Below are positions 1 to 64,000 of a stretch of 64,000 nucleotides of DNA, piece after piece (position 1 is the stretch's first letter; each line of letters begins with the position of its first letter). This DNA is from Lachnospiraceae bacterium (lineage in GTDB: Bacteria > Bacillota > Clostridia > Lachnospirales > Lachnospiraceae): contig CAJTEM010000021.1 in the NCBI GenBank assembly GCA_910575255.1, positions 1 through 64,000 on the forward strand, read 5' to 3'. Made by a program: the position numbers and the translations under genes. Under the pieces are notes generated by a model. That model ran no database searches and was not told the origin of the DNA. It saw only the letters and a program-made list of their open reading frames with translations.

Positions 1-388
1 GGAGAAAAATTTTTTGATAGTTTTAGAAATCTGGTTATCATTCTGGCTGTCTTGTGTTATACTGTTATTCATAGCATGAGCCTCCGGTGGTATGTTGTTT
101 CTGAGCAATTCAATTATACCAAAACCAGAGTGTTTCATGCTATTTTATTGCCAGTTTTTATTGAATTTTCAAGGTGCATAGGCACTTATGCAAGTGCGAA
201 GTTTGAGTTATTATATCTATCGGAGGATGCAAAACAACGGTTTGGAAGCGGATTGGATAGAGAAGGGAGGCTTTACCTTGTAGCTGAACAAAAAATATGT
301 TATCATAGGATAAAATCCTGTCACGTTATAAAAACAGGTAAAAATGTCAGGAGAAACATGGGATATACATTGTTAAGAAGGATCTGTT
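1..388. other. AT-rich upstream region without a convincing gene
   Basis: The stretch before the PTS regulator is AT-rich. A 121-codon open frame (52-417) crosses it and overlaps the regulator start by 29 bases, but it has no ribosome site and resembles no family I know, so I leave it out. The only signals I see are a possible promoter at 278-306 and a weak CCTGT/ACAGG stem around 318-340. Confidence 0.5.
278..306 (+). promoter_or_regulatory. Possible sigma-A promoter of the LevR-type regulator
   Basis: TTGTAG and TATCAT are separated by exactly 17 bases, about 80 bases before the regulator start. The -35 box is imperfect, so this is a plausible but unproven housekeeping promoter. Confidence 0.4.
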
Positions 389-3313
389 ATGAAAAAACGA
401 ATTTTAGAGTTGATTGAAGGCGAAGATAAGAAAAATCCTTTGACAGATGATGAGATCGCCATTCGTCTGGGGATAAACCGAAAAACAGTTACCCTTAACC
501 GCCAGGAAGCGGGAATTGCAGATTCCAGGGAACGGAAGCGTCCGGTATTAAAGGCAAGGCTCCGGGAATTGATAAAGGAAGACTCTGCCATGTCGGAACG
601 AGAACTGACCAGACGTTTGGAAGCGGAAGGATTTGTGGTGGGAAAGTATGTGGTTGGCAGGCTGGCAGAGGAGATTCGGGAAGAATATAGATCGGCAAAA
701 GCAAAAGAACAGGAAACTGTTGGAAAAACAGAAAAGAAAGTTTCTTCGCCGATATCTTGGGAAAAGCCGGACACCAGCGTGTTTCGGAATTTTATCGGCT
801 ATAGAGGAAGTCTGATGAACCAGATATCCCAGGCACAGGCAGCAGTCCTTTATCCCCCAAAGGGGCTTCATTGTCTGATTTACGGGCCGTCAGGGGTTGG
901 CAAAAGTTATTTGGCAGAGCTGATGCACAGCTTTGCCTGCGGTACGGAAAATTTCGGAAAAAATCCGCCTTATTTTGCTTTTAACTGTGCAGATTATGCG
1001 GACAACCCGCAGCTGCTTTTAGCCCAGCTGTTTGGTTATAATAAAGGCAGCTTTACCGGAGCGGATAAGGATCGCAAAGGTGTCGTGGAATTGTGCAATG
1101 GAGGAATATTGTTTCTCGATGAGGTTCACCGCCTTTCCCCGGAAGGCCAGGAGCTTCTGTTTTATTTGATGGACAGAGGCAGATTCCGCAGATTGGGCGA
1201 AGTAGATACCCAGCGGGAATGTCATCTGATGATTATTGCTGCAACGACAGAAAATCCTCAAAGCTCCCTTCTGGTAACCTTTCGGCGAAGAATCCCCATG
1301 ATTATTGAAATTCCTCCTTTGCGGGAGCGCCCGCAGGAAGAATGTCTGGAATTTATCAGCAGCTTTTTCTGGCAGGAAGCCAGTTTGCTGGGAAAATATA
1401 TTATTGTGAAAAAGGAAGTCCTGCAATATCTGATGAGCGTAGATTATGTGGGAAATGTGGGACAGGTTAAGTCAGATATTAAGGTGTGCTGTGCAAAGGC
1501 TTTTCTGGAAAGCAAGCGAAAAAAATCAGAAACTATCGAGGTTGATTTCGGATGTCTGACCAGGGGGATGAAGGGTGTGCTTCCGGCAGGTTATACAAGC
1601 CAGAATTTACGTCTGGTACAGGAGGATATGTATTTTTATCCGGAAGGTGCTCCCGGAGAGCAGAGATCAAGCGAAGAATTGAAGAATTGGGATCTTTATG
1701 GGATTTTGGAGCGCACCTATGACCGTCTGGTAAAAGCCGGAGTCAGTGAAGGAGAGATCAACAGCAGACTGACATCAGAGATAGAAGCGCAGCTCTTCCG
1801 GGGAATACGTCAGATAGAAAATTCTCGCTTCAGCGGAGATGAGATGGTGACGATTGTGGGCGAGGAGATCATGAAGATGACCAGGGATATCTATCAGATG
1901 GCAAAACAATATTTTGCCGATCTGCGGGACTCCCTTTTATATCCGCTGGCCGTTCACATGAAAATGGTACTTCAGAGAAATGACAGTAAAAGCCGGGTAG
2001 CAACCAGGGTGCAGGGATTAAAGACGAGATATAAGAGAGAATATGAGGCTGCTGAAAAGATCTGGCAGGAAATCAGCCGTAAATATTATCTTAGTGTGCC
2101 AGAAGAAGAGATTGGATTTCTGGCGATGTATCTATATCGCTTCCGGGAACATGAAGAGAGTGAAAAGAAGCGCATCAGTGTGCTTGTAGTTTCTCACGGG
2201 GCAGTCGCCTGCGGCATGGCGGAGGTGGCTAATGCAGTGCTTGGGACAGATCATGCCAAGGGACTGGAGATGAATTTAATGGATTCCCCGTCAGAAATGA
2301 CAGAAAAGGTTATTCAGGCAGCCTTGATGTTAAATCAGGGGAAAGGGATTATTATTCTGGCGGATATGGGTTCCCTGATGCTGGTAGGAGAAAAAATTCG
2401 GGAACGTTTAAAAATTTCCGTAGGCATTGTGGGAAGAACCGATACGATGATGGTCATCGAGGCAGTGCGCAGAACGCTCTGGACCGATGACAGCTTAGAG
2501 CAGATTGTGGAAGCATTAGATACCAAGCGTTTTCTTTCGCCGAGGGAATCGGGGAAAAAAACCTGTAAGAAGGCAGTTCTTTGTTTATGTATTACCGGGG
2601 AAGGATCGGCAAAGATGTTAAAGGACTTTATTGAAGAGCGCCTGAAAAGCAGTCTGGAAGGCGTTGAAATTCTGGTTCGCGGATATATCGAGGCGGCAGA
2701 TGTCAGCCAGATTATTCAGAAAGCGGAAGAAAATTATGAGATTCTGGCTATTGTAGGAACGATTGATCCGGAACAGGAAACCTATCCTTTCTTGTCACTT
2801 CAAAAAGTATATTCGGGAAATGGTCTGGGAATTCTTCGGAGAATTTTAAAGCGCCGGCAGCTATTGGAGGAAAATGATCTTAAAGAGGTAATCCATTCTC
2901 AGCACATTTTATTATCTTCAGGCTGCCGGTATAAGGATGAACTTCTGGATAAGATGATTGGAGGTTTGGCAAAGGACGGTTTTGTCGATGAGGGATTCCT
3001 GCTGAGCGTGTACAAAAGGGAAGGGATGATGACCACGGTTTTAAACGGAGGGATTGCAATTCCGCATGGGAATCCTGAATATGTCCAAAAACCGGCCATT
3101 GCGGTAACAAAATTAGACACACCGGTGGCATGGGATGGGATCAACACCGTAGATTTAATTTTTGTCCTGGCATTGGATGAAAAATCAAAAAAATATTTTG
3201 AGCAGTTATATCAGATTATCTCCGATGAATCCATGGTTTCTGCGCTTCGCAGATGTGGAAGGCCGGAAGAAATCTATCAGCTTTTATGCAGAAGCACAAA
3301 ATCAGACAAATAA
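389..3313 (+). CDS. LevR-family sigma-54-dependent PTS-regulated activator
   Basis: A 974-residue transcription activator predicted to open a sigma-54 promoter and to be controlled by PTS phosphorylation. Domains in order: an N-terminal winged helix (about 1-110); an AAA+ sigma-54-interaction domain with Walker A GPSGVGKS at 166-173 and a GSFTGA loop at 220-225 (the family norm is GAFTGA); a PRD near 480-590 with His523; a mannose-type EIIA-like domain with His603 in the SHG motif; a linker domain; and a C-terminal fructose/mannitol-type EIIA-like domain with His893 in IPHG. The second conserved PRD histidine position appears to be Tyr (FLAMYL). The start is supported by AAGGA six bases upstream. 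The target is almost certainly the operon beginning 47 bases downstream, which has a matching -24/-12 promoter. Which phosphorylation activates and which inhibits cannot be read from sequence. Confidence 0.92.
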   Translation: MKKRILELIEGEDKKNPLTDDEIAIRLGINRKTVTLNRQEAGIADSRERKRPVLKARLRELIKEDSAMSERELTRRLEAEGFVVGKYVVGRLAEEIREEYRSAKAKEQETVGKTEKKVSSPISWEKPDTSVFRNFIGYRGSLMNQISQAQAAVLYPPKGLHCLIYGPSGVGKSYLAELMHSFACGTENFGKNPPYFAFNCADYADNPQLLLAQLFGYNKGSFTGADKDRKGVVELCNGGILFLDEVHRLSPEGQELLFYLMDRGRFRRLGEVDTQRECHLMIIAATTENPQSSLLVTFRRRIPMIIEIPPLRERPQEECLEFISSFFWQEASLLGKYIIVKKEVLQYLMSVDYVGNVGQVKSDIKVCCAKAFLESKRKKSETIEVDFGCLTRGMKGVLPAGYTSQNLRLVQEDMYFYPEGAPGEQRSSEELKNWDLYGILERTYDRLVKAGVSEGEINSRLTSEIEAQLFRGIRQIENSRFSGDEMVTIVGEEIMKMTRDIYQMAKQYFADLRDSLLYPLAVHMKMVLQRNDSKSRVATRVQGLKTRYKREYEAAEKIWQEISRKYYLSVPEEEIGFLAMYLYRFREHEESEKKRISVLVVSHGAVACGMAEVANAVLGTDHAKGLEMNLMDSPSEMTEKVIQAALMLNQGKGIIILADMGSLMLVGEKIRERLKISVGIVGRTDTMMVIEAVRRTLWTDDSLEQIVEALDTKRFLSPRESGKKTCKKAVLCLCITGEGSAKMLKDFIEERLKSSLEGVEILVRGYIEAADVSQIIQKAEENYEILAIVGTIDPEQETYPFLSLQKVYSGNGLGILRRILKRRQLLEENDLKEVIHSQHILLSSGCRYKDELLDKMIGGLAKDGFVDEGFLLSVYKREGMMTTVLNGGIAIPHGNPEYVQKPAIAVTKLDTPVAWDGINTVDLIFVLALDEKSKKYFEQLYQIISDESMVSALRRCGRPEEIYQLLCRSTKSDK

Positions 3314-3329
3314 TGGCATGGTTCTTGCT
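3314..3329 (+). promoter_or_regulatory. Sigma-54 (-24/-12) promoter of the aldolase-PTS-dehydratase operon
   Basis: TGGCATG, four bases, then TTGCT. The invariant GG (3315-3316) and GC (3327-3328) are exactly ten bases apart, as sigma-54 requires, and only one base departs from the consensus TGGCACG-N4-TTGC. It lies directly after the stop of the LevR-type activator and about 30 bases before the aldolase start, giving a predicted transcript start near 3340. Confidence 0.9.
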
Positions 3330-3359
3330 CTTAATTAAGGTGAAAGGAGTGAGGACAAT

Positions 3360-3992
3360 ATGAGCATTCAGAATTTTCCAAAAGTAACTGTTATTCTAAG
3401 AGGTTACACCTATCCGCAGATTCGGTCAGTTGTGAAAAATCTTGCAGGAAGCAAGCTGCGCTCTGTTGAAATTACCATGAATACGCCAGGAGCCCTGGAA
3501 GCGATTGAAAAAATCAGCCAGGAATTTGGGGATTCGGTCATGGTTGGAGCAGGCACAGTGCTTACCTGCGAGCAGGCACAAGAATCTATTCGGGCAGGTG
3601 CAGCCTTTCTTTTATCTCCCACCATGCTGGATAAGAAGATTCTGGATCTGTGCAGAGAGAAGCATGTGATCAGCGTACCAGGCGCATTTTCTCCCACGGA
3701 AATTAAAAAGAGCTTTGAGGATGGTGCGGATATTGTAAAGGTATTTCCGGCAGCCAGATTGGGGAGCAGGTATCTGTCGGACATCGCGGCCCCTTTGGGA
3801 AAAATGCCGCTGATGGTGGTGGGGGGAATTGGGACTGCGAATATTGCGGAGTATTTTCAGGCAGGTGCGTCCTTTGCAGGAATTGCCTCTGGAATTTTTA
3901 ACAAGGAAGATATTCTCAGCCAAAATGAAGAGGGGATTCGGAAATCCATTGAAGAAATGGAGAATACATTAAGAAAACTGGAAGGAGAGTGA
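3360..3992 (+). CDS. eda: KDPG/KHG-type 2-keto-3-deoxy-phosphosugar-acid aldolase
   Basis: A class I aldolase of 210 residues, the normal length for the family. It is predicted to cleave a 2-keto-3-deoxy-6-phospho-hexonate into pyruvate and a triose phosphate. The Schiff-base lysine is Lys127 in VKVFPA, the catalytic glutamate is Glu37 in VEIT, and the phosphate/carboxylate-binding segments GAGTVL (63-68) and GGIG are present. It is the first gene after the sigma-54 promoter, with a GGAG-type ribosome site, and the PTS IIA gene starts four bases after its stop. The stereochemistry of the natural substrate (gluconate- or galactonate-derived) cannot be decided from sequence; the eda symbol marks the family, not proven specificity. 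Confidence 0.9.
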   Translation: MSIQNFPKVTVILRGYTYPQIRSVVKNLAGSKLRSVEITMNTPGALEAIEKISQEFGDSVMVGAGTVLTCEQAQESIRAGAAFLLSPTMLDKKILDLCREKHVISVPGAFSPTEIKKSFEDGADIVKVFPAARLGSRYLSDIAAPLGKMPLMVVGGIGTANIAEYFQAGASFAGIASGIFNKEDILSQNEEGIRKSIEEMENTLRKLEGE

Positions 3993-3996
3993 CAGT

Positions 3997-4461
3997 ATGA
4001 GCATTGCATTTGACCAATCTTTAATATTAAAGATTGAAAATGCGAAAACAAATATGGAGGTGCTTTCACAAATGTGTGAGCATCTCTGTGAAAGAGGAAT
4101 CGTTAAAGATACTTATTGTAAAGCAATTCTGGAGCGGGAAGAAAGTTTTCCGACGGGCCTGAATACCCATGGAATTAATGTGGCAATCCCCCATGCGGAT
4201 GTGAGTCATGTAAATACGGCATCATTGTGTGTAGCAGTATTAAACCCGACCGTTGATTTTCGTGCAATGGACGAGCCGGAGGATGCCGTAGCTGTAAGTC
4301 TGGTGATTATGCTGGTGCTTACAGAACCTCATGGACACCTGGAAATGCTCCAGAAAATTGTCGGTCTGATTCAAAATCAGGAAGATGTAAAGCAGATTAT
4401 CAATGCCAAAGATAAGGGAACGATTGAGGCCGTTATACGAAGATATCTGCTGGACGTATAA
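3997..4461 (+). CDS. PTS EIIA component, fructose/galactitol type
   Basis: A 154-residue cytoplasmic phosphocarrier that takes phosphate from HPr and passes it to the IIB protein. The phosphorylated histidine is His66 in the IPHAD motif, followed by the usual hydrophobic core segment (SLVIMLVLTEP). Length and motif match stand-alone GatA-like IIA proteins. It lies four bases after the aldolase and 85 bases before IIB, within one operon. Specificity is set by IIC and cannot be read from this subunit. Confidence 0.9.
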   Translation: MSIAFDQSLILKIENAKTNMEVLSQMCEHLCERGIVKDTYCKAILEREESFPTGLNTHGINVAIPHADVSHVNTASLCVAVLNPTVDFRAMDEPEDAVAVSLVIMLVLTEPHGHLEMLQKIVGLIQNQEDVKQIINAKDKGTIEAVIRRYLLDV

Positions 4462-4546
4462 AGGAAAGGCAGTGATTTGTTACACTGAATTTCTGCAGAT
4501 GCAAAATAAGAAAAAAGAAAAAAAGTTAAAGAAAGGAAAAATCATT

Positions 4547-4828
4547 ATGAAAAGAGTATTAGTGGCATGTGGAAACGGAATTGCAACTTCAACAGTTGTC
4601 GCAACGAAAATTCGTGAAAAATGTGAGGAAAATGGTGTTGCTGTCACCGTTAATCAGTGCAAGCTTTTAGAGGTAGAATCTAAAGCCGATGATTACGATT
4701 TGCTGGTAACTACCGGGAAATTTACCGGCGGAACCGTAACCATTCCAGTGATTACAGCAATCTCTCTTTTAACCGGAATCGGAGAAGAGGCGACTTTAGA
4801 TCAGATTGTGGAGGAACTGAAGAAATAA
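4547..4828 (+). CDS. PTS EIIB component, galactitol type
   Basis: A 93-residue IIB protein whose phosphorylated cysteine is Cys9 in the P-loop-like CGNGIATS motif at the N terminus, typical of GatB-like proteins. I place the start at the ATG preceded by AAAGGA nine bases upstream. A longer in-frame extension back to 4403 would overlap the IIA gene and add 48 residues that look like translated intergenic sequence. It carries phosphate from IIA to the incoming substrate at the membrane. Confidence 0.9.
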   Translation: MKRVLVACGNGIATSTVVATKIREKCEENGVAVTVNQCKLLEVESKADDYDLLVTTGKFTGGTVTIPVITAISLLTGIGEEATLDQIVEELKK

Positions 4829-4894
4829 GTAAACAAACAGTAAAAAAATACGGGAATAAGAGAAAATACGGGAATGTGAGTGGAGGTAGGCAAT

Positions 4895-6238
4895 ATGCAA
4901 ATATTTTATAATATTTTTAATGTGATCCTGGATGCCGGGGCAACGGTCATGCTTCCTATTATTATTACCATTGTGGGTCTTGTCTTTGGCGTTAAGCTGG
5001 GAAAGGCATTTCGCTCCGGCCTGATGCTTGGGATTGGTTTTGCGGGCATTAATCTGGTAATTAATATGATGAAAAGCAGTATTGGTCCGGCAGCACAGGC
5101 AATGGTTGAAAATTTTGGGATTCATCTGGATATTCTGGATGTGGGTTGGGGCTCGATTGCAGCAGTGACCTGGGCATCTCCAATTATTGCTTTGCTAATT
5201 TTTGCGATTCTGGCAACCAATATTATTATGCTTGTGCTGAAAATTACCGACACGCTGGATGTGGATATTTGGAATTACCATCACATGGCCATCGTGGGGA
5301 TTTTGGTATATTATGTGACAAAAAATGTGTTTTTGGGTGTTTCTGCATCCATCGTTATGGCTGTGGTTTCTTTTAAATTGTCCGACTGGACAGCGCCTCT
5401 GGTAGAGGATTTCTTTGGAATTCCGGGTGTTTCGCTTCCCACCATGTCGGCTTTATCCAGCGTGATTATTGCTGCTCCCTTAAACTGGATTTTGGATCGG
5501 ATACCTGGTGTAAATAAACTGGATTTCAGTGTAAAAGATGCCAAGAAATATTTGGGGATTTTCGGTGAACCCATGATGCTGGGGTTGATTTTCGGGTGCG
5601 TCATCGGGGCCCTGGCCCGTTATTCAGTGGCAGAAATTCTTACTCTTGGTGTAAATATGGCTACGGTTATGGTATTGATTCCTAAGATGACTTCCCTGTT
5701 TATGGAAGGTCTGATGCCGATTTCCGACGCGGCAAAGAAATTCTGCCAGGAGAAATTTAAAGGCAGAAATCTTTTGATTGGTCTGGACGCAGCAATTGTT
5801 GTAGGTAATCCGGACGTTATTACTACTTCTCTGATTGTTATCCCATTAACGATTCTGATGGCCGCCATATTGCCCGGAAACCGCGTGCTGCCCTTTGCTG
5901 ATCTGGCAGTTGTAACTTTCCGGGTAGCGCTGCCTGTGGCAATGACCAAGGGAAATCTGTTTAAAAATATTATTATCGGCCTTTTCTGCACAGCAGCGAT
6001 TTTGCTTGCCGGTACAGCAACTTCTCCGATCCTTACAGCACTTGCCACAGAGGTGGGGCTGGATTTGGGAAGCAATATGATTACATCTTTTGCAGGTCCC
6101 AGCCTGACCGTAAGTTATCTGATTTATACTGCATTTACAGGAAATCTGCTGATCTCTGTTCCGGTTATGCTTTTGGCAATTGGTGCAATATGGTTCTTTA
6201 TGGCACGTAAGGGACGTCAAAGCATGGCAAAGGCATAA
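4895..6238 (+). CDS. PTS EIIC permease, galactitol (GatC) type
   Basis: A polytopic membrane protein of 447 residues with about ten to twelve hydrophobic segments, matching the GatC-like IIC family. It translocates the substrate while IIB phosphorylates it. The chosen ATG has GGAGG eight bases upstream; an in-frame GTG at 4880 lies before that ribosome site and is unlikely. The only enzymes in the operon act on sugar acids, so the substrate is probably an aldonic acid rather than a polyol. That is inference from context; the family itself is known mainly from galactitol and other polyols. Confidence 0.88.
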   Translation: MQIFYNIFNVILDAGATVMLPIIITIVGLVFGVKLGKAFRSGLMLGIGFAGINLVINMMKSSIGPAAQAMVENFGIHLDILDVGWGSIAAVTWASPIIALLIFAILATNIIMLVLKITDTLDVDIWNYHHMAIVGILVYYVTKNVFLGVSASIVMAVVSFKLSDWTAPLVEDFFGIPGVSLPTMSALSSVIIAAPLNWILDRIPGVNKLDFSVKDAKKYLGIFGEPMMLGLIFGCVIGALARYSVAEILTLGVNMATVMVLIPKMTSLFMEGLMPISDAAKKFCQEKFKGRNLLIGLDAAIVVGNPDVITTSLIVIPLTILMAAILPGNRVLPFADLAVVTFRVALPVAMTKGNLFKNIIIGLFCTAAILLAGTATSPILTALATEVGLDLGSNMITSFAGPSLTVSYLIYTAFTGNLLISVPVMLLAIGAIWFFMARKGRQSMAKA

Positions 6239-6321
6239 AACAGCAAAATCCTGGACAGCGAAAAATATGGTGCCCGAAAGGGTATGCAACACTGTGAAAC
6301 GTGCACAGAATGGAGGAAATG

Positions 6322-7956
6322 ATGATAAGAGCAATTGATAAGCTGGAACCCTTTCAAAGAGCGATTTCAAAGGCTCATCTTGCCTCGGCAGGCGTATCCC
6401 TGGATGCGTTGGACACGAAACCGCTGATTGCCATCGCTAACAGCTGGAATGAAATTTGTCCGGGGCATGAGCCGCTAAAACAGCTTGCAGAGGAAGTAAA
6501 AAAAGGAATCCTGGAGTCCGGCGGAGAGCCGGTGGTATTTAATACCGTTGCCATGTGTGACGGAATAGCACAGGGACATTCCGGCATGCGTTACTGCCTG
6601 CCTCACCGGGAAATTATAACAGATTCAGCGGAAGCAATGATTGTGGGCGAAGGGGTGTTTGATGGTGTAGTTTACATGGGCTCCTGTGATAAGATTGTAC
6701 CCGGAATGCTTAATGCGGCAGCGAGAATTAATTTGCCGTCCGTTATCGTAACATCAGGTCCGTGTTTTGCCAAAATAAAGCCCAATGAGTCGAAGGAGCT
6801 TCGCCAGCGCTTTCTGCGGGGGGAGATTACTGAACGAGATGTAATCGAAGGAACTTTAAAATACTATACCGGGCCGGGAATTTGCCCGTTTTTAGGCACA
6901 GCCAACACCATGGGCGCATTGTGTGAAGCCTTAGGTATGATGCTTCCAGGCGGAAGCCTTATTCCTTCCAGTACCAGTATGCGCCGATTCTCAGCCAGAG
7001 AGTCGGGACGGGCAGTGATGAAGCTGGTGGAGAAGCAGATTACACCAGCGCAGATCATGACAAAGGAAGCCCTGGAAAATACCATTACCCTTCTCAGTGC
7101 CATTGGCGGCTCTCTGAATGCCCTTATACACCTTCCGGCGCTGGCAGCCGAATTGGGAATTGAACTGGATTGGGATGATTTTTCTGAAATTACAAGCAAA
7201 ACACCGGTACTGACGGCGATTGTTCCGAATGGCAATCAGACCGTAGTGGATCTGCATTACGCAGGAGGAATTCCGGCAGTAATGAAAGAACTGAAACCGG
7301 TGCTGCACCAGGAAGTAATGACCGTGACCGGAAAGACTCTTGGAGAAATCCTGGACGAAACTCCCGATGGTGACAAAGAAACCATTCGCAGTATGGCAGA
7401 ACCCATATCTAAAGCAGACGGCATACAGGTACTTTATGGAAACCTGGCGCCTGACGGGGCATTAGTGAAAACTTCCGCCGTGCCGGAAGATGTCCGTGTA
7501 TTTACAGGCACAGCAAAGGTATTCAACAGCGAAGATGAGTGTTATGGGGCATTTCGGGAAAAGCAGATTCAGGAAGGAGATGCCGTGATTGTCCGCTATG
7601 AAGGGCCCAAAGGCGGTCCCGGAATGAAGGAACTGCATCGGATCACGGAAATTATTAAGGGAATTCCCAAAACAGCCGTTATTACGGACGGAAGATTTTC
7701 AGGTGCCAGCGGCGGTCTTAGTATCGGATATTTATGTCCAGAAGCAGCAGATGGCGGACCTATTGCCCTGGTAAGGGATGGGGACAGAATCTCTGTGAAC
7801 CTGGCCAAAGGAGAGATACTTCTGGAGGTCAGCGAGGAAGAATTAGAAAAACGCAGAGCGGAATGGAAACCTGTGGAACGTGCCAGAGAGAAGGGACTGC
7901 TCCGCCGGTATGCGCAGACTGTCAGTACAGCCAGAAAAGGCGCAACGTTGAAATAA
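6322..7956 (+). CDS. IlvD/Edd-family sugar-acid (or phospho-sugar-acid) dehydratase
   Basis: A 544-residue iron-sulfur dehydratase of the family that holds dihydroxy-acid dehydratase, 6-phosphogluconate dehydratase and several aldonate dehydratases. Cluster-related cysteines are seen in AMCDG, GSCDK and the GICPF segment; the last is unusual, as relatives usually have a Gly-Gly-Met run after that cysteine. The ATG at 6322 is preferred because GGAGG ends five bases before it; ATGs at 6310 and 6319 are in frame but badly spaced. Being last in an operon with an aldolase and a PTS, it most likely makes the keto-deoxy-phospho acid that the aldolase cleaves. A role in branched-chain amino acid synthesis is less likely in this context. 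Confidence 0.85.
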   Translation: MIRAIDKLEPFQRAISKAHLASAGVSLDALDTKPLIAIANSWNEICPGHEPLKQLAEEVKKGILESGGEPVVFNTVAMCDGIAQGHSGMRYCLPHREIITDSAEAMIVGEGVFDGVVYMGSCDKIVPGMLNAAARINLPSVIVTSGPCFAKIKPNESKELRQRFLRGEITERDVIEGTLKYYTGPGICPFLGTANTMGALCEALGMMLPGGSLIPSSTSMRRFSARESGRAVMKLVEKQITPAQIMTKEALENTITLLSAIGGSLNALIHLPALAAELGIELDWDDFSEITSKTPVLTAIVPNGNQTVVDLHYAGGIPAVMKELKPVLHQEVMTVTGKTLGEILDETPDGDKETIRSMAEPISKADGIQVLYGNLAPDGALVKTSAVPEDVRVFTGTAKVFNSEDECYGAFREKQIQEGDAVIVRYEGPKGGPGMKELHRITEIIKGIPKTAVITDGRFSGASGGLSIGYLCPEAADGGPIALVRDGDRISVNLAKGEILLEVSEEELEKRRAEWKPVERAREKGLLRRYAQTVSTARKGATLK

Positions 7957-7962
7957 TGAATG

Positions 7963-8026
7963 AAAAACAGAATATTGCAGCAGTTTATAATTAGGAAAAA
8001 CGCTGCAATGTTCTGTTTTTTATTTT
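7963..8026. terminator. Bidirectional terminator after the dehydratase
   Basis: A long stem pairs AAAAACAGAATATTGCAGC with GCTGCAATGTTCTGTTTTT, with A-rich and T-rich flanks on either side, so it can stop transcripts from both strands. The minus-strand cotJC reading frame runs into it, one sign that this frame's end is not native. Confidence 0.85.
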
Positions 8027-8419
8027 TGACAGGCAAGCGGAAAGCATTTTTGGGAAAATAAGTAATATGGCCGTTAACCGGAGAGGTTGTATTCTGGCAG
8101 CCGGATTTCGGTTTTCAGTATGGAAATGGAAGGAGCCACCCAGAATTATATGAGCCACAATGAGGATCGGTGTTAAAGATAATACGAGTCTGCCTGAACC
8201 GGGGGCAGAGAGGGACCGTATTGCTACCGATATACCTATATCGGTCAATGTTCCCTTTGCCATTTTATAAGGCATGGAGAAACGCTGAGAAAGGTAACGC
8301 ATGGATGCGCCCATTTCGCCGTCTGGTCCACCGTACTGACTGATAATAAATTGCGCCATCTTCGGGTTTGGCTGGCTGATGTTTACCGGGTATTGCAGTC
8401 GTTTTTCATATTTCCACAT
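7991..8419 (-). pseudogene. cotJC: Truncated spore coat protein CotJC
   Basis: The first 64 or so residues match CotJC closely (MWKYEKRLQYPVNI at the start, then SQYGGPDGE, RYLSQRF and LTDIG). CotJC is a manganese-catalase-like spore coat protein of roughly 190-200 residues. After LTDIG the expected metal-binding helix (TEELAHLEM in relatives) is missing, replaced by about 78 residues with no resemblance to CotJC that run through the terminator hairpin. The 3' two-thirds of the gene therefore seems to have been lost by deletion. It starts directly after the cotJB stop. Confidence 0.85.
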
Positions 8420-8680
8420 TTAGTTGCACCTTCCTTCCCATGGCCATGGATCGTTGGACCAGATCCAATAGCTGGCATCATTGACATCCGTCATAAACAG
8501 TGGGCCGCACTGGGCTTCATAGGTTTGAACGGCATTGTTGTATAGAGCTCTGACCTGCTGATAATAGGCCGGGGCTGCTGTATCACAGGGATGAGTGTCC
8601 AGAAAGAGGATAGCGTCATCCACAGCAAATCCAGTCTGGTATACCTGGTTGAGCAGGGCATTGCAGGTGGAATTCATCAT
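8420..8680 (-). CDS. cotJB: Spore coat protein CotJB
   Basis: An 86-residue protein with the CotJB pattern: an N-terminal helix, the FLDTHP motif, a central YYQQVRALYNNAV helix and the C-terminal YWIWSNDPWPWEG tail. CotJB is a small component of the CotJ complex that goes into the spore coat under mother-cell control. The start overlaps the cotJA stop by four bases (ATGA), indicating translational coupling, and its stop abuts cotJC. The gene itself looks intact although cotJC is not. Confidence 0.93.
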   Translation of the reverse strand: MMNSTCNALLNQVYQTGFAVDDAILFLDTHPCDTAAPAYYQQVRALYNNAVQTYEAQCGPLFMTDVNDASYWIWSNDPWPWEGRCN

Positions 8681-8868
8681 TGCTGATACCTCCTGTAATT
8701 AAAATTTAAGTCAAGTTCGGGAAAAATGGTTCCCTGGGCAAATGCTTTATTTAAAGGATAGGTCTGGCGCCATACCTGCCATGGAATATATCCCATTCCG
8801 ATGGGAAATTGCTGCTCAAATGCACCTGCACGGGCAGACGGGCAGGCATCAGGGGCAAAATAATTCAT
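8677..8868 (-). CDS. cotJA: Spore coat-associated protein CotJA
   Basis: A 63-residue protein with the CotJA core: IPWQVWRQTYPLNKAFAQGTIFPELDLNF. I chose the ATG at 8868 because AAAGGAG lies eight bases upstream on this strand; an in-frame start at 8898 would place that ribosome site inside the gene. First gene of the cotJABC operon, probably made in the mother cell, although I could not identify a clear SigE or SigK promoter upstream. Confidence 0.9.
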   Translation of the reverse strand: MNYFAPDACPSARAGAFEQQFPIGMGYIPWQVWRQTYPLNKAFAQGTIFPELDLNFNYRRYQQ

Positions 8869-9055
8869 ATAACTACTCCTTTCTGTTTCTGTTGCCAATA
8901 TTGACGGTTGGCAGCATGCCAGACAGTTGAGGCATGCTTTACTATAAGTTATGTAAAAAGGAAAATTCAGTTACTGAAGAAGATTTGAAAAATGAAAAAA
9001 AGCTATTTGAAAAATGAAAAAAGCTATTGCACTTATAGAATAAATGTGGTAATAT

Positions 9056-9152
9056 CCTGAATTTTGCAAGGGATTGTGTAAAAAATGCCCTGAAAACCGC
9101 ATGAATAGCGGTGTTCAGGGTATTTTTTACACAATCCCTTGCAAAATTCAGG
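9056..9152. repeat. 97-bp near-perfect inverted repeat (MITE-like hairpin)
   Basis: Two 45-base arms (9056-9100 and 9108-9152) surround a 7-base loop and pair at 43 of 45 positions. The ends read CCTGAATTTTGCAAGG and the interior contains TTGTGTAAAAAAT. It is far longer than a terminator, lacks a terminal T run and lies in the 430-base gap between cotJA and the HPr-like gene. Just upstream (about 8985-9030) is an imperfect 20-base direct repeat, TTGAAAAATGAAAAAAGCTA. A decayed or miniature transposable element is the likeliest reading. Confidence 0.8.
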
Positions 9153-9298
9153 AAGCAGGAGGACGGAAGCGGTACCCTGAAGCGCTTGCCCAAAAAGTCC
9201 TTTTACTGGTATCGGCGGGTGATTGAGACGAATGGGGAGGAGCTGTAAGCATCCTTCAGGCAGCCGGGATGATGATACAGGCGGGGAGGAAGATAAGG

Positions 9299-9556
9299 TT
9301 GAAGAAATGGCAATACAGGATCCGGGCAGAATGGGGAGTTCATGCCCGGGAGGCGGTAAAGCTGGTAAGGGAAGTGAAGAAATATAAAAGCCGCATTTTC
9401 GTAAAAGGGAACGGAAAATGCGCCGAAGCGTCGGATGTGATGGAACTCATGGAATTGGATCTGAAATGCGGACAAACGGCAGAGCTCATTCTGGAGGGCG
9501 AGGATGAGGAAGCAGCTCTGGCAGGAATGAAGGAATACTGGGAGGGGAATCTGTGA
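9299..9556 (+). CDS. HPr-like phosphocarrier with Asp at the Ser46 position
   Basis: An 85-residue HPr-fold protein. With the TTG start at 9299 (GGAGG nine bases upstream) the active-site histidine falls at position 15 in GVHAREA, exactly as in HPr; the family motif is GLHARPA, so Pro18 is Glu here. Aligning on the conserved Met48 and Met51 puts Asp at position 46, where HPr carries the serine phosphorylated by HPr kinase. A negative charge there mimics HPr-Ser-P. An upstream in-frame ATG at 9269 would give a ten-residue extension before the ribosome site. It sits alone ahead of pgi and is probably a paralogue of the main HPr, with a regulatory rather than a bulk transport role; this is inference. 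Confidence 0.82.
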   Translation: MKKWQYRIRAEWGVHAREAVKLVREVKKYKSRIFVKGNGKCAEASDVMELMELDLKCGQTAELILEGEDEEAALAGMKEYWEGNL

Positions 9557-9579
9557 ACGAATCGAGTTGAGGGTTTTGC

Positions 9580-9608
9580 TTGAATAAAAAGAAGATTAAT
9601 AGTATAAT
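9580..9608 (+). promoter_or_regulatory. Sigma-A promoter of pgi
   Basis: TTGAAT, a 17-base spacer and a perfect TATAAT. It starts 23 bases after the HPr-like stop and implies a leader of about 95 bases before pgi, so pgi can be transcribed independently of the HPr-like gene. Confidence 0.8.
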
Positions 9609-9708
9609 ATTTCCAGTTGGCAGCGACGTGGTGCCGCGGATTTCAGGATTTACGAATTTGAGCGTTAAAAAACGCCTAAATATATTAATATCCAAGGAGG
9701 ACATGATT

Positions 9709-11289
9709 ATGATCAACTGGAACAATATGGATACGCTTGCTTCCTATCAGGAGCTTTTAACGGCCGGACAGGTGAATCTGGCTCAGGTGATGGCCGGGGA
9801 GAGCGGTGCTGAGCGTGTGAAAAAGTACAGTATTCCCATGGCGGAAGGTATGGCATATAATTATGCTGCCAAGCAGGTGGATGACGATGTGCTGAAGATC
9901 CTGGAAAAGCTGGCCGGGGAAGCCCAGCTGACGGAGAAATTCGAAGCTCTGTATAACGGCGAAGTGATCAATACCGGAGAGAAACGTCTGGTGCTTCACC
10001 ATCTGACTCGTGGACAGCTGGGTGAGGCCGTGGCAGCGGACGGCGTGGATAAGCGCGATTTTTATACCGGAGTACAGAAAAAGGTGGCAGAATTTGCAAA
10101 AAAGGTACATGCCGGTGAGATTGCCAATGCTGCCGGTGAGAAATTCACTACCGTGGTACAGATCGGTATCGGCGGAAGCGATCTGGGACCTCGTGCCATC
10201 TATCTGGCTCTTGAGAACTGGGCGAAGAAGAATGACACTTTGAAGATGGAGGCAAAGTTTATCAGCAATGTGGATCCGGACGATGCGGCTGCTGTTTTGA
10301 ATTCCATTGACGTAGCACATTCGCTCTTTATTCTGGTATCCAAGTCCGGGACTACTCTGGAGACTCTGACGAATGAGTCCTTTGTCAAGGATGCCTTAAA
10401 GAAGGCAGGACTGGATGCTTCTAAGCATATGGTGGCGGTTACCAGTGAAACCTCTCCTTTAGCAAAGAGCGATGATTATTTGGCAGCCTTTTTTATGGAT
10501 GATTATATTGGCGGACGGTATTCCTCCAGCTCTGCAGTAGGCGGCGCGGTATTGTCTCTGGCCTTTGGACCGGAGGTATTCGCCCGGTTTTTGGAGGGTG
10601 CCGCTGAGGAAGACAAGCTGTCCAAAAACAAGGATATCAGGAAGAATCCGGCGATGATGGACGCACTGATCGGCGTTTACGAGCGGAATGTACTGGGGTA
10701 TCTGTGCACGGCAGTGCTTCCGTATTCCCAGGCTTTAAGCCGTTTTCCGGCACACCTGCAGCAGCTGGATATGGAATCGAACGGCAAGTGTGTGAACCGT
10801 TTCGGAGAGAGGGTAAGCTATCAGACAGGGCCGGTGATCTTTGGCGAGCCGGGAACCAACGGACAGCACTCCTTCTATCAGCTGCTCCATCAGGGGACTT
10901 CCATTGTGCCTCTGCAGTTCATCGGATTTAAGAACAGTCAGATCGGTACGGATGTGGTGATTCAGGACAGCACCAGCCAGCAAAAGCTGTGTGCGAATGT
11001 TGCGGCTCAGATTATTGCTTTTGCCTGCGGCAAGGCGGATGAGAATAAGAACAAGAATTTTGAGGGAGGACGTCCCTCCAGCATTATTATCGGTGATCAG
11101 CTGAATCCCGGAAGCTTAGGAGCGCTTTTGTCGCACTTTGAGAACAAGGTGATGTTCCAGGGCTTTGTATGGAATGTGAACAGTTTTGACCAGGAGGGCG
11201 TGCAGCTTGGTAAGGTGTTGGCTAAGCGTGTGCTGGCTCATGAGACGGACGGAGCGCTGAAGATGTTCAGTGATCTTTTGAATATCTGA
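9709..11289 (+). CDS. pgi: Glucose-6-phosphate isomerase
   Basis: A 526-residue phosphoglucose isomerase interconverting glucose-6-phosphate and fructose-6-phosphate in glycolysis and gluconeogenesis. The sugar-phosphate-binding SIS segments are visible (GIGGSDLGPRA and SKSGTTLET), as is the family signature GEPGTNGQHSFYQL with its catalytic residues. AAGGAGG eight bases before 9709 fixes the start; in-frame codons further upstream precede or overlap the promoter. It is followed by its own terminator at 11358 and appears monocistronic. Confidence 0.97.
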   Translation: MINWNNMDTLASYQELLTAGQVNLAQVMAGESGAERVKKYSIPMAEGMAYNYAAKQVDDDVLKILEKLAGEAQLTEKFEALYNGEVINTGEKRLVLHHLTRGQLGEAVAADGVDKRDFYTGVQKKVAEFAKKVHAGEIANAAGEKFTTVVQIGIGGSDLGPRAIYLALENWAKKNDTLKMEAKFISNVDPDDAAAVLNSIDVAHSLFILVSKSGTTLETLTNESFVKDALKKAGLDASKHMVAVTSETSPLAKSDDYLAAFFMDDYIGGRYSSSSAVGGAVLSLAFGPEVFARFLEGAAEEDKLSKNKDIRKNPAMMDALIGVYERNVLGYLCTAVLPYSQALSRFPAHLQQLDMESNGKCVNRFGERVSYQTGPVIFGEPGTNGQHSFYQLLHQGTSIVPLQFIGFKNSQIGTDVVIQDSTSQQKLCANVAAQIIAFACGKADENKNKNFEGGRPSSIIIGDQLNPGSLGALLSHFENKVMFQGFVWNVNSFDQEGVQLGKVLAKRVLAHETDGALKMFSDLLNI

Positions 11290-11357
11290 TGGGATGAGAG
11301 GAATGACGGATTGAGGAACAGGCTGGAAGATTGACAGATTAACATCGGAGGAACCGG

Positions 11358-11402
11358 GCAGGCAGACAGATCTTTGGGGAAGATTTGTCTGCCTGCTTTG
11401 TG
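11358..11402 (+). terminator. Terminator of pgi
   Basis: A 17-base stem (GCAGGCAGACAGATCTT with AAGATTTGTCTGCCTGC, one mismatch) closes a 5-base loop and is followed by TTTGTG. It lies about 70 bases after the pgi stop. Confidence 0.8.
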
Positions 11403-11452
11403 TCGCTAAAGTGACCCGCCGCAGGCGGAGAATCCTGCGAAGCCGGATTTTT

Positions 11453-11706
11453 TTCTATCATAGGAAAGTGCGTCCTATGATAGAAAACGCTCCGCGGGGA
11501 TGCGCACTCCGCGCAGAGGAAGATGGCTGCTGTCGCAGCCGCGCTCCGGCGCGAGAGTCCGGCTTGCCGGACTCTTTGTTCTATCATAGGAAAGTGCGTC
11601 CTATGATAGAAAACGCTCCGCGGGGATGCGCACTCCGCGCAGAGGAAGATGGCTGCTGTCGCAGCCGCGCTCCGGCGCGAGAGTCCCCGGCTTGCCGGAC
11701 TCTTTG
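11453..11706. repeat. Tandem 126/128-bp intergenic repeat
   Basis: Two head-to-tail copies (11453-11578 and 11579-11706) are identical except for two extra C bases in the second. Each contains a hairpin built on TCTATCATAGGA and TCCTATGATAGA, a GC-rich segment (GGATGCGCACTCCGCGCA), and a terminator-like stem GAGTCCGGC/GCCGGACTC followed by TTTG. A third copy begins (TTCT) but is cut off. Shorter relatives occur at 40411 and 48191. An open frame across the array merely translates the repeat and is not a gene. Confidence 0.9.
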
Positions 11707-11718
11707 TTCTCCGGACGG

Positions 11719-12111
11719 TCAGGCTTCCTTACAAACCGCAATCACCTCGACCTCGGCAAGAACACCCTTGGGAAGCTGTTTGACAGCAACACAGGAACGG
11801 GCAGGCTTGCCGGTAAACCAGGCTTCATAAATGCTGTTAAAGGCAGCAAAATCGCTCATATCGGCCAGGAAGCAGGTGGTCTTGACAACGGATGCAAAAT
11901 CACTGCCGGCGGCCTCTAAGATAGCTCCTATATTTTTCATGATCTGTTCCGTCTGTTCGGTAATCGTGGTTCCGGCGACTTCTCCGGTGGCAGGATCCAG
12001 GGGAATCTGTCCGGATGCGTACAGCATTTCGCTGATAACCTTTGCCTGAGAATAAGGACCAATGGCGGCCGGTGCCTGGGAAGTTTCGATGGTTTTGATG
12101 AGAGAGCTCAT
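11719..12111 (-). CDS. ridA: RidA family reactive imine/enamine deaminase
   Basis: A 130-residue RidA (YjgF/YER057c/UK114) protein, which hydrolyses reactive enamines and imines such as 2-aminoacrylate made by PLP enzymes. It has the N-terminal AAIGPYSQ motif, SGQIPLDPATGE, and the C-terminal substrate-binding arginine in KPARSCVAV. The start is the ATG with AGGAGG seven bases upstream; a longer frame to 12162 would cover that site. It carries its own promoter at 12250-12278 with a long leader containing an inverted repeat. Confidence 0.96.
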   Translation of the reverse strand: MSSLIKTIETSQAPAAIGPYSQAKVISEMLYASGQIPLDPATGEVAGTTITEQTEQIMKNIGAILEAAGSDFASVVKTTCFLADMSDFAAFNSIYEAWFTGKPARSCVAVKQLPKGVLAEVEVIAVCKEA

Positions 12112-12156
12112 AATACATCCTCCTGGTATGATTTTAGTATCCGATCCGGAAATGTC

Positions 12157-12201
12157 ATGCATGGTAATCGTTCAGATAACCTTTGAACGGTTACCATGCA
12201 T
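12157..12201. promoter_or_regulatory. Inverted repeat in the ridA leader
   Basis: Two 18-base arms (ATGCATGGTAATCGTTCA and TGAACGGTTACCATGCAT) pair with one mismatch across a 9-base loop. It lies inside the predicted ridA transcript, between promoter and start codon, and lacks a T run, so it is more likely an operator or structured leader than a terminator. The core GGTAACCGTTC recurs in the araA leader. Confidence 0.6.
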
Positions 12202-12249
12202 CTTTCCGAAACGATTGGAAAAGACAAACGATTTGCCTTTTATGATAGC

Positions 12250-12278
12250 ATCATAGCATCAAAACAAGGTTTGGACAA
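12250..12278 (-). promoter_or_regulatory. Sigma-A promoter of ridA
   Basis: On the minus strand: TTGTCC, 17 bases, TATGAT. It gives a leader of roughly 130 bases to the ridA start. Confidence 0.65.
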
Positions 12279-12331
12279 GGCGAAGAAAGTAAAAATCGTC
12301 AGAAGTTCACAGTTTTTTCACAAATACTGTC

Positions 12332-12362
12332 TTGACCTGGAGTGAACTCCATTTGCTAAAAT
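12332..12362 (+). promoter_or_regulatory. MerR-type promoter/operator upstream of the DUF362 gene
   Basis: TTGACC and TAAAAT are separated by 19 bases, the overlong spacing typical of MerR-regulated promoters. Inside the spacer sits the dyad TGGAGT-GA-ACTCCA (12338-12351), resembling operators of MerR-family regulators. A truncated merR gene follows the DUF362 gene, so this is probably its former autoregulated control site. Confidence 0.75.
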
Positions 12363-12442
12363 AAAAAACAGAAGGTTCCCCTTAAAGCAGACGCCGGCTG
12401 GGAACAGACACAAAAAACAAATCAGCAAAAGGAGAGGTTGTT

Positions 12443-13588
12443 ATGAGGAGAAGGGAATACGGGATCGTTTCCGGATTGATGCTTACGGCTGTGGTTCTTC
12501 TGAGCGGGTGTGCTCTTTCCGATACGCGGGCAGAGACCACTCAGCAGACAGACTCGCCGGTGATTCAGGCCGGCCAGGGAGAACAGGAGAATGCCAATGG
12601 ACCGGGAACGGTACAGCGGGCGGCATCCTCAGAGGGAAAAGAGGAGGCGGCCACAGAGGAGGGCAGCAGCGCCGAAGTGACACAGGCTGCACAGGTGAGT
12701 TCCGGCACAGGAGCAAAAGTTGCCGATGCACCCAGGGTTTACATGACTGCCGATATCAGCCCGGCAGGCCTTCGAAAAGTATATGAGGCACTGGGAAGAA
12801 CGCCTCAGGGCCGGGTGGCTGTAAAACTGAGCACCGGAGAAGCAGGGAACACGCATTATCTCTCGCCGGATCTGATCAAAGATCTGGTGCAGTCGGTCGA
12901 CGGTACGATCGTGGAATGCAACACGGCTTATGGCGGTTCCCGGGCCAGCACGGCAATGCACAGGCAGGTAGCAGAGGACCACGGTTTTACGGCGATTGCC
13001 CAGGTGGATATTATGGATGAGAATGGTTCCATGAGTATTCCTGTCACAAAAGGGGTGAATCTGAAGGAGGATTTTGTAGGTGCGAATCTGAAAAATTATG
13101 ATTCCATGATGGTTCTTTCTCATTTTAAAGGGCATGCCATGGGAGGCTTCGGAGGAGCGATTAAGAATATATCGATTGGCGTGGGTTCTTCGGAAGGGAA
13201 GAACTGGATCCATACTGCAGGAGCCAGCCGTACCAGCTTTATGGGCGGGAATCAGGATCGTTTTTTGGAATCCATGGCAGAGGCAGCCGGTGCGGTGATT
13301 GATTATATGGGAGAGGAGAATATGCTGTATATCAGCGTGATGAACCATCTTTCCATAGACTGTGACTGCGACGGCAATCCGGCGGCTCCGGACATGCATG
13401 ATATCGGGATCCTGGCTTCCCTGGATCCGGTGGCGCTGGATCAGGCATGTGTGGATCTGGTATATGCGGCTCCGGACGGCGCTTCCCTGATTCAGCGGAT
13501 GGAGTCCAGGAATGGCATCCATACCCTGGATCACGCGGAGGATATCGGGGTGGGAAGCCAGACCTATGAGCTGGTATCTGTGGATTGA
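12443..13588 (+). CDS. DUF362 domain lipoprotein
   Basis: A 381-residue secreted lipoprotein. The N terminus has a positive start, a hydrophobic stretch and a lipobox ending LLSGC, then a low-complexity Glu/Ala/Gly/Ser linker to about residue 95. The rest matches the DUF362 domain (VYMTADIS, GGSRASTAM, LSHFKGHAMGGFGGAIKN, DPVALDQACVDLV), often found near iron-sulfur or redox proteins but without a firmly known reaction. AAAGGAGAGG precedes the ATG. The MerR-type promoter upstream suggests induction by a small-molecule or stress signal, now perhaps lost because the neighbouring merR is truncated. Confidence 0.88.
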   Translation: MRRREYGIVSGLMLTAVVLLSGCALSDTRAETTQQTDSPVIQAGQGEQENANGPGTVQRAASSEGKEEAATEEGSSAEVTQAAQVSSGTGAKVADAPRVYMTADISPAGLRKVYEALGRTPQGRVAVKLSTGEAGNTHYLSPDLIKDLVQSVDGTIVECNTAYGGSRASTAMHRQVAEDHGFTAIAQVDIMDENGSMSIPVTKGVNLKEDFVGANLKNYDSMMVLSHFKGHAMGGFGGAIKNISIGVGSSEGKNWIHTAGASRTSFMGGNQDRFLESMAEAAGAVIDYMGEENMLYISVMNHLSIDCDCDGNPAAPDMHDIGILASLDPVALDQACVDLVYAAPDGASLIQRMESRNGIHTLDHAEDIGVGSQTYELVSVD

Positions 13589-13678
13589 TGTGAGTATCCG
13601 GAGTCAGAAAAGCGGTGGGAAAGCCATGTACGAAAATCATGGGTCCGTACCATGTGTCAGGAGGCATCAAAATACATT

Positions 13679-13960
13679 ATGACAATTTCGGAAGTCAGTG
13701 AAAAATATGGATTAACAGCGGATACCCTTCGGTATTATGAACGGATCGGCCTGCTTCCCCGGGTGGCCAGAAAAGCCAACGGCGTCAGAGATTATCGGCA
13801 GGAGGACTGCCAGATGATTGGGTTTATCAAATGTCTGCGGGGGGCAGGAATGCCGGTGGATCTGCTGATACAATATTTTGGACTGGTAAAGCAGGGGGAT
13901 GCGACAACCCGGGATACGGATCCGAACCTGGTTCTGCGCTTTCTGAAGAATCTCGGGCGG
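13679..13960 (+). pseudogene. Truncated MerR-family regulator
   Basis: The first 75-80 residues are a normal MerR winged helix (MTISEVSEKYGLTADTLRYY at the start, then ERIGLLP and RDYRQEDCQMIGFIKCLRGAGM) with the beginning of the dimerisation helix. After GDATT the expected coiled coil is lost, and the frame runs into permease-derived sequence in the wrong register. The reading frame stays open to 14485, overlapping the opposite-strand lipoprotein gene, so the long product is not credible. The ATG at 13679 is where family members normally start, though its GGAGG is 14 bases away. The DNA-binding half alone is unlikely to function. Confidence 0.8.
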
Positions 13961-14204
13961 AATATCCGTGCCGCTCTATGTGTGCGGCGGCGGAACCATC
14001 CCCCTGCTGATTCAGTGGCTGGCAGACGGGATGAGCATGGGTTCAGCGGCAGCATTCATGGTGACTGGCCCGGCTACCAAGATTACCAACCTGGGAGCAC
14101 TCAAAATCGTACTGGGACTAAAACATTTCCTCCTGTATCTGGTCTATATAATGGCATTTTCGATGCTGACCGGGTGGCTTACCAATCAAATGGTATCCGT
14201 ATGA
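13950..14204 (+). pseudogene. C-terminal remnant of an ArsP/YraQ-type permease
   Basis: In the frame one base off from merR, the segment VPLYVCGGGTIPLL and MSMGSAAAFMVTGPATKITN, followed by a hydrophobic helix, matches the C-terminal end of the DUF318/ArsP permease family (normally about 300 residues or more). Only about 80 residues remain and no start or ribosome site is visible. A deletion joining merR to this permease gene explains both halves; intact relatives would have both genes in tandem. Confidence 0.75.
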
Positions 14205-14208
14205 TACA

Positions 14209-14255
14209 AAAAACCTGCGGGAAACCTTTTAACAGTCATTTCCTGCAGGTTTTCA
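14209..14255. terminator. Bidirectional terminator between the permease remnant and the lipoprotein
   Basis: AAAACCTGCGGGAAA pairs with TTTCCTGCAGGTTTT around a 14-base loop, with an A run on one side and a T run on the other. It serves both the plus-strand remnant and the minus-strand lipoprotein gene. Confidence 0.8.
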
Positions 14256-14287
14256 TGATATCCGAAGGGGAACTTCCGGGCCGGCAA

Positions 14288-14893
14288 TTAATTGGCGGCA
14301 GCCTCCTGAACTTCACCCATAGCCTCGCTCAGCTCAGTGGCGACCTTGGTCCAGTCATCCTGAATCGTATCCGCAGCCTCGTGATCCTCCCCGTTAATGC
14401 TGGCAAGAAGCACATCGCAGTAGACATCCAGGGTATCCGCATAGTCGGCAGCTGCTGTTGCCAGTCTTTCGTGCTGCTCTGCTAATCCTTCCGGCGGATT
14501 GTCAATGGCGGCGAAGTCTACAAAGGCCTGCTTGGTAGCGCGGGTCTTTTCGATGCATTCGGTCATACCGTCTGTATTTTCCGGATCATCCTGGGCAAGC
14601 TGCATGAACTCCATGCTGGCAGAGATGAATTCCTCCGCTGCCTTATTCATAGTATCGACCTGAGCCAGATAGTCATCCTTGCCGCCGGCCTCTGCCTTCG
14701 CCTCTGTTGCCTCGGCGGCAGCTTCTGTAGTTTCTTCCTTCTGAGTCTCAGCAGCGGTCTCTGTAACCGCGGTAGTCTCTGCGGCCGTTGTGGTCTCCGC
14801 AGGCTTATTGTCGCCTCCTCCGCAGGCAGTCAGGGCAGCAAATGCCATGGCGGTAAGAACTGCCGGAATGAAGCGTGATTTCATCTGAAACAT
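14288..14893 (-). CDS. Small Ala/Glu/Thr-rich lipoprotein of unknown function
   Basis: A 201-residue exported lipoprotein. The signal peptide ends in a lipobox (AALTAC), followed by a GGG and a Thr/Glu/Ala-rich spacer to about residue 75. The mature domain (DDYLAQVDTMNKAAEEF onward) is predicted helical, with few distinctive residues and a single later cysteine pair candidate (TECIEK, DVYCDV). I do not recognise the family. The start is the ATG with GGAGG eight bases upstream. It has its own promoter and terminator and so appears monocistronic. Confidence 0.85.
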   Translation of the reverse strand: MFQMKSRFIPAVLTAMAFAALTACGGGDNKPAETTTAAETTAVTETAAETQKEETTEAAAEATEAKAEAGGKDDYLAQVDTMNKAAEEFISASMEFMQLAQDDPENTDGMTECIEKTRATKQAFVDFAAIDNPPEGLAEQHERLATAAADYADTLDVYCDVLLASINGEDHEAADTIQDDWTKVATELSEAMGEVQEAAAN

Positions 14894-14939
14894 TTCCAAA
14901 TCCTCCCTTAAAATAATTTATATAGAAACAACCGAAAAT

Positions 14940-14968
14940 ATTATAGCGATTACCGAAAGAATAATCAA
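14940..14968 (-). promoter_or_regulatory. Sigma-A promoter of the small lipoprotein
   Basis: On the minus strand: TTGATT, 17 bases, TATAAT. It lies about 47 bases before the start codon. Confidence 0.8.
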
Positions 14969-15340
14969 GTACAAAAGCCAAAAATTTACAGAATTTTAAT
15001 TTGCTTTGTAACAAAAGTGCTTGCTCCGTGAAAAGAAATATTTTGTATCACTTATATGGAAGATGTCAGCAGATCAGGAAAATGAGAAACACAGCCAAGA
15101 AAGTGGGGAGAGAAGCAATTGGGCAGGGTCTGCGGATATTGACTTTGCAGAGATTCAACAAATGTCAGGAGAAATGAGCTTGAATAACCTCCGCGGATAT
15201 GTTAAACTTGCAATACACTGTCCTTGAGACAGGGGCAGAGAGGAATACAGGATTCAGCTTTGGATATGCTTTGTTTGAGGGAGTTGTTTTGGCAGTTCGG
15301 ATTGTTCTTGACTAATCATTTATCACAAAGGAGGTAATGT
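14969..15340. other. Intergenic region before glgX, no gene supported
   Basis: A 68-codon open frame from a TTG at 15021 has no ribosome site and no recognisable family. I see no convincing promoter for glgX; the only clear signal is the AAAGGAGG ribosome site just before 15341. Confidence 0.5.
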
Positions 15341-17491
15341 ATGAACCTGCACAGCCAGAAGCTGACATTGGATTATCCTGTTTCGATTGTTCCGATGGGA
15401 GAGATTGCCGGATATCAGGTAAGGCCGGGTCTGTTTGACAGCAACGGCGCTGTAGCTTCCGAGGTGGGCGTGAATTTCACGGTTCACACCCAGAGCGGAC
15501 GTTCCTGTGAATTGTTGCTTTTCCACAAAGGAGAGGAGGAGCCCTACGCGATCCTTCCGTTTCCCGACGAATACAAGGTCGGGGATGTGTATTCCATGAT
15601 TGTATTTGGATTAAAGATTGAAGATTTTGAGTATGCTTATCGGATTGACGGAGAATACCGTCCGGATAAGGGGATGCTGTTTGACCGGGATGCCATTTTG
15701 CTGGATCCCTATGCCCGGGCAGTGACCGGACAGGAGGTCTGGGGGGAGAAGATGGTGAAGCACTACCATGCCCGGGTGGTAAAGGATGTGTTCGACTGGG
15801 GAGATATGCCGCAATCCTCAAGGCAGCTTTGTGATCTGGTGATCTATGAGATGCATGTGCGCGGCTTTACCTATCATCCCAGCTCCGGGGTGAAGTTTCC
15901 GGGAACCTTTGCAGGGATCCGGGAGAAGATTCCCTATCTGAAGGAGCTGGGGATCAATGCGGTAGAGCTGATGCCGATTTTTGAGTTTGATGAGACGATG
16001 AATTCCCGGGAGGTGGGGGGAAAGCTGCTATTGGATTACTGGGGATATAATACGGTGGGATTTTTTGCACCGAACAGCAAATATGCGTCGACGGCAGAGT
16101 TTAACCGGGAAGGGACAGAGCTCAAGGAGCTGATCCGCGAGCTTCACGACAACAAGATCGAGGTAATATTGGATGTGGTTTTCAACCATACAGCAGAGGG
16201 GAACGAGATGGGCCCCACCTTTTGCTTTAAGGGGATTGATAACAAGGTGTACTATATGCTGACTCCGGAGGGGGATTATTATAATTTCAGCGGATGCGGC
16301 AATACTTTGAATTGTAATCATCCGATTGTACGGCAGATGATTCTGGAATGCCTGCGCTATTGGACCATCAATTACCGGGTAGACGGCTTCCGGTTTGATC
16401 TGGCCAGTATTCTGGGGAGGAATGAGGACGGCTCTCCCATGAATAAGCCGCCGCTTCTGGAAAGCCTGGCTCATGATCCGATCTTGGGAAATGTCAAGCT
16501 GATTGCCGAGGCGTGGGATGCCGGAGGGATGTACCAGGTGGGCTGCTTTCCTGCCGAGAAGCGTTGGGCCGAGTGGAACGGCCGCTATCGGGATGCATTG
16601 CGCAGCTATATGAAGGGAGACTGCTGGGAAGCCTGGAATGCTGCCTGGAGCATCTGCGGTTCGGGGGATCTTTACGGCGGCCATACAGCAGAGGATAACA
16701 GCCGTTATGCAGGGTATAATTCCTGTGTGAATTTTTTTAGCTGCCATGACGGATTTACCTTGTATGATCTCTATTCCTATAATGAAAAGCATAATGAGAA
16801 AAATGGCTGGAATAACACGGACGGAATGAATGACAACCGCAGCTGGAACTGCGGCTTTGAGGGAGATACCGATAACCCGGAGGTGTTAAGCCTTCGTTTC
16901 CGGATGATTCGCAATGCCTGTGCGGTTCTGATGTGCAGCCGTGGGGCGCCGATGTTTCTGGCCGGGGATGAATTTGGCAATACCCAGTTCGGCAACAATA
17001 ACAGCTATTGTCAGGATAACGAGATTTCCTGGCTGGACTGGAGCCTGTTAGATAAAAACCGGGAGTTGTTCGAATTCTTTAAATTCATGATTCATTACCG
17101 GCACAGGCATCCGGTGATCCGCAAAAAGCTGCCGGATGCGATCTGCGGGATGAAAGCAATGAGCGCTCACGATATCTGGGCGAATGAGGCAGTTCTCAGC
17201 GAGAATGCAAGGACGATTTCGGTCAGTTTTGCCGGTTATGACCGGAAGCTTGGCAGGGACGACCTGGTATACATTGCCATTAATACCTATTGGGAGAATG
17301 TGGAGATCACACTTCCTGAACTGCATAAGAGAGGCGCCTGGTATCTGAGTGTCAATACTTATGGTGACTGGAAAGGGCGTTACTTTTATGAGGAGGAGGA
17401 AGAGGTGCGGATTGACGGGTCCTTTATCATGAGGCCCCGTTCGGTAGCTGTGTTCAGCGGCCGTGCGTTTTTATCACCGGAGCGTTTTTGA
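15341..17491 (+). CDS. glgX: Glycogen debranching enzyme (GlgX/isoamylase type, GH13)
   Basis: A 716-residue alpha-amylase-superfamily enzyme with an N-terminal CBM48-like beta-sandwich (about 20-130), a GH13 barrel, and a C-terminal beta domain. Barrel motifs are clear: DVVFNH, GFRFDLAS with the nucleophile Asp, LIAEAWD with the acid/base Glu, and FFSCHDG with the transition-state Asp. The family hydrolyses alpha-1,6 branches in glycogen or dextrins. Its length is typical of GlgX. AAAGGAGG precedes the ATG. No other glycogen genes are adjacent, so it is probably a stand-alone debranching enzyme; isoamylase or pullulanase specificity cannot be excluded. Confidence 0.92.
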   Translation: MNLHSQKLTLDYPVSIVPMGEIAGYQVRPGLFDSNGAVASEVGVNFTVHTQSGRSCELLLFHKGEEEPYAILPFPDEYKVGDVYSMIVFGLKIEDFEYAYRIDGEYRPDKGMLFDRDAILLDPYARAVTGQEVWGEKMVKHYHARVVKDVFDWGDMPQSSRQLCDLVIYEMHVRGFTYHPSSGVKFPGTFAGIREKIPYLKELGINAVELMPIFEFDETMNSREVGGKLLLDYWGYNTVGFFAPNSKYASTAEFNREGTELKELIRELHDNKIEVILDVVFNHTAEGNEMGPTFCFKGIDNKVYYMLTPEGDYYNFSGCGNTLNCNHPIVRQMILECLRYWTINYRVDGFRFDLASILGRNEDGSPMNKPPLLESLAHDPILGNVKLIAEAWDAGGMYQVGCFPAEKRWAEWNGRYRDALRSYMKGDCWEAWNAAWSICGSGDLYGGHTAEDNSRYAGYNSCVNFFSCHDGFTLYDLYSYNEKHNEKNGWNNTDGMNDNRSWNCGFEGDTDNPEVLSLRFRMIRNACAVLMCSRGAPMFLAGDEFGNTQFGNNNSYCQDNEISWLDWSLLDKNRELFEFFKFMIHYRHRHPVIRKKLPDAICGMKAMSAHDIWANEAVLSENARTISVSFAGYDRKLGRDDLVYIAINTYWENVEITLPELHKRGAWYLSVNTYGDWKGRYFYEEEEEVRIDGSFIMRPRSVAVFSGRAFLSPERF

Positions 17492-17559
17492 AGACGGTGT
17501 AAGGGGCGGCATTTTCATGGCTTCAAAAGTTTTTTGCAATGACAGGAGGAAGAAAGCAA

Positions 17560-18417
17560 ATGGAGCAGGTCGAAAGAACCGGACTGGTGCTGGAGGGCGG
17601 CGGAATGCGGGGAATCTACACAGCCGGTGTGTTGGATGTCTTTATGGAAAGGGGGATTACATTTGACGGTGTGATCGGTGTTTCGGCAGGAGTGATCCAT
17701 GGCTGTTCGTATGTGGCCGGACAAAAGGGGCGGAGTATCCGCTATTATAAACAATACTGTACAGACTGGCGGTTTATGAGCTTTTGGAATTTTCTGCTGA
17801 CTGGAGATGTGGTAGGAGAAAAATTCTGCTACCACGATCTGCCGGATCGTCTGGATCCCTTTGATTATGAGGCATTTGCCCGTTCCAGGACGGAATTCTA
17901 TGCAACCTGCAGTAATATCGAGACCGGGAGGGCAGAGTATCTGCGGCTGAAGGATATGAAAAATCAGGTGGATTTTATGCGGGCTTCCGCTTCTCTGCCC
18001 TGTGTGTCGAAGATCGTGAGGATCAACAAAAGAAAATATCTGGATGGCAGCTGCACGGACAGCATTCCGGTACGGGCGTTTCGGAAGATGGGATTTCGTC
18101 ACAATGTGATCGTGCTGACGAGACAGGAGGGCTACGTAAAACAGGCGGAGATCAACAACCTGGTGCGTCTGCGGTACTGGCGTTATCCGCGGCTGCTTCG
18201 GGCGCTGGAGAACCGTCATACGAATTATAATAAGACCATTCGCTATATCCGGCGCCTGGAGCAGGCGAAAGAAGTATTTGTAATTGCTCCCAGCCGTGAA
18301 TTGACGATCGGGCGGATGGAACACAATCCCGAAAAGCTGCAGAGAACCTATGATCTGGGACGGCTGGATGCCGGGCAACAGATGGAGGCTTTGCTGGCGT
18401 GGCGGGAAGGACTTTGA
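17560..18417 (+). CDS. Patatin-like phospholipase
   Basis: A 285-residue patatin-family serine hydrolase of the RssA type. The oxyanion loop GGGMRG is near residue 13, the nucleophile Ser42 sits in GVSAG, and the catalytic Asp162 is in DGS (often DGG or DGA in relatives). It is predicted to hydrolyse phospholipids or lysophospholipids on the cytoplasmic side. I use the ATG at 17560, which has GGAGGA nine bases upstream; the in-frame ATG at 17539 precedes that site. No obvious operon partner. Confidence 0.9.
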   Translation: MEQVERTGLVLEGGGMRGIYTAGVLDVFMERGITFDGVIGVSAGVIHGCSYVAGQKGRSIRYYKQYCTDWRFMSFWNFLLTGDVVGEKFCYHDLPDRLDPFDYEAFARSRTEFYATCSNIETGRAEYLRLKDMKNQVDFMRASASLPCVSKIVRINKRKYLDGSCTDSIPVRAFRKMGFRHNVIVLTRQEGYVKQAEINNLVRLRYWRYPRLLRALENRHTNYNKTIRYIRRLEQAKEVFVIAPSRELTIGRMEHNPEKLQRTYDLGRLDAGQQMEALLAWREGL

Positions 18418-18556
18418 ATTTTCTGTATTCTTTTCTTAATATCTCACTGCTTTCAGTCGAAATATCAGTTAAAGATCAAATAGACAAAGAGAATGAACAG
18501 GAACCGCAAAACAAAAAGAAATAGTTGCATCATGTCTGAGGCTGGGAGGTGGCATT

Positions 18557-19426
18557 GTGGGACTGGAGAGAATCGGAGGGCCAAAGCAGGAAAGGAAATC
18601 AACCCGTCAGGAGGCGCTGTCGCTGTTAAAGCAGCAGGGAAAGCAGGTCTCCTTTGGCGGGATGAACCAGACGAGCAAATTGTTCGTGGAGACAGTTACA
18701 CGCAACAAGGGGGGACTGAGCAAGTCGCAGATTCAGAGAAAGCTGCAGAAGATCAAGAATAAGCTGAGGGCGGGAGCCAGGCTCACCGGAGAGGAGAAGG
18801 AATTTCTGCGGGAGCATGCACCGGAGCTTTACCGGAAGGTCATTGCTCTGGAACGCGAACGCGCTGCCTATGAGGAACAGCTGAGAGCGGCAAAGACACG
18901 GGAAGACGCAGAGAATATCCGGATGTCCAAGATGGCTATGTCTGCAGGGTCAGCAAAGGAGGAGAATACAGAATTTGATATGATCCGGATGGCTCAGCTT
19001 CAGGCAGCGGAAGCCGAGACAAGGCAGATCGTTTTGTCTAAGCCTTCCAGACAGGATCGGGAGCGCAGGGAGCGGATGGATCGGGCGGCCAAAAAGCAGG
19101 CAGGTACCGAACGGCGGATGAAGCGTCTGCGCAGATGGGATAACGGCAGGGTGGAAGAGGTGATTTCCGGAGAGGAACAGGAGAGCAAAGCCGATCAGGG
19201 AACTTCCAGACAGGAGCTTTCTGAGAAGACGAAGGCAAAGCGCGAGGAGATTCGCCTGGTTGAAGCCCGTATGGCGGTTCTCGGAGGAGACGCGATGATA
19301 ACAGAGGGGCTGGATCTGACACAGCCATCGGGGATTTCTCAGGGAAAAGCGGTGTACAGTGCGATGACGACAAAGGTGACGGAAGAGCCGCAGGAGGAGA
19401 GCGGCAATTATAGCAGAAATGCGTAA
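18557..19426 (+). CDS. Uncharacterised highly charged coiled-coil protein
   Basis: A 289-residue soluble protein that starts at a GTG with GGGAGG close upstream. It is very rich in Lys, Arg, Glu and Gln, with long predicted helical/coiled-coil stretches (about 65-140 and 150-240), no signal peptide and no membrane segment. A segment reading [19 protein letters not shown] resembles a short motif I associate with uncharacterised Lachnospiraceae proteins, but I cannot name the family. The C-terminal 40 residues look disordered. It is encoded alone between the phospholipase and the hydratase, about 165 bases from the latter. Function unknown. Confidence 0.75.
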
Positions 19427-19590
19427 GGGCAGAAATAAAACCATTGATTTTACCTATGGCCTCCATAATGGATATTGTATTTGACTATCGGTTGGGATTT
19501 GTGCATAATAAAGACAGCAAAACGCAGATACAAGGCGGCAAGAACGAAGAATCAGGTGTCGCAAACTATTCATTGAGGAGGAAAATCAAT

Positions 19591-21882
19591 ATGGTAAAAC
19601 TGTATGAGAGCGGTGCATTTCTGGTAAACGGAACCGAGCTGGTGCCGGAAGGTGAAACGGCAAAGGTAGTATCCCTGACGGGTAAGGAAGCAGACAAGGA
19701 GGCGGCGAGGAAGGGGACGATTGCCTATTCGATTCTGGAAGCGCATAATACCTCCGGGAACATGAAGAAGCTGCGGGTCCGTTTCGATGCGATGACGAGT
19801 CATGACATTACCTTTGTGGGGATTATTCAGACGGCAAAGGCATCCGGGATGGAGAGCTTCCCGCTGCCCTATGTGCTGACTAACTGTCATAACTCTCTGT
19901 GTGCGGTGGGAGGTACCATCAATGAGGATGATCATGTGTTCGGTCTGTCTGCCTGTAAAAAGTACGGCGGGATCTTCGTACCGCCTCATATTGCTGTTAT
20001 TCACCAGTATATGCGGGAGATGATGGCCGGCTGCGGTAAGATGATTCTGGGTTCGGACAGCCATACCCGCTATGGCGCTCTGGGAACCATGGCAATCGGG
20101 GAAGGCGGCGGAGAACTGGTTAAGCAGCTTCTGCGTGACACCTATGATGTGAATTATCCGGGAGTGGTAGCCATCTATCTGGACGGAAAGCCGGCGCCGG
20201 GAGTAGGACCGCAGGATATTGCCCTGGCTATCATCGGAGCCGTGTACAAGAGCGGTTATGTGAAGAATAAGGTGATGGAATTTGTAGGTCCGGGGATTGC
20301 TTCCATGACCACGGATTTCCGCAACGGCATTGACGTGATGACCACAGAGACTACCTGCCTGTCTTCGATCTGGAAGACGGATGAGGATACAAAGGCATTC
20401 CTTTCCCTGCACGGAAGAGGAGAAGAGTACAGAGAGCTGAATCCGGCGGAAGTAGCTTATTATGACGGAGTGGTATATGTGGATATGAGTACGGTGAAGC
20501 CGATGATTGCGCTGCCGTTCCATCCCAGCAATACCTATGAGATTGAGGAACTGAATGCCAATTTAGGAGACATTCTCAGAAGCGTGGAAGTGGAGGCAAC
20601 CAAGGTTACCGGCAATCCCGAGATCAACTTCTCAATGACCGATAAGATTGTGAACGGCAGGCTGATGGTAACGCAGGGAATCATCGCCGGCTGCGCAGGA
20701 GGCAACTACACGAATGTGATGGAGGCGGCTCACATCCTGAAAGGCAAGAGCTGCGGCGCGGATACCTTCTCTTTGTCGGTGTATCCCTCTTCACAGCCGG
20801 TATACATCGACCTGGTGAGGAAGGATGCGATTGCCGATCTGATGGCAGCGGGCGCTGTGCTGAAGACTGCTTTCTGCGGACCATGCTTTGGCGCCGGTGA
20901 CACCCCGGCCAACAATGGATTCTCGATCCGCCATACGACCCGTAACTTCCCGAACCGGGAGGGATCCAAGCCGGGTGTTGGCCAGATGTCGGCAGTCGCA
21001 TTGATGGATGCCCGTTCTATTGCAGCAACGGCAGCCAACGGAGGCATTCTGACACCAGCCACGGATATTGCGGATAATTATCAGGTGCCGGAGTATGCCT
21101 TTGACGACAGTGTATACAAAGCCCGGATTTATCAGGGATACCAAAAGGGAGACGAGAAGGCTGGGCTGGTCTACGGCCCCAACATCAAGGACTGGCCGGA
21201 GATGAGTCCGCTTACCGATAATATTCTTCTGAAGGTATGCTCCAAGATTCTGGATCCGGTGACAACTACAGATGAGCTGATTCCGTCCGGGGAGACCTCC
21301 TCCTACCGCTCTAATCCCCTGGGGCTGGCCGAGTTCACACTGTCACGGAGAGACCCGGAGTATGTGGGAAGAAGTAAAGCGGTGGATAAGATCGAAAAGG
21401 CCCGTGTGGCCGGCACCTGTCCGTTGGAGGCAGAGCCGGAGCTAAAAGACATTTTTGATAAGATCCATACCATTGCAGGCAATGAGAGCGTGAAGGCAGC
21501 AGAGACCGAGATCGGAAGCATGGTCTATGCCAGAAGGCCCGGCGACGGCTCCGCCAGAGAACAGGCAGCCAGCTGCCAGAGAGTGATCGGCGGACTTGCC
21601 AACATCTGCACCGAATACGCGACCAAGCGCTACCGCTCCAACGTAATGAACTGGGGAATGATTCCCTTCCAGATGGAGGGAGAGCCGGAAGCATTTGAGG
21701 TAGGAAGCTACATTTATGTGCCCGGAATCCGGAAAGCACTGGACGGCGACATGAAACACATCCCCGCCTATGTGATCGGTGAGACAGTCAAAGAAATCAC
21801 CCTCTATATTGCAGATATGACCGAGGACGAGAAAAAGATCGTAAAAGCAGGATGCCTGATCAATTATAACAGGAACCGGTAA
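19591..21882 (+). CDS. Aconitase-superfamily hydratase
   Basis: A 763-residue member of the aconitase/isopropylmalate isomerase superfamily. It has the [12 protein letters not shown] loop, a cluster cysteine in [10 protein letters not shown] and the CxxC pair in FCGPCFG that together bind a [4Fe-4S] cluster, and a C-terminal swivel domain from about residue 590. The family adds or removes water on di- and tricarboxylic acids. The TNCHNSL region differs from classical AcnA, so the substrate may not be citrate. The ATG at 19591 follows GAGGAGG; the frame extends upstream to 19444 without homology. No TCA-cycle gene is adjacent. Confidence 0.85.
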
Positions 21883-21950
21883 CAATGTCATTTAGTTTAG
21901 TTGTTCCATAAAGTACGTTTCCTTAACTTACTGATATTGGATCCGGAAGA

Positions 21951-21995
21951 GTAGCAGCCAGGGGGTGAAAGAATACCTTGGCTGCTACGCTTTTT
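21951..21995 (+). terminator. Terminator of the hydratase gene
   Basis: GTAGCAGCCAGGG pairs with CCTTGGCTGCTAC around a short loop and is followed by GCTTTTTC. Confidence 0.85.
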
Positions 21996-22070
21996 CACTT
22001 AATCAATAATAAAATGTACCCAACATCAAAAAACAAAAGTCAGCAATAAAATTTGAGATTGAGACATTCA

Positions 22071-22149
22071 GCCTTGGAAAAGGGGAAGAGAAGCTGCCGG
22101 AAAAATCAGCAGACCTTTTCCGGCAGCTTCTCTTCCCCTTTTCCAAGGC
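22071..22149. repeat. Perfect 34-bp-arm inverted repeat
   Basis: The arms 22071-22104 and 22116-22149 are perfectly complementary across an 11-base loop. The arm begins GCCTTGGAAAAGGGG. The outer end continues as CCAAGGCGTACCTTT, a string that recurs at about 63917, so it belongs to a dispersed intergenic element. It may also act as a terminator for the minus-strand isomerase gene ending at 22194, but there is no strong T run. Confidence 0.85.
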
Positions 22150-22193
22150 GTACCTTTTGAGATACCTTATTTAAATGGCGCTGATTCAAAGCT

Positions 22194-22997
22194 CTACAAA
22201 AGCATCTCCCGAATCCGCCGCCCGCGCTCATAGGCGGCAGCGAGATACTCTCTTGTGGACATGGCCCGGTATTCGGGCAGGCCCTGATCGGAAACCTCAA
22301 GAGTCACCGGACCGTTATAGTGGTATTTTTTGAGCTGCGAGGCAAACCATTCCCAGTCCAGCACGCCGTCAAAAGGAAGCAGATGGATATCATCCCGGTA
22401 ATCAATATTACCAGGCTGAGTGACGCCGTGATTGTCATGGATATGGAGACACATCAGGCGGTCACCGTAACGCTCCATCATATCGATATGAGGGGTATAG
22501 CAAAGGTTATGGCCGATATCCCAGCAGAAACCGTGATAGGGATCCGGAATGAAGTCCATCACTGCCTTCAGATGCGGCAGAGGTTCGATATTCTCAAAGC
22601 AGATGTGGACCTCCTGTTCTTTTGCATAGTCACAGAGTGCCAAAAAACGCTTAAGCCCCTCCTCGGAGATGTCCGGAGCTCGGTTTCCGACAGTAACATG
22701 CAGAATGAAACGGTTGACCGAAATTTGATGGCAGGCGTGCACGGATTCCTTTAGAAGGTCCAGATAATCGTCCCCGTCCATTCCTGGCTCCCACATCCGG
22801 TTGACCAAATGAAACGGGCCGTGTACGGACTCAAAATCCAGCTGCTGCTCCCGCACCAGCTTTGCCCAGGCCTTTAAAGGCTCGCAACCGGTGTGAACAG
22901 CAAAAAAACCGTCAAATCCGGCATCCCTTATCATCGGGATTTGTTCTTCAACAGGAACCTTGCTTCCTACAATAGCAGAAATATTAATCTTTTGCAT
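22194..22997 (-). CDS. Sugar phosphate isomerase/epimerase-like TIM barrel
   Basis: A 267-residue protein of the xylose isomerase-like TIM-barrel superfamily (AP-endonuclease 2 fold). Likely metal ligands lie in the conserved positions: Glu in CFENIEP, Asp and His in CWDIGHN, His in LHIHDNHG, and Glu near the C-terminal TLEVSDQG. Members isomerise or epimerise sugars, inositols or hydroxypyruvate, and the substrate here is unknown. It is divergent from the ABC transporter operon starting at 23386, separated by facing promoters, so the two may share a sugar regulon. Confidence 0.85.
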   Translation of the reverse strand: MQKINISAIVGSKVPVEEQIPMIRDAGFDGFFAVHTGCEPLKAWAKLVREQQLDFESVHGPFHLVNRMWEPGMDGDDYLDLLKESVHACHQISVNRFILHVTVGNRAPDISEEGLKRFLALCDYAKEQEVHICFENIEPLPHLKAVMDFIPDPYHGFCWDIGHNLCYTPHIDMMERYGDRLMCLHIHDNHGVTQPGNIDYRDDIHLLPFDGVLDWEWFASQLKKYHYNGPVTLEVSDQGLPEYRAMSTREYLAAAYERGRRIREMLL

Positions 22998-23053
22998 GAT
23001 CTTTTTCCTTCTTTCCTGAATGTCTGATGTTGCCGTTTCTGAAAGTCAAAGAG

Positions 23054-23082
23054 AGTGTATCCCTAATCAGACGGAAAATCAA
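23054..23082 (-). promoter_or_regulatory. Sigma-A promoter of the isomerase/epimerase gene
   Basis: On the minus strand: TTGATT, 17 bases, TACACT, about 57 bases before the start codon at 22997. Confidence 0.65.
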
Positions 23083-23235
23083 GTGGTTTTTGTTTTTTAC
23101 ATTATTTTAGTTTTTACAGAGTAAAAAAGAGATTATTTATTACATAAACAATGAAACTAAAATAAACAAAAATCGGCCGGTTACAGAAATAAATAGAAAA
23201 AATAAATAATTTTAAATAAAATACGAGAATAATTA

Positions 23236-23264
23236 TTGACGAACTGCCTAAAATATGGTAATCT
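23236..23264 (+). promoter_or_regulatory. Sigma-A promoter of the CUT1 transporter/GH2 operon
   Basis: TTGACG, 17 bases, TAATCT, followed by a leader of about 115 bases to the binding-protein gene. Confidence 0.75.
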
Positions 23265-23385
23265 AAAACTACAGAAACAAAGAAATATTTAAACAATTCT
23301 ATTTTGCACTTGCCTTTTAGGAAAAATTATTACAGAAAAAGCGTAGTGAATGGTAGGGGGCAAAAGCAAGGAAAAGGAGAGAAAA

Positions 23386-24705
23386 ATGAAAAAAAGCGTA
23401 GCATTGTTACTGGCAGGTGTGATGGCACTGTCATTGACGGCATGTGGCGGCGGCGGCTCTCAGAGTGCGGGCAGCACGGCGGCGGGAGGAACGCAGACAG
23501 AGGCAGGAAGCAGCGCGGCGTCCGCAGGCGCGGAGGGGAAGACAAAGATCACCTTTATTAATGGATTTACAGGCGGCGACGGTCCTTTCATGAGCAAGAT
23601 AGTCGATGGCTTCAATGAGTCGCAGGATCAGTACTTTATTGAACAGCTGCAGGATTCGGATCATTATACCAAGTTCAAGGCGGATAATTTTGATATGCTG
23701 ATTATCCATGCGGACTGGATTTCCACGTATCATGCGCTGGGGCTTCTGCGGGAGGTTTCGGATCTGTACGAGAAGGCAGGCGTTTCCTTTGAGGACGATT
23801 TTCACCCGATTACCCAGACCTATGCCAAGTATGACGACGGTATTTTTGCTTTCCCGCTGGATTTGTATGCGGAAACCTTCTTCTATAATAAAGAGCTGGT
23901 AGAGACGCCTCCCAAGAATTACGCGGACCTGATTGCCCTGCGGGACAAGCTGGATTCCGAGAATACCCAGGTATATCCGATCGGTCTTCCTTTGACCGGT
24001 GATCATCAGTGGGCATGGATGACGGCATTAGGGCAGTCTGGCTGCAACTGGGTTGAGGGAGAGCATATTAAGATGGATACCGATGAAGTTTGCGACGCCT
24101 TTATGAAGGTCCATGATCTGATCTATGTGGATCATCTGAGCGCTGCCGGCCTCGGAGACCAGGACCATTACAATACCTTTGTCAACGAGTCCACGGATAA
24201 TGCCAATGTCAAGGTTGCCATGAGTCTGACCGGCCCATGGAAATACGTGACGGCCAAGGAGATCCTGGGCGACAATCTGGGTATCGGAACTTTGCCGCAG
24301 ATCTATGGCGATATCCCTTGTGTACCGGCAGGCGGACATACCTTTGCCGTATCTGCTGAGGTGACGGATGAGGCCAAATTGGACGGGATTGCTGCTTTTA
24401 TGCAATATGCCTATCAGCCGGATGTCATGCTGAACTGGGCGGATTCCGGACAGGCTCCGATCCATCTGGCTACCATGGAAAAGGTAAAAGAAGATCCGGA
24501 GAAGTACCCGGTGGCAAATGTCAATTACGGAATCTTTGATGATGCGATGATTTTACCGGCGATCTATAATATCCGTGAGCAGGTGAAATATGTCAACACC
24601 AATGTATGGTCTCTGGTACTGCAGACGCCGGAACTGAGCAGAGATGAGCTGATGGAGGAACTGAAGAACGCGACCGAGATCGCAACAGAGTTATCCGAGC
24701 AGTAG
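23386..24705 (+). CDS. Sugar ABC transporter substrate-binding lipoprotein (CUT1)
   Basis: A 439-residue extracellular solute-binding protein, family 1. The signal peptide ends in a lipobox with Cys20 (LSLTAC), followed by a Gly/Ser/Ala linker to about residue 57. The mature domain begins TKITFINGFTGGDG and contains the usual ALGLLREVSDLY and FPLDLYAETFFYNK segments of carbohydrate-binding proteins. The start is fixed by AAAGGAGA. It captures an oligosaccharide or glycoside for the two permeases that follow, and a GH2 enzyme in the same operon suggests a beta-linked substrate. Confidence 0.93.
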   Translation: MKKSVALLLAGVMALSLTACGGGGSQSAGSTAAGGTQTEAGSSAASAGAEGKTKITFINGFTGGDGPFMSKIVDGFNESQDQYFIEQLQDSDHYTKFKADNFDMLIIHADWISTYHALGLLREVSDLYEKAGVSFEDDFHPITQTYAKYDDGIFAFPLDLYAETFFYNKELVETPPKNYADLIALRDKLDSENTQVYPIGLPLTGDHQWAWMTALGQSGCNWVEGEHIKMDTDEVCDAFMKVHDLIYVDHLSAAGLGDQDHYNTFVNESTDNANVKVAMSLTGPWKYVTAKEILGDNLGIGTLPQIYGDIPCVPAGGHTFAVSAEVTDEAKLDGIAAFMQYAYQPDVMLNWADSGQAPIHLATMEKVKEDPEKYPVANVNYGIFDDAMILPAIYNIREQVKYVNTNVWSLVLQTPELSRDELMEELKNATEIATELSEQ

Positions 24706-24740
24706 AACACGCAGCCATAGAACCCGGGGGGTTCGGGGCA

Positions 24741-24764
24741 TGCCCGGGACAGTCATCCCGGGCA
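24741..24764 (+). promoter_or_regulatory. GC-rich hairpin between binding protein and permease
   Basis: TGCCCGGGA and TCCCGGGCA form a 9-base stem with a 6-base loop, no T run. Such stems commonly protect the abundant binding-protein message and lower expression of the permeases downstream. Confidence 0.6.
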
Positions 24765-24806
24765 GCCCAAGCAGGCTGCAAAGCAGCCGGAAAGGGTAGG
24801 TAGAAG

Positions 24807-25700
24807 ATGAAGAAAAAGACAACGACAGCCGTTTTGTTTGTACTGCCTTTTATCCTGTTTTTTATGATGTTCTGGCTGATACCCTTTGTCTATGGGATTG
24901 TGATGAGCGTAAGCAAATACAGCCTGGTGAAGGGGAACCAGGGATTTGTAGGTCTTGATAATTATATTAAGGTATTATTTTCTTCCTCCATGTACAACAA
25001 GTCCTTCTGGCTTGGCATGAAAAATACGGTGATTTTTGTGATTCTGACAACACCGTTTCTGGTATTGGGGAGTCTGGCGCTGGCTCTGCTGCTTGACCGG
25101 CTGCCGGATCGGGTCAAAGGGGTCTTTCGGACCATCTATTTTGCTTCCTATGCGGTTTCTGTAACTGCCGTGGCTGCCGTATTCGTATGGCTGATGAAAG
25201 GAAACGGCGGTTATCTGAACAACCTGATGATCAATCTGGGGATTATCGATAAGGCAATCCCGTGGATGGAGCAGCAGCCCTTTGTATGGGTATCGCTGAC
25301 TGTGGCGACAATCTGGTGGACCATTGGTTATAACATGATGCTGTTTGTGAATGCACTTAATGAGATTGATACCCAGCTTTACGAGGCGTCTGCCATTGAC
25401 GGAGCGAATTTCCGGACGCAGCTGAGATATATTATATTTCCCGGCATTAAAAACGTATTTTACTTTGTGCTGATGACTACCATTATTGCTTCCTTTAATG
25501 TGTATGGACAGACAAGGCTGATGACTCAGGGCGGACCGGGTGAGACGACAAAGCCGATGATCATGATGATTACGTCCACGATCATGGATCGCAATGATCT
25601 GGGCGTGGGCAGTGCGATGACCATCCTGATGGGAATCGTTATCGTGCTGTGTTCGGTGGGACAGTATTATCTTACCAAAGAAAAAGAAGAACTCAGATAG
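24807..25700 (+). CDS. Sugar ABC transporter permease (MalF type)
   Basis: A 297-residue inner-membrane permease with six predicted transmembrane helices. The EAA loop that docks the ATPase reads YEASAIDGANFRTQLRYI. It pairs with the MalG-type permease 12 bases downstream to form the channel. The operon encodes no ATPase, so a shared MsmK/UgpC-like subunit elsewhere should energise it. Confidence 0.93.
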   Translation: MKKKTTTAVLFVLPFILFFMMFWLIPFVYGIVMSVSKYSLVKGNQGFVGLDNYIKVLFSSSMYNKSFWLGMKNTVIFVILTTPFLVLGSLALALLLDRLPDRVKGVFRTIYFASYAVSVTAVAAVFVWLMKGNGGYLNNLMINLGIIDKAIPWMEQQPFVWVSLTVATIWWTIGYNMMLFVNALNEIDTQLYEASAIDGANFRTQLRYIIFPGIKNVFYFVLMTTIIASFNVYGQTRLMTQGGPGETTKPMIMMITSTIMDRNDLGVGSAMTILMGIVIVLCSVGQYYLTKEKEELR

Positions 25701-25712
25701 GAGGAGGGGACT

Positions 25713-26543
25713 ATGAGAACAAAGCAAATCAGTAAAGTATTTTTAGTCATCATTGCCTGTATTGTTGCCTATGTATTCCTTCTGCCGCTGATGTTCATGG
25801 TGTTCACCAGCTTTAAGGGGATTGCGGAGTCAGTTACCTCTACAACATTGCTGCCGAGAAACTGGACGATGGAGAATTACCGGGAGCTGTTTATGAATAC
25901 CTCTACCTCGCCGGTGCTTCGGTGGCTGGGGAATACGGCAGTTGTTACTTGTGCCGGTACGGCGCTTCGGATTGTTACCAGTGTGCTGGCAGCTTATGCT
26001 CTGGCCAGACTGCCGGTCCCGGGAAAGAGATTTATCCTGGTGGCATTGATCTGGGCGATGGCGATTCCGGAGATTGTGACATTTTTTCCGTTGTTTTATA
26101 TCTTTAAACAGGTTGGCGGCCTGAATACCTTCTGGCCGTTGATTCTGCCCTCCGGATCGGGCGTTATGTGCATTTATCTGATCTACAACTTCCTTCTGGC
26201 CTTTCCTAAGGAACTGGAGGAGGCGGGGTTTGTGGAAGGAGCCAATGTGTTTCAGGTGCTGTGGCATATTGTAGTGCCGTCAGTCAAACCGGTGATCGTC
26301 ACCCAGGCATTCATAACCTTTTTGGGGTTGTATAACAGTTATCTGTGGCCGTCGCTGGTTATCAGCAGGAATGAAAACAGAACGATCACCCTGGGAATCG
26401 CTGCGCTGGTATTAGGTGAGAATTATACGAACCCGGGGCTTATGATGGCATCGACAGTGGTGTCGGTACTTCCGGTCATGCTGATCTTCATGTTTGCCAA
26501 TAAGTACATCGTCAGAGGCTTTACACAATCAGGAATCAAATAG
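25713..26543 (+). CDS. Sugar ABC transporter permease (MalG type)
   Basis: A 276-residue permease with six predicted helices, the EAA-loop sequence EEAGFVEGANVFQVLWHIVVP, and a C-terminal IVRGFTQSGIK tail typical of MalG relatives. GGAGGAGG precedes the ATG. It forms a heterodimer with the preceding permease and is followed after 39 bases by the GH2 gene. Confidence 0.93.
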   Translation: MRTKQISKVFLVIIACIVAYVFLLPLMFMVFTSFKGIAESVTSTTLLPRNWTMENYRELFMNTSTSPVLRWLGNTAVVTCAGTALRIVTSVLAAYALARLPVPGKRFILVALIWAMAIPEIVTFFPLFYIFKQVGGLNTFWPLILPSGSGVMCIYLIYNFLLAFPKELEEAGFVEGANVFQVLWHIVVPSVKPVIVTQAFITFLGLYNSYLWPSLVISRNENRTITLGIAALVLGENYTNPGLMMASTVVSVLPVMLIFMFANKYIVRGFTQSGIK

Positions 26544-26582
26544 TCCGGCGGTATATGCGGATGCTTATAGGAGGATCAGAGT

Positions 26583-28352
26583 ATGAGAGAAGAATATCCA
26601 CGTCCGGAGTTTGTCCGGAAGGAATGGATGAACCTCAATGGTCGTTGGTCGTTTGCGTACGGCAATGAGAGGACAGAGATTGAGGTTCCCTTCGTGTGTC
26701 AGAGTGAGCTGAGCGGAATCGGAAAAAGAATCAAAGAAGATCACGTGACATATGAACGGAAGTTCAGGATTCCGAAGGAATGGAAAGAACGTGAGGTGCT
26801 GCTTCATTTTGGTGCAGTGGATTACCGATGCAGCGTGTTTATCAACAGTCGGTGTGTAGGACATCACACAGGCGGCCAGACTCCCTTCCGATTTGACATT
26901 ACCAGGTATCTGAACTGGGAGGAAGAGGTTATCCGGGTAGAGGTGGAGGATCCGCTGAGGGATGAAAGCATTCCCAGAGGTAAGCAGTTCTGGGAGGAGG
27001 AGTCGAAATTTATCTGGTATACGCCCAGTACCGGGATCTGGCAGACGGTATGGCTGGAGCCGGTGACGAAGGCCAGTCTCTGCTGGATTCATTTTACACC
27101 GGACATCGATGAAGGGACTGTGAAGATCGATTATCAGCTTTCCGGAAGTTCTGTTTTACCCTGTCGGGTACATATGAAAATCCGACTGGGAGAGACCGAG
27201 GTCTTTCATGGCAATATGCTGTGCAACACGGCAAGAAACAGCTTGACAGTGGATGTTTTTCGAAAAAAGGCGATGGAGGGTTCCTTTCATTTTACAGGGA
27301 ACTACTGGAGCCCGGAGAATCCTATCCTGTATGATGTGCTGGTGCAGGTGGATGACGGAGATACCGGAACACCGGCTGACTTTGTGCAATCTTATTTTGG
27401 GATGCGAAAGATCCATGTGGAGAACGGAAAGCTGTATCTGAACAATCAACCCTATTATCAGAAGCTGCTTCTGGATCAGGGCTACTGGAAGGAAGGGCTT
27501 GTGACGGCGCCAGACGACAGAGATTATCAGGAGGATATCCGTAAATCCAAGGAGATGGGGTTTAACGGATGTCGGAAGCATGAGAAGGTAGAGGATCCGA
27601 GATTTCTCTACTGGGCGGATAAAATGGGATACCTGGTATGGGAGTCGATGGCCAGCTTCTGGTCCTTCACACCACAGGCGGCGGAGGCATTTGTCAAGGA
27701 ATGGCTGGATGTCATTCACCGTGATTATAATCATCCGAGCATCATAGTATGGGGAATGCTCAATGAAAGCTGGGGTGTGCCGAGAATTTACAGTAATCGC
27801 CAGCAGCAGGATTTCTCCCGTGCACTCTATTATCTGGCGAAAGGGCTGGATGTTACCAGGCTGGTGATTTCCAACGACGGATGGGAGATGACAGAGACCG
27901 ATATCTGTGCGTTTCACAGTTATAAGCACGGAGAAAAGGATGACTATGAACAGCACGAGGTCTTTAAGGAAGGATTGAAGAGGGTAGACAGCCTGCATCT
28001 GATTATGGAAAAGCTTCTGTTTGCGAAGGGAAGCGAATATCAGGGGCAGCCGCTGGTTCTGACAGAATGCGGAGGCATCACGCTGCAGAGAGGACAAAAG
28101 CCGGAAACCACAATGGAAGAGGCCATCCGGCAGGAGGATAAGCAGTGGGGCTATACTTCTGCCTCGGAAAATGATTTTCTGGAGGAATACAGCCGTATTG
28201 TGAGCGCTATTTATGATTCGGAGATATTGAACGGATTCTGCTACACCCAGCTGACGGACGTGGAGCAGGAGACCAATGGGCTCCTTACCAGCGATCACCG
28301 CTATAAGTTCGATCCGGAAGAAATTCGGAGAATTAATGATAAAAAGAAGTGA
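26583..28352 (+). CDS. Glycoside hydrolase family 2 protein
   Basis: A 589-residue cytoplasmic GH2 enzyme: a sugar-binding jelly-roll domain (about 20-180), an immunoglobulin-like domain (about 185-285) and a catalytic barrel. The acid/base is Glu395 in LNESWG and the nucleophile Glu495 in TECGG. It lacks the extra C-terminal domains of LacZ and is closer in size to beta-glucuronidase-like members. It probably cleaves the glycoside imported by the upstream transporter, so the substrate could be a beta-glucuronide, beta-galactoside or beta-mannoside. AGGAGG supports the start, and a strong terminator follows. Confidence 0.9.
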   Translation: MREEYPRPEFVRKEWMNLNGRWSFAYGNERTEIEVPFVCQSELSGIGKRIKEDHVTYERKFRIPKEWKEREVLLHFGAVDYRCSVFINSRCVGHHTGGQTPFRFDITRYLNWEEEVIRVEVEDPLRDESIPRGKQFWEEESKFIWYTPSTGIWQTVWLEPVTKASLCWIHFTPDIDEGTVKIDYQLSGSSVLPCRVHMKIRLGETEVFHGNMLCNTARNSLTVDVFRKKAMEGSFHFTGNYWSPENPILYDVLVQVDDGDTGTPADFVQSYFGMRKIHVENGKLYLNNQPYYQKLLLDQGYWKEGLVTAPDDRDYQEDIRKSKEMGFNGCRKHEKVEDPRFLYWADKMGYLVWESMASFWSFTPQAAEAFVKEWLDVIHRDYNHPSIIVWGMLNESWGVPRIYSNRQQQDFSRALYYLAKGLDVTRLVISNDGWEMTETDICAFHSYKHGEKDDYEQHEVFKEGLKRVDSLHLIMEKLLFAKGSEYQGQPLVLTECGGITLQRGQKPETTMEEAIRQEDKQWGYTSASENDFLEEYSRIVSAIYDSEILNGFCYTQLTDVEQETNGLLTSDHRYKFDPEEIRRINDKKK

Positions 28353-28410
28353 TTTTGTCAGGATTTGATATAAAAATAACAAATTTGGGAATGGAAAAGA
28401 TAGATAAATG

Positions 28411-28457
28411 AAAAGACCGGTCAGAACATAAGTGAATAATTGTTCTGACCGGTTTTA
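28411..28457 (+). terminator. Terminator of the CUT1/GH2 operon
   Basis: A 13-base perfect stem (ACCGGTCAGAACA with its complement) with A run before and TTTTAATGTGTTTTT after. Confidence 0.9.
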
Positions 28458-28603
28458 ATGTGTTTTTATTTCTGAAATTTTGTGACAAAATAAGAATATT
28501 TATAAAAAAAGACTAAAAATAATTGTAAAATTTTTAACAATCTAAAAAACGGTAGGAATATGCGGAATAGTAGTGAAAAGGTTGAAAAAATTTGTGAAAA
28601 TAC

Positions 28604-28632
28604 TTGATTAATTGTTTGAAATGTGCTAAGAT
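28604..28632 (+). promoter_or_regulatory. Sigma-A promoter of the glycerophosphodiesterase-TRAP cluster
   Basis: TTGATT, 17 bases, TAAGAT, about 205 bases before the phosphodiesterase start. The surrounding 28458-28842 gap is AT-rich and otherwise featureless. Confidence 0.7.
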
Positions 28633-28842
28633 AAAGCCATGTTAAATATAAGTTCTTTGATGCAGAGAATGAGAGAGGCGTCAGACAGAATGGTTCAAAG
28701 CAATAGTGTGCCAAGGTCTGAGGTTTCTTTTTTTGTCTCAGAGAAGAAATGTAGCAGATGGTAGCTGTTAACTCATGTGACAGGGAAGCAAGTCACTGTC
28801 ACAGGCCTGGCTGTCGGGAATGGCGGCGGAATGGAGAAAAAT

Positions 28843-29580
28843 ATGGTAAAGAATTTTGCCCACAGAGGCTACAGCGGCAAGTATCCGGAGAATACGCTGC
28901 TGGCATTTCGGAAGGCGATGGAGACGGAAGGGTGCGATGGCATCGAGAATGATGTTCATCTGACAAAGGATGGGGAGGTCGTCATTATTCATGATGAGCG
29001 GATCGACCGTACCTGTGTGAACGGAAAGGGGCTTGTCCGGGATTATACCCTGGAGGAGTTAAGGAAGTTTGATGTGTCCTTCCGGTTTGCCGGGGAGTGC
29101 GAACCCCAGAGGATACCCACGCTCCGGGAGTATTTTGAATTGGTGAAGGATTCCTCCCTGATCACGAACATTGAGTTGAAGACAGGAGTCTTTGAGTATG
29201 AAGGGATTGAGGAAAAGGTATGGGCCCTGATTCAGGAGTATGGCCTGAAGGACCGGATCATTATTTCTTCTTTTAACCATTTCAGTGTTCTCAGGATGAA
29301 GAAGCTCTGCCCGGATATCAAATGCGGGCTGCTGACGGAAACCTGGCTTTACCATGCAGGGAAGTATACGAAGGAGACGGGCGCGGAGTGCCTCCATCCG
29401 GTATATTTCAATATGACGGAGGACGTGGTGGCTGAGGTCAAGAGCCATGGGATTGAGATCAATACCTGGACAGTCAATGAGGAGGAAGATATCCGCACCA
29501 TGATTCTCAGGGGCGTGGATTCTGTGATCGGCAACTTCCCGGAGCGGGTGACACGGATCCGGAAAGAACTGCAGGGCTGA
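28843..29580 (+). CDS. Glycerophosphodiester phosphodiesterase
   Basis: A 245-residue cytoplasmic GDPD-family enzyme hydrolysing glycerophosphodiesters to glycerol-3-phosphate and an alcohol. The catalytic signature is intact: NFAHRGYSGKYPENT with the active-site His, then the metal ligands in GIENDVHLTKDGEVVIIHD. There is no signal peptide, so its substrate must first enter the cell. The ATG at 28843 has GGAG six bases upstream; in-frame starts at 28831 and 28777 are possible but less well placed. The TRAP transporter gene begins 177 bases downstream with no terminator between. Confidence 0.92.
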   Translation: MVKNFAHRGYSGKYPENTLLAFRKAMETEGCDGIENDVHLTKDGEVVIIHDERIDRTCVNGKGLVRDYTLEELRKFDVSFRFAGECEPQRIPTLREYFELVKDSSLITNIELKTGVFEYEGIEEKVWALIQEYGLKDRIIISSFNHFSVLRMKKLCPDIKCGLLTETWLYHAGKYTKETGAECLHPVYFNMTEDVVAEVKSHGIEINTWTVNEEEDIRTMILRGVDSVIGNFPERVTRIRKELQG

Positions 29581-29756
29581 GAGGCTTTGCAAAGCGGTGC
29601 TGCCACAGAAAGCAGAAAGCGCGGCGATATGAAATTCGGGAGATGCAAAACAGAAATGCAGGACATCCCGGAAGAGAAAACCGCGGGAATAAATAAAGGA
29701 AATCAAAACAAGAAAACAAAGGGATTCATCCCTTTGAAATAAAAGGAGGTTACAAT

Positions 29757-30833
29757 ATGAAAAAAGCATTAAGCGTAGTACTTGCGGCAGCAATGTGCCT
29801 GTCTCTGGCTGGCTGCGGAGGCGGAAACAAGAGTGAGGCGCCGGCAGCACCGGCAGGCGGAGAAAAGGCAGCAGATGCAGCGGGATCTGGTGACGCGGCT
29901 CCGGCGGATGATTATCATCTGGTGCTGAAGCTGAGCCATGTATTTGCTCCGGAGGAGCAGCTGACCAAGACCATGGACAGCATCTGCAACAATATTAAGG
30001 AGAGAACCAACGGCGCTATTGAGATCCAGCATTTCCCCCAGGGACAGCTGGCTACCTACAAAGACGGCGTGGAGCAGGTGGTCCGCGGTGCGGAATTCAT
30101 CTCCGTGGAGGATCCCTCTTACCTGGGGGACTATGTTCCGGATTTCAATATCCTGGCAGGACCGATGCTGGTGAAGTCCTTTGAGGAATATGAGTATCTT
30201 CTGGAGAGCGATGAAGTGAAGGAGATGTTCAAGGCAGCAGAGGATAAGGGCATCAAGATCCTGAATATGGATTTCATCTTCGGATTCCGCAGCATGATGA
30301 CCAACAAGGTGATCAACACCCCGGAGGACATGAAGGGCCTTAAGATCCGTACCCCCGGAAGCCAGCTGTATGTGGACACCTTAAATCATATGGGTGCAAC
30401 TGCCACACCTCTGGCCTTCTCCGAGACCATCTCTGCCGTACAGCAGGGTGTGGTGGACGGACTGGAAGGAACCATTGACGCTTATGCCACCAACGGAAGC
30501 GCTGAGGTTGCCAAGAACATGGCGCTGACCAAGCATCTTCTGGGCGTTTGCGGCGCTTACATAAGCGTGGATGTATGGAACAAGATCCCGGCTGAGTACC
30601 AGGAGATCATCCAGGAGGAGTTCAACAACGGCGCGGTACAGATGGTGAAGAATATCTCTGAGGGCGAGGCTGCCACCAGGGAGAAGCTGGAAAAAGAGAT
30701 GGGTATCACCTTCAATGAGGTGGACAGCGAGGCTTTTGCCAAGACCGTGGAGCCGATCTATGCCAACATGAAGAATGTGACACCGGGACGTTACGAGAGA
30801 TTCAAAGAGATTATTGCGGAAATGCCGCAGTAA
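29757..30833 (+). CDS. dctP: TRAP transporter substrate-binding lipoprotein (DctP family)
   Basis: A 358-residue DctP-type binding protein with a lipobox at Cys20 (SLAGC), an Ala/Gly-rich linker, and a mature domain starting near YHLVLKLSHVFAPEE. The family's ligand-clamp region is seen around FIFGFRSMMTNK and VVDGLEGTIDAY; an arginine in this region (KIRTPGSQ) normally binds the ligand carboxylate. It delivers an organic acid or acid-containing solute to the DctQM membrane pair. AAAGGAGG precedes the ATG. Confidence 0.95.
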   Translation: MKKALSVVLAAAMCLSLAGCGGGNKSEAPAAPAGGEKAADAAGSGDAAPADDYHLVLKLSHVFAPEEQLTKTMDSICNNIKERTNGAIEIQHFPQGQLATYKDGVEQVVRGAEFISVEDPSYLGDYVPDFNILAGPMLVKSFEEYEYLLESDEVKEMFKAAEDKGIKILNMDFIFGFRSMMTNKVINTPEDMKGLKIRTPGSQLYVDTLNHMGATATPLAFSETISAVQQGVVDGLEGTIDAYATNGSAEVAKNMALTKHLLGVCGAYISVDVWNKIPAEYQEIIQEEFNNGAVQMVKNISEGEAATREKLEKEMGITFNEVDSEAFAKTVEPIYANMKNVTPGRYERFKEIIAEMPQ

Positions 30834-30916
30834 CAGGCAGGTGAATCAGACTGCATGGGAACCGTGGCGGCTGTCAAAGGGTATCAAGGCAGCTGTTTAA
30901 AGGGTTTACGGCAAGA

Positions 30917-30942
30917 GAGGGGAGGAGACAGCTCCTCCCCTC
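30917..30942 (+). promoter_or_regulatory. Hairpin between dctP and dctQ
   Basis: GAGGGGAGGAG pairs with CTCCTCCCCTC in an 11-base stem with a 4-base loop and no T run, so it is more likely a message-stability or attenuation element than a full terminator. Confidence 0.6.
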
Positions 30943-31042
30943 CTCTGTTCGGGGAGTGAGAGAGCCGGTGATGCTGCTGGCAGGATGAGAACCGATCAAG
31001 ATTAGGCGGCGTGTACTTCTTGATGAAGAGAGGGATGTGGAT

Positions 31043-31543
31043 ATGAACAAAACAGTTAAATTTATCTGGGAACATTTTGAGGAGGTGCTGGCAGGTGCAT
31101 TTATCGTGGTCACCACAGTGCTGGTTCTTGTGAATGTATTCCTTCGTTATTTTATGAATACAGGGCTTTACTGGAGCGAGGAGGTCGTTACCAGCTGCTT
31201 TGTGTGGAGTGTGTTTCTGGGGGCTGCTTCCGCATATAAGAGAGGAACCCATTTAGGGGTGGATATCCTGGTAGAGAAACTTCCGGCAGGGGCCCGGAAT
31301 GTGGTGCGGCTGCTGGTTCAGCTGGTGCTTCTGTTTACCAATGCTTACCTGCTTTATCTGAGCATCGTCTTTGTAGGTCTGTCTTACATCAAGCCAACCG
31401 CAGTGCTGGGAGTTTCCTCGGCCTGGGTAAGTTCCTCGCTGATTGTGGGCTTTGGGCTGATGACACTTTATTCTTTGATGCATTTGATTACCTGCATCCG
31501 GGGGATGGCAGGCAAGACAGAGAAAGGAAAGGGGGAAGCATAG
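31043..31543 (+). CDS. dctQ: TRAP transporter small permease (DctQ family)
   Basis: A 166-residue membrane protein with four hydrophobic helices and the family features FLRYF near helix one and GTHLGVDILVEKLP between helices two and three. It forms the small membrane subunit that partners DctM. I take the ATG at 31043; a GTG two codons earlier is possible. It ends directly against the dctM start. Confidence 0.92.
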   Translation: MNKTVKFIWEHFEEVLAGAFIVVTTVLVLVNVFLRYFMNTGLYWSEEVVTSCFVWSVFLGAASAYKRGTHLGVDILVEKLPAGARNVVRLLVQLVLLFTNAYLLYLSIVFVGLSYIKPTAVLGVSSAWVSSSLIVGFGLMTLYSLMHLITCIRGMAGKTEKGKGEA

Positions 31544-32830
31544 ATGGCATTTTTACCGGTTATCGTGGTATTTATCTTGTATTTTTCGGGAATCCCCATT
31601 GCTTTTGCTCTGTTTGCGGCTACCCTGCTGTATTTCGGAGTGCTGAACACAGGATCCCCTACAGATTTGATTTTGCAGAAATTTATTACCAGCACCCAGT
31701 CATTTCCCATGCTGGCGATCCCGTTTTTCGTCATGGCGGGCTCTATCATGAACTATGCAGGCATCAGCAACAAGCTCATGAGTTTTGCGGATGTGCTGAC
31801 CGGCCACATGAAGGGCGGGCTGGCGCAGGTGAACGTGCTGCTCAGTATGCTGATGGGCGGTGTGTCGGGTTCGGCTAACGCGGATGCGGCCATGCAGTGT
31901 AAAATGCTGGTTCCGGAGATGGAAAAGAGAGGCTACAGCAAGGGCTTCTCGGCAGCGATCACAGCCGCTTCCTCGGCGGTTACGCCGGTTATCCCGCCGG
32001 GCATTAACCTGATCGTATATGCATTGATTGCGGGTGTGTCTGTGGGTAAGGTGTTTATGGCAGGCTACGTGCCGGGAATCTTTATGGCGATCTGTCTGAT
32101 GATTGCGGTGCATTTTATCTCCAAGAAGAGGAATTATGCCCCCAGCCGGGAAAAACGGGCTTCCGGGGGAGAACTTTTGCATCAGGCAATTGATTCCATC
32201 TGGGCGCTGCTGTTCCCCTTTGGCATTATCCTGGGACTGAGAATCGGTCTTTTCACCCCCTCGGAGGCAGGTGCAGTGGCAGTGCTCTACTGTACGGTTG
32301 TGGGTGCGTTTATCTACAAGGAGCTAAAGCCGGAGCATTTCCCGAAGGTAATTCGAGAGACCATCGAGGGCACAAGCAGCGTGATGCTGATCATCGTGGC
32401 TGCCAATGTGTTCGGGTATTACATGAGCTGGGAGCGGATTCCGCAGATGCTGACCGAGCTGCTTCTGGGAATCACCCAGAATAAGTATGTGATGCTGATG
32501 ATTATCAATGTCCTCCTGCTGATCCTGGGAATGTTTTTGGAGGGCGGCGCGGCCCTGATCATCCTGGCTCCCCTTCTGGTGCCGGTGGTAAAGGGGCTGG
32601 GCGTGGATCTGGTGCATTTTGGTCTGGTATGTATCGTGAATATCATGATCGGCGGACTGACTCCGCCCTTTGGTTCCATGATGTTTACCTGCTGCTCCAT
32701 CACCGGATGTGAACTGGGAGAGTTTGTGCGGGAGTGTATACCCTTCATCATTGCGTTGTTGGTTGCCTTGCTGATTGTTACGTACTTCCCGGCGCTGACG
32801 ATGTTTGTGCCGAATCTGTTGTACGGTTAA
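31544..32830 (+). CDS. dctM: TRAP transporter large permease (DctM family)
   Basis: A 428-residue polytopic protein with about twelve helices, of normal length for DctM. Typical segments are GGVSGSANADAAM, ITAASSAVTPVIPPGI, FTPSEAGAVAVLY and GGLTPPFGSMMF. It is the ion-coupled translocation subunit. Its start has AAAGGGGG upstream and abuts the dctQ stop. A terminator follows at 32844. A second, broken dctM lies at 60068. Confidence 0.95.
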   Translation: MAFLPVIVVFILYFSGIPIAFALFAATLLYFGVLNTGSPTDLILQKFITSTQSFPMLAIPFFVMAGSIMNYAGISNKLMSFADVLTGHMKGGLAQVNVLLSMLMGGVSGSANADAAMQCKMLVPEMEKRGYSKGFSAAITAASSAVTPVIPPGINLIVYALIAGVSVGKVFMAGYVPGIFMAICLMIAVHFISKKRNYAPSREKRASGGELLHQAIDSIWALLFPFGIILGLRIGLFTPSEAGAVAVLYCTVVGAFIYKELKPEHFPKVIRETIEGTSSVMLIIVAANVFGYYMSWERIPQMLTELLLGITQNKYVMLMIINVLLLILGMFLEGGAALIILAPLLVPVVKGLGVDLVHFGLVCIVNIMIGGLTPPFGSMMFTCCSITGCELGEFVRECIPFIIALLVALLIVTYFPALTMFVPNLLYG

Positions 32831-32843
32831 ATACAGGATTGTT

Positions 32844-32886
32844 TAAAAGGCCTTTTTGGGAAGCGAATTCCCAAAGGGGTCTTTTT
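32844..32886 (+). terminator. Terminator of the TRAP cluster
   Basis: A stem centred on TTTGGGAA/TTCCCAAA with partly paired flanks AAAAGGCC and GGGGTCTTTTT, ending in a T run. Confidence 0.8.
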
Positions 32887-32893
32887 AGATAGA

Positions 32894-32921
32894 TTGACAG
32901 CTTTTGATATCGTGGTATACT
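32894..32921 (+). promoter_or_regulatory. Sigma-A promoter of the first kinase/response-regulator pair
   Basis: A perfect TTGACA, 16 bases, TATACT. Its predicted start (about 32928) lies only a few bases before the ATG at 32935, one reason for placing the kinase start at 33004. Confidence 0.75.
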
Positions 32922-33003
32922 TGATTGAGGAAAAATGGAGGACAAAACAGGCGGAAAGAGTAAGCAGCAGAGAGAATCAGCAGGAAAGGGCAGGAGAAGA
33001 CAG

Positions 33004-34860
33004 ATGAAGGCGGATAAAAGGACAGGTCTGAAGCAGGCGTATTACCAGAGCTTTTTTGCGCTGATTGTAGTTCCGATTCTGACGGTTATTCTGGTTTCCG
33101 TAGGAATCATCCGGGCGACGCTTTCGGAGTCTTCCGTGGATCGGATCCGGCAGGCCCAGGACAATCTGGCCTCTACGTTGGGGAAAGAGGTAAAGGACGT
33201 GTCTCTGCGGCTTTCCCATTTCGTGTATGTGAATAATAATGAGATTGTCCGAACAGCGGTGAAGACAGATACCCATAATTTTTCTGAGCGGTATCATTAT
33301 ACGGGAGTGCTGACAGAAGCATTTAATTATGCTATGGTGCCTGTGCAGGATATTATATCGGCCGTATTTTATATGAAGGACGGGACCTCCACCTGCCTCA
33401 AGGATGACATGATCCTGGGAGACGGGGAGATCCGGTCTTCGGAGTGGTATCAGCAGGCTATGGCAGATCCGAATATGGTGAAGATCGGTTATTACGATAT
33501 TGGGATTGTGGCATCGGGAAGAAAGGCCCACACCTTTACCATCGTGGCGGCGCTGGCGCCTGGCAGGGAGGTGGACCGGGACGGTGCGATTGAGATGGTG
33601 TCATTATTTGTCAGCTCAGAGGTGGAGAAGCTGATGAAAAAATATAACCAGGCCCCGTTTTTGGGTACCACCCTTTTGCTGGACAGTCAGGGGAGGGTGC
33701 TGTTAGACAGCGATAATGGACAGAAGCTTCTGCCGCAGACCGAGGACTTTGGATGGCTGGAGCAGGGACAGTCCTGGCAGAGGGTGGACGGAAAGCGGTA
33801 TGCCTATATTGTCACTGTGGAGCCGGTGACCGGCTGCCGGTTTGTGAGCATTGTGCCGGCGCGGGTGCTGAGCCGGAATTTCAGCCTGGCGGCGGCAGCG
33901 GTGCTGGCGGTGACGGTGATTCTGTTTTTTCTTTTCTACCGGTTTTCCAGCTATTTTCTGAAAAATATTATCGGGCCGGTTCACGAGGTGGTGGTGGGAA
34001 TGAAACAGGTGGAGGAGGGCGGCCTGGAGGTGCATGTGACGCCGGAGGGGCAGGAGGAACTGCAGACCATGGTCCATTCCTTTAATCACATGGTCCGGCA
34101 GCTGAGGACACTGATACGGGAGAATGAGGAACATCAGAAGAAAAAGCTGAAGGCGGAGATCCGGGCGCTCCAGTCCCAGATCAATCCGCATTTTCTGGTG
34201 AATTCTTTAAGTTCTATTCGTTTTATCGCTCAGGTTTCTCATTATGAGTCCATTGGGAGGATGGCAGAGGCGCTGATGAAGATTCTGTCCTGCTCTTTTC
34301 GAAGCAATGCGGGTTTTTATAGCTTTGGGGAGGAGCTGGAGGTGCTGGACGGGTTTATCTATCTGATGAAGATCCGCCACTCGGACGGTTTTGAGATTTT
34401 TTATGAGATCGAAGAGGGCTGCCGGGATCTCCGGGTTCCTAGGCTGATTCTCCAGCCGATTGTGGAGAATTCGATTGTCCATGGCTTTGCGGAGCTGGAG
34501 GATGAGATCGGTCATATCTGGCTGCGGGCGCGGCGGCAGGAGAGCTTTCTGGTGATTGAGGTTGAGGATGACGGTCAGGGAATGACAGAGGAGGAGATTC
34601 GGAGGATATTGACGGATGAGGAGACGGTAACAGAACAGGCTCAGACTGCGCAGGGAAGGAAGAGTATCGGCGTGTCCAATGTGAACAGCCGGCTGATTCT
34701 GAATTTCGGGGAGAGTTCCCGGATGGTGATCGAGAGTGAGCCGGGAAGGTATACGCGGACGATTCTGCGGATTCCGTCAGGACAGGGAGGGACGGCGCCC
34801 GGGAAAAAGGCAGAGAAAGACAGGATGCAAAAAGAAATGGAGCAGGAGGCTGGAACATAA
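33004..34860 (+). CDS. YesM-type sensor histidine kinase
   Basis: A 618-residue membrane kinase. Helix one is about residues 16-38, an extracellular Cache-like sensor spans about 40-290, helix two about 292-312, then a HAMP domain. The phosphorylated histidine is His396 in QINPHFLVNSL, followed by a HATPase domain with the N box LQPIVENSIVHG and DDGQGM. It is expected to phosphorylate the AraC-type regulator encoded 61 bases downstream in response to an extracellular sugar. GGAGAAG precedes 33004; an earlier in-frame ATG at 32935 would be almost leaderless. Confidence 0.92.
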   Translation: MKADKRTGLKQAYYQSFFALIVVPILTVILVSVGIIRATLSESSVDRIRQAQDNLASTLGKEVKDVSLRLSHFVYVNNNEIVRTAVKTDTHNFSERYHYTGVLTEAFNYAMVPVQDIISAVFYMKDGTSTCLKDDMILGDGEIRSSEWYQQAMADPNMVKIGYYDIGIVASGRKAHTFTIVAALAPGREVDRDGAIEMVSLFVSSEVEKLMKKYNQAPFLGTTLLLDSQGRVLLDSDNGQKLLPQTEDFGWLEQGQSWQRVDGKRYAYIVTVEPVTGCRFVSIVPARVLSRNFSLAAAAVLAVTVILFFLFYRFSSYFLKNIIGPVHEVVVGMKQVEEGGLEVHVTPEGQEELQTMVHSFNHMVRQLRTLIRENEEHQKKKLKAEIRALQSQINPHFLVNSLSSIRFIAQVSHYESIGRMAEALMKILSCSFRSNAGFYSFGEELEVLDGFIYLMKIRHSDGFEIFYEIEEGCRDLRVPRLILQPIVENSIVHGFAELEDEIGHIWLRARRQESFLVIEVEDDGQGMTEEEIRRILTDEETVTEQAQTAQGRKSIGVSNVNSRLILNFGESSRMVIESEPGRYTRTILRIPSGQGGTAPGKKAEKDRMQKEMEQEAGT

Positions 34861-34921
34861 AAGGCCGGGGCACAGATTAGCACATCACAGGATTTTGCCG
34901 GGAAAAGAAAAGGGGAAAACC

Positions 34922-36526
34922 ATGAAGCGGGTACTGATTGTGGATGATGATACGATTGTGCGGATTACTTTGCGCTCGCTGATTAACTGGGAGGCTTTCG
35001 GTTATCAGGTGGCGGGGGATGCGATCCATGGAAAGCAGGCGCTGCGGTATCTGGAGGAGGGAACAGTGGATCTGGTCATCACGGATATGAAAATGCCGGT
35101 AATGGATGGCCTTGGGCTGATTGAGCAGATTCACAGGCTGGGATTGACGCCAAAGATTCTGGTGCTCAGCGGGTATGATGATTTTAAGCTTGTGCGGGAG
35201 GCGTTCCGCATGGGGGCTGAGGATTATCTGCTGAAGACGGATTTGAGCGCTGGGGTTCTGGAGAAGGTTCTGTTGAAAATAGGGGAAGGGGATCTCGAGG
35301 ATCAGGAAGAGGAAAAGGATCAGGAGGGAAAAAGCCGGAAGGAGGGGTACAAACGGGAGGAAAGAAAGAATCGGGAGGAGAACGGATTCCGTCTGGGGCA
35401 GCTTCTTGCGGATATGGCCATGGGAAGAAGGGCTCTGGAACGGTCTTTGTTTCCAGGGGAATATGTGGTGATTCAGTTTGAGATAGAGGATGTGCTCCGG
35501 CACATGGCGCGGTTTTCCCATGATCCGGAGGGAGAATTGGTGAGGCCGTTCTTAAGCTTTGCCAGGCAGATTCCCCGGGTGGCTTCCCGCTGTGTCTTAG
35601 GAAGCATTTCGCCGTCCCGGTATGTGATGCTGTACCAGGTGGGGGACGCAAGGATTTACCGGGAAAATGTGGTCTCTACCTGCCGTCAGCTGATGAATGT
35701 GTGGAAGAATTACATGAATCTGCCGGTGGCAGTGGGCGTCAGCGAAAAGGAGGACCGGCCAGAGGAATTCTGGGAGCGGCTGGAGGAATCGGGAGAGCAG
35801 CTTCGCCTGAGATATCTGAAAAGGCAGGGACAGATTGGATGTATCTGGGAAAAGGGCAGGATTACCTGCAGACAGGCAGAGAAAATCAGGGATTGTTATG
35901 ATCGGCTGCTTCAGGGACTTTTTTTCAGCGATGAGATGATGGTGGATGAGGAGAAGCCACGCCTGTTTGCCGCTCTGTATGAGGCAGGGATTTCGCAGGC
36001 GATCTGCATCAGCCTCTGCCTGATCGAGGCGCTGGCCTGGAAGCTGGAGGAGAATCAGGACGATATCCGCAGAATGTTCTCAGAGGAGATTGATTATTAT
36101 GAAAAGCTGGGGCGCTTCTGCGAGGTGCGGGAGCTGGAGTTGTGGCTGAACAATTATTTTCGCTGGATTCTGGATTACCAGAAGCACAAGCAGGATCGGA
36201 GCCAGGAGGATTTGATTTTGAAGGCCAGGCGGTTTATTCTGGATAATTACTCTAATCCGGAGCTGACTCTGGGAAGCGTGGCGGATTATGTGGGCCTGAA
36301 TGAAAAATATTTCAGCACCAAATTCACCAAAGAGGAGGGGATGACCTTCAGCAACTTTCTGACAGAGGTGCGGATCCGCAAGGCCAGGGAGCTGATGGAA
36401 CAGACGAACCTGAAGGTGTATGAGATCAGCAGGAGCGTAGGCTATAACAGCGTGGAGCATTTTACCCGGATGTTTAAGAGGACATGCAAGGTCAGTCCGG
36501 GGAGCTACAAGCAGCGGGGTATGTGA
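34922..36526 (+). CDS. YesN/AraC-type response regulator
   Basis: A 534-residue DNA-binding response regulator: a receiver domain (about 1-120) with phospho-acceptor Asp55 in VITDMKMP, a highly charged Glu/Lys linker (about 120-155), an uncharacterised middle region, and a C-terminal AraC double helix-turn-helix (about 435-534, containing EISRSVGYNSVEHFTRMFKR). The ATG has an AAGGGG site upstream. Partnered with the preceding kinase, it most likely activates the CUT1 transporter starting at 36724. Confidence 0.92.
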   Translation: MKRVLIVDDDTIVRITLRSLINWEAFGYQVAGDAIHGKQALRYLEEGTVDLVITDMKMPVMDGLGLIEQIHRLGLTPKILVLSGYDDFKLVREAFRMGAEDYLLKTDLSAGVLEKVLLKIGEGDLEDQEEEKDQEGKSRKEGYKREERKNREENGFRLGQLLADMAMGRRALERSLFPGEYVVIQFEIEDVLRHMARFSHDPEGELVRPFLSFARQIPRVASRCVLGSISPSRYVMLYQVGDARIYRENVVSTCRQLMNVWKNYMNLPVAVGVSEKEDRPEEFWERLEESGEQLRLRYLKRQGQIGCIWEKGRITCRQAEKIRDCYDRLLQGLFFSDEMMVDEEKPRLFAALYEAGISQAICISLCLIEALAWKLEENQDDIRRMFSEEIDYYEKLGRFCEVRELELWLNNYFRWILDYQKHKQDRSQEDLILKARRFILDNYSNPELTLGSVADYVGLNEKYFSTKFTKEEGMTFSNFLTEVRIRKARELMEQTNLKVYEISRSVGYNSVEHFTRMFKRTCKVSPGSYKQRGM

Positions 36527-36723
36527 CACTCGCGGTATTTGTCAAATGCCCGTACCCGGATTAGCTTCGCGTCGCAGGCATGGTACTTGGCTTATTGTTT
36601 GCGGGAATTATGCCCATGAGAGGAAAACCTGACGATAGATCAAGAAATCCAACGGAAACTCATGGAGATAAATCAAAGAAAATGGTATCCTTGTCACAAT
36701 AAAAACAAGGGAGGTTTTACTTC

Positions 36724-38130
36724 ATGAGAAAGAAAGTTTTGGCACTGGGATTGTGTGCAGCCATGGCCGCCAGCAGCCTGGCAGGGTGTTCATCGTCGGA
36801 TTCCGGTTCAGGGAATGCGGGAAATGAGGCCGCGGGAGGCGCGGCTTTGGCAGGAACAGAGGCTCCGGCCGCGGGTGGCGCTGGCAGCCAGGAGGCGGGA
36901 AATACCGCTGCCAACGAGGATCTGGAGGGCAGCCTGGTATTCACGATCTGGGATAACAATCTGATGGATTACATTGATTCCAATGATATGGCGGGCAAAT
37001 TCCAGGAGAAATATCCAAACGCGGAGATTGAGGTGGAGAAGATCAAGGATGACACCGAGTACTGGAACGCCATGAAGATGCGTACTTCTGCCAACCAGCT
37101 TCCGGATGTGATGTTTAATAAGCCTTTTACCCTGTCCCGTTTCAAGGATTACCTGTTAGACCTGTCGGATCTGGAGGCTGCCAAGAATAATGAGCTGGCA
37201 GCCGGCTATGCCATTGACGGCAAGGTGCTGGGCGTGCCCATGACGGCTGGTTATGAGTATGTGTATTACTGGAAGGATATGTTTGAGGAGGCCGGGGTGG
37301 AGGTTCCCACCACCTGGGAGGAGTTTAAGACAGCGGCACAGACTCTTCAGGACTATTTTGGCAAGGATACGCCGGACTTTATGGCAGTGGCGCTGGGCGC
37401 CAAGGACGAGTGGCCGGATTATCCTTACATGGAATTCATGCCGGCGCTGCAGGGCGGCAACGGGCAGAACTGGAATGATATGGCAAAGCAGGATGCTCCT
37501 TTTGCCGAGGGAACGGACATCCGCAGCGCTTATGATAAGGTGAATGAGCTCTTTACCATGGATGTGTTCGGAAAAGATCCTCTGGGTATGGGAAATGACC
37601 AGGTGACGGCTCTGTTTGCTCAGAAGAAGGCAGCGATTCTGGCACTGGGCGACTGGGGACTGCAGAATATCCAGAATGGTACGGATGATTATTCTCAGCT
37701 GGGAACCTTCTATCTGCCGGTACGTGACAGCGCTTCTGACCCGTTCCGCGTGATTGTTCAGGGCGATTCCTTTATGGGCGTAACCACCCACAGCAAGAAT
37801 CCGGAGCTGGCCAAGGCATTTGTGGAGTGGTTCTACAGTGAGGACTGGTATCCGGGATATATTAACTATGTATCCAGCGCTTCTTCCATGAGGACGGTTC
37901 CCAAGGAGAAAGACCCGATTCTGGCTGAGGCTGACGCACAGCAGCCGGATATGGAAATGGTCATGTATGATGGCGGCGGAGATGATTTCCAGGCGATTCA
38001 GAATGAGATTGCCTTTGATTATAAGAAGCTGGGCGCTCAGATGTTTACCGACGGCTTTGATCTGGACAGCGAGATGACAGCCCTGAACGAGAAGTGGGCG
38101 GCGGCCAGACAAAAGCTGGGAATCCAGTAA
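36724..38130 (+). CDS. Sugar ABC transporter substrate-binding lipoprotein (CUT1)
   Basis: A 468-residue family 1 binding protein with a lipobox at Cys22 (SSLAGC) and a Gly/Ala-rich linker to about residue 60. The mature part contains LVFTIWDNN, FQEKYPNAEIEVEKIKDD and AILALGDWGLQNI, typical of carbohydrate binders. AGGGAGG precedes the ATG. It is the first gene of an ATPase-less importer and lies right after a YesM/YesN pair, a common arrangement for regulated oligosaccharide uptake. The sugar cannot be named. The 197-base gap upstream shows no clear sigma-A promoter. Confidence 0.93.
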   Translation: MRKKVLALGLCAAMAASSLAGCSSSDSGSGNAGNEAAGGAALAGTEAPAAGGAGSQEAGNTAANEDLEGSLVFTIWDNNLMDYIDSNDMAGKFQEKYPNAEIEVEKIKDDTEYWNAMKMRTSANQLPDVMFNKPFTLSRFKDYLLDLSDLEAAKNNELAAGYAIDGKVLGVPMTAGYEYVYYWKDMFEEAGVEVPTTWEEFKTAAQTLQDYFGKDTPDFMAVALGAKDEWPDYPYMEFMPALQGGNGQNWNDMAKQDAPFAEGTDIRSAYDKVNELFTMDVFGKDPLGMGNDQVTALFAQKKAAILALGDWGLQNIQNGTDDYSQLGTFYLPVRDSASDPFRVIVQGDSFMGVTTHSKNPELAKAFVEWFYSEDWYPGYINYVSSASSMRTVPKEKDPILAEADAQQPDMEMVMYDGGGDDFQAIQNEIAFDYKKLGAQMFTDGFDLDSEMTALNEKWAAARQKLGIQ

Positions 38131-38152
38131 TGGGCGTAAAGAGGGTGAGCTT

Positions 38153-39046
38153 ATGAAATCGCTGGAAAGGCAGAAACGGATTTTTATCGCAGTGTCGTTG
38201 GCAGTGCCGATGATTCTGCTCGTAGGGTTTATCATGGTGCCGGCCTTTGATCTGTTCCGCATGAGCCTGACGGACTGGGACGGGTATTCGGAGAGCTGGA
38301 ACTGGATCTGGCTGGAGAATTATATCAGCATGATGAAAAACGAGAATCTGTGGCTGTCTCTGAAAAATAATGCGGTGTACTTTTTCGGGCATTTGCTGTT
38401 CATTCCCATTGAGCTGTTATTTGCCGTGCTGCTGACCTCTAAGCTGAGGGCGGCGAAGTTTTATAAGACCATGGTGTTTATGCCCTATATTATTAATGGT
38501 GTGGCCATATCCTATGCGTTTTCCTACTTTTTTTCACCGATCAACGGAGCTTTTGATGCCATTCTGGGAATGTTTCATCTGGAAGCCTTGATTCAGAACT
38601 GGCTGTCAGACCCCAAGCTGGTGAACTTCGTGCTGACAGCGGTATCTCTGTGGCGGTTTTCCGGTTATCATGTCATCCTTTTTATGGCAGCGCTTCAGTC
38701 GCTGCCTCAGGATGTGCAGGAGGCGGCTCAGGTGGATGGTGCGGATACCTGGCAGTTATTTCGGTATATCCAGATTCCTTCGATTATGCTGATGGTGGAT
38801 TTTGTGCTGTTTGACAATATCCGGGGGGCGCTGCAGGTGTTTGATATCCCTTATGTCATGACCAGCGGGGGTCCCGGGTATGCGTCCTCCACCTTTACTT
38901 TGTATACCATTGACACAGCGTTTAAGTACAGTAATTTTGGCCTGGCCTCTACCATGGCAGTGGCGATTATGGCGATGATTGTCATCATTTATCTGGTGCA
39001 GAACAAAATCATCCACGGGCTTGTTCTAAGGAGGGATAGGGCATGA
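38153..39046 (+). CDS. Sugar ABC transporter permease (MalF/LplB-like)
   Basis: A 297-residue permease with six predicted helices and an EAA loop reading QEAAQVDGADTWQLFRYIQIP. Its stop overlaps the next permease start by four bases (ATGA), indicating coupled translation. Confidence 0.93.
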   Translation: MKSLERQKRIFIAVSLAVPMILLVGFIMVPAFDLFRMSLTDWDGYSESWNWIWLENYISMMKNENLWLSLKNNAVYFFGHLLFIPIELLFAVLLTSKLRAAKFYKTMVFMPYIINGVAISYAFSYFFSPINGAFDAILGMFHLEALIQNWLSDPKLVNFVLTAVSLWRFSGYHVILFMAALQSLPQDVQEAAQVDGADTWQLFRYIQIPSIMLMVDFVLFDNIRGALQVFDIPYVMTSGGPGYASSTFTLYTIDTAFKYSNFGLASTMAVAIMAMIVIIYLVQNKIIHGLVLRRDRA

Positions 39047-39876
39047 AAAGGAGTACGGTAACGCAGGCGCTCAAGCAGCTTGTCTGTATCGGTATGGTGC
39101 TGGTGGTGCTGGCTCCGATTGTGCTGACATTGTTTGCGGCATTTAAGACAAAGGCGGATATGGTCAATACTTCTCCGCTGCTGCTTCCCCCCATGGAGCG
39201 GATTACCATGGAGAATTTCCAGAAGGTGCTGGGGGACAAATACCTGCTGGTCGGGTTTAAAAACACAGGGATTATCCTGGTGGTGAGCATTTTCTTTAAT
39301 GTAATTTTTGGAACTATCACAGCGTTTATTCTGGAACGGTTTGAGTTCCGCATGAAAAAGGTGATTCTGGCCTTGTTTTTTCTGGGAATGCTGATTCCCA
39401 GCTTTGTGACAGAGATTGCCCGGTTTAAGATTATCAATGGGCTGGGGCTTTACAATACTTTAGGGGCACCGATTGTGATCTATGTGGCGTCGGATTTGAT
39501 GCAGCTTTATATTTACCGGCAGTTTATCTCTACCATCCCCAGGTCGCTGGATGAGAGCGCCCTTTTGGACGGGTGCAGCTATTTCGGTCTGTTCGGGCGG
39601 ATTATCCTGCCGCTTTTAGCTCCGGCCACGGCCACGGTAATCATCATTAAGGCGATTACCATTATCAATGACATGTACATTCCTTATCTGTATATGCCGA
39701 AGAACAAGCTGCGCACCCTGACTACGTTTCTGATGAATTTTGCCAATGCGCAGCAGGGATCCTGGCAGAAGCTGGCGGCGGGAATTATTGTGATCATGCT
39801 GCCGACCATTGTGATCTATGTGTTCTTCCAGAAGTATATCCTGGCCGGTGTTGCGGCTGGGGCGGTGAAGGAGTGA
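39043..39876 (+). CDS. Sugar ABC transporter permease (MalG-like)
   Basis: A 277-residue permease with six predicted helices and an EAA loop around DESALLDGCSYFGLFGRIILP. It overlaps the preceding gene by four bases and completes the translocation pore. No ATPase gene follows, so a shared ATPase is expected. Confidence 0.93.
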   Translation: MKRSTVTQALKQLVCIGMVLVVLAPIVLTLFAAFKTKADMVNTSPLLLPPMERITMENFQKVLGDKYLLVGFKNTGIILVVSIFFNVIFGTITAFILERFEFRMKKVILALFFLGMLIPSFVTEIARFKIINGLGLYNTLGAPIVIYVASDLMQLYIYRQFISTIPRSLDESALLDGCSYFGLFGRIILPLLAPATATVIIIKAITIINDMYIPYLYMPKNKLRTLTTFLMNFANAQQGSWQKLAAGIIVIMLPTIVIYVFFQKYILAGVAAGAVKE

Positions 39877-40056
39877 GTCTGGGGAAGCTTACACGTCTGT
39901 CAGGCAGCTACAATAAGGGCGATGACGGAGACTGTGGTGAGTGGCAGGCGATTTAAAGATGGGCATATGCGGTTTCGTTCACAGGGAATTTGTGAACAGT
40001 AATCATGGCGGGCAGAATGAATCGACGTGTGCCATCACCCGAATGGAGGAAGAAAG

Positions 40057-40296
40057 ATGAAAATTTATAATGTAGAAAGTCCGGAGAAATTTCTTGAGCT
40101 GATCAAGCAGTGCAAGGGAACCGTGGAATTGATCTCCAAACAGGGAGACCGTCTGAATCTGAAATCAGAGCTGACCAAGTATCTTGCCGTGAGCAAGCTG
40201 TTTGCAGATAAGGCTCTCATCAATGATATGGAGTTAGTTGCCTCAGATCCGGATGATGTGAAGTTCCTTCTGGAATATATGATGGAGGGAAGATAG
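40057..40296 (+). CDS. Small conserved protein of unknown function
   Basis: A 79-residue protein, soluble and mixed alpha/beta in appearance, starting MKIYNVESPEKFLELIKQCK with GGAGG just upstream. It resembles small Firmicute proteins in which a segment like VELISKQGDRLNLKSEL recurs and which carry no reliable functional name. It has no signal peptide or catalytic motif. It follows the transporter after 180 bases and is terminated at 40371. Function unknown. Confidence 0.75.
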   Translation: MKIYNVESPEKFLELIKQCKGTVELISKQGDRLNLKSELTKYLAVSKLFADKALINDMELVASDPDDVKFLLEYMMEGR

Positions 40297-40370
40297 GGGC
40301 AGCGATCTTGGGCACGGGGAAACTGCGGAGGTTTATGGGAAGGTTGTATAGAAAGAAATGAGAGAGAGGA

Positions 40371-40407
40371 ATGCAGGCTGGCCTGGGTGGGCAGCCTGTA
40401 TTTTTTA
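40371..40407 (+). terminator. Terminator after the small conserved gene
   Basis: ATGCAGGCTG pairs with CAGCCTGTAT around a GC-rich loop and is followed by TTTTTTATT. Confidence 0.85.
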
Positions 40408-40410
40408 TTC

Positions 40411-40485
40411 TTCCGTTAGGAAAGTACGTCCTATGGAACAAAAAGCCCTCCGGGCAGGATGCGTACTACGCGCAAAGGAAGGGCA
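40411..40485. repeat. Diverged copy of the TAGGAAAGTRCGTCCTA intergenic repeat
   Basis: Contains TTAGGAAAGTACGTCCTATG, then CTCCGGGCAGGATGCGTACT and CGCGCAAAGGAA, the same order of blocks as in the tandem repeat at 11453. The terminator-like end of that unit is replaced here by the hairpin at 40497. Confidence 0.75.
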
Positions 40486-40496
40486 GTTGAAATGTA

Positions 40497-40535
40497 GCCT
40501 GGCCGGTTCCCCGTATCCCGGGAAACCGGCCAGGC
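40497..40535. repeat. Strong GC-rich hairpin
   Basis: GCCTGGCCGGTT pairs perfectly with AACCGGCCAGGC, extended inward by CCCG/CGGG past one mismatch, around a 5-base loop. No T run follows (GGACCTTACG), so it is not a classical terminator. It seems to form the downstream part of the repeat at 40411. Confidence 0.7.
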
Positions 40536-40604
40536 GGACCTTACGAGATCCCCCTGAACAATAACTATTTATTCAAGGGAATCCTTTGGATTTTATCTTT
40601 TATC

Positions 40605-40634
40605 TTGAAAAGAGTTCCGTATACATGGTAAACT
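40605..40634 (+). promoter_or_regulatory. Candidate promoter for the arabinose-locus sensor operon
   Basis: TTGAAA, 18 bases, TAAACT, about 270 bases before the kinase start. The transcript would include the broken ATPase gene at 40680 as leader. Confidence 0.55.
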
Positions 40635-40679
40635 AAGAAAAAGGGTTGTTTTGGAATCCGGAAGGGTGTCGGGTGGAAT

Positions 40680-40871
40680 ATGGGGAATTATCTAAATACC
40701 GGGAATGCTGGGTTTGCGGCTGTTCTGGCTTCAGGCATAGGGGATGCAGACGTGGTTTTTATTCCCAAAAAGCACTCAAATGGAATAAGACGGAGAAATG
40801 ATTCTGGTTGGTTTTATTATGACGTGAAGAGCAAAAAGCATACCTGCAGGATTAAGAAGCTGGGGAGATAA
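40680..40871 (+). pseudogene. Internally deleted AAA-ATPase/DUF1703 nuclease-family remnant
   Basis: The 63 codons start MGNYLNTGNAGFAAV, which matches the extreme N terminus of a large family of AAA-ATPases with a C-terminal PD-(D/E)XK-like DUF1703 domain (about 500-580 residues). They then continue ADVVFIPKKHSN, which matches the C-terminal domain of the same family. The whole ATPase core is missing between these pieces, and the tail (from about residue 37) no longer matches. It looks like the product of a large internal deletion, probably non-functional. Confidence 0.65.
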
Positions 40872-40902
40872 AGCTGGAGTTGTCAAAACAAGCGAGAAAA
40901 AA

Positions 40903-42420
40903 ATGAACATTTTTAAGACAAAGAATGCAGACAGGGATACCGTGCAGTTTTCCATCGGAAAGAAGATTCTCATGTTGTCGGCGGCGGCCATGCTGCCTTT
41001 TCTGGTGCTGGCGGTGGTGCTGCTGATCTCCATGACCAATTATAGTGATACCTACGACGAGCTGGTGAACAATATGACCATCGCCAATAATTATAACCTG
41101 AATTTTAAGGAGGAGATGGACGAAAGCTTATACAAGCTGGTGGTCGGCTATGTGGATTATGAGAATATCTCAGAGGATGAGACGCTAAAGGACCCTTATG
41201 TGCTGATCGGGGAGCTTCGGGCTGATTTTGCCAGGCTGGTGGATATCACGACGGAACCGGAGAGCCTGGGGTGGTTAGAGAGCCTGATCCGGAATATTGA
41301 TACGCTGGAAAAGCGTGTGGATGACATCCTGGAGAATATCCGGATTGGCGGGAGGTATGACAGGAATATTGAGGAGCTGGACAATAATATCTATATCCTT
41401 ACGGAACTGATTCAGGAGAATATCCAGTATTATATTTATTATCAGACGAAAAGCATTGAGGAGGTCACGGATAAGCTGCAGTCTCAGATTCGGAATTTTA
41501 TTGTGATCTGCGGTCTTTTGGTGGTGCTTCTGGTAGCCTCAACCATCGCCACGGCTCTTGTGGTTACGAGAGGAATTCTGCGCCCGGTACAGGCGCTTCG
41601 GGAGGCGACGCAGAAGATCGGGGCCGGGGATTTCGGTACCAGGGCAAAAGTGGATTCCGGGGATGAGATTGAGAGCCTGGCTCACAGCTTTAATGATATG
41701 GCGGAGAAAATGCAGGCCCTGCTGTGCAAGACCAAGGAGGACGAGCAGCGGATGCGGTGGCTGGATCTGCGCCTTTTACAGGAGCAGATCAATCCGCACT
41801 TTCTTTATAATACGCTGGATACCATTGTCTGGCTGATTGAGGGGAATCAGGAGGAGGAAGCAGTGGAAATGGTGGTGGCTTTGTCGGATTTCTTCCGCCT
41901 GGTGCTCAGCAAGGGGCGGGAGCTGATTTCCCTGAGAGAGGAGAAGGAGCATATCAGCAGCTATCTGGGAATCCAGGCGGTGCGCTACCGGGATATTCTG
42001 GAGTATGAGATCTGCATTGACCCGTCTTTGTATGAGTATCAGATTCTGAAGCTGACTCTGCAGCCTCTGGTGGAGAATGCCCTGTATCATGGAATCAAGT
42101 ACAAGAGGGCAAAGGGGATGATTCATATCAGGGGCCGTAAGGATGGAGATGATCTGCGGCTCACGGTCCGGGACAACGGCGTGGGTATGGAACCGGCGGA
42201 TCTGGAGCAGCTGAGGCGGGATATTGAGCGCCCTTGCAGCGAGACAGATAAGGGGTTTGGGCTTGCCAATGTCAATGAGCGGATTCATGTTCATTTCGGG
42301 CCTGAGTATGGGATGCATATCTGGTCGGAAAAGGGGCAGGGCACCACCGTGGAGCTGACGATTCCGGCGATGAAGAAGGACAGCCGGGAAAGCGCGGACC
42401 GGAGTGTCAGAAAAGGGTAA
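40903..42420 (+). CDS. YesM/LytS-type sensor histidine kinase of the arabinose locus
   Basis: A 505-residue membrane kinase with helix one at about 25-47, a helical extracellular domain of about 150 residues, helix two at about 202-225, HAMP (about 226-280), the histidine His299 in QINPHFLYNTL and a HATPase domain with N box LQPLVENALYHG. The extracellular part is a helical bundle rather than a Cache fold, suggesting it senses a bound partner protein rather than a free ligand. The ribosome site is weak. The next gene, 26 bases on, encodes a sugar-binding lipoprotein, then a response regulator, forming one operon. Confidence 0.9.
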   Translation: MNIFKTKNADRDTVQFSIGKKILMLSAAAMLPFLVLAVVLLISMTNYSDTYDELVNNMTIANNYNLNFKEEMDESLYKLVVGYVDYENISEDETLKDPYVLIGELRADFARLVDITTEPESLGWLESLIRNIDTLEKRVDDILENIRIGGRYDRNIEELDNNIYILTELIQENIQYYIYYQTKSIEEVTDKLQSQIRNFIVICGLLVVLLVASTIATALVVTRGILRPVQALREATQKIGAGDFGTRAKVDSGDEIESLAHSFNDMAEKMQALLCKTKEDEQRMRWLDLRLLQEQINPHFLYNTLDTIVWLIEGNQEEEAVEMVVALSDFFRLVLSKGRELISLREEKEHISSYLGIQAVRYRDILEYEICIDPSLYEYQILKLTLQPLVENALYHGIKYKRAKGMIHIRGRKDGDDLRLTVRDNGVGMEPADLEQLRRDIERPCSETDKGFGLANVNERIHVHFGPEYGMHIWSEKGQGTTVELTIPAMKKDSRESADRSVRKG

Positions 42421-42446
42421 GGAAAACGGAGAGGAGGCTGTGACTG

Positions 42447-43586
42447 GTGGGACAAAAGGACGGGTGCCTGGGGAGAATTGCCAGGGGAACAACGGTTTGG
42501 GGATTTTTCGCTGTCTTGGCGGTTCTGGCCGTCCTGGTGCTTGTCGGCTGCGGGAATGGATTTTTCGAAGATGTGGCGGATAAAGGGGCGGAGGCCGGAG
42601 GGACAGAGGCTAAAGAGGCAGCAGAGGGAAAAACAGGAGTCAAAGAGACGAAAGCCGGAGGGCAGGAGGAGACTGGCGGGGAGATGAGTCCGGACGAGAA
42701 CCTGATTGTGGTCGGGGTGTCCCAGATCGGCAGTGAGTCTGTGTGGAGGACAGCCAACACGGCTTCGATTCAGAGGGCGTTTACCAAGGAGAACGGGTAC
42801 TTCCTGATTTTTAAAAATGCCCGGCAAAAGCAGGAGAATCAGATTAAGGCGTTGCGGAGCTTTATCTCTCAGCGTGTAGATTATATTGCGTTTTCTCCCA
42901 TCACGGAAAGAGGGTGGGATACGGTGCTGCAGGAGGCGAAGGAAGCGGGAATCCCGGTGATTCTGATTGACCGGAGGGTGAGGGTTTCGGATGATTCGCT
43001 CTATACGGCCTGGGTGGGACCGGATTTTGTCAATGAGGGGAGAATGGCCGGGGAGGCGCTGGAAGATTGTCTGAAAAGGAACCGGCGGCAGGATGAGAGT
43101 ATCCACATTGTGGTTTTGAAGGGAACGGAGGGGGCGAGTTCCACGATCGGGCGTACCAGAGGCTTTTCTTCTGTGGCTGAGAACCATAAAAACTGGAATA
43201 TTTTAGAGCAGGTGGATGCAGAATTTACCACAGCCAAAGGGCAGGAGGAGATGGAGCGTCTGCTGCGCAAATATGACACCATTGATGTGCTGATCTCCCA
43301 GAATGACGATATGACCTTTGGAGCGCTGGAGGCGATCCGGAAGGCCGGGAAAAGGGCCGGGGAGAATGGGGATATTATTGTGATTTCTTTTGACGCGGTG
43401 AAGAATGCCCTGAAGCTGGTGGAGGAGGGGCTTATTACGGCGGATGTGGAGTGTAATGCCGACCAGGGAAAATATGTGGAAGAGATGATCCGGAAGCTGG
43501 AGAACCACGAGATTGTGCCTAAGCTGAATTTTGTGCCGGAGGAGGTATTTACGGCGGAAAATGTAGGAGAGCGGCTGAAGGATTAG
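42447..43586 (+). CDS. Sugar-binding lipoprotein, probable sensor co-receptor
   Basis: A 379-residue periplasmic-binding-protein-4 (ribose/galactofuranose type) protein with a GTG start (GGAGG nine bases upstream), a hydrophobic signal and a lipobox at Cys35 (LVGC). It lies between the kinase and its response regulator, not with the permeases. The transporter's own binding protein (47064) is a clear paralogue: both share the order RTAN, ENGY, DY, GWDTVLQ/GWDSVLQ and NDDM. The parsimonious role is sugar sensing for the kinase, like XylFII in Clostridium beijerinckii. A second import-binding protein is the alternative. Confidence 0.87.
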   Translation: MGQKDGCLGRIARGTTVWGFFAVLAVLAVLVLVGCGNGFFEDVADKGAEAGGTEAKEAAEGKTGVKETKAGGQEETGGEMSPDENLIVVGVSQIGSESVWRTANTASIQRAFTKENGYFLIFKNARQKQENQIKALRSFISQRVDYIAFSPITERGWDTVLQEAKEAGIPVILIDRRVRVSDDSLYTAWVGPDFVNEGRMAGEALEDCLKRNRRQDESIHIVVLKGTEGASSTIGRTRGFSSVAENHKNWNILEQVDAEFTTAKGQEEMERLLRKYDTIDVLISQNDDMTFGALEAIRKAGKRAGENGDIIVISFDAVKNALKLVEEGLITADVECNADQGKYVEEMIRKLENHEIVPKLNFVPEEVFTAENVGERLKD

Positions 43587-43671
43587 CAGAAAGAGAAGAC
43601 ATAAGACAGGACAGGAGAGGCAAGGCAGCCAGTACATTATTGCGGGCGAACCGGCGGAAAGAAGGGACAGA

Positions 43672-45285
43672 ATGCTGAGAGTATTTTTAGTGGAAGACGA
43701 GAGCGTGATACGGGAGGGGCTTCGGGACAAGATTCCCTGGGAGCAATATGGTTTTCAGTTTGTGGGAGAGGCTGCCGACGGGGAGATGGCTCTTCCTTTA
43801 ATCCGGAAGCTGAAGCCGGATGTGCTGATTACGGACATCAAAATGCCTTTTATGGACGGGCTTTCTCTAAGTGAGATGGTAAAGGAGGAATTCCCCAGGA
43901 CGAGAATCATTATTATCAGCGGGTATGATGATTTTGAATATGCCCGCCAGGCGATTGTGGTGGGGGTGGATCAGTATCTGCTCAAGCCGATCACCAGGGC
44001 AACTCTGCGGAATGTGCTGCTGGAGCTGAAGGAGAAGATCGGCCAGGATGTGGAGCAGAGGGATTATCAGGCTCAATTTCAGGATGAGATGCAGGAGTTT
44101 GAGCAGTTTCCTCTGCGGAGGTTTTTTGAGAAGGTATTGGACGGGAAGCTGTCTGTGAAGGAGATTTATGAGGAGGCGGCCAGGCTGTCTTTACAGATTA
44201 CGGCGCCCTGCTATAATCTGATGATTTTTTCTTTGTATGAGAGGGAGAACCAGCCCAGCAGGGAGAGCCGGGAGCGTTTTATGCGGAAGCAGGATGAGAT
44301 TTTTCACTATTTTCTCAGGCACCCGCAGTTTATTCTGTTCCGCCTGAATGTCAACAGCTATGGGGTGCTGGTGAAGGGAGAGGCGGCTTCCATGGAGGAG
44401 CTGACAAAGGGCGGCCTGGATCATATCCGCAGGCTCTGCACTCCGGAGAATTCTTATATGGGCTGGTATGTGGCAGTGGGAGAGTCGGTGGAGCGTCTCA
44501 GCCTGCTTCCTCAGTGCTATCTGACGGCCAACCATTATTTTGCCTATCGTTTTATCCTGCCAGGCACCCATGTGCTGACAGAAAAGACCCTTGCAAGCTA
44601 TCTGTCGGATCAGGAAGAGAAGGGGGTCAGTAATGTGGATTTTATGCAGATGGACCCGGAGCTGATTCGGGATTTCCTTGCCAAGGGAGAAGAGGAGGAG
44701 ATTCCTGGTTTTGTGGAATCCTATCTGGGAAATATTGGCCACGGTTTAAAATCGCGGATGTTTCGGGGGTATGTGTTCTTTAATATCCGGGTTGCGGTGG
44801 TCACATTTCTGGAGTCCATTCAGGCGGAGAAGACCCGGTATCAGGAGGAGATCGAGGAGATGACGGCCGGGACTCCGGACAATGAGGAGGATATTCATGA
44901 GTATTTTGTGGGAATGCTGCAGATTGCCATGAGAATCCGGGATCAGATCAACAGCTATCAGGGGAAGAAGCAGTTTAAAAGGGCGCTGGATTATATTGAT
45001 GCGAATTTTGACCAGGAGACGATGTCTTTAAGCCTGGTGGCGGAGCAGACCGGCATGAGCCCCAATTACCTCAGCACCATATTCAGCCAGAATATGCAGA
45101 AGACCTTTATTGAGTACGTGACGGAGAAGCGGATTGATAAGGCGAAGAAGCTGCTGAGACAGACTGGCAAGACCTCTGGTGAGATTGCCAGGGAGGTAGG
45201 GTATAAGGACTCTCATTATTTCAGCTTTGTGTTCCGCAAGCTGCAGGGGTGCAATCCCAGGGAGTATCGGGCAGAGAAGCGGTAG
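43672..45285 (+). CDS. YesN/AraC-type response regulator of the arabinose locus
   Basis: A 537-residue regulator: receiver domain with Asp55 in LITDIKMP, a long middle region, and a C-terminal AraC double helix-turn-helix (about 435-537, with SLVAEQTGMSPNYLSTIF and EIAREVGYKDSHYFSFVFRK). It completes the kinase/binding-protein/regulator operon and presumably activates the ABC importer at 47064. Its stop is eight bases from the convergent araR stop with no terminator seen between. Confidence 0.92.
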   Translation: MLRVFLVEDESVIREGLRDKIPWEQYGFQFVGEAADGEMALPLIRKLKPDVLITDIKMPFMDGLSLSEMVKEEFPRTRIIIISGYDDFEYARQAIVVGVDQYLLKPITRATLRNVLLELKEKIGQDVEQRDYQAQFQDEMQEFEQFPLRRFFEKVLDGKLSVKEIYEEAARLSLQITAPCYNLMIFSLYERENQPSRESRERFMRKQDEIFHYFLRHPQFILFRLNVNSYGVLVKGEAASMEELTKGGLDHIRRLCTPENSYMGWYVAVGESVERLSLLPQCYLTANHYFAYRFILPGTHVLTEKTLASYLSDQEEKGVSNVDFMQMDPELIRDFLAKGEEEEIPGFVESYLGNIGHGLKSRMFRGYVFFNIRVAVVTFLESIQAEKTRYQEEIEEMTAGTPDNEEDIHEYFVGMLQIAMRIRDQINSYQGKKQFKRALDYIDANFDQETMSLSLVAEQTGMSPNYLSTIFSQNMQKTFIEYVTEKRIDKAKKLLRQTGKTSGEIAREVGYKDSHYFSFVFRKLQGCNPREYRAEKR

Positions 45286-45293
45286 GGAGCCTG

Positions 45294-46379
45294 CTATGGA
45301 TTCCCAGACTGGAGAGTGCTTTCCTTCTGATTCAGATTCCACCGGACTTCCTGGGAGTGGACGGGGAGTCCCTTGAGCTTTTTCAGCATGGTGCTGGCGG
45401 CGCGGGTTCCCATCTCATGGGGCAGGTGGGACAGGGTGGTGATGGTGAGGATGTCGGAGTTGCTTAAGTAGGTGTTGTCAAAGGCAGTTACAGCGATGTC
45501 TCTGGGAAGCTGGTAGCCGGACTGCAGAAGGACCTGGACCAGGTGGTAGGCAAGGACATCATTATAACAGACAATGGCAGTGCAGGAGGATAATTCCTGT
45601 ACTATTTCTTTCAGAAGGGCGGTGTCGCCGGTGTGAGTCAGTTTTTTTAAGTCACGGGAATCGTACCAGCATACCTGGCTGTCAAAGAGGGGAAGCTTTA
45701 AGTCGCGCAGGGTTTCCAGAAAGCCCTGGTAGCGTTCCGGTCCCTGCATGTCGTCGGATTTGAAGATGCCGCCGATCTTTGTGTGTCCCTGGGCGGCTAA
45801 GTGCTGGACTAACAGGGAGCTCCCGGAGAAGTTGTCGTCTTTGACAAAAAGGCAGTCGGACAATTCGGGATAGCGGTTGTATAAAAATACGATTTCACAG
45901 TTTTTGCTTATCAGCCGGCGGTAAAGGTCTAAGTTTGGGTTGGGAAGTGCGCTTTTGCAGCCCTCGACTATCAGTCCCCTGGGCGGTTTTTGAAGCAGGG
46001 TCTCTAAAAGCTCCCTCTCTTTGCTGACCTGGTTGTCAGTGGAGTAGACCATGGAGAAAAATCCGCTGTCAGTGAGAGTGTTCTGAATGTCGCGGATTAC
46101 GCCGGGGTAGATGTAGTCCTGGTCGTTGAAAAGGAGCACGGCAATCATATTTTCCTGGGATTTGGGAGAGCGTCCGGTGATGTAGGAGCCGCTTCCCTGT
46201 TTCTTTTCGATCAGGCCCTTTTCTTCCAGGGTTTTTAAGGCCATGCGGACGGTCTGACGGCTGAGCTGGTATTTTTCGCTCAGTTCCTGTTCGGTGGGCA
46301 GCTTGTTGACGCCTGTCCGGATATTTTTCTGAATCAGCGCTTCCAGCCGTGCGGCCAGCCATTGGTATTTTGTGAACAT
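45294..46379 (-). CDS. araR: AraR-type GntR/LacI hybrid repressor of L-arabinose genes
   Basis: A 361-residue repressor with an N-terminal GntR winged helix (about 1-70, LPTEQELSEKYQLSRQTVRM) and a LacI/periplasmic-binding effector domain (about 78-361) containing GHTKIGGIFKSDD and VTAFDNTYLS. This fusion is characteristic of AraR, which represses arabinose genes until L-arabinose binds. AAAGGAG supports the start. It sits on the minus strand between the sensor operon and the importer, with the 684-base region 46380-47063 available for its operators. Confidence 0.88.
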   Translation of the reverse strand: MFTKYQWLAARLEALIQKNIRTGVNKLPTEQELSEKYQLSRQTVRMALKTLEEKGLIEKKQGSGSYITGRSPKSQENMIAVLLFNDQDYIYPGVIRDIQNTLTDSGFFSMVYSTDNQVSKERELLETLLQKPPRGLIVEGCKSALPNPNLDLYRRLISKNCEIVFLYNRYPELSDCLFVKDDNFSGSSLLVQHLAAQGHTKIGGIFKSDDMQGPERYQGFLETLRDLKLPLFDSQVCWYDSRDLKKLTHTGDTALLKEIVQELSSCTAIVCYNDVLAYHLVQVLLQSGYQLPRDIAVTAFDNTYLSNSDILTITTLSHLPHEMGTRAASTMLKKLKGLPVHSQEVRWNLNQKESTLQSGNP

Positions 46380-47063
46380 GAGGGTGCTCCTTTTTCAGCA
46401 TTTTGGCGGAGTTTAAAGTCAGAAATCTTCCTGCAGGCAGGCGTCGGGATTTTGACCTTGGGACCTTGGTATCATATCATATTTTTGGTTATTTTTCTAT
46501 TCAAAGGTGTGGAATTGTATCGGAAGGACATGGCTTTATCTATTCAGAACGTATATCCCAGAAGACAGTAAAAAAACACAAAACATCAAAGAAAATCAGG
46601 AGATTTATTGCCAGATTTCCCAAAGAAAATCGTAAAATATCTCGGAATCGTCTTAAAAAATCATCCTTTTCCCACCGGAAACAGAAAATATGCACAAGTC
46701 CGGACAAGGGTTGTCCGGCAGCTTTGCGAGGGAAAAATCTTAAATTTTTCACCGTTTTCGGAAATAAACGCCCATAATTATAAAGTTGTATTGTTGCTGG
46801 AGGAGATATAGAGAAATTTGTATTGTAAATTAGTACTGAACCACCGTGGAAGCAGGGCTTTGAAATTGAATTCCAGGGGTGTCTTCTGCTATGCTGTAGT
46901 CACAGGGAGGATATGTCCTGGCAACGAGTAACCTTGCAGCAGGAAGCCTGGAATGCCACAGTCCTGGCAGATGGCCGAGGCGCCGGACAAAGCAGCGAAA
47001 GCAGCGGGACTGGGATTAAGAACAGGCGACGGCTGCAGACAAGAAAAAAGCGGAGGTAAAAAG
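46380..47063. other. Regulatory gap between araR and the arabinose importer
   Basis: No gene is supported; the open frames here lack ribosome sites and homology. The sequence is AT-rich up to about 46850. A small hairpin CCGGACAA/TTGTCCGG lies at 46700-46718. At 46814-46831 AAATTTGTATTGTAAATT resembles half of the ATTTGTACGTACAAAT AraR box, but its centre is not symmetric. I could not settle on a promoter. Confidence 0.45.
46814..46831. promoter_or_regulatory. Weak candidate AraR operator
   Basis: AATTTGTATTGTAAATT has matching outer arms (AATTT/AAATT) and one good AraR half-site (ATTTGTA), but the other half reads TGTAAAT rather than TACAAAT. Its position about 235 bases before the importer start is suitable. 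Confidence 0.25.
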
Positions 47064-48140
47064 ATGAAAAAGAGAACACTGGCACTCATGATGACAGCAG
47101 TAATGACAGCGGCAAGCCTGGCAGGATGCGGCGGCGGCTCCTCAGCGTCAGCCACGACAGCGGCTCCGGCAGCTCCGGCGGCTTCGGAAGCAGAAAAGGA
47201 GGAGGCTAAGGAAGAGGCAGCCACAGAGGCGGCGGCTCCGGCAGCAGCGGCAGACGGGGAGCTGATCAAGGTGGGTATCATCAACAATGACCCCAATGAA
47301 TCCGGATACCGGACCGCGAATGACGCGGATTTAAAGGCGATGTTTACGGAGGAAAATGGTTATGACGCTTCTTTTGCTTACAGCCTGAAGAATGATGAGC
47401 AGATTACGGCAGCTCAGAAGTTTATCCAGGATGAGGTGGATTACCTGCTTCTGTCAGCGGCAGATACTTCTGGCTGGGACAGCGTGCTGCAGGATGCGCA
47501 GGATGCGGGAATCGGCGTGATTTTGTTTGACCGTACCATTGACGCCAGCGAGGATCTGTACCTGGCTTCCATCGTTTCTGATATGGATAAGGAAGGCGAG
47601 ACCGCAGTGAACTGGCTGGCAGGCCAGGGCTTAGATGAGTACAAGGTGATTCATATTCAGGGCGTTATGGGTTCTGCTGCTCAGCAGGGACGTACCGGCG
47701 CACTGGATGCCAAGGTGGCGGAGGACAGTGCCTGGACGCTGGTAACTCAGCAGACTGCAGAGTGGAACTCTGAGAAGGCACAGCAGATCGTTCAGTCCGT
47801 AATTGACTCCGGAACCGATTTCAACGTAATCTATGCAGAGAATGACGATATGGCCAAGGGCGCTGTCGCAGCTCTTGACAAGGCGAACATTTCCCACGGC
47901 GTGGGCAAGGATGTCATCGTTATGGGTTTTGACTGCAACAAGTGGGCTCTGCAGGAGCTGCTTGATCAGAACTGGAACTATGACGGACAGTGCAACCCGT
48001 TCCAGGCTTCCTACATTGACGATGTGATCAAGAAGGTGCAGAAAGGGGAAGCAATTACCGAAAAAACCATCATCATGGATGAGAAGGGCTTTGACGCAAC
48101 TACCATCACAGCAGATGATGTAGAGAAATACGGAATCTGA
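47064..48140 (+). CDS. Arabinose/galactofuranose-type ABC transporter binding lipoprotein
   Basis: A 358-residue periplasmic-binding-protein-4 (YtfQ-like) protein with a lipobox at Cys22 (SLAGC), an Ala/Glu-rich linker to about residue 68 and a mature domain beginning LIKVGIINNDPNESGYRTAND. The motifs GWDSVLQ and NDDMAKGAV lie in ligand-contact regions of the family. AGCGGAGG precedes the ATG. It feeds the ATPase and two permeases downstream. The arabinose assignment comes from araA, araB, araD and araR around it. Confidence 0.92.
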   Translation: MKKRTLALMMTAVMTAASLAGCGGGSSASATTAAPAAPAASEAEKEEAKEEAATEAAAPAAAADGELIKVGIINNDPNESGYRTANDADLKAMFTEENGYDASFAYSLKNDEQITAAQKFIQDEVDYLLLSAADTSGWDSVLQDAQDAGIGVILFDRTIDASEDLYLASIVSDMDKEGETAVNWLAGQGLDEYKVIHIQGVMGSAAQQGRTGALDAKVAEDSAWTLVTQQTAEWNSEKAQQIVQSVIDSGTDFNVIYAENDDMAKGAVAALDKANISHGVGKDVIVMGFDCNKWALQELLDQNWNYDGQCNPFQASYIDDVIKKVQKGEAITEKTIIMDEKGFDATTITADDVEKYGI

Positions 48141-48150
48141 TGATGGAAGG

Positions 48151-48190
48151 GTCCGGCAGAACGCGTCAGGGTGCGTTTTGCCGGACGTTT
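48151..48190 (+). terminator. Hairpin/attenuator after the arabinose-binding protein
   Basis: GTCCGGCAGAACGC pairs with GCGTTTTGCCGGAC (one G-T pair) around an 8-base loop, followed by GTTTTG. The short T run suggests partial termination, giving more binding protein than permease. Confidence 0.65.
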
Positions 48191-48326
48191 TGTATCATAG
48201 GAAAGTCCTCCGGGCAGGTTACTGAGTGCCAGTGGCACTCGTTTTGCAACGGCCGCAGCGGAACGCAGAGCGCAACACGGTGTGGGCTTGTTCGCTGAGT
48301 GAGCCAATGCCTGCGCGCAAGGAAAG
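48191..48326. repeat. Diverged copy of the TATCATAGGAAAG intergenic repeat
   Basis: Begins TGTATCATAGGAAAGT, continues CCTCCGGGCAGG and ends CTGCGCGCAAGGAAAG, the same framing blocks as the repeats at 11453 and 40411, but with an unrelated middle containing GAGTGCCAGTGGCACTC. Confidence 0.6.
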
Positions 48327-48353
48327 AAAATGAGAAAAGGGGTGACATGACGG

Positions 48354-49865
48354 GTGAAAGAAAATGCAGTATTAGAGATGAAGAATATTCATAAAAGCTT
48401 CCCCGGGGTCCGTGCTCTGCAGGGTGTGGATTTTACCTTGTGTAAAAGTGAGATTCATGCGCTGATGGGAGAGAACGGGGCAGGAAAGTCTACATTAATC
48501 AAGGTTTTGACTGGTGTCTATGAGAAGGATGAGGGAGAGATCTTTCTGGACGGACTGGATAAGCCGGCAGTGATCCGGTCCCCTCAGGATGCGCAGAATC
48601 TGGGAATCAGCACCGTATATCAGGAGATTACCCTCTGCCCGAACCTGACGGTGGCGGAGAATATGTATATCGGCCGGGGCAGCGCCAAACTGACCAACTG
48701 GAAGAAGATGAATGAGGATGCGGACCGGATTCTTAATAATCTGGGGATTCCGGCAAAGGCGTCCCATCAGCTTTCGGACTGTTCGATTGCCATTCAGCAG
48801 ATGGTGGCCATCGCCCGGGCTGTGGACATGGATTGTAAGGTGCTGATATTGGATGAGCCGACCTCTTCTCTGGATGAGTCTGAGGTGGAAAAGCTGTTCG
48901 GGCTGATGCGCGATCTGCGGTCGCGGGGCGTGGGGATTATCTTTGTTACCCATTTCCTGGATCAGGTGTATGAGGTCTGTGACAAGATCACGGTTCTGCG
49001 TGACGGCCAGCTGGTAGGCGAATATGTGATCGAGGATCTTCCCAGGGTGAAGCTGGTTGCCAAAATGCTGGGCAAGGAACTGGATGACATGGAGGAAATC
49101 AAGGACGACACCCAGGTTTACAAGGGTGAGGACGAGTATGTATTTGAGGCCGAGAAGCTGCAGAGCGACGCCGGGATCAAGCCTTTTGATTTCCACATTA
49201 AAAAGGGAGAGGTCAATGGTTTTACCGGCCTGCTTGGCTCCGGGCGGAGTGAATGTGTCCGTGCCATATTCTGTGCCGACAAGGTGATCGGCGGCGTGGT
49301 GAAGATAAAGAATAAGGTCGTGAAGCTGACAAAGCCTCTGGACGCCATGAAAAACGGGATTGCCTATCTGCCTGAGGATCGGAAGATCGACGGGATTGTG
49401 GGGGATCTTTCCGTGCGGGATAACCTGATTCTGGCGGCACAGGTTCTGAGAGGACCCTTTAAGCCGTTTTCCCGGGCAGAGGCCAACCGGTTTGCTGATG
49501 AGTATATCAAGCTTCTGGAGATCAAGACCGCTTCTGCGGATACGCCGATCAAGTCTCTGTCCGGCGGAAACCAGCAGAAGGTGATTCTGGGCCGGTGGCT
49601 TCTGACACATCCGGATTATCTGATTCTGGATGAACCGACCCGGGGAATTGATATCGGAACCAAGATTGAGATTCAGAAGCTGGTGTTAAAGCTTGCCTCA
49701 GAGGGCATGAGCGTGACTTTTATTTCCTCTGAGACGGATGAGATGCTCCGGACTTGTTCCCGTCTGGTGGTTCTGCGGGATCGTAAGGTGGTGGGCGAGC
49801 TTTCCGGAGAGGATCTGACACAGAGCAAAGTAATGGAAACGATTGCCGGAGGTGAAGCGTCATGA
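48354..49865 (+). CDS. Sugar ABC transporter ATPase with two nucleotide-binding domains (MglA/AraG type)
   Basis: A 503-residue cytoplasmic ATPase with duplicated domains. Domain one has Walker A GENGAGKST and Walker B VLILDEPTSSLD but a degenerate signature (LSDCSIAIQQ). Domain two has a divergent Walker A (GLLGSGRSE), the intact signature LSGGNQQKV and LILDEPTRGID. Both features are normal for CUT2 ATPases. I use the GTG start, since the nearby ATG at 48347 is out of frame. Its stop overlaps the first permease start. Confidence 0.93.
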   Translation: MKENAVLEMKNIHKSFPGVRALQGVDFTLCKSEIHALMGENGAGKSTLIKVLTGVYEKDEGEIFLDGLDKPAVIRSPQDAQNLGISTVYQEITLCPNLTVAENMYIGRGSAKLTNWKKMNEDADRILNNLGIPAKASHQLSDCSIAIQQMVAIARAVDMDCKVLILDEPTSSLDESEVEKLFGLMRDLRSRGVGIIFVTHFLDQVYEVCDKITVLRDGQLVGEYVIEDLPRVKLVAKMLGKELDDMEEIKDDTQVYKGEDEYVFEAEKLQSDAGIKPFDFHIKKGEVNGFTGLLGSGRSECVRAIFCADKVIGGVVKIKNKVVKLTKPLDAMKNGIAYLPEDRKIDGIVGDLSVRDNLILAAQVLRGPFKPFSRAEANRFADEYIKLLEIKTASADTPIKSLSGGNQQKVILGRWLLTHPDYLILDEPTRGIDIGTKIEIQKLVLKLASEGMSVTFISSETDEMLRTCSRLVVLRDRKVVGELSGEDLTQSKVMETIAGGEAS

Positions 49866-50911
49866 CAAAGAAAAAGATGTTTTTTTCGTCCAGACAGATT
49901 TTTATTCCCATAGCAGCGCTGATTTTGCTGGCGTTGTTTAATCTGGCAGTGGACCCGTCCTTTTTTAAGATTACTCTGGGACATAACAGCGCGGGAGATC
50001 CGGTGCTGACAGGATATCTGATGACAATTCTGGACTACGGTTCTGAGGTGGCCATCCTGGCTATCGGCATGACTCTGGTGACTGCGGCCTGCGGAGGGCA
50101 GGACATCAGTGTGGGAGCTGCCGTGGCTATCGCCGGTTCGGTGATTCTGCGGGTTCTGGTCGGGATCGGCGGGGACGGGACCTTGCAGGCGCCGATCCTG
50201 GTGGGATTTCTGGCGGCCTGTGTGGTTTCCATGTTGTTTGGAGCCTTTAACGGAGTGCTGGTGGCGATCTTTAAGATTCAGCCCATGGTTGCTACCCTGA
50301 TTCTGTATACGGCGGGCCGATCTATTGCTGCCTGGATTAACAATAATGAGCTGCCGATTGTGACAGATAAGACATTTACCTATTTTGGAGGATTTATACC
50401 GGGGATTCCCATTCCCACGCCGTTTTTCCTGGCTGTGGTGTGTATTCTTATCACGCTTCTGGTGCTGCGGTTTACGACCCTGGGGCTGTACACCCAGGCG
50501 GTGGGAATCAACTCCAGCTCTTCCCGGCTCAACGGCCTGAATCCGGAATTCATCAAGTTCTTAAGCTTTGTGATTCTTGGCCTGTGCGTGGCTGTGGTGG
50601 GCCTGATCAAGACCAGCCGTCTGTCTACCATCAACTACTCGGTCATCGCCAAGGATATTGAGATGGACGCCATTCTGGCAGTGGCTCTTGGCGGAAATGT
50701 GTTAAGCGGCGGTAAATTCAACATTATGGCTTCGATCGTCGGGGCTTATGTGATTCAGTTTCTTACGACAACGCTTTATAAGTTTAATGTTTCTTCGGAC
50801 GCTCTTCCGGCCTACAAGGCAGTGGTGGTCATCCTGCTGGTAGTGCTCAGTGCGCCGGCGGTGAAGGATAAGCTGATGAGTGTGATCAAAAAGCAGAAAG
50901 GGGTAGGGTGA
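49862..50911 (+). CDS. CUT2 sugar ABC transporter permease (YtfT-like)
   Basis: A 349-residue permease with eight to ten predicted helices and the family segments ILAIGMTLVTAACGGQDISVG and AVALGGNVLSGGKFN. GGAGGTG precedes its ATG, which overlaps the ATPase stop (ATGA-type coupling). It pairs with the next permease, one base away. Confidence 0.92.
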   Translation: MTKKKMFFSSRQIFIPIAALILLALFNLAVDPSFFKITLGHNSAGDPVLTGYLMTILDYGSEVAILAIGMTLVTAACGGQDISVGAAVAIAGSVILRVLVGIGGDGTLQAPILVGFLAACVVSMLFGAFNGVLVAIFKIQPMVATLILYTAGRSIAAWINNNELPIVTDKTFTYFGGFIPGIPIPTPFFLAVVCILITLLVLRFTTLGLYTQAVGINSSSSRLNGLNPEFIKFLSFVILGLCVAVVGLIKTSRLSTINYSVIAKDIEMDAILAVALGGNVLSGGKFNIMASIVGAYVIQFLTTTLYKFNVSSDALPAYKAVVVILLVVLSAPAVKDKLMSVIKKQKGVG

Positions 50912-50912
50912 T

Positions 50913-51968
50913 ATGTCGTTATTAAAGAATAAAGACGGCGCTGCTTCGGCTAATGGCGCTGATCTGACGAAGAAGGCGAAGCTGACAGATACAAACCTGC
51001 TGCTTTTGATTACGGTGGCAGTGTTTCTTGTCATGTATCTGGGAGCGATGATTTTTCTGAAAAAGGGCTTTTTGAAGCCTCAGACCTTTTTTAATATTCT
51101 CAATGCCAATGCGGCTCTGATCATTACTTCCTGCGGAATGAGCATTGTCATGATTACCGGGGGAATCGATATTTCTGTGGGCGGCGTGGTGGCTTTGGTC
51201 AGCATGAGCTGTGCCGTGTTTCTGGATTATCAGGGCGGAAATGTGTTTATGTCTCTGCTTCTGGCTCTTGGTATCGGGCTTTTGTTCGGGGTGGTTCAGG
51301 GGTATCTGGTGGCTTATCTGGATATTCAGCCGTTTATTGTGTCTCTGGCGGGGATGTTCTTTGCCCGTGGTATGACGACCATTGTCCATACGGCGCCGTT
51401 TAATGTAGAGAATGAGGCGTTTGTGGCTCTGAAAGGAACCCGGGTGAATGTGCCGGGGCTTGGCACAGTGAATAAGCTGGGGAATTATGTCAATGCCTAT
51501 GTGGAGATTGGCGTGATCGTGGCATTGCTTATCGTGGTGGTTCTGTTCTGCGTGCTTCGCTGGACCAAGCTGGGCCGTAGCTTTTATGCGGTGGGCGGTA
51601 ACCGGCAGAGCGCTCTGATGCTGGGAATCAATGTGAAGCAGACCCGGTTTGTGGCCCATCTGCTGTGCGGGCTTCTGGCTGGTATCGGCGGGTATGTGTA
51701 CTTTTTGCATGTGGGTTCCGGTTCCGCGTCTCATGCGACGGGCATGGAGATGAATGCCATCGCTTCTTCGATTATCGGAGGAACGCTTCTGACCGGCGGC
51801 GTGGGCAATATTTTCGGAACCTTTGTGGGCGTGCTGTCTTTGAGCACCATTCAGAATATTGTGTCCTCCATCGGGCTGGATCAGGCCTGGTGGACCGGGA
51901 TTACGGTGGCGGCTATGCTCTGTGTATTTTTGATTGTACAGAGCGTGATTCTGGCCAGGAAGAAATGA
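50913..51968 (+). CDS. CUT2 sugar ABC transporter permease (YjfF-like)
   Basis: A 351-residue permease with conserved CUT2 segments: SCGMSIVMITGGIDISVGG, YLDIQPFIVSLAGMFFARG and GGTLLTGGVGNIFGTF. Two different permeases beside one ATPase is the YtfQRT-YjfF layout, known for galactofuranose in E. coli and used for arabinose-type furanoses in other bacteria. The araA gene follows after a 234-base leader. Confidence 0.92.
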   Translation: MSLLKNKDGAASANGADLTKKAKLTDTNLLLLITVAVFLVMYLGAMIFLKKGFLKPQTFFNILNANAALIITSCGMSIVMITGGIDISVGGVVALVSMSCAVFLDYQGGNVFMSLLLALGIGLLFGVVQGYLVAYLDIQPFIVSLAGMFFARGMTTIVHTAPFNVENEAFVALKGTRVNVPGLGTVNKLGNYVNAYVEIGVIVALLIVVVLFCVLRWTKLGRSFYAVGGNRQSALMLGINVKQTRFVAHLLCGLLAGIGGYVYFLHVGSGSASHATGMEMNAIASSIIGGTLLTGGVGNIFGTFVGVLSLSTIQNIVSSIGLDQAWWTGITVAAMLCVFLIVQSVILARKK

Positions 51969-52084
51969 GTGGGGAGATCTGCCGGGAATATCGCCTTTGT
52001 GGCGAATTGCTTTCGGGAAAGCCTTTTCTGGAAAGATTGCTTTCAGGCGAATCCTTTCCGGCAGGCTGACAGTAAGAAATATGA

Positions 52085-52175
52085 GGTAACCGTTCGGACG
52101 ACGGGAAATTGGACAGAAGTTTGTCTGGCGAGGACGGGCAGGAAGAGGCTGCCGGAACTGTTACTGAACGGTTAC
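52085..52175 (+). promoter_or_regulatory. Inverted-repeat pair in the araA leader
   Basis: GTAACCGTTC (52086-52095) and GAACGGTTAC (52166-52175) are perfect complements 70 bases apart; between them smaller stems are possible. The same motif forms the arms at 12157-12201 in the ridA leader. It could be a leader structure or paired operator half-sites. Confidence 0.45.
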
Positions 52176-52202
52176 AATAATGAGAGGAGAATAGAAGAGA
52201 AA

Positions 52203-53702
52203 ATGTTGAAAATGAAGAAGTATGAATTTTGGTTTTGTACTGGTTCTCAGGACTTGTACGGGGATGAGTGCCTGGCCCATGTGGCGGAGCATGCGCAGAG
52301 GATTGTGGAGGAGCTGAATAAGTCCGGAAGGCTTCCCTTTGAGGTGGTCTGGAAGCCTACCTTGATTACCAGTGAGCTGATTCGCAAGACCTTTCAGGAG
52401 GCGAATGGGGATGAAAACTGTGCCGGCGTGATCACCTGGATGCATACGTTTTCTCCGGCCAAGTCCTGGATTCTGGGGCTGCAGGAGTACAGAAAGCCGC
52501 TGCTGCATTTGCATACCCAGTTTAACCGGGAGATTCCCTATGATTCCATTGATATGGATTTTATGAATGAGAATCAGTCGGCTCACGGGGACCGGGAGTA
52601 CGGCCATATTTTCAGCCGTCTGAATAAGGAGCGCAAGGTGGTGGTGGGCCACTGGTCAGACGAGGAGGTACAGGAAAAGATTGGTTCCTGGATGCGCACT
52701 GCAGTGGGCGTGGTGGAGAGCAGCCATGTCCGTGTGATGCGGATTGCGGATAATATGAGAAATGTGGCAGTCACAGAGGGCGACAAGGTGGAGGCCCAGA
52801 TTCAGTTTGGCTGGGAAGTGGATGCTTATCCGGTCAATGAGGCCGTGGAGGCGGTTGGCGCTGTGTCCGAGAGTGATGTGAATGCCCTGACAGATGAGTA
52901 TTATGACAGGTATCAGATTCTGGCGGAGGGGCGCGATGCCGCAGAGTTCCGCCGTCATGTGGCGGTGCAGGCCGGGATTGAGATCGGTCTGGAGCGTTTC
53001 CTGGAGGAGAATCACTGCCAGGCTCTTGTGACGCATTTCGGTGATCTGGGCGGCCTGAAGCAGCTTCCGGGACTGGCGATTCAGAGATTGATGGAAAAAG
53101 GCTATGGCTTTGGCGCTGAGGGCGACTGGAAGACCGCAGCCATGGTCCGTCTGATGAAGATCATGACAGGCGGAATGAAAAATGCCAAGGGAACTTCCTT
53201 TATGGAGGATTATACTTATAACCTGGTGGCAGGAAAAGAGGGAATCCTGGAAGCCCACATGCTGGAGGTATGTCCGACGATTGCGGACGGTCCTGTCAGT
53301 ATTCGGGTGCAGCCGCTGTCTATGGGCGACCGTGAGGACCCGGCCCGGCTGGTATTTACAGCCAAGGAAGGTCCGGGAGTTGCCACTTCCCTGATTGACT
53401 TGGGAGACCGTTTCCGCCTGATTATCAATAATGTGAATTGTAAGAAGACGGAGAAGCCCATGCCGAAGCTGCCGGTAGCCACTTCCTTCTGGACTCCGGA
53501 GCCGAATCTGAAGGTGGGGGCGGAGGCCTGGATTCTGGCAGGCGGAGCGCACCATACGGCATTTTCCTATGACCTGACTGCAGAGCAGATGGGCGACTGG
53601 GCTGAGGCCATGGGGATTGAGGCGGTGTATATTGATAAGGATACCACCATCCGTCAGCTGAAAAATGAGCTGCGCTGGAATTCTGTTGCTTACAGAAAAT
53701 AA
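52203..53702 (+). CDS. araA: L-arabinose isomerase
   Basis: A 499-residue enzyme converting L-arabinose to L-ribulose, first step of the pathway, of normal family length. It begins MLKMKKYEFWFCTGSQDLYG and carries the conserved HTFSPAKSWI, LLHLHTQFN, GAEGDWKTAA and GTSFMEDY segments, the last bearing metal-binding/catalytic acid residues. The frame is open back to 51969, but homology starts at 52203; the ribosome site is weak (GAAGAGAAA). Transaldolase, transketolase, kinase and epimerase genes follow in order. Confidence 0.97.
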   Translation: MLKMKKYEFWFCTGSQDLYGDECLAHVAEHAQRIVEELNKSGRLPFEVVWKPTLITSELIRKTFQEANGDENCAGVITWMHTFSPAKSWILGLQEYRKPLLHLHTQFNREIPYDSIDMDFMNENQSAHGDREYGHIFSRLNKERKVVVGHWSDEEVQEKIGSWMRTAVGVVESSHVRVMRIADNMRNVAVTEGDKVEAQIQFGWEVDAYPVNEAVEAVGAVSESDVNALTDEYYDRYQILAEGRDAAEFRRHVAVQAGIEIGLERFLEENHCQALVTHFGDLGGLKQLPGLAIQRLMEKGYGFGAEGDWKTAAMVRLMKIMTGGMKNAKGTSFMEDYTYNLVAGKEGILEAHMLEVCPTIADGPVSIRVQPLSMGDREDPARLVFTAKEGPGVATSLIDLGDRFRLIINNVNCKKTEKPMPKLPVATSFWTPEPNLKVGAEAWILAGGAHHTAFSYDLTAEQMGDWAEAMGIEAVYIDKDTTIRQLKNELRWNSVAYRK

Positions 53703-53745
53703 GGATGGACTTTCTGACCACTGAAAAGGAAGGAGACAAAATAAA

Positions 53746-54399
53746 ATGAGATTTTTTGTGGATACGGCAAAGGTTGAGGACATCAGGAAAGCCAATGATA
53801 TGGGAGTGATTTGCGGTGTGACCACGAATCCTTCTCTGATTGCAAAGGAGGGGCGTGATTTTCAGGAGGTGATCCGGGAGATTACAGAGATTGTTGACGG
53901 CCCTGTCAGCGGCGAGGTGAAGGCTACCACCACGGACGCAGAGGGTATGATTGCTGAGGGCCGGGAGATCGCGGCTATTCATAAGAATATGGTGGTGAAG
54001 ATTCCCATGACCGTGGAGGGGCTGAAGGCGGTAAAGGTTCTGGCCGCAGAGGGAATTAAGACCAATGTGACTCTGGTGTTCTCGGCCAATCAGGCGCTTC
54101 TGGCGGCCCGGGCCGGCGCGACCTATGTCTCTCCCTTCCTGGGCCGGCTGGATGATATCAGCGTCCGGGGCGTGGATCTGATTCGGGAGATCGCAGAGAT
54201 TTTCCAGGTATCGGACATTGATACCCAGATTATTGCGGCCAGCGTGCGCAATCCGATTCATGTGACAGACTGTGCTCTGGCAGGGGCGGATATTGCCACG
54301 GTTCCTTACAGCGTGATTGAGCAGATGACGAAACATCCGCTGACGGATATCGGGATTGCCAAGTTCCAGAAGGATTATGAGGCGGTGTTTGGGAAGTAA
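53746..54399 (+). CDS. tal: Transaldolase, short (TalC) type
   Basis: A 217-residue class I aldolase with the Schiff-base Lys85 in VVKIPMT. The family includes true transaldolases and fructose-6-phosphate aldolase. Residues SGEVKATT (Glu57 where FSA has Gln) and [11 protein letters not shown] follow the transaldolase pattern, so it most likely moves a dihydroxyacetone unit between pentose-pathway sugar phosphates. AAGGAGG precedes the ATG. Placement inside the arabinose operon supports a role in consuming xylulose-5-phosphate products. Confidence 0.92.
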
Positions 54400-54513
54400 T
54401 CGTCTGGGTGACAAGTTGACGGGAGATCAGACTTGCGGCGAGGCATTGGTCAGATGGCTGCGGGAGTGCGGCATTTGATCAGTTGACCGCAGTAATTGAA
54501 GGAGGCGTTTGTT

Positions 54514-55353
54514 TTGGATAAGCTCAGATTGCAGCAGATTGCCAATGAAGTGAGAAAGGGAATCATCGAGGGGGTTCATTCGGCCAAGGCGGGACACCCG
54601 GGCGGTTCTTTGTCAGCGGCAGATGTATTTACCTATCTTTATTTTGAAGAGATGAATATCGATCCGAAAGAGCCGGTGATGGAGGAGCGGGATCGTTTTG
54701 TGCTGTCTAAGGGGCACAACGCTCCTGGCTTTTATTCCGTGCTGGCTCAGAGAGGATTTTTTCCGGTGGAGGATTTGAAGACGCTGCGCCATACGGGTTC
54801 TTATCTTCAGGGCCATCCGGACATGAAGCATATTCCGGGAGTGGATATGTCCAGCGGCTCCCTGGGGCAGGGAATCTCGGCGGCTGTGGGAATGGCGTTG
54901 TCCGCCAAGATGGATAACCGCTCTTACCGGGTCTATACCCTTTTGGGAGACGGGGAACTGGAGGAAGGCCAGGTGTGGGAGGCGGCGATGTTTGCCGGCC
55001 ATCGGAAACTGGATAATCTGGTGGTGATTGTGGACAACAACGGGTTGCAGATTGACGGCAGGATTGAGGATGTGTGTTCTCCTTATCCCATTGACCGGAA
55101 GTTTGAGGCATTTAATTTTCATGTCATCCGGGTGGCGGACGGAAATGATTTTGACCAGCTGAAGGCGGCCTTTGACGAGGCGAGAAATACGAAGGGCATG
55201 CCCACGGCTATCGTGATGAAGACAGTCAAGGGCAAAGGAGTTTCCTATATGGAGAACAATGTAAGCTGGCACGGCAAGGCGCCCAATGACGAGGAATATG
55301 CAGTGGCTATGGAAGAGCTGGAGAAGGCAGGTGAGGCGTTATGTCAGAGGTAA
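54514..55353 (+). CDS. Transketolase, N-terminal subunit
   Basis: A 279-residue thiamine-diphosphate-binding half-enzyme. Typical residues are SAKAGHPGGSLSAADV at the N terminus and the cofactor motif GDGELEEGQVWEAA with NNGLQIDG. AAGGAGG lies eight bases before the TTG at 54514, which gives the normal family N terminus. Its end overlaps the C-terminal subunit gene by 13 bases. Together they transfer two-carbon units from xylulose-5-phosphate. Confidence 0.94.
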   Translation: MDKLRLQQIANEVRKGIIEGVHSAKAGHPGGSLSAADVFTYLYFEEMNIDPKEPVMEERDRFVLSKGHNAPGFYSVLAQRGFFPVEDLKTLRHTGSYLQGHPDMKHIPGVDMSSGSLGQGISAAVGMALSAKMDNRSYRVYTLLGDGELEEGQVWEAAMFAGHRKLDNLVVIVDNNGLQIDGRIEDVCSPYPIDRKFEAFNFHVIRVADGNDFDQLKAAFDEARNTKGMPTAIVMKTVKGKGVSYMENNVSWHGKAPNDEEYAVAMEELEKAGEALCQR

Positions 55354-56288
55354 AGAAGATTGCCACCAGGGAAAGCTATGGCAACGCTTTGGTGGAGCTG
55401 GGAGAGAAATTCGAAAATGTGGTGGTGCTGGACGCGGATCTGGCCAATGCCACCAAGACGGATAAGTTTAAAAAGGCATTTCCCGAAAGGCATATTGACT
55501 GTGGGATTGCGGAGGGCAATATGATGGGAATCGCCGCGGGTCTGTCCACCACCGGAAAGGTGCCCTTTGCCAGCACCTTTGCCATGTTTGCGGCGGGGCG
55601 GGCCTTTGAGCAGGTGAGGAATTCCATCGGCTATCCTCATCTGAATGTGAAAATCGGCGCCACCCATGCAGGAATCTCCGTGGGAGAGGACGGCGCCACC
55701 CATCAGTGCAATGAGGATCTGGCTTTGATGCGTGCCATACCGGGGATGGTTGTGATCAATCCTTCGGACGACGTGGAGGCGCGGGCTGCGGTGAAGGCTG
55801 CGTATTTCCATGAAGGGCCGGTGTATCTGCGGTTCGGGCGTCTGGCGGTTCCGGTGATTAATGATTATCCGGATTATTGCTTTGAAGTCGGCAAGGGCGT
55901 GAAGCTTCGGGAGGGTTCGGATGTGACCGTGATCGCCACCGGGCTTTGTGTCAGCCACGCCCTGGAAGCGGCAGAAAGGCTGGCTGCAGAAGGAATCGAG
56001 GCTCAGGTGATCAATATCCATACCATCAAACCTCTGGATGAGGAGCTGGTGATAAAGGCGGCGAGAGAGACCGGTAAGGTCGTGACCGTGGAGGAGCATT
56101 CGGTGATCGGCGGGCTGGGAAGTGCTGTGTGCGACGTGCTTTGCGGCCAGGGAGTCGGAAAGGTGAGAAAGCTGGGGATTCAGGACGTGTTTGGCGAGTC
56201 CGGCCCAGCAGCGGAGTTGATCCACAAATATGGCCTGGACGGGGAAGGGATTTACCGTCAGGTGAAGGAGTTTGTGGAGGCGGATTGA
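55341..56288 (+). CDS. Transketolase, C-terminal subunit
   Basis: A 315-residue partner of the preceding subunit, holding the pyrimidine-binding domain with the activating glutamate in CGIAEGNMMGIAAG, and the C-terminal transketolase domain with VTVEEHSVIGGLGSAV. The split arrangement is common in Clostridia. The 13-base overlap implies coupled translation in equal amounts. Confidence 0.94.
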   Translation: MSEVKKIATRESYGNALVELGEKFENVVVLDADLANATKTDKFKKAFPERHIDCGIAEGNMMGIAAGLSTTGKVPFASTFAMFAAGRAFEQVRNSIGYPHLNVKIGATHAGISVGEDGATHQCNEDLALMRAIPGMVVINPSDDVEARAAVKAAYFHEGPVYLRFGRLAVPVINDYPDYCFEVGKGVKLREGSDVTVIATGLCVSHALEAAERLAAEGIEAQVINIHTIKPLDEELVIKAARETGKVVTVEEHSVIGGLGSAVCDVLCGQGVGKVRKLGIQDVFGESGPAAELIHKYGLDGEGIYRQVKEFVEAD

Positions 56289-56321
56289 CCGTGAACTTCG
56301 GAGAGTGAAGGGAGGACAATA

Positions 56322-57914
56322 ATGGGTTCGGCAAAGAATTGTATTGAAAGCGGGAAGGCAGTCCTGGGGATTGAGTTTGGTTCCACGAGAATCAAAGCAG
56401 TTTTGATTGATGAAAAGCATACTCCGATTGCTTCGGGGAGTCATGAATGGGAGAACCGGCTGGAGAACGGGTTCTGGACTTATTCTCTGGAGGATATCTG
56501 GGACGGCTTGAGGGACTGCTACCGCAGTCTGCTGCAGGACGTCCGTTCCCGGTATGGGACGGGAATTCGCAGACTGGGAGCGATCGGTTTTTCTGCCATG
56601 ATGCATGGCTACATGGCGTTTGATAAGGAAGGGGAGCTGCTGGTGCCTTTCAGGACCTGGCGCAACGGGACTACAGGACCGGCCGCGGAGGCGCTGACAG
56701 AACTGTTCCGGTATAATATTCCTCAGCGGTGGAGTATTTCCCATCTCTACCAGGCGATTCTGAACAAGGAGGAGCATGTAAAAAACATTGCTTTTCTGAC
56801 AACCCTGGCAGGATATATTCACTGGAAGGTGTCCGGGGAAAAGGTTCTTGGTATCGGGGATGCTTCGGGAATGTTTCCCATTGATACCGAAAGAAAGACC
56901 TATGATCCGGTGATGACGGAGCGGTTTTGCAGCCTGGCAGAAGTGAAGGCCTGTGGCTGGAAGCTGGAGGCGATTCTGCCAAAGATCTGTCTGGCAGGTG
57001 AGGAGGCCGGCGTCCTGACGGAGGAAGGCGCCAGAATGATCGATGAGAGCGGAGAGCTTCAGGCAGGAATTCCCCTGTGTCCGCCGGAGGGAGACGCGGG
57101 AACGGGCATGGCAGCCACCAATAGTGTGGCGGTGGGCACGGGAAATGTGTCTGCCGGGACTTCAGCCTTTGTGATGGTGGTGTTGGATAAGCTGCCGAAA
57201 AAGGTTCATCCGGAGATTGACCTGGTGACAACGCCGGACGGCAGTCTGGTGGGCATGGTCCATGCCAACAACTGTACCTCGGATCTGAATGCCTGGGTGG
57301 GATTGTTTGCAGAGGTTCTGGAAAGCTTTGCCCTGAAAACAGACATCAGCCATCTGTATTCTGTGCTCTACAACAAGGGGCTGGAGGGTGAAGGCGACTG
57401 CGGTGGCGTGCTTTCCTATGGATTTTTGTCCGGGGAGAACATTGTTCAGGTTGCCGAGGGGCGGCCGATGACGGTACATACGCCAAAGAGCCGCTTTACT
57501 CTGGCGAATTTCATGCGTTCTCATCTCTATGGGGCAGTGGGTGCTTTAAAGCTGGGCATGGACATTCTCACCAGGGAGGAGCAGGTGAAGGTGGAGCAGA
57601 TCTACGGCCACGGCGGTTTCTTTAAGACTCCGGTGGTGGGACAGAGAATCATGGCTGCGGCTATGGGAACGCCGGTGACGGTTATGGAGACGGCTGGGGA
57701 AGGCGGTGCCTGGGGGATTGCCCTTCTGGCGGCCTACCGGATCGGGAAAGAAAAGGGACAGTCTCTGGCAGATTATCTGGCAGGGAAGGTCTTTGCGGGA
57801 AGCGCCGGAAAGAGAATGGAGCCTCTTGATGAGGATTTGCAGGGATTTGAGAGCTATATGGAAGGCTTTAAGGCCGGACTGGATGTGGAGAGGCTGGCAG
57901 GGAAGCTGCTGTAG
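56322..57914 (+). CDS. araB: FGGY-family kinase, probable L-ribulokinase
   Basis: A 530-residue FGGY sugar kinase: N-terminal ATPase fold starting [16 protein letters not shown], substrate-region segment [26 protein letters not shown], and the second phosphate loop [12 protein letters not shown] with [14 protein letters not shown] near the C terminus. GGGAGG precedes the ATG. Between the isomerase and the epimerase in an arabinose operon, it should phosphorylate L-ribulose at C5. It is not close to E. coli AraB by eye, so the specificity rests on context; xylulose kinase is the alternative. Confidence 0.82.
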
Positions 57915-57926
57915 GGGGTGAATGAA

Positions 57927-58616
57927 ATGTTGGAGAATTTAAAGCAGATTGTTTATGAGGCGAACATGGATCTTCCCAAATACGGGCTGGTTACCTTTAC
58001 TTGGGGAAATGTAAGTGCCATAGACCGGAAAAGCGGATATTTTGTGATTAAACCCAGCGGCGTGCCCTATGAGAGCCTGAGGCCGGAGGACATGGTGGTG
58101 ATGGATCTGGAGGGGAACCGTGTGGAGGGAAGCTTAAATCCCTCCTCGGACACGGCCACTCACTGTGAGCTGTACAAGGCGTTTCCTGCCATCGGAGGTG
58201 TGGTACATACCCATTCTTCCTGGGCCACCAGCTGGGCTCAGGCCGGCAGAGAGATCCCCTGTTATGGAACTACCCATGCGGATTATATCTATGGCCCGGT
58301 TCCCTGTGTGCGGAATCTGACCAGGGAGGAGCTGGAGGACTATGAGGTCAATACCGGAAAGCTGATTGTGGAATGCTTTCAGACCCTGGATGTGGAGGCT
58401 GTTCCCTGTGTGCTTTGCAAGAATCACGGGCCTTTTGCCTGGGGAAAGGACGCGAAGGAGGCTGTCCACAACGCAGTGGTCTTGGAGGAGGTTGCCAGGA
58501 TGGCGGCCCGGTGCGAGAATCTGAATCCGCAGGTTGTCCCGGCGCCGCAGGAGCTGCAGGACAAGCATTATTTCCGGAAGCATGGGGCCAATGCCTATTA
58601 TGGGCAGGGCAAATAA
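57927..58616 (+). CDS. araD: L-ribulose-5-phosphate 4-epimerase
   Basis: A 229-residue class II aldolase-family epimerase making D-xylulose-5-phosphate, last step of the arabinose pathway. Zinc ligands are in [11 protein letters not shown] and the [18 protein letters not shown] segments; the N terminus has [14 protein letters not shown] and IKPSGVPYE. The ATG at 57927 has GGGGGTG six bases upstream; a GTG at 57918 is in frame but inside that ribosome site. A terminator follows, ending the operon. Confidence 0.96.
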
Positions 58617-58659
58617 GATGGCAAAGGCCAGAGAGAAAAAGCTGTTTGCATGAAGAAGA

Positions 58660-58693
58660 GGCGGGAATCCCGTAAGGGGCCCGCCCTTTTTAG
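58660..58693 (+). terminator. Terminator of the arabinose operon
   Basis: GGCGGG and CCCGCC form the stem base with an inner CCC/GGG pairing, followed by CTTTTTAG. Confidence 0.85.
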
Positions 58694-58833
58694 TACGTCC
58701 GTTTCAGAGCAGGTTGGATTTCCGATTTTTCCAACAGGCGATCTCAACAGACAGTAACAGAATTTGGAAGTATAAACCTCTCGTTTTTCGTAAATCATTT
58801 TCATGAAAGATCTCATTTGCGGAGGTATATACT

Positions 58834-59610
58834 ATGGCTGGTTATAAGGTTGAGATTTGCGGAGTCAATACGGCAAAGCTCCCGCTTTTGACAAACGAGG
58901 AAAAGGACAGGCTTTTCCGGCGGATCCTGGATGGCGATATGGAGGCCAGAGAACAGTATATCAAAGGGAATTTGCGTCTGGTCCTCAGTGTCATACAGCG
59001 TTTCTCCGGCAGCAATGAAAATGTAGATGACCTGTTCCAGATAGGCTGCATCGGCCTCATTAAAGCCATTGATAATTTTGACATTACTCAGAATGTCCGT
59101 TTTTCTACTTATGCGGTGCCCATGATTATGGGCGAGGTACGGCGTTATCTGCGGGATAATAATTCTATCCGGGTCAGCCGTTCTCTTCGGGATACTGCCT
59201 ATAAGGCCATCTATGCCAAGGAAGGCCTGATGCGGAAAAATGCCAAGGAGCCTACCCTGATGGAAATTGCCGATGAGATCGGAATCAGCAAGGAAGAAAT
59301 CACCTATGCATTGGATGCCATCCAGAGCCCGGTCAGTCTCTATGAACCGATCTACACGGACGGCGGCGATCCTCTCTATGTCATGGATCAGATCAGTGAC
59401 AAGAAAAACCTGGAAGAAAACTGGGTAGAGGAAATCTCCCTGAGAGAGGCCATGGACCGGCTTCCCAAACGGGAACGTCATATCATTGATCTGCGGTTTT
59501 TCGAGGGAAAAACCCAGACCGAAGTGGCAGAGGAGATCCATATCAGCCAGGCACAGGTGTCACGGCTGGAAAAGAATGCTTTGAAAAGCATGAGAAATTA
59601 TCTGAATTGA
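58834..59610 (+). CDS. sigG: Sporulation sigma factor SigG
   Basis: A 258-residue sigma-70-family factor directing late forespore transcription. The N terminus carries the SigG hallmark KVEICGVNTAKLPLL, which distinguishes it from SigF, followed by region 2 (NLRLVLSVIQRF, DDLFQIGCIGLIKAIDNFD, RFSTYAVPMIMGEVRRYLRDN) and region 4 (KTQTEVAEEIHISQAQVSRLEK). GGAGG precedes the ATG. The usual spoIIGA-sigE neighbours are absent from this side. A GTATA at 58770 could be part of a forespore promoter but the rest is unclear. Confidence 0.96.
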   Translation: MAGYKVEICGVNTAKLPLLTNEEKDRLFRRILDGDMEAREQYIKGNLRLVLSVIQRFSGSNENVDDLFQIGCIGLIKAIDNFDITQNVRFSTYAVPMIMGEVRRYLRDNNSIRVSRSLRDTAYKAIYAKEGLMRKNAKEPTLMEIADEIGISKEEITYALDAIQSPVSLYEPIYTDGGDPLYVMDQISDKKNLEENWVEEISLREAMDRLPKRERHIIDLRFFEGKTQTEVAEEIHISQAQVSRLEKNALKSMRNYLN

Positions 59611-59625
59611 TACTACAAAGGAATC

Positions 59626-59664
59626 CAGGGCAGGAAGCGGCAGCGGCTTTCTGCCCTGTTTGTC
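59626..59664 (+). terminator. Terminator of sigG
   Basis: A 13-base stem (CAGGGCAGGAAGC with GCTTTCTGCCCTG, one G-T pair) around a 7-base loop, then TTTGT. Confidence 0.75.
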
Positions 59665-59684
59665 GGGCAGGAAGCAGCACCGGT

Positions 59685-60020
59685 TCAGAAGGAACCAGGC
59701 ATCAGAGAATGGGTATAAAAGTAGTGAAGCTGCTGTGTGAAATTAAAGCCCGTGCTGTCATTGACCGGATCCACGCCGAAAAGCTGCCGGTAGCGGTTGA
59801 GCCAGTTGATCAGGGTATTCCGGTGAAGGTACAGATCCTTTGCACTGGAGGAAATATTCATGTTGTTTTTCAGAAGCGTGCCTAAAATACGGGAAAAGGA
59901 ATCCCACTCCCTGTTAGACAGAATCTCGGCAAATACACTGAAAATCATAGTGCTTTCGTCCATATCGATCTGACTTTGAATATATTCAAATACAAAATCA
60001 TAAAAGAAATAAACTCTCGT
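59685..60020 (-). pseudogene. C-terminal remnant of a PucR/CdaR-type regulator
   Basis: About 110 residues match the end of PucR/CdaR-family activators: LGTLLKNNMNISSSAKDLYL, then HRNTLINWLNRYRQLFGVDP, the helix-turn-helix that ends these proteins. The N-terminal sensory and GGDEF-like parts (normally 300 or more residues) are missing; upstream codons to 60101 do not match and run into DctM-derived sequence on the other strand. A large deletion seems to have fused the tail of this gene to the dctM remnant. Confidence 0.7.
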
Positions 60021-60067
60021 TTCCTGTTTTTCCCTTACATCCACGCAATGGTTGCAGACCCATAAGG

Positions 60068-60729
60068 TATGCCGGCTACGAGGATGATTTTTCCCTGGCA
60101 ATTACGGGTGCTTCCAGCTGCATCGGGCCGGTGATTCCGCCCAGTGTACCCTTTGTCATGTATGGGGTGATCGCGGGAGTGTCTATCGGTGCTCTGTTCA
60201 TGGCAGGGGTAGTGCCAGGGCTGTGCATGGCTTTTGCAATGGCAGTGGTGGTATGGTATCAGGCCAGGAAGCGTGGTTATCAGCCGCATAAGAGAGCCTC
60301 TGCAAAGGAGATCGCTCACTGCTTTCGCCATTCCTTTTTGGGGCTTCTTGCTCCGGTGATCCTGATCGGAGGAATCCCTCTGCCAGCTGCGTGTTTGGCT
60401 GGATCCTGACTGCGGAACAGATTCCGGTCCGTGCCGCCACAATCATCTCTATGATCGTCCCGAATAAAATCGCAGCGATCCTGCTGGTAAATCTTCTGTT
60501 TCTGGCAGTGGGAATGTTCATGGACGGGACGGCATCGATTATCATCCTGACACCGATCCTGGTGCCTTTGATGAATTCTTATGGGATGAACCTGGTGCAT
60601 TTTGGCGTGATTATGACCGTGAATGTGATGATCGGACTCCTGACCCCGCCGGTAGGAATGGTAGTGCTTGTGCTTTCCTTTGTGCCAGAGCTGGTATTGT
60701 TCCTGCCCAAAATCCTGGGGGCTCTGTAG
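60068..60729 (+). pseudogene. Degraded TRAP large permease (DctM) gene
   Basis: Several blocks of a DctM protein appear in order. The first (60068-60372) reads GYEDDFSLAITGASS, GPVIPPSVPFVMYGVIAGVS, VPGLCMA and LLAPVILIGGI. The next, in another frame (from 60391), reads FGWILTAEQIP, GMFMDGTASIIILTPILVP and HFGVIMTVNVMIGLLTPPVGM. About 70 residues expected between GGI and FGWIL are absent, and a second gap seems to join VLSF to ELVLFLPKIL at the end. The N-terminal 150 or so residues are missing. No ribosome site or start is present. Confidence 0.85.
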
Positions 60730-60757
60730 AATGCCCTGTTTGCTGAGGAAATTCTTC

Positions 60758-60786
60758 TTGGCGATTCTCTTTTTCTGTGGTATTCT
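60758..60786 (+). promoter_or_regulatory. Sigma-A promoter of the alpha/beta hydrolase
   Basis: TTGGCG, 17 bases, TATTCT, about 25 bases before the ATG. Confidence 0.6.
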
Positions 60787-60811
60787 CAAGTAGGAAAGGA
60801 GGAGTTTTACT

Positions 60812-61618
60812 ATGGGAGAGATGATAACTTCATTCGACGGCACAAAGCTGTATTACAACGAGGAGATTCCCAGGCAGGCCCGGGCAGTTGCAGTGATTGT
60901 CCATGGTCTTTGTGAACACCAGGGCCGCTATGATTCTTTTGCAGAAACGCTGCATCAGGCAGGGATAGGGACCTGCCGCTATGACCATCGGGGACATGGG
61001 CGCTCGGAGGGGGAGAGAACTTATTTTAGTGATTTCCATGAACTTTTGGAGGATGCTCATCTGGTAATAAGCAGAGCGATTACAGAGAATCCGGGTATTC
61101 CGGTATTCCTGATTGGCCACAGTATGGGCGGGCTTACTGCTGCTCTGTACGGAGCATCCTATCCCAGCGAACGTTTGAGAGGAATTGTAATCAGCGGCGG
61201 TCTTACTCACGACAGCAATCAGCTGATGAAAAGAGTGCCGGATGGCCAGGATCCGCACATTAAATTGCCTAACAGTATGGGGGCAAAGGTCTGCTCCGTG
61301 AAGGAAGTAGGGGAGGGCTATATCAGAGATCCTTATAATGCATCAGCCTTTACCATCGGGCTTTGCTATGCGCTTCGGGAGGGAATGGCCTGGCTGGCGG
61401 AAAATGTGCAGTCATTTCGTTATCCAGTTCTCATGCTCCACGGAGAAAAGGATGTATTGGTCAATGTGAAGGATACCTATAAGCTGTTTGCCAGGGTTTC
61501 TTCTCCAGACAAACAGATGAAGATATATGGGGGTCTGTATCATGAAATCCTTTTTGAGTATTGTAAGGATGAAGTGATCGATGATGTGTTGGAATGGATG
61601 GAAGAGCGGATGCTGTGA
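60812..61618 (+). CDS. Alpha/beta hydrolase, monoacylglycerol lipase/lysophospholipase-like
   Basis: A 268-residue serine hydrolase with the HGLCEHQGRY oxyanion region, the RYDHRGHGRSEG motif typical of monoacylglycerol lipases, nucleophile Ser104 in GHSMGG, an Asp in LHGEKDVLV and a His in GGLYHEIL. It probably cleaves glycerolipid or other esters in the cytoplasm. GGAGGAG precedes the ATG. Monocistronic, ending at a bidirectional terminator shared with the convergent chemotaxis gene. Confidence 0.92.
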   Translation: MGEMITSFDGTKLYYNEEIPRQARAVAVIVHGLCEHQGRYDSFAETLHQAGIGTCRYDHRGHGRSEGERTYFSDFHELLEDAHLVISRAITENPGIPVFLIGHSMGGLTAALYGASYPSERLRGIVISGGLTHDSNQLMKRVPDGQDPHIKLPNSMGAKVCSVKEVGEGYIRDPYNASAFTIGLCYALREGMAWLAENVQSFRYPVLMLHGEKDVLVNVKDTYKLFARVSSPDKQMKIYGGLYHEILFEYCKDEVIDDVLEWMEERML

Positions 61619-61676
61619 TAGCAGCTGCGGTACTGGGTGATGCATATCCTCAGTGGACAAGAGGGAGCAAAATTAT

Positions 61677-61713
61677 GCCACAGGAAACCGGGAACCCCCG
61701 GTCAGCCTGTGGC
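61677..61713. terminator. Bidirectional terminator between the hydrolase and the chemotaxis receptor
   Basis: GCCACAGG pairs with CCTGTGGC, with an inner CCGGG/CCCGG stem; GTTTGTTG follows on the plus strand and ATAATTTTGC on the minus strand. Confidence 0.8.
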
Positions 61714-61732
61714 GTTTGTTGTTCTGTAAGAA

Positions 61733-63706
61733 TCAGTCTCGGGCAAGGGTGAAGCTGCTTACCAGCTGCTTTAAGCTCGTCGCTTCAGCGGAAAGCTCTT
61801 CACTGGCGGCAGCGCTTTCCTCGGCGGTTGCACTGTTGGTCTGAACCACGGAAGAGATCTGATCGATACCTTCTGTGACCTGCTCCAGGGCAGTGGTCTG
61901 ATCTTCCACCGCATGTACGACAATATTCATCTGCGTGGTTACATGACCAGCAAGGACACTGGTGCGCTCTAAGGCGTCCGTGACATTGGTCACTGCCTGG
62001 CTCCCTTCGGATACAGCGGTGATGGAGCCTTCAATCAGTTCTTTCGTGGCTTTGGCAGCTTCGTCGGACTTGGATGCAAGGTTGCGGACTTCGTCGGCAA
62101 CTACGGCAAAGCCCTTGCCGGAGGAACCTGCCCGGGCAGCCTCTACAGCGGCATTCAGTGCCAGGATATTGGTCTGAAATGCAATGCTTTCAATGGTGGC
62201 GATAATCTTGGAGATCTCTTCAGAGGAGTTGGAGATCTTTTCCATGGCAGTGTTCAGCTCTTTGACATATTCCACACTGGTGCCCAGCTGAGCGCCGGCC
62301 TGCCCCACATAATTGCCAGCCTCTTTGGCAGCAGCGGAAGTCTGCCTGGCGCTGTCAGAGATACCCGTGATGGTCGCAGCCAGCTCTTCCACGGAACTGG
62401 CCTGTTCAATGGAACCCTGGCTTAAGGACTGGGCGCCGGTAGATACCTGATTACTTGCAGAGGAGACCTGGCCGGCAGAGGTATCGATCTGCCGCATGGT
62501 GTTACTCAGCTCGACCTTCAGATTGCGCATGGACAACAGGATGCTCTGAAATTCTCCCACATAGGAATCCCGGTGAGAGGACTGGATGTCAAAATTCTTG
62601 TTGGCCATCTCGTTGAGCAGGTACTTGATATCATTGATGATGATGTCTAAGCCAGTCACCATGTCTGCCGTAGCGCGGGTCAGTACCGCAGTTTCATCCT
62701 GTCCCTTGGCCTGAGGAACCGGGGACGTCAGGTCGCCCTCCACTAATAGCTTCATCCGTTTGACACAGGCCTGCATGGGCGCACTGATATTGGTGGACAG
62801 CTTCAGCGCCACCACAATCGAAGCCAGAATGGAGGCCACAATAACAAGGATATTGATCACAATGCCAAAGTAGGTATTGGCCAGGTATTCTGATTTCAGA
62901 GCGGTGACGGCAACGCTCCAGCCGTCGGTGCCGCCTACCGGGGCGTAGGCAGTAAAACGAATGCCGTCGGAAGCATGATAGCTTCCGAAGCCATTTTTCC
63001 CCTGCCGCATGGCACTGTGAATAGAGGCCAGCTCCTTTAAAGAGGAATTGCCCTGGGCTTCTGCCTCGATGTTCTGGGTAGTGATCGTATCCAGAGTGAT
63101 GTCTGCGATGGTATCTCCGGATTTGTTGATCATGTAGGCACGGCTGCTCTGACTGATCTTGATAGAAGAAACAATATTGTTCAAAAAGGTCTCGGGCGGC
63201 ACAAAGTATACCACACCGACAATCTGGGAACCCTTTTTTCCGCCGGAATACAGGGGGGCGGCCACCATAATGGAGAGTTCCCCGGTAACCTTGCTGATGA
63301 GCGGTTCGGATACATAGACATTGCCTTGCATGGCCTGCCTTACATACTCCCGGTCTGAGTAATCCTTCCCGTCAAAGATACTGTAGCCGTCTGTCCCGAT
63401 CAGGTTGCCACGCTGAAAGCCGTGCATCTTGACGCGTTCATCAATAATAGCCTGCTTTTCTGCCACGGAGACGGACGCGTCAGACAGCTGAGCGATACAG
63501 CCGGTATCCATGGCTACATTCTGATAAGCGGTCAGCTCCTGTTCAATACGCTCTGCTGCTAAGACGGCAGTCTGGCTCATCATCTGGTCTACCGTGGCGA
63601 TCGTGCTCCGGTAATTCAGGATAATGCTGGATGCGCCCACCGCTATCAAAGCGGTCAGGACGGTTGCCATCAGGCATATGGTGATTTTTTTGCGGATGCT
63701 GTTCAT
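61733..63706 (-). CDS. Methyl-accepting chemotaxis protein with a Cache sensor domain
   Basis: A 657-residue transmembrane chemoreceptor. Helix one is at about 9-30, a double-Cache-type extracellular sensor spans about 35-275 ([29 protein letters not shown]), helix two about 282-305, then HAMP and a long cytoplasmic signalling domain whose hairpin tip reads [22 protein letters not shown]. It senses an unknown, probably small, ligand and controls CheA. GGAGGAG precedes the start on this strand. The organism must therefore have chemotaxis and probably flagella. Confidence 0.95.
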
Positions 63707-63738
63707 TTCTTTTCTCCTCCATATTTATCCAGAGTGTT

Positions 63739-63777
63739 CATCCACTTATTCACGTGGATGACTATAGGGAGATTATA
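63739..63777 (-). promoter_or_regulatory. Extended -10 promoter and leader stem of the chemotaxis receptor
   Basis: On the minus strand TGGTATAAT (63772-63777 is the TATAAT) is an extended -10 box with a weak TAGACG 18 bases upstream. Between it and the gene, CATCCAC/GTGGATG (63739-63760) forms a 7-base leader stem. I see no SigD-type motility promoter. Confidence 0.6.
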
Positions 63778-63864
63778 CCATAACAGAGAGGCTTACGTCT
63801 ATTCCCATTTTACAATATTGGGGCCAATATTGGGATTGAAAGTTACTTTTCACGGGGGGTGTTC

Positions 63865-63960
63865 CGAAAGATACGCTCTGGAAAAAGGGTTCCCCGCAAG
63901 CCGGGGAACGGGATGTTCCAAGGCGTACCTTTCAGAAACGCTTAACTAACTGACATTGCC
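63865..63960. repeat. Dispersed intergenic element with hairpin
   Basis: TACGCTCTGGAA, GGGTTCCCCG, CCGGGGAAC and TTCCAAGGCGTA form an imperfect long stem. The downstream CCAAGGCGTACCTTT matches the string after the hairpin at 22149, and CTTAACTAACTGACATTG resembles CTTAACTTACTGATATTG at about 21921. It is thus a second copy, differently arranged, of the element flanking the hydratase and isomerase genes. Confidence 0.65.
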
Positions 63961-63988
63961 AGTGAAAGGTAACGGAGAGGAGATACGA

Positions 63989-64000
63989 ATGTTTTGTGTT
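63989..64000 (+). CDS. Start of a gene running off the window
   Basis: ATG with GGAGAGGAG six bases upstream begins MFCV at the very end. Too little is visible to say what it encodes. Confidence 0.4.

Follow-up and report, generated by a model that had tools for sequence, protein, structure and literature searches.

In Escherichia coli, D-galactonate is catabolised by the DeLey-Doudoroff pathway (dgoTKAD), in which the acid enters through a symporter and is phosphorylated by DgoK after dehydration. D-glucosaminate use in Salmonella (DgaR, dgaABCDEF) is described as depending on a LevR-family sigma-54 activator, a sugar-acid PTS with a mannose-family permease, an ammonia lyase, and an aldolase acting on a 2-keto-3-deoxy-6-phospho intermediate (PMC4987338, PMC9529869). 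In the Entner-Doudoroff pathway (edd, eda), a 6-phosphoaldonate is dehydrated and then split by aldol cleavage, and the E. coli galactitol PTS (GatABC) works with the GatYZ aldolase and the GatD dehydrogenase. Genes for a galactitol PTS together with galactonate enzymes have been noted in Enterococcus faecalis (PMC6042284) and in E. cecorum (PMC10117131), where, in the passages available, they were assigned to galactitol metabolism or to functions treated separately, rather than to a single pathway for galactonate through a PTS. In the passages available from the open-licence PMC literature, neither a galactonate PTS nor a 6-phosphogalactonate dehydratase was named.

The locus analysed here, from a gut bacterium, lies at positions 389-7956 of a 64,000-nucleotide stretch of a Lachnospiraceae bacterium contig (CAJTEM010000021.1; the whole stretch is called the window). 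Inspection of the open reading frames revealed six intact genes, all in the same direction, in the order activator, sigma-54 promoter, aldolase, IIA, IIB, IIC and dehydratase.

389..3313, + strand, LevR-type sigma-54 activator of 974 aa (Pfam domains, GSFTGA)
3314..3329, + strand, -24/-12 sigma-54 promoter, TGGCATGGTTCTTGCT (match in 27/29 activator-bearing loci)
3360..3992, + strand, KDPG/KDPGal-family aldolase (PF01081; Schiff-base Lys127, Glu37, Val154)
3997..4461, + strand, galactitol-type EIIA (PF00359; IPHAD, the likely phospho-His motif)
4547..4828, + strand, galactitol-type EIIB (PF02302; ACGNGIATS, the likely phospho-Cys motif)
4895..6238, + strand, galactitol-family EIIC (PF03611; resembles E. 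coli GatC)
6319..7956, + strand, IlvD/Edd-family dehydratase (PF00920, PF24877; Fe-S cysteine motifs)
7959..8024, + strand, terminator-like hairpin with a T-rich 3' arm, downstream of the dehydratase

The likely starts are ATG 4895 for the IIC and ATG 6319 or 6322, rather than GTG 6301, for the dehydratase, and the hairpin had a computed fold of -32.9 kcal/mol (z -7.9). The six families, including the KDPG-type aldolase and the galactitol-type IIA, IIB and IIC, had been named in a preliminary description of this DNA, and all of them were recovered by Pfam matches above the curated cut-offs. That description had also found no polyol dehydrogenase or tagatose-type aldolase, in agreement with the Pfam profiles of the six operon genes, which included neither. 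Identity with the Salmonella dga system was rejected because no mannose-type permease or ammonia lyase was present among the six genes.

The activator matched Sigma54_activat (128 bits), PRD (44 bits), EIIA-man (38 bits) and PTS_EIIA_2 (99 bits). Its sigma-54 AAA+ domain carried GSFTGA, a motif of the GAFTGA type, and the PRD (residues 501-584), an EIIA-man-like domain (598-708) and an EIIA_2 domain (PF00359; 834-966) were also located. Of the two PRDs of LevR-type activators, a single one was found, and the C-terminal EIIA_2 stood in place of the second. An IPH-type motif was present within the last 170 residues of all 27 activators longer than 850 aa, and the activator of locus L040 was 100% identical to that of the window. 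The GG-N10-GC promoter that had been placed right after the activator was found there as TGGCAT-N5-TTGCT (GG 3315-3316, GC 3327-3328), 30 bp upstream of the aldolase ATG. Of the loci with a long LevR-type activator, 27 of 29 had the pattern TGGCA[CT]-N5-TTGC before the aldolase, compared with one of 49 loci without such an activator, and therefore the match is not a product of chance. The contig of that one locus (L043) began a short way before the aldolase, in the region expected to hold the activator.

The PTS subunits scored 110 bits (IIA, PF00359), 54 bits (IIB, PF02302) and 277 bits (IIC, PF03611), the combination of EIIC-GAT with IIA and IIB that is expected of a galactitol-type PTS. The [IV]PH motif was found in 76 of 79 IIA relatives, and 79 of 80 IIB relatives had a cysteine within their first 16 residues. 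In tblastn pieces, the identities to E. coli GatABC were 41% and 37% (two pieces of IIC), 37% (IIB) and 33% (IIA). The nearest NCBIfam models were galactitol-type, and published descriptions, as far as available, call such PTS genes galactitol-type (PMC6042284, PMC10117131), which would fit a PTS that imported a polyol or neutral sugar while the dehydratase used an unphosphorylated acid from elsewhere. This arrangement is quite improbable, given that all three subunits fell below the cut-offs of the galactitol models (85 against 139 bits for IIA, 65 against 95 for IIB and 418 against 542 for IIC), that the window operon contained no polyol-phosphate dehydrogenase, and that one dehydratase accompanied the PTS in every related locus. 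Use of galactitol or another polyol was rejected on the missed galactitol models and the lack of a dehydrogenase and a tagatose-type aldolase.

With the IIC as the query, 80 related loci were kept. The search for conserved linkage, proposed earlier as a check, showed the aldolase in 78, the IIA in 79 and the IIB in all 80 of them. Each locus had one dehydratase, which was IlvD/Edd-type in 23 and DgoD-type in 57, and no locus had both or neither; the gene lay no more than 171 bp from the IIC stop in 79 loci and 2.4 kb away in the remaining one (L111). The IlvD/Edd form of the window is the rarer of the two in this set of loci. The DgoD-type enzymes belong to the enolase superfamily and are unrelated to IlvD/Edd; all 57, including that of an E. 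cecorum locus (L065), were 48-53% identical to E. coli DgoD, and the two that were scored reached 607-610 bits against the cut-off of 311 of the NCBIfam galactonate dehydratase equivalog.

The exchange of dehydratases might mean that the two versions serve two different phosphorylated acids, so that each exchange marked a change of substrate. In the IIC tree, the 23 IlvD/Edd-type loci fell into two groups of 10 and 13 rows, and the dehydratase labels required at least three changes (3-4 over bootstraps), one of which was forced by the starred branches. We regard a change of substrate as unlikely, because the aldolase residues and the gene order were the same in both versions and a single IlvD/Edd clade was not rejected (p-AU 0.20). 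Moreover, two DgoD-type loci (L049 and L053) were placed inside the IIC group of the window (support 84/93, with the inner branching order not resolved), and their IIC proteins were 72-75% identical to that of the window.

The window dehydratase matched PF00920 (369 bits) and PF24877 (222 bits). The alignment revealed the three Fe-S cysteine motifs of the superfamily (AMCDG, SCDK and PGIC) and ITDGRFSG, presumably the catalytic-Ser motif. The protein was nearer to IlvD (PRK00911, 591 bits; TIGR00110, 567 bits) than to Edd (TIGR01196, 339 bits), and it fell below all three cut-offs (644, 618 and 708 bits). A true Edd was rejected on the missed TIGR01196 cut-off, and no Edd match at E <= 1e-150 was found in 299 genomes of the phylum. 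An Edd-like GMKELHR was present at residues 435-441, and its Leu-His (439-440) occurred in 24/24 PTS-type rows and 6/6 Edd of the alignment, from which L171 and L176 were left out for want of a readable protein, compared with 0/10 other sugar-acid-type family members and 0/30 IlvD. At the 53 positions that separated the PTS dehydratases from IlvD, Edd shared the residue of the PTS type 11 times and that of IlvD 10 times; therefore, only the motifs and not the count point to Edd. The IlvD/Edd-family assignment made earlier is right for the superfamily, but the likeness to Edd is confined to some motifs of a protein that is IlvD-like overall. The top family scores would suit a second branched-chain-amino-acid IlvD located here by chance. 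That role was rejected and is scarcely credible, since the scores were under the IlvD cut-offs, the PTS-type dehydratases formed a clade apart from 30 IlvD in the tree, a separate ilvD was located elsewhere in the genome next to a leuB-like gene, and the position after the IIC was fixed across the loci.

The aldolase (PF01081, 105 bits) had the Schiff-base Lys (K127) and the catalytic Glu (E37), both of which were kept in 78/78 relatives. The V154/T161 position has been described as a stereo-determinant that separates KDPGal from KDPG aldolases (PMC4915726). Valine at the DgoA-154 position was found in 78/78 operon aldolases, including that of the window, and in 0 of 28 readable controls (27 Thr, 1 Ser and 2 unreadable among 30). 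The score against the DgoA-type NCBIfam model (PRK09140) was 133.5 bits, under the cut-off of 207. Threonine occupied position 154 in 5 of 7 aldolases on stretches of kinase-type DgoD loci, and Val154 is therefore not essential for galactonate use. IlvD/Edd enzymes act on several aldonates. With the Edd-like motifs of the window dehydratase and an overall aldolase identity (25.5% to DgoA and 27.0% to Eda) that is uninformative, this breadth would allow the same pathway shape to serve another hexonate, either D-gluconate or D-talonate, gulonate or idonate, the last three of which would also lead to KDPGal. Another hexonate is a doubtful substrate, as a DgoD-type dehydratase filled the equivalent slot in 57 of the 80 loci and Val154 was invariant in the operon aldolases.

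The loop after GWGE read SGT[KR]T in 57/57 operon DgoD enzymes and two further PTS-linked ones, whereas it read EG[RK]A in eight kinase-linked DgoD enzymes and E. coli DgoD. Three distant DgoD matches (L135-L137, 37-39% at best) were left out of this comparison, and L134, apparently the contig of L084, was counted once. Both dehydratase types carry motifs that fit a phosphorylated substrate. An SGT[KR]T DgoD was also encoded by another kind of Gat-PTS operon, which contained a galactarate/altronate-dehydratase-like gene, and the loop may therefore be a more general sign of an anionic group at C6.

DgoK, the kinase of the classical pathway, was absent from the genome of the window and from 48 of 49 related operon genomes, whose completeness is not stated; it was present in one. 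No KDG/KDGal kinase was found within 5 kb of the IIC in the 80 loci, 60 of which covered 5 kb on both sides. In DgoD loci that lacked a Gat PTS (identity at least 54%), a KDG/KDGal-kinase match lay on the retrieved stretch in eight of eight. PfkB KDG-kinase-like genes were present on another contig of the window's own genome, so the absence of DgoK alone leaves room for another kinase.

The genes present, the promoter, the conserved linkage, the exchange of dehydratases and the residue signatures are shown by sequence, and from them we infer a substrate, a reaction order and a mode of regulation for this operon. When the substrate is present, the sigma-54 promoter would be switched on by the LevR-type activator, whose activity would be governed through its PTS-phosphorylation domains. 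IIABC would import D-galactonate and phosphorylate it at C6, the IlvD/Edd-family dehydratase would dehydrate 6-phosphogalactonate to 2-keto-3-deoxy-6-phosphogalactonate (KDPGal), and the aldolase would cleave this product to pyruvate and glyceraldehyde 3-phosphate. Phosphorylation by the PTS would take over the role of the KDGal kinase. The general route, from an aldonate-6-phosphate through a 2-keto-3-deoxy phosphate to aldol cleavage, is highly probable on sequence evidence. It had been proposed in the preliminary description and gains comparative support from the aldolase-IIA-IIB-IIC block with one dehydratase (80/80), the 57 DgoD-type dehydratases, the absence of DgoK and the lack of a nearby kinase. 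The probable substrate, previously an unspecified hexonic acid, is narrowed here to D-galactonate rather than a gluconate-like acid, and the operon is probably a PTS-dependent system for its catabolism.

With somewhat less assurance, the loci point to a PTS route for D-galactonate that is widespread among Firmicutes, occurs in some Actinomycetota and has so far gone without a name. In it, two unrelated dehydratase families would each have evolved a form specific for the 6-phospho acid, interchangeable behind the same transporter, and many enterococcal, lactobacillar and clostridial "galactitol PTS" would be galactonate PTS. If so, many anaerobes and lactic acid bacteria could use D-galactonate without KDGal kinase, and a frequent type of PTS genes now called "galactitol" would need a new label. 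Among these would be the E. faecalis set, reported as blood-specific (PMC6042284), and the E. cecorum set, reported as enriched in a clinical poultry lineage (PMC10117131). In the mouse gut, dgoR, which encodes the galactonate repressor of E. coli, is reported to be mutated repeatedly, probably to inactivation, and competition for D-galactonate as a nutrient seems to occur there (PMC7064181). The non-homologous dehydratase exchange, together with the loop signatures that track the phosphorylation step, could be tested as an instance of convergence in substrate specificity.

Compared with the described systems, the window shares the IIC family of the E. coli galactitol PTS but neither GatYZ nor GatD. 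The order of dehydration and cleavage proposed for it is that of the Entner-Doudoroff pathway, and its dehydratase shares the ELH motif with Edd; the difference lies in a score of 339 bits against the 708-bit Edd cut-off and in an aldolase with Val instead of Thr. The analogy drawn earlier with Salmonella dga applies to the activator design and the aldolase, and to the sugar-acid PTS and the 2-keto-3-deoxy-6-phospho intermediate as proposed here, whereas the permease is of the galactitol family and a dehydratase takes the place of the ammonia lyase (PMC4987338, PMC9529869). The E. faecalis and E. cecorum sets correspond, by their description, to the DgoD version (PMC6042284, PMC10117131). With the E. 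coli DeLey-Doudoroff pathway, the window operon has in common the Val154 KDPGal-type aldolase and the predicted end products, and its sister operons the DgoD-type dehydratase. The window dehydratase is of the IlvD/Edd family, unlike DgoD, and the PTS would phosphorylate first, without DgoK. Most likely, the window operon encodes a DeLey-Doudoroff pathway that runs through a PTS.

The operon at 389-7956 of the window contains six genes, all intact and in the same direction, and all six proteins exceeded the curated cut-offs in Pfam. With the -24/-12 element, this showed that the gene content and promoter of the preliminary description are real. The main features are as follows.

Activator, 974 aa, first of the six co-directional genes
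3314-3329, -24/-12 element TGGCAT-N5-TTGCT, 30 bp upstream of the aldolase start
Aldolase, 210 aa, upstream of IIA, IIB and IIC
Dehydratase, 545 aa, last of the six genes, after IIC
7959-8024, hairpin with a T-rich 3' arm, 3' of the dehydratase (-32.9 kcal/mol, z -7.9)

Because the -24/-12 element precedes the aldolase and the T-rich hairpin follows the dehydratase, the unit promoter-aldolase-IIA-IIB-IIC-dehydratase-terminator is well bounded. The assembly (5.14 Mb, 106 contigs) places the window start at base 1 of contig C21. Further downstream, an additional HPr-family protein (9269-9556; PF00381, 72 bits), whose likely active His lies within VHAREA, is directly followed by a phosphoglucose isomerase gene. 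Two 112-nt repeats in tandem (11449-11686; 99% identical, spacing 126 nt) adjoin a hairpin-like, repeated sequence of the GAGTCCGGCTTGCCGGACTC type.

No part of the operon reached the cut-off of the NCBIfam models matching its name. The scores against the cut-offs were 85 vs 139 for IIA, 65 vs 95 for IIB and 418 vs 542 for IIC; the aldolase scored 140 bits with the eda model (cut-off 156), the dehydratase 567 vs 618 with ilvD, 591 vs 644 with PRK00911 and 339 vs 708 with edd, and the activator 460 vs 1400 with DagR. The same genome has a separate ilvD, 46% identical to the operon dehydratase and adjoining a leuB-like gene, and a second PF01081 aldolase adjoining PfkB KDG-kinase-like genes. A further IlvD/Edd-family dehydratase of 581 aa on contig C53 (L037:2239-3984), beside a GntR-type regulator gene, probably serves a separate sugar-acid pathway; TRAP-transporter-like genes are also nearby. 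Neighbours in this genome outside the searched families were named from sequence reading, not by family scan.

The window-type dehydratase was found in two of 295 genomes of the order, namely this one and a member of another family (G056, 81% identical), and the next of the matches listed were at most 49% identical. G056 carries the entire operon in the same gene order (aldolase 73%, IIC 76%, activator 50% identical). Relatives were collected by scanning genome contigs with an IIC alignment and keeping the best 80 of 192, a sample biased to IICs resembling that of the window; in one locus (L040) all six proteins match those of the window at 100% identity, and another (L051) is apparently the G056 contig, as the two have equal length. 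Among these best 80, the aldolase was present in 78/80, IIA in 79/80 and IIB in 80/80, and every locus had exactly one dehydratase on the strand of IIC and no more than 6 kb from it.

The type of dehydratase was exchanged between loci. It was of the IlvD/Edd family in 23 (67-100% identical to that of the window) and of the unrelated enolase superfamily in 57, with no locus carrying both or neither. In 79 loci no more than 171 bp separated the IIC stop from the dehydratase start, and in L111 the distance was 2.4 kb. Four Clostridium loci (L063, L074, L079, L087) have an extra IlvD/Edd relative (38-39%) that lies some 9 kb upstream and is not part of the operon. The enolase-type enzymes were 48-53% identical to E. 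coli DgoD; with the galactonate dehydratase equivalog model (cut-off 311) the two tested reached 607 and 610 bits. Six DgoD positions, which we take to be active-site residues, and E310 were conserved in all 54 readable sequences; three were gapped. On the IIC tree the dehydratase labels required at least three changes (3-4 over bootstraps), and a single IlvD/Edd clade was not rejected (p-AU 0.20). L049, from genome G302, is a DgoD-type operon inside the IIC group of the window. A conserved membrane-like protein of 143-202 aa follows the DgoD-type gene in L060 (12637-13176) and 30 further loci, mostly Lactobacillales; the one tested had no match in Pfam or NCBIfam.

In the classical galactonate route, dehydration comes first and is followed by phosphorylation by the KDGal kinase DgoK. 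DgoK (PF05035) was not found in the window's own genome, nor in 48 of 49 operon genomes, whose completeness is not stated; G302 is the sole one with matches (two). No DgoK or PfkB KDG-kinase-like match was present within 5 kb of IIC at any of the 80 loci over the sequence present, which extends 5 kb to each side of IIC in only 60, and a kinase match with these queries lay 5.9-7.5 kb from IIC in five. The PfkB KDG-kinase-like genes of the window's own genome are on another contig than the operon; since PfkB was searched at the loci only, the argument on the order of phosphorylation rests on linkage. A kinase of this kind was present for all eight DgoD genes from the phylum sample (54-61% identity) that had no Gat-type PTS match on the 9.9-18 kb fetched around each, and lay on that same sequence, some several kb distant; the contig of one (L175) begins 95 bp before DgoD, so that its sequence covers essentially the downstream side. 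The loop following GWGE, which presumably caps the active site of DgoD as an enolase-superfamily enzyme, was SGT[KR]T in 57/57 operon DgoD enzymes and EG[RK]A in the eight kinase-linked enzymes and E. coli. Two further SGT[KR]T enzymes (L132, L133) each had a different Gat-type PTS upstream on longer stretches (L168, L169), so that SGT[KR]T occurred in 59/59 PTS-linked and 0/9 kinase-linked DgoD. The comparison of loci supports the scheme in which the PTS would make an aldonate-6-phosphate for the dehydratase and then the aldolase.

The stretches L168:48-10620 and L169:27-10609 show another type of Gat-PTS operon, whose IIC is 34-35% identical to that of the window, with a 2-hydroxyacid dehydrogenase, a galactarate/altronate-dehydratase-like protein, the SGT[KR]T-type DgoD and a PF01081 aldolase with Val; it may serve some other anionic acid. 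Over the sequence fetched, L168 additionally encodes an MFS transporter and the C-terminal portion of a LevR-like activator.

The IlvD/Edd-type enzymes of the window and 23 loci formed one clade separate from 30 IlvD (98% SH-aLRT, quick tree). Among 53 positions fixed differently between the operon type and IlvD, Edd matched the former at 11 and the latter at 10, and the overall count thus favours neither. The positions common to the operon type and Edd include GM-x-ELH adjoining the conserved GPKGGPGM stretch, and AMCDG and SGASG likewise match Edd. L439 and H440 were present in 24/24 operon enzymes and 6/6 Edd, and in 0/30 IlvD and 0/10 other sugar-acid-type members (three annotated as L-arabinonate dehydratase, one as D-xylonate dehydratase, and six unassigned paralogs taken as using unphosphorylated acids). 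These motifs are consistent with a phosphorylated substrate, as a lead rather than proof. True Edd had no match at E <= 1e-150 among 299 phylum genomes.

The choice of the C4 epimer is helped by V154 in E. coli KDPGal aldolase versus T161 in KDPG aldolase (PMC4915726). The equivalent of DgoA-154 was Val in 78/78 operon aldolases, and Thr in 27, Ser in one, unreadable in two and Val in none of 30 controls, the best-scoring PF01081 loci of the 299-genome sample, which leans to canonical enzymes. Of seven aldolases around kinase-type DgoD genes, two had Val and five Thr, so galactonate use does not require Val.

A LevR-type activator of more than 600 aa was found in 29 of the 80 loci. A GAFTGA-type motif was present in 27 of the 29, and exactly those 27 had a -24/-12 element upstream of the aldolase. 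The element was also found in one of 49 other aldolase-bearing loci (L043, whose contig reaches only a short way upstream of the aldolase). The activators of L054 (about 5.7-8.5 kb) and L081 (5701-8514), located in front of their operons, had no GAFTGA motif, and these operons had no -24/-12 match. Of 49 operon genomes, 41 had the sigma-54 core-binding domain; among the 28 bearing an activator, only that of L081 was without it, and that of L054 has it. The activators of L054 and L081 look like LevR proteins no longer working with sigma-54. Sigma-54 is present in the window's own genome. In the window activator a single PRD is accompanied by an EIIA-man-like domain and, at the C-terminus, an EIIA_2 domain. 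With DgaR as the model (PMC4987338), it would be activated by HPr~P and inhibited by EII~P, and the inhibitory site likely lies in its EIIA domain.

Judged from sequence, the operon is most likely a PTS variant of D-galactonate catabolism. The pathway shape, in which a sugar acid would be phosphorylated by the PTS, then dehydrated and split by the aldolase, appears highly probable, and D-galactonate, which would be converted by way of 6-phosphogalactonate and KDPGal to pyruvate and glyceraldehyde 3-phosphate, is a reasonably probable substrate. A galactonate PTS was not named in the portions covered of the open-licence literature, and the words galactitol and galactonate are absent from the main text of a sigma-54 regulon survey of Clostridiales (PMC6615313). 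In the mouse gut, dgoR mutations have been tied to the use of galactonate (PMC7064181). The blood-specific genes of E. faecalis include dgoD, eda and PTS-Gat-EIIABC, discussed with galactitol (PMC6042284), and in E. cecorum a predicted galactitol PTS has galactonate catabolism genes on either side (PMC10117131).
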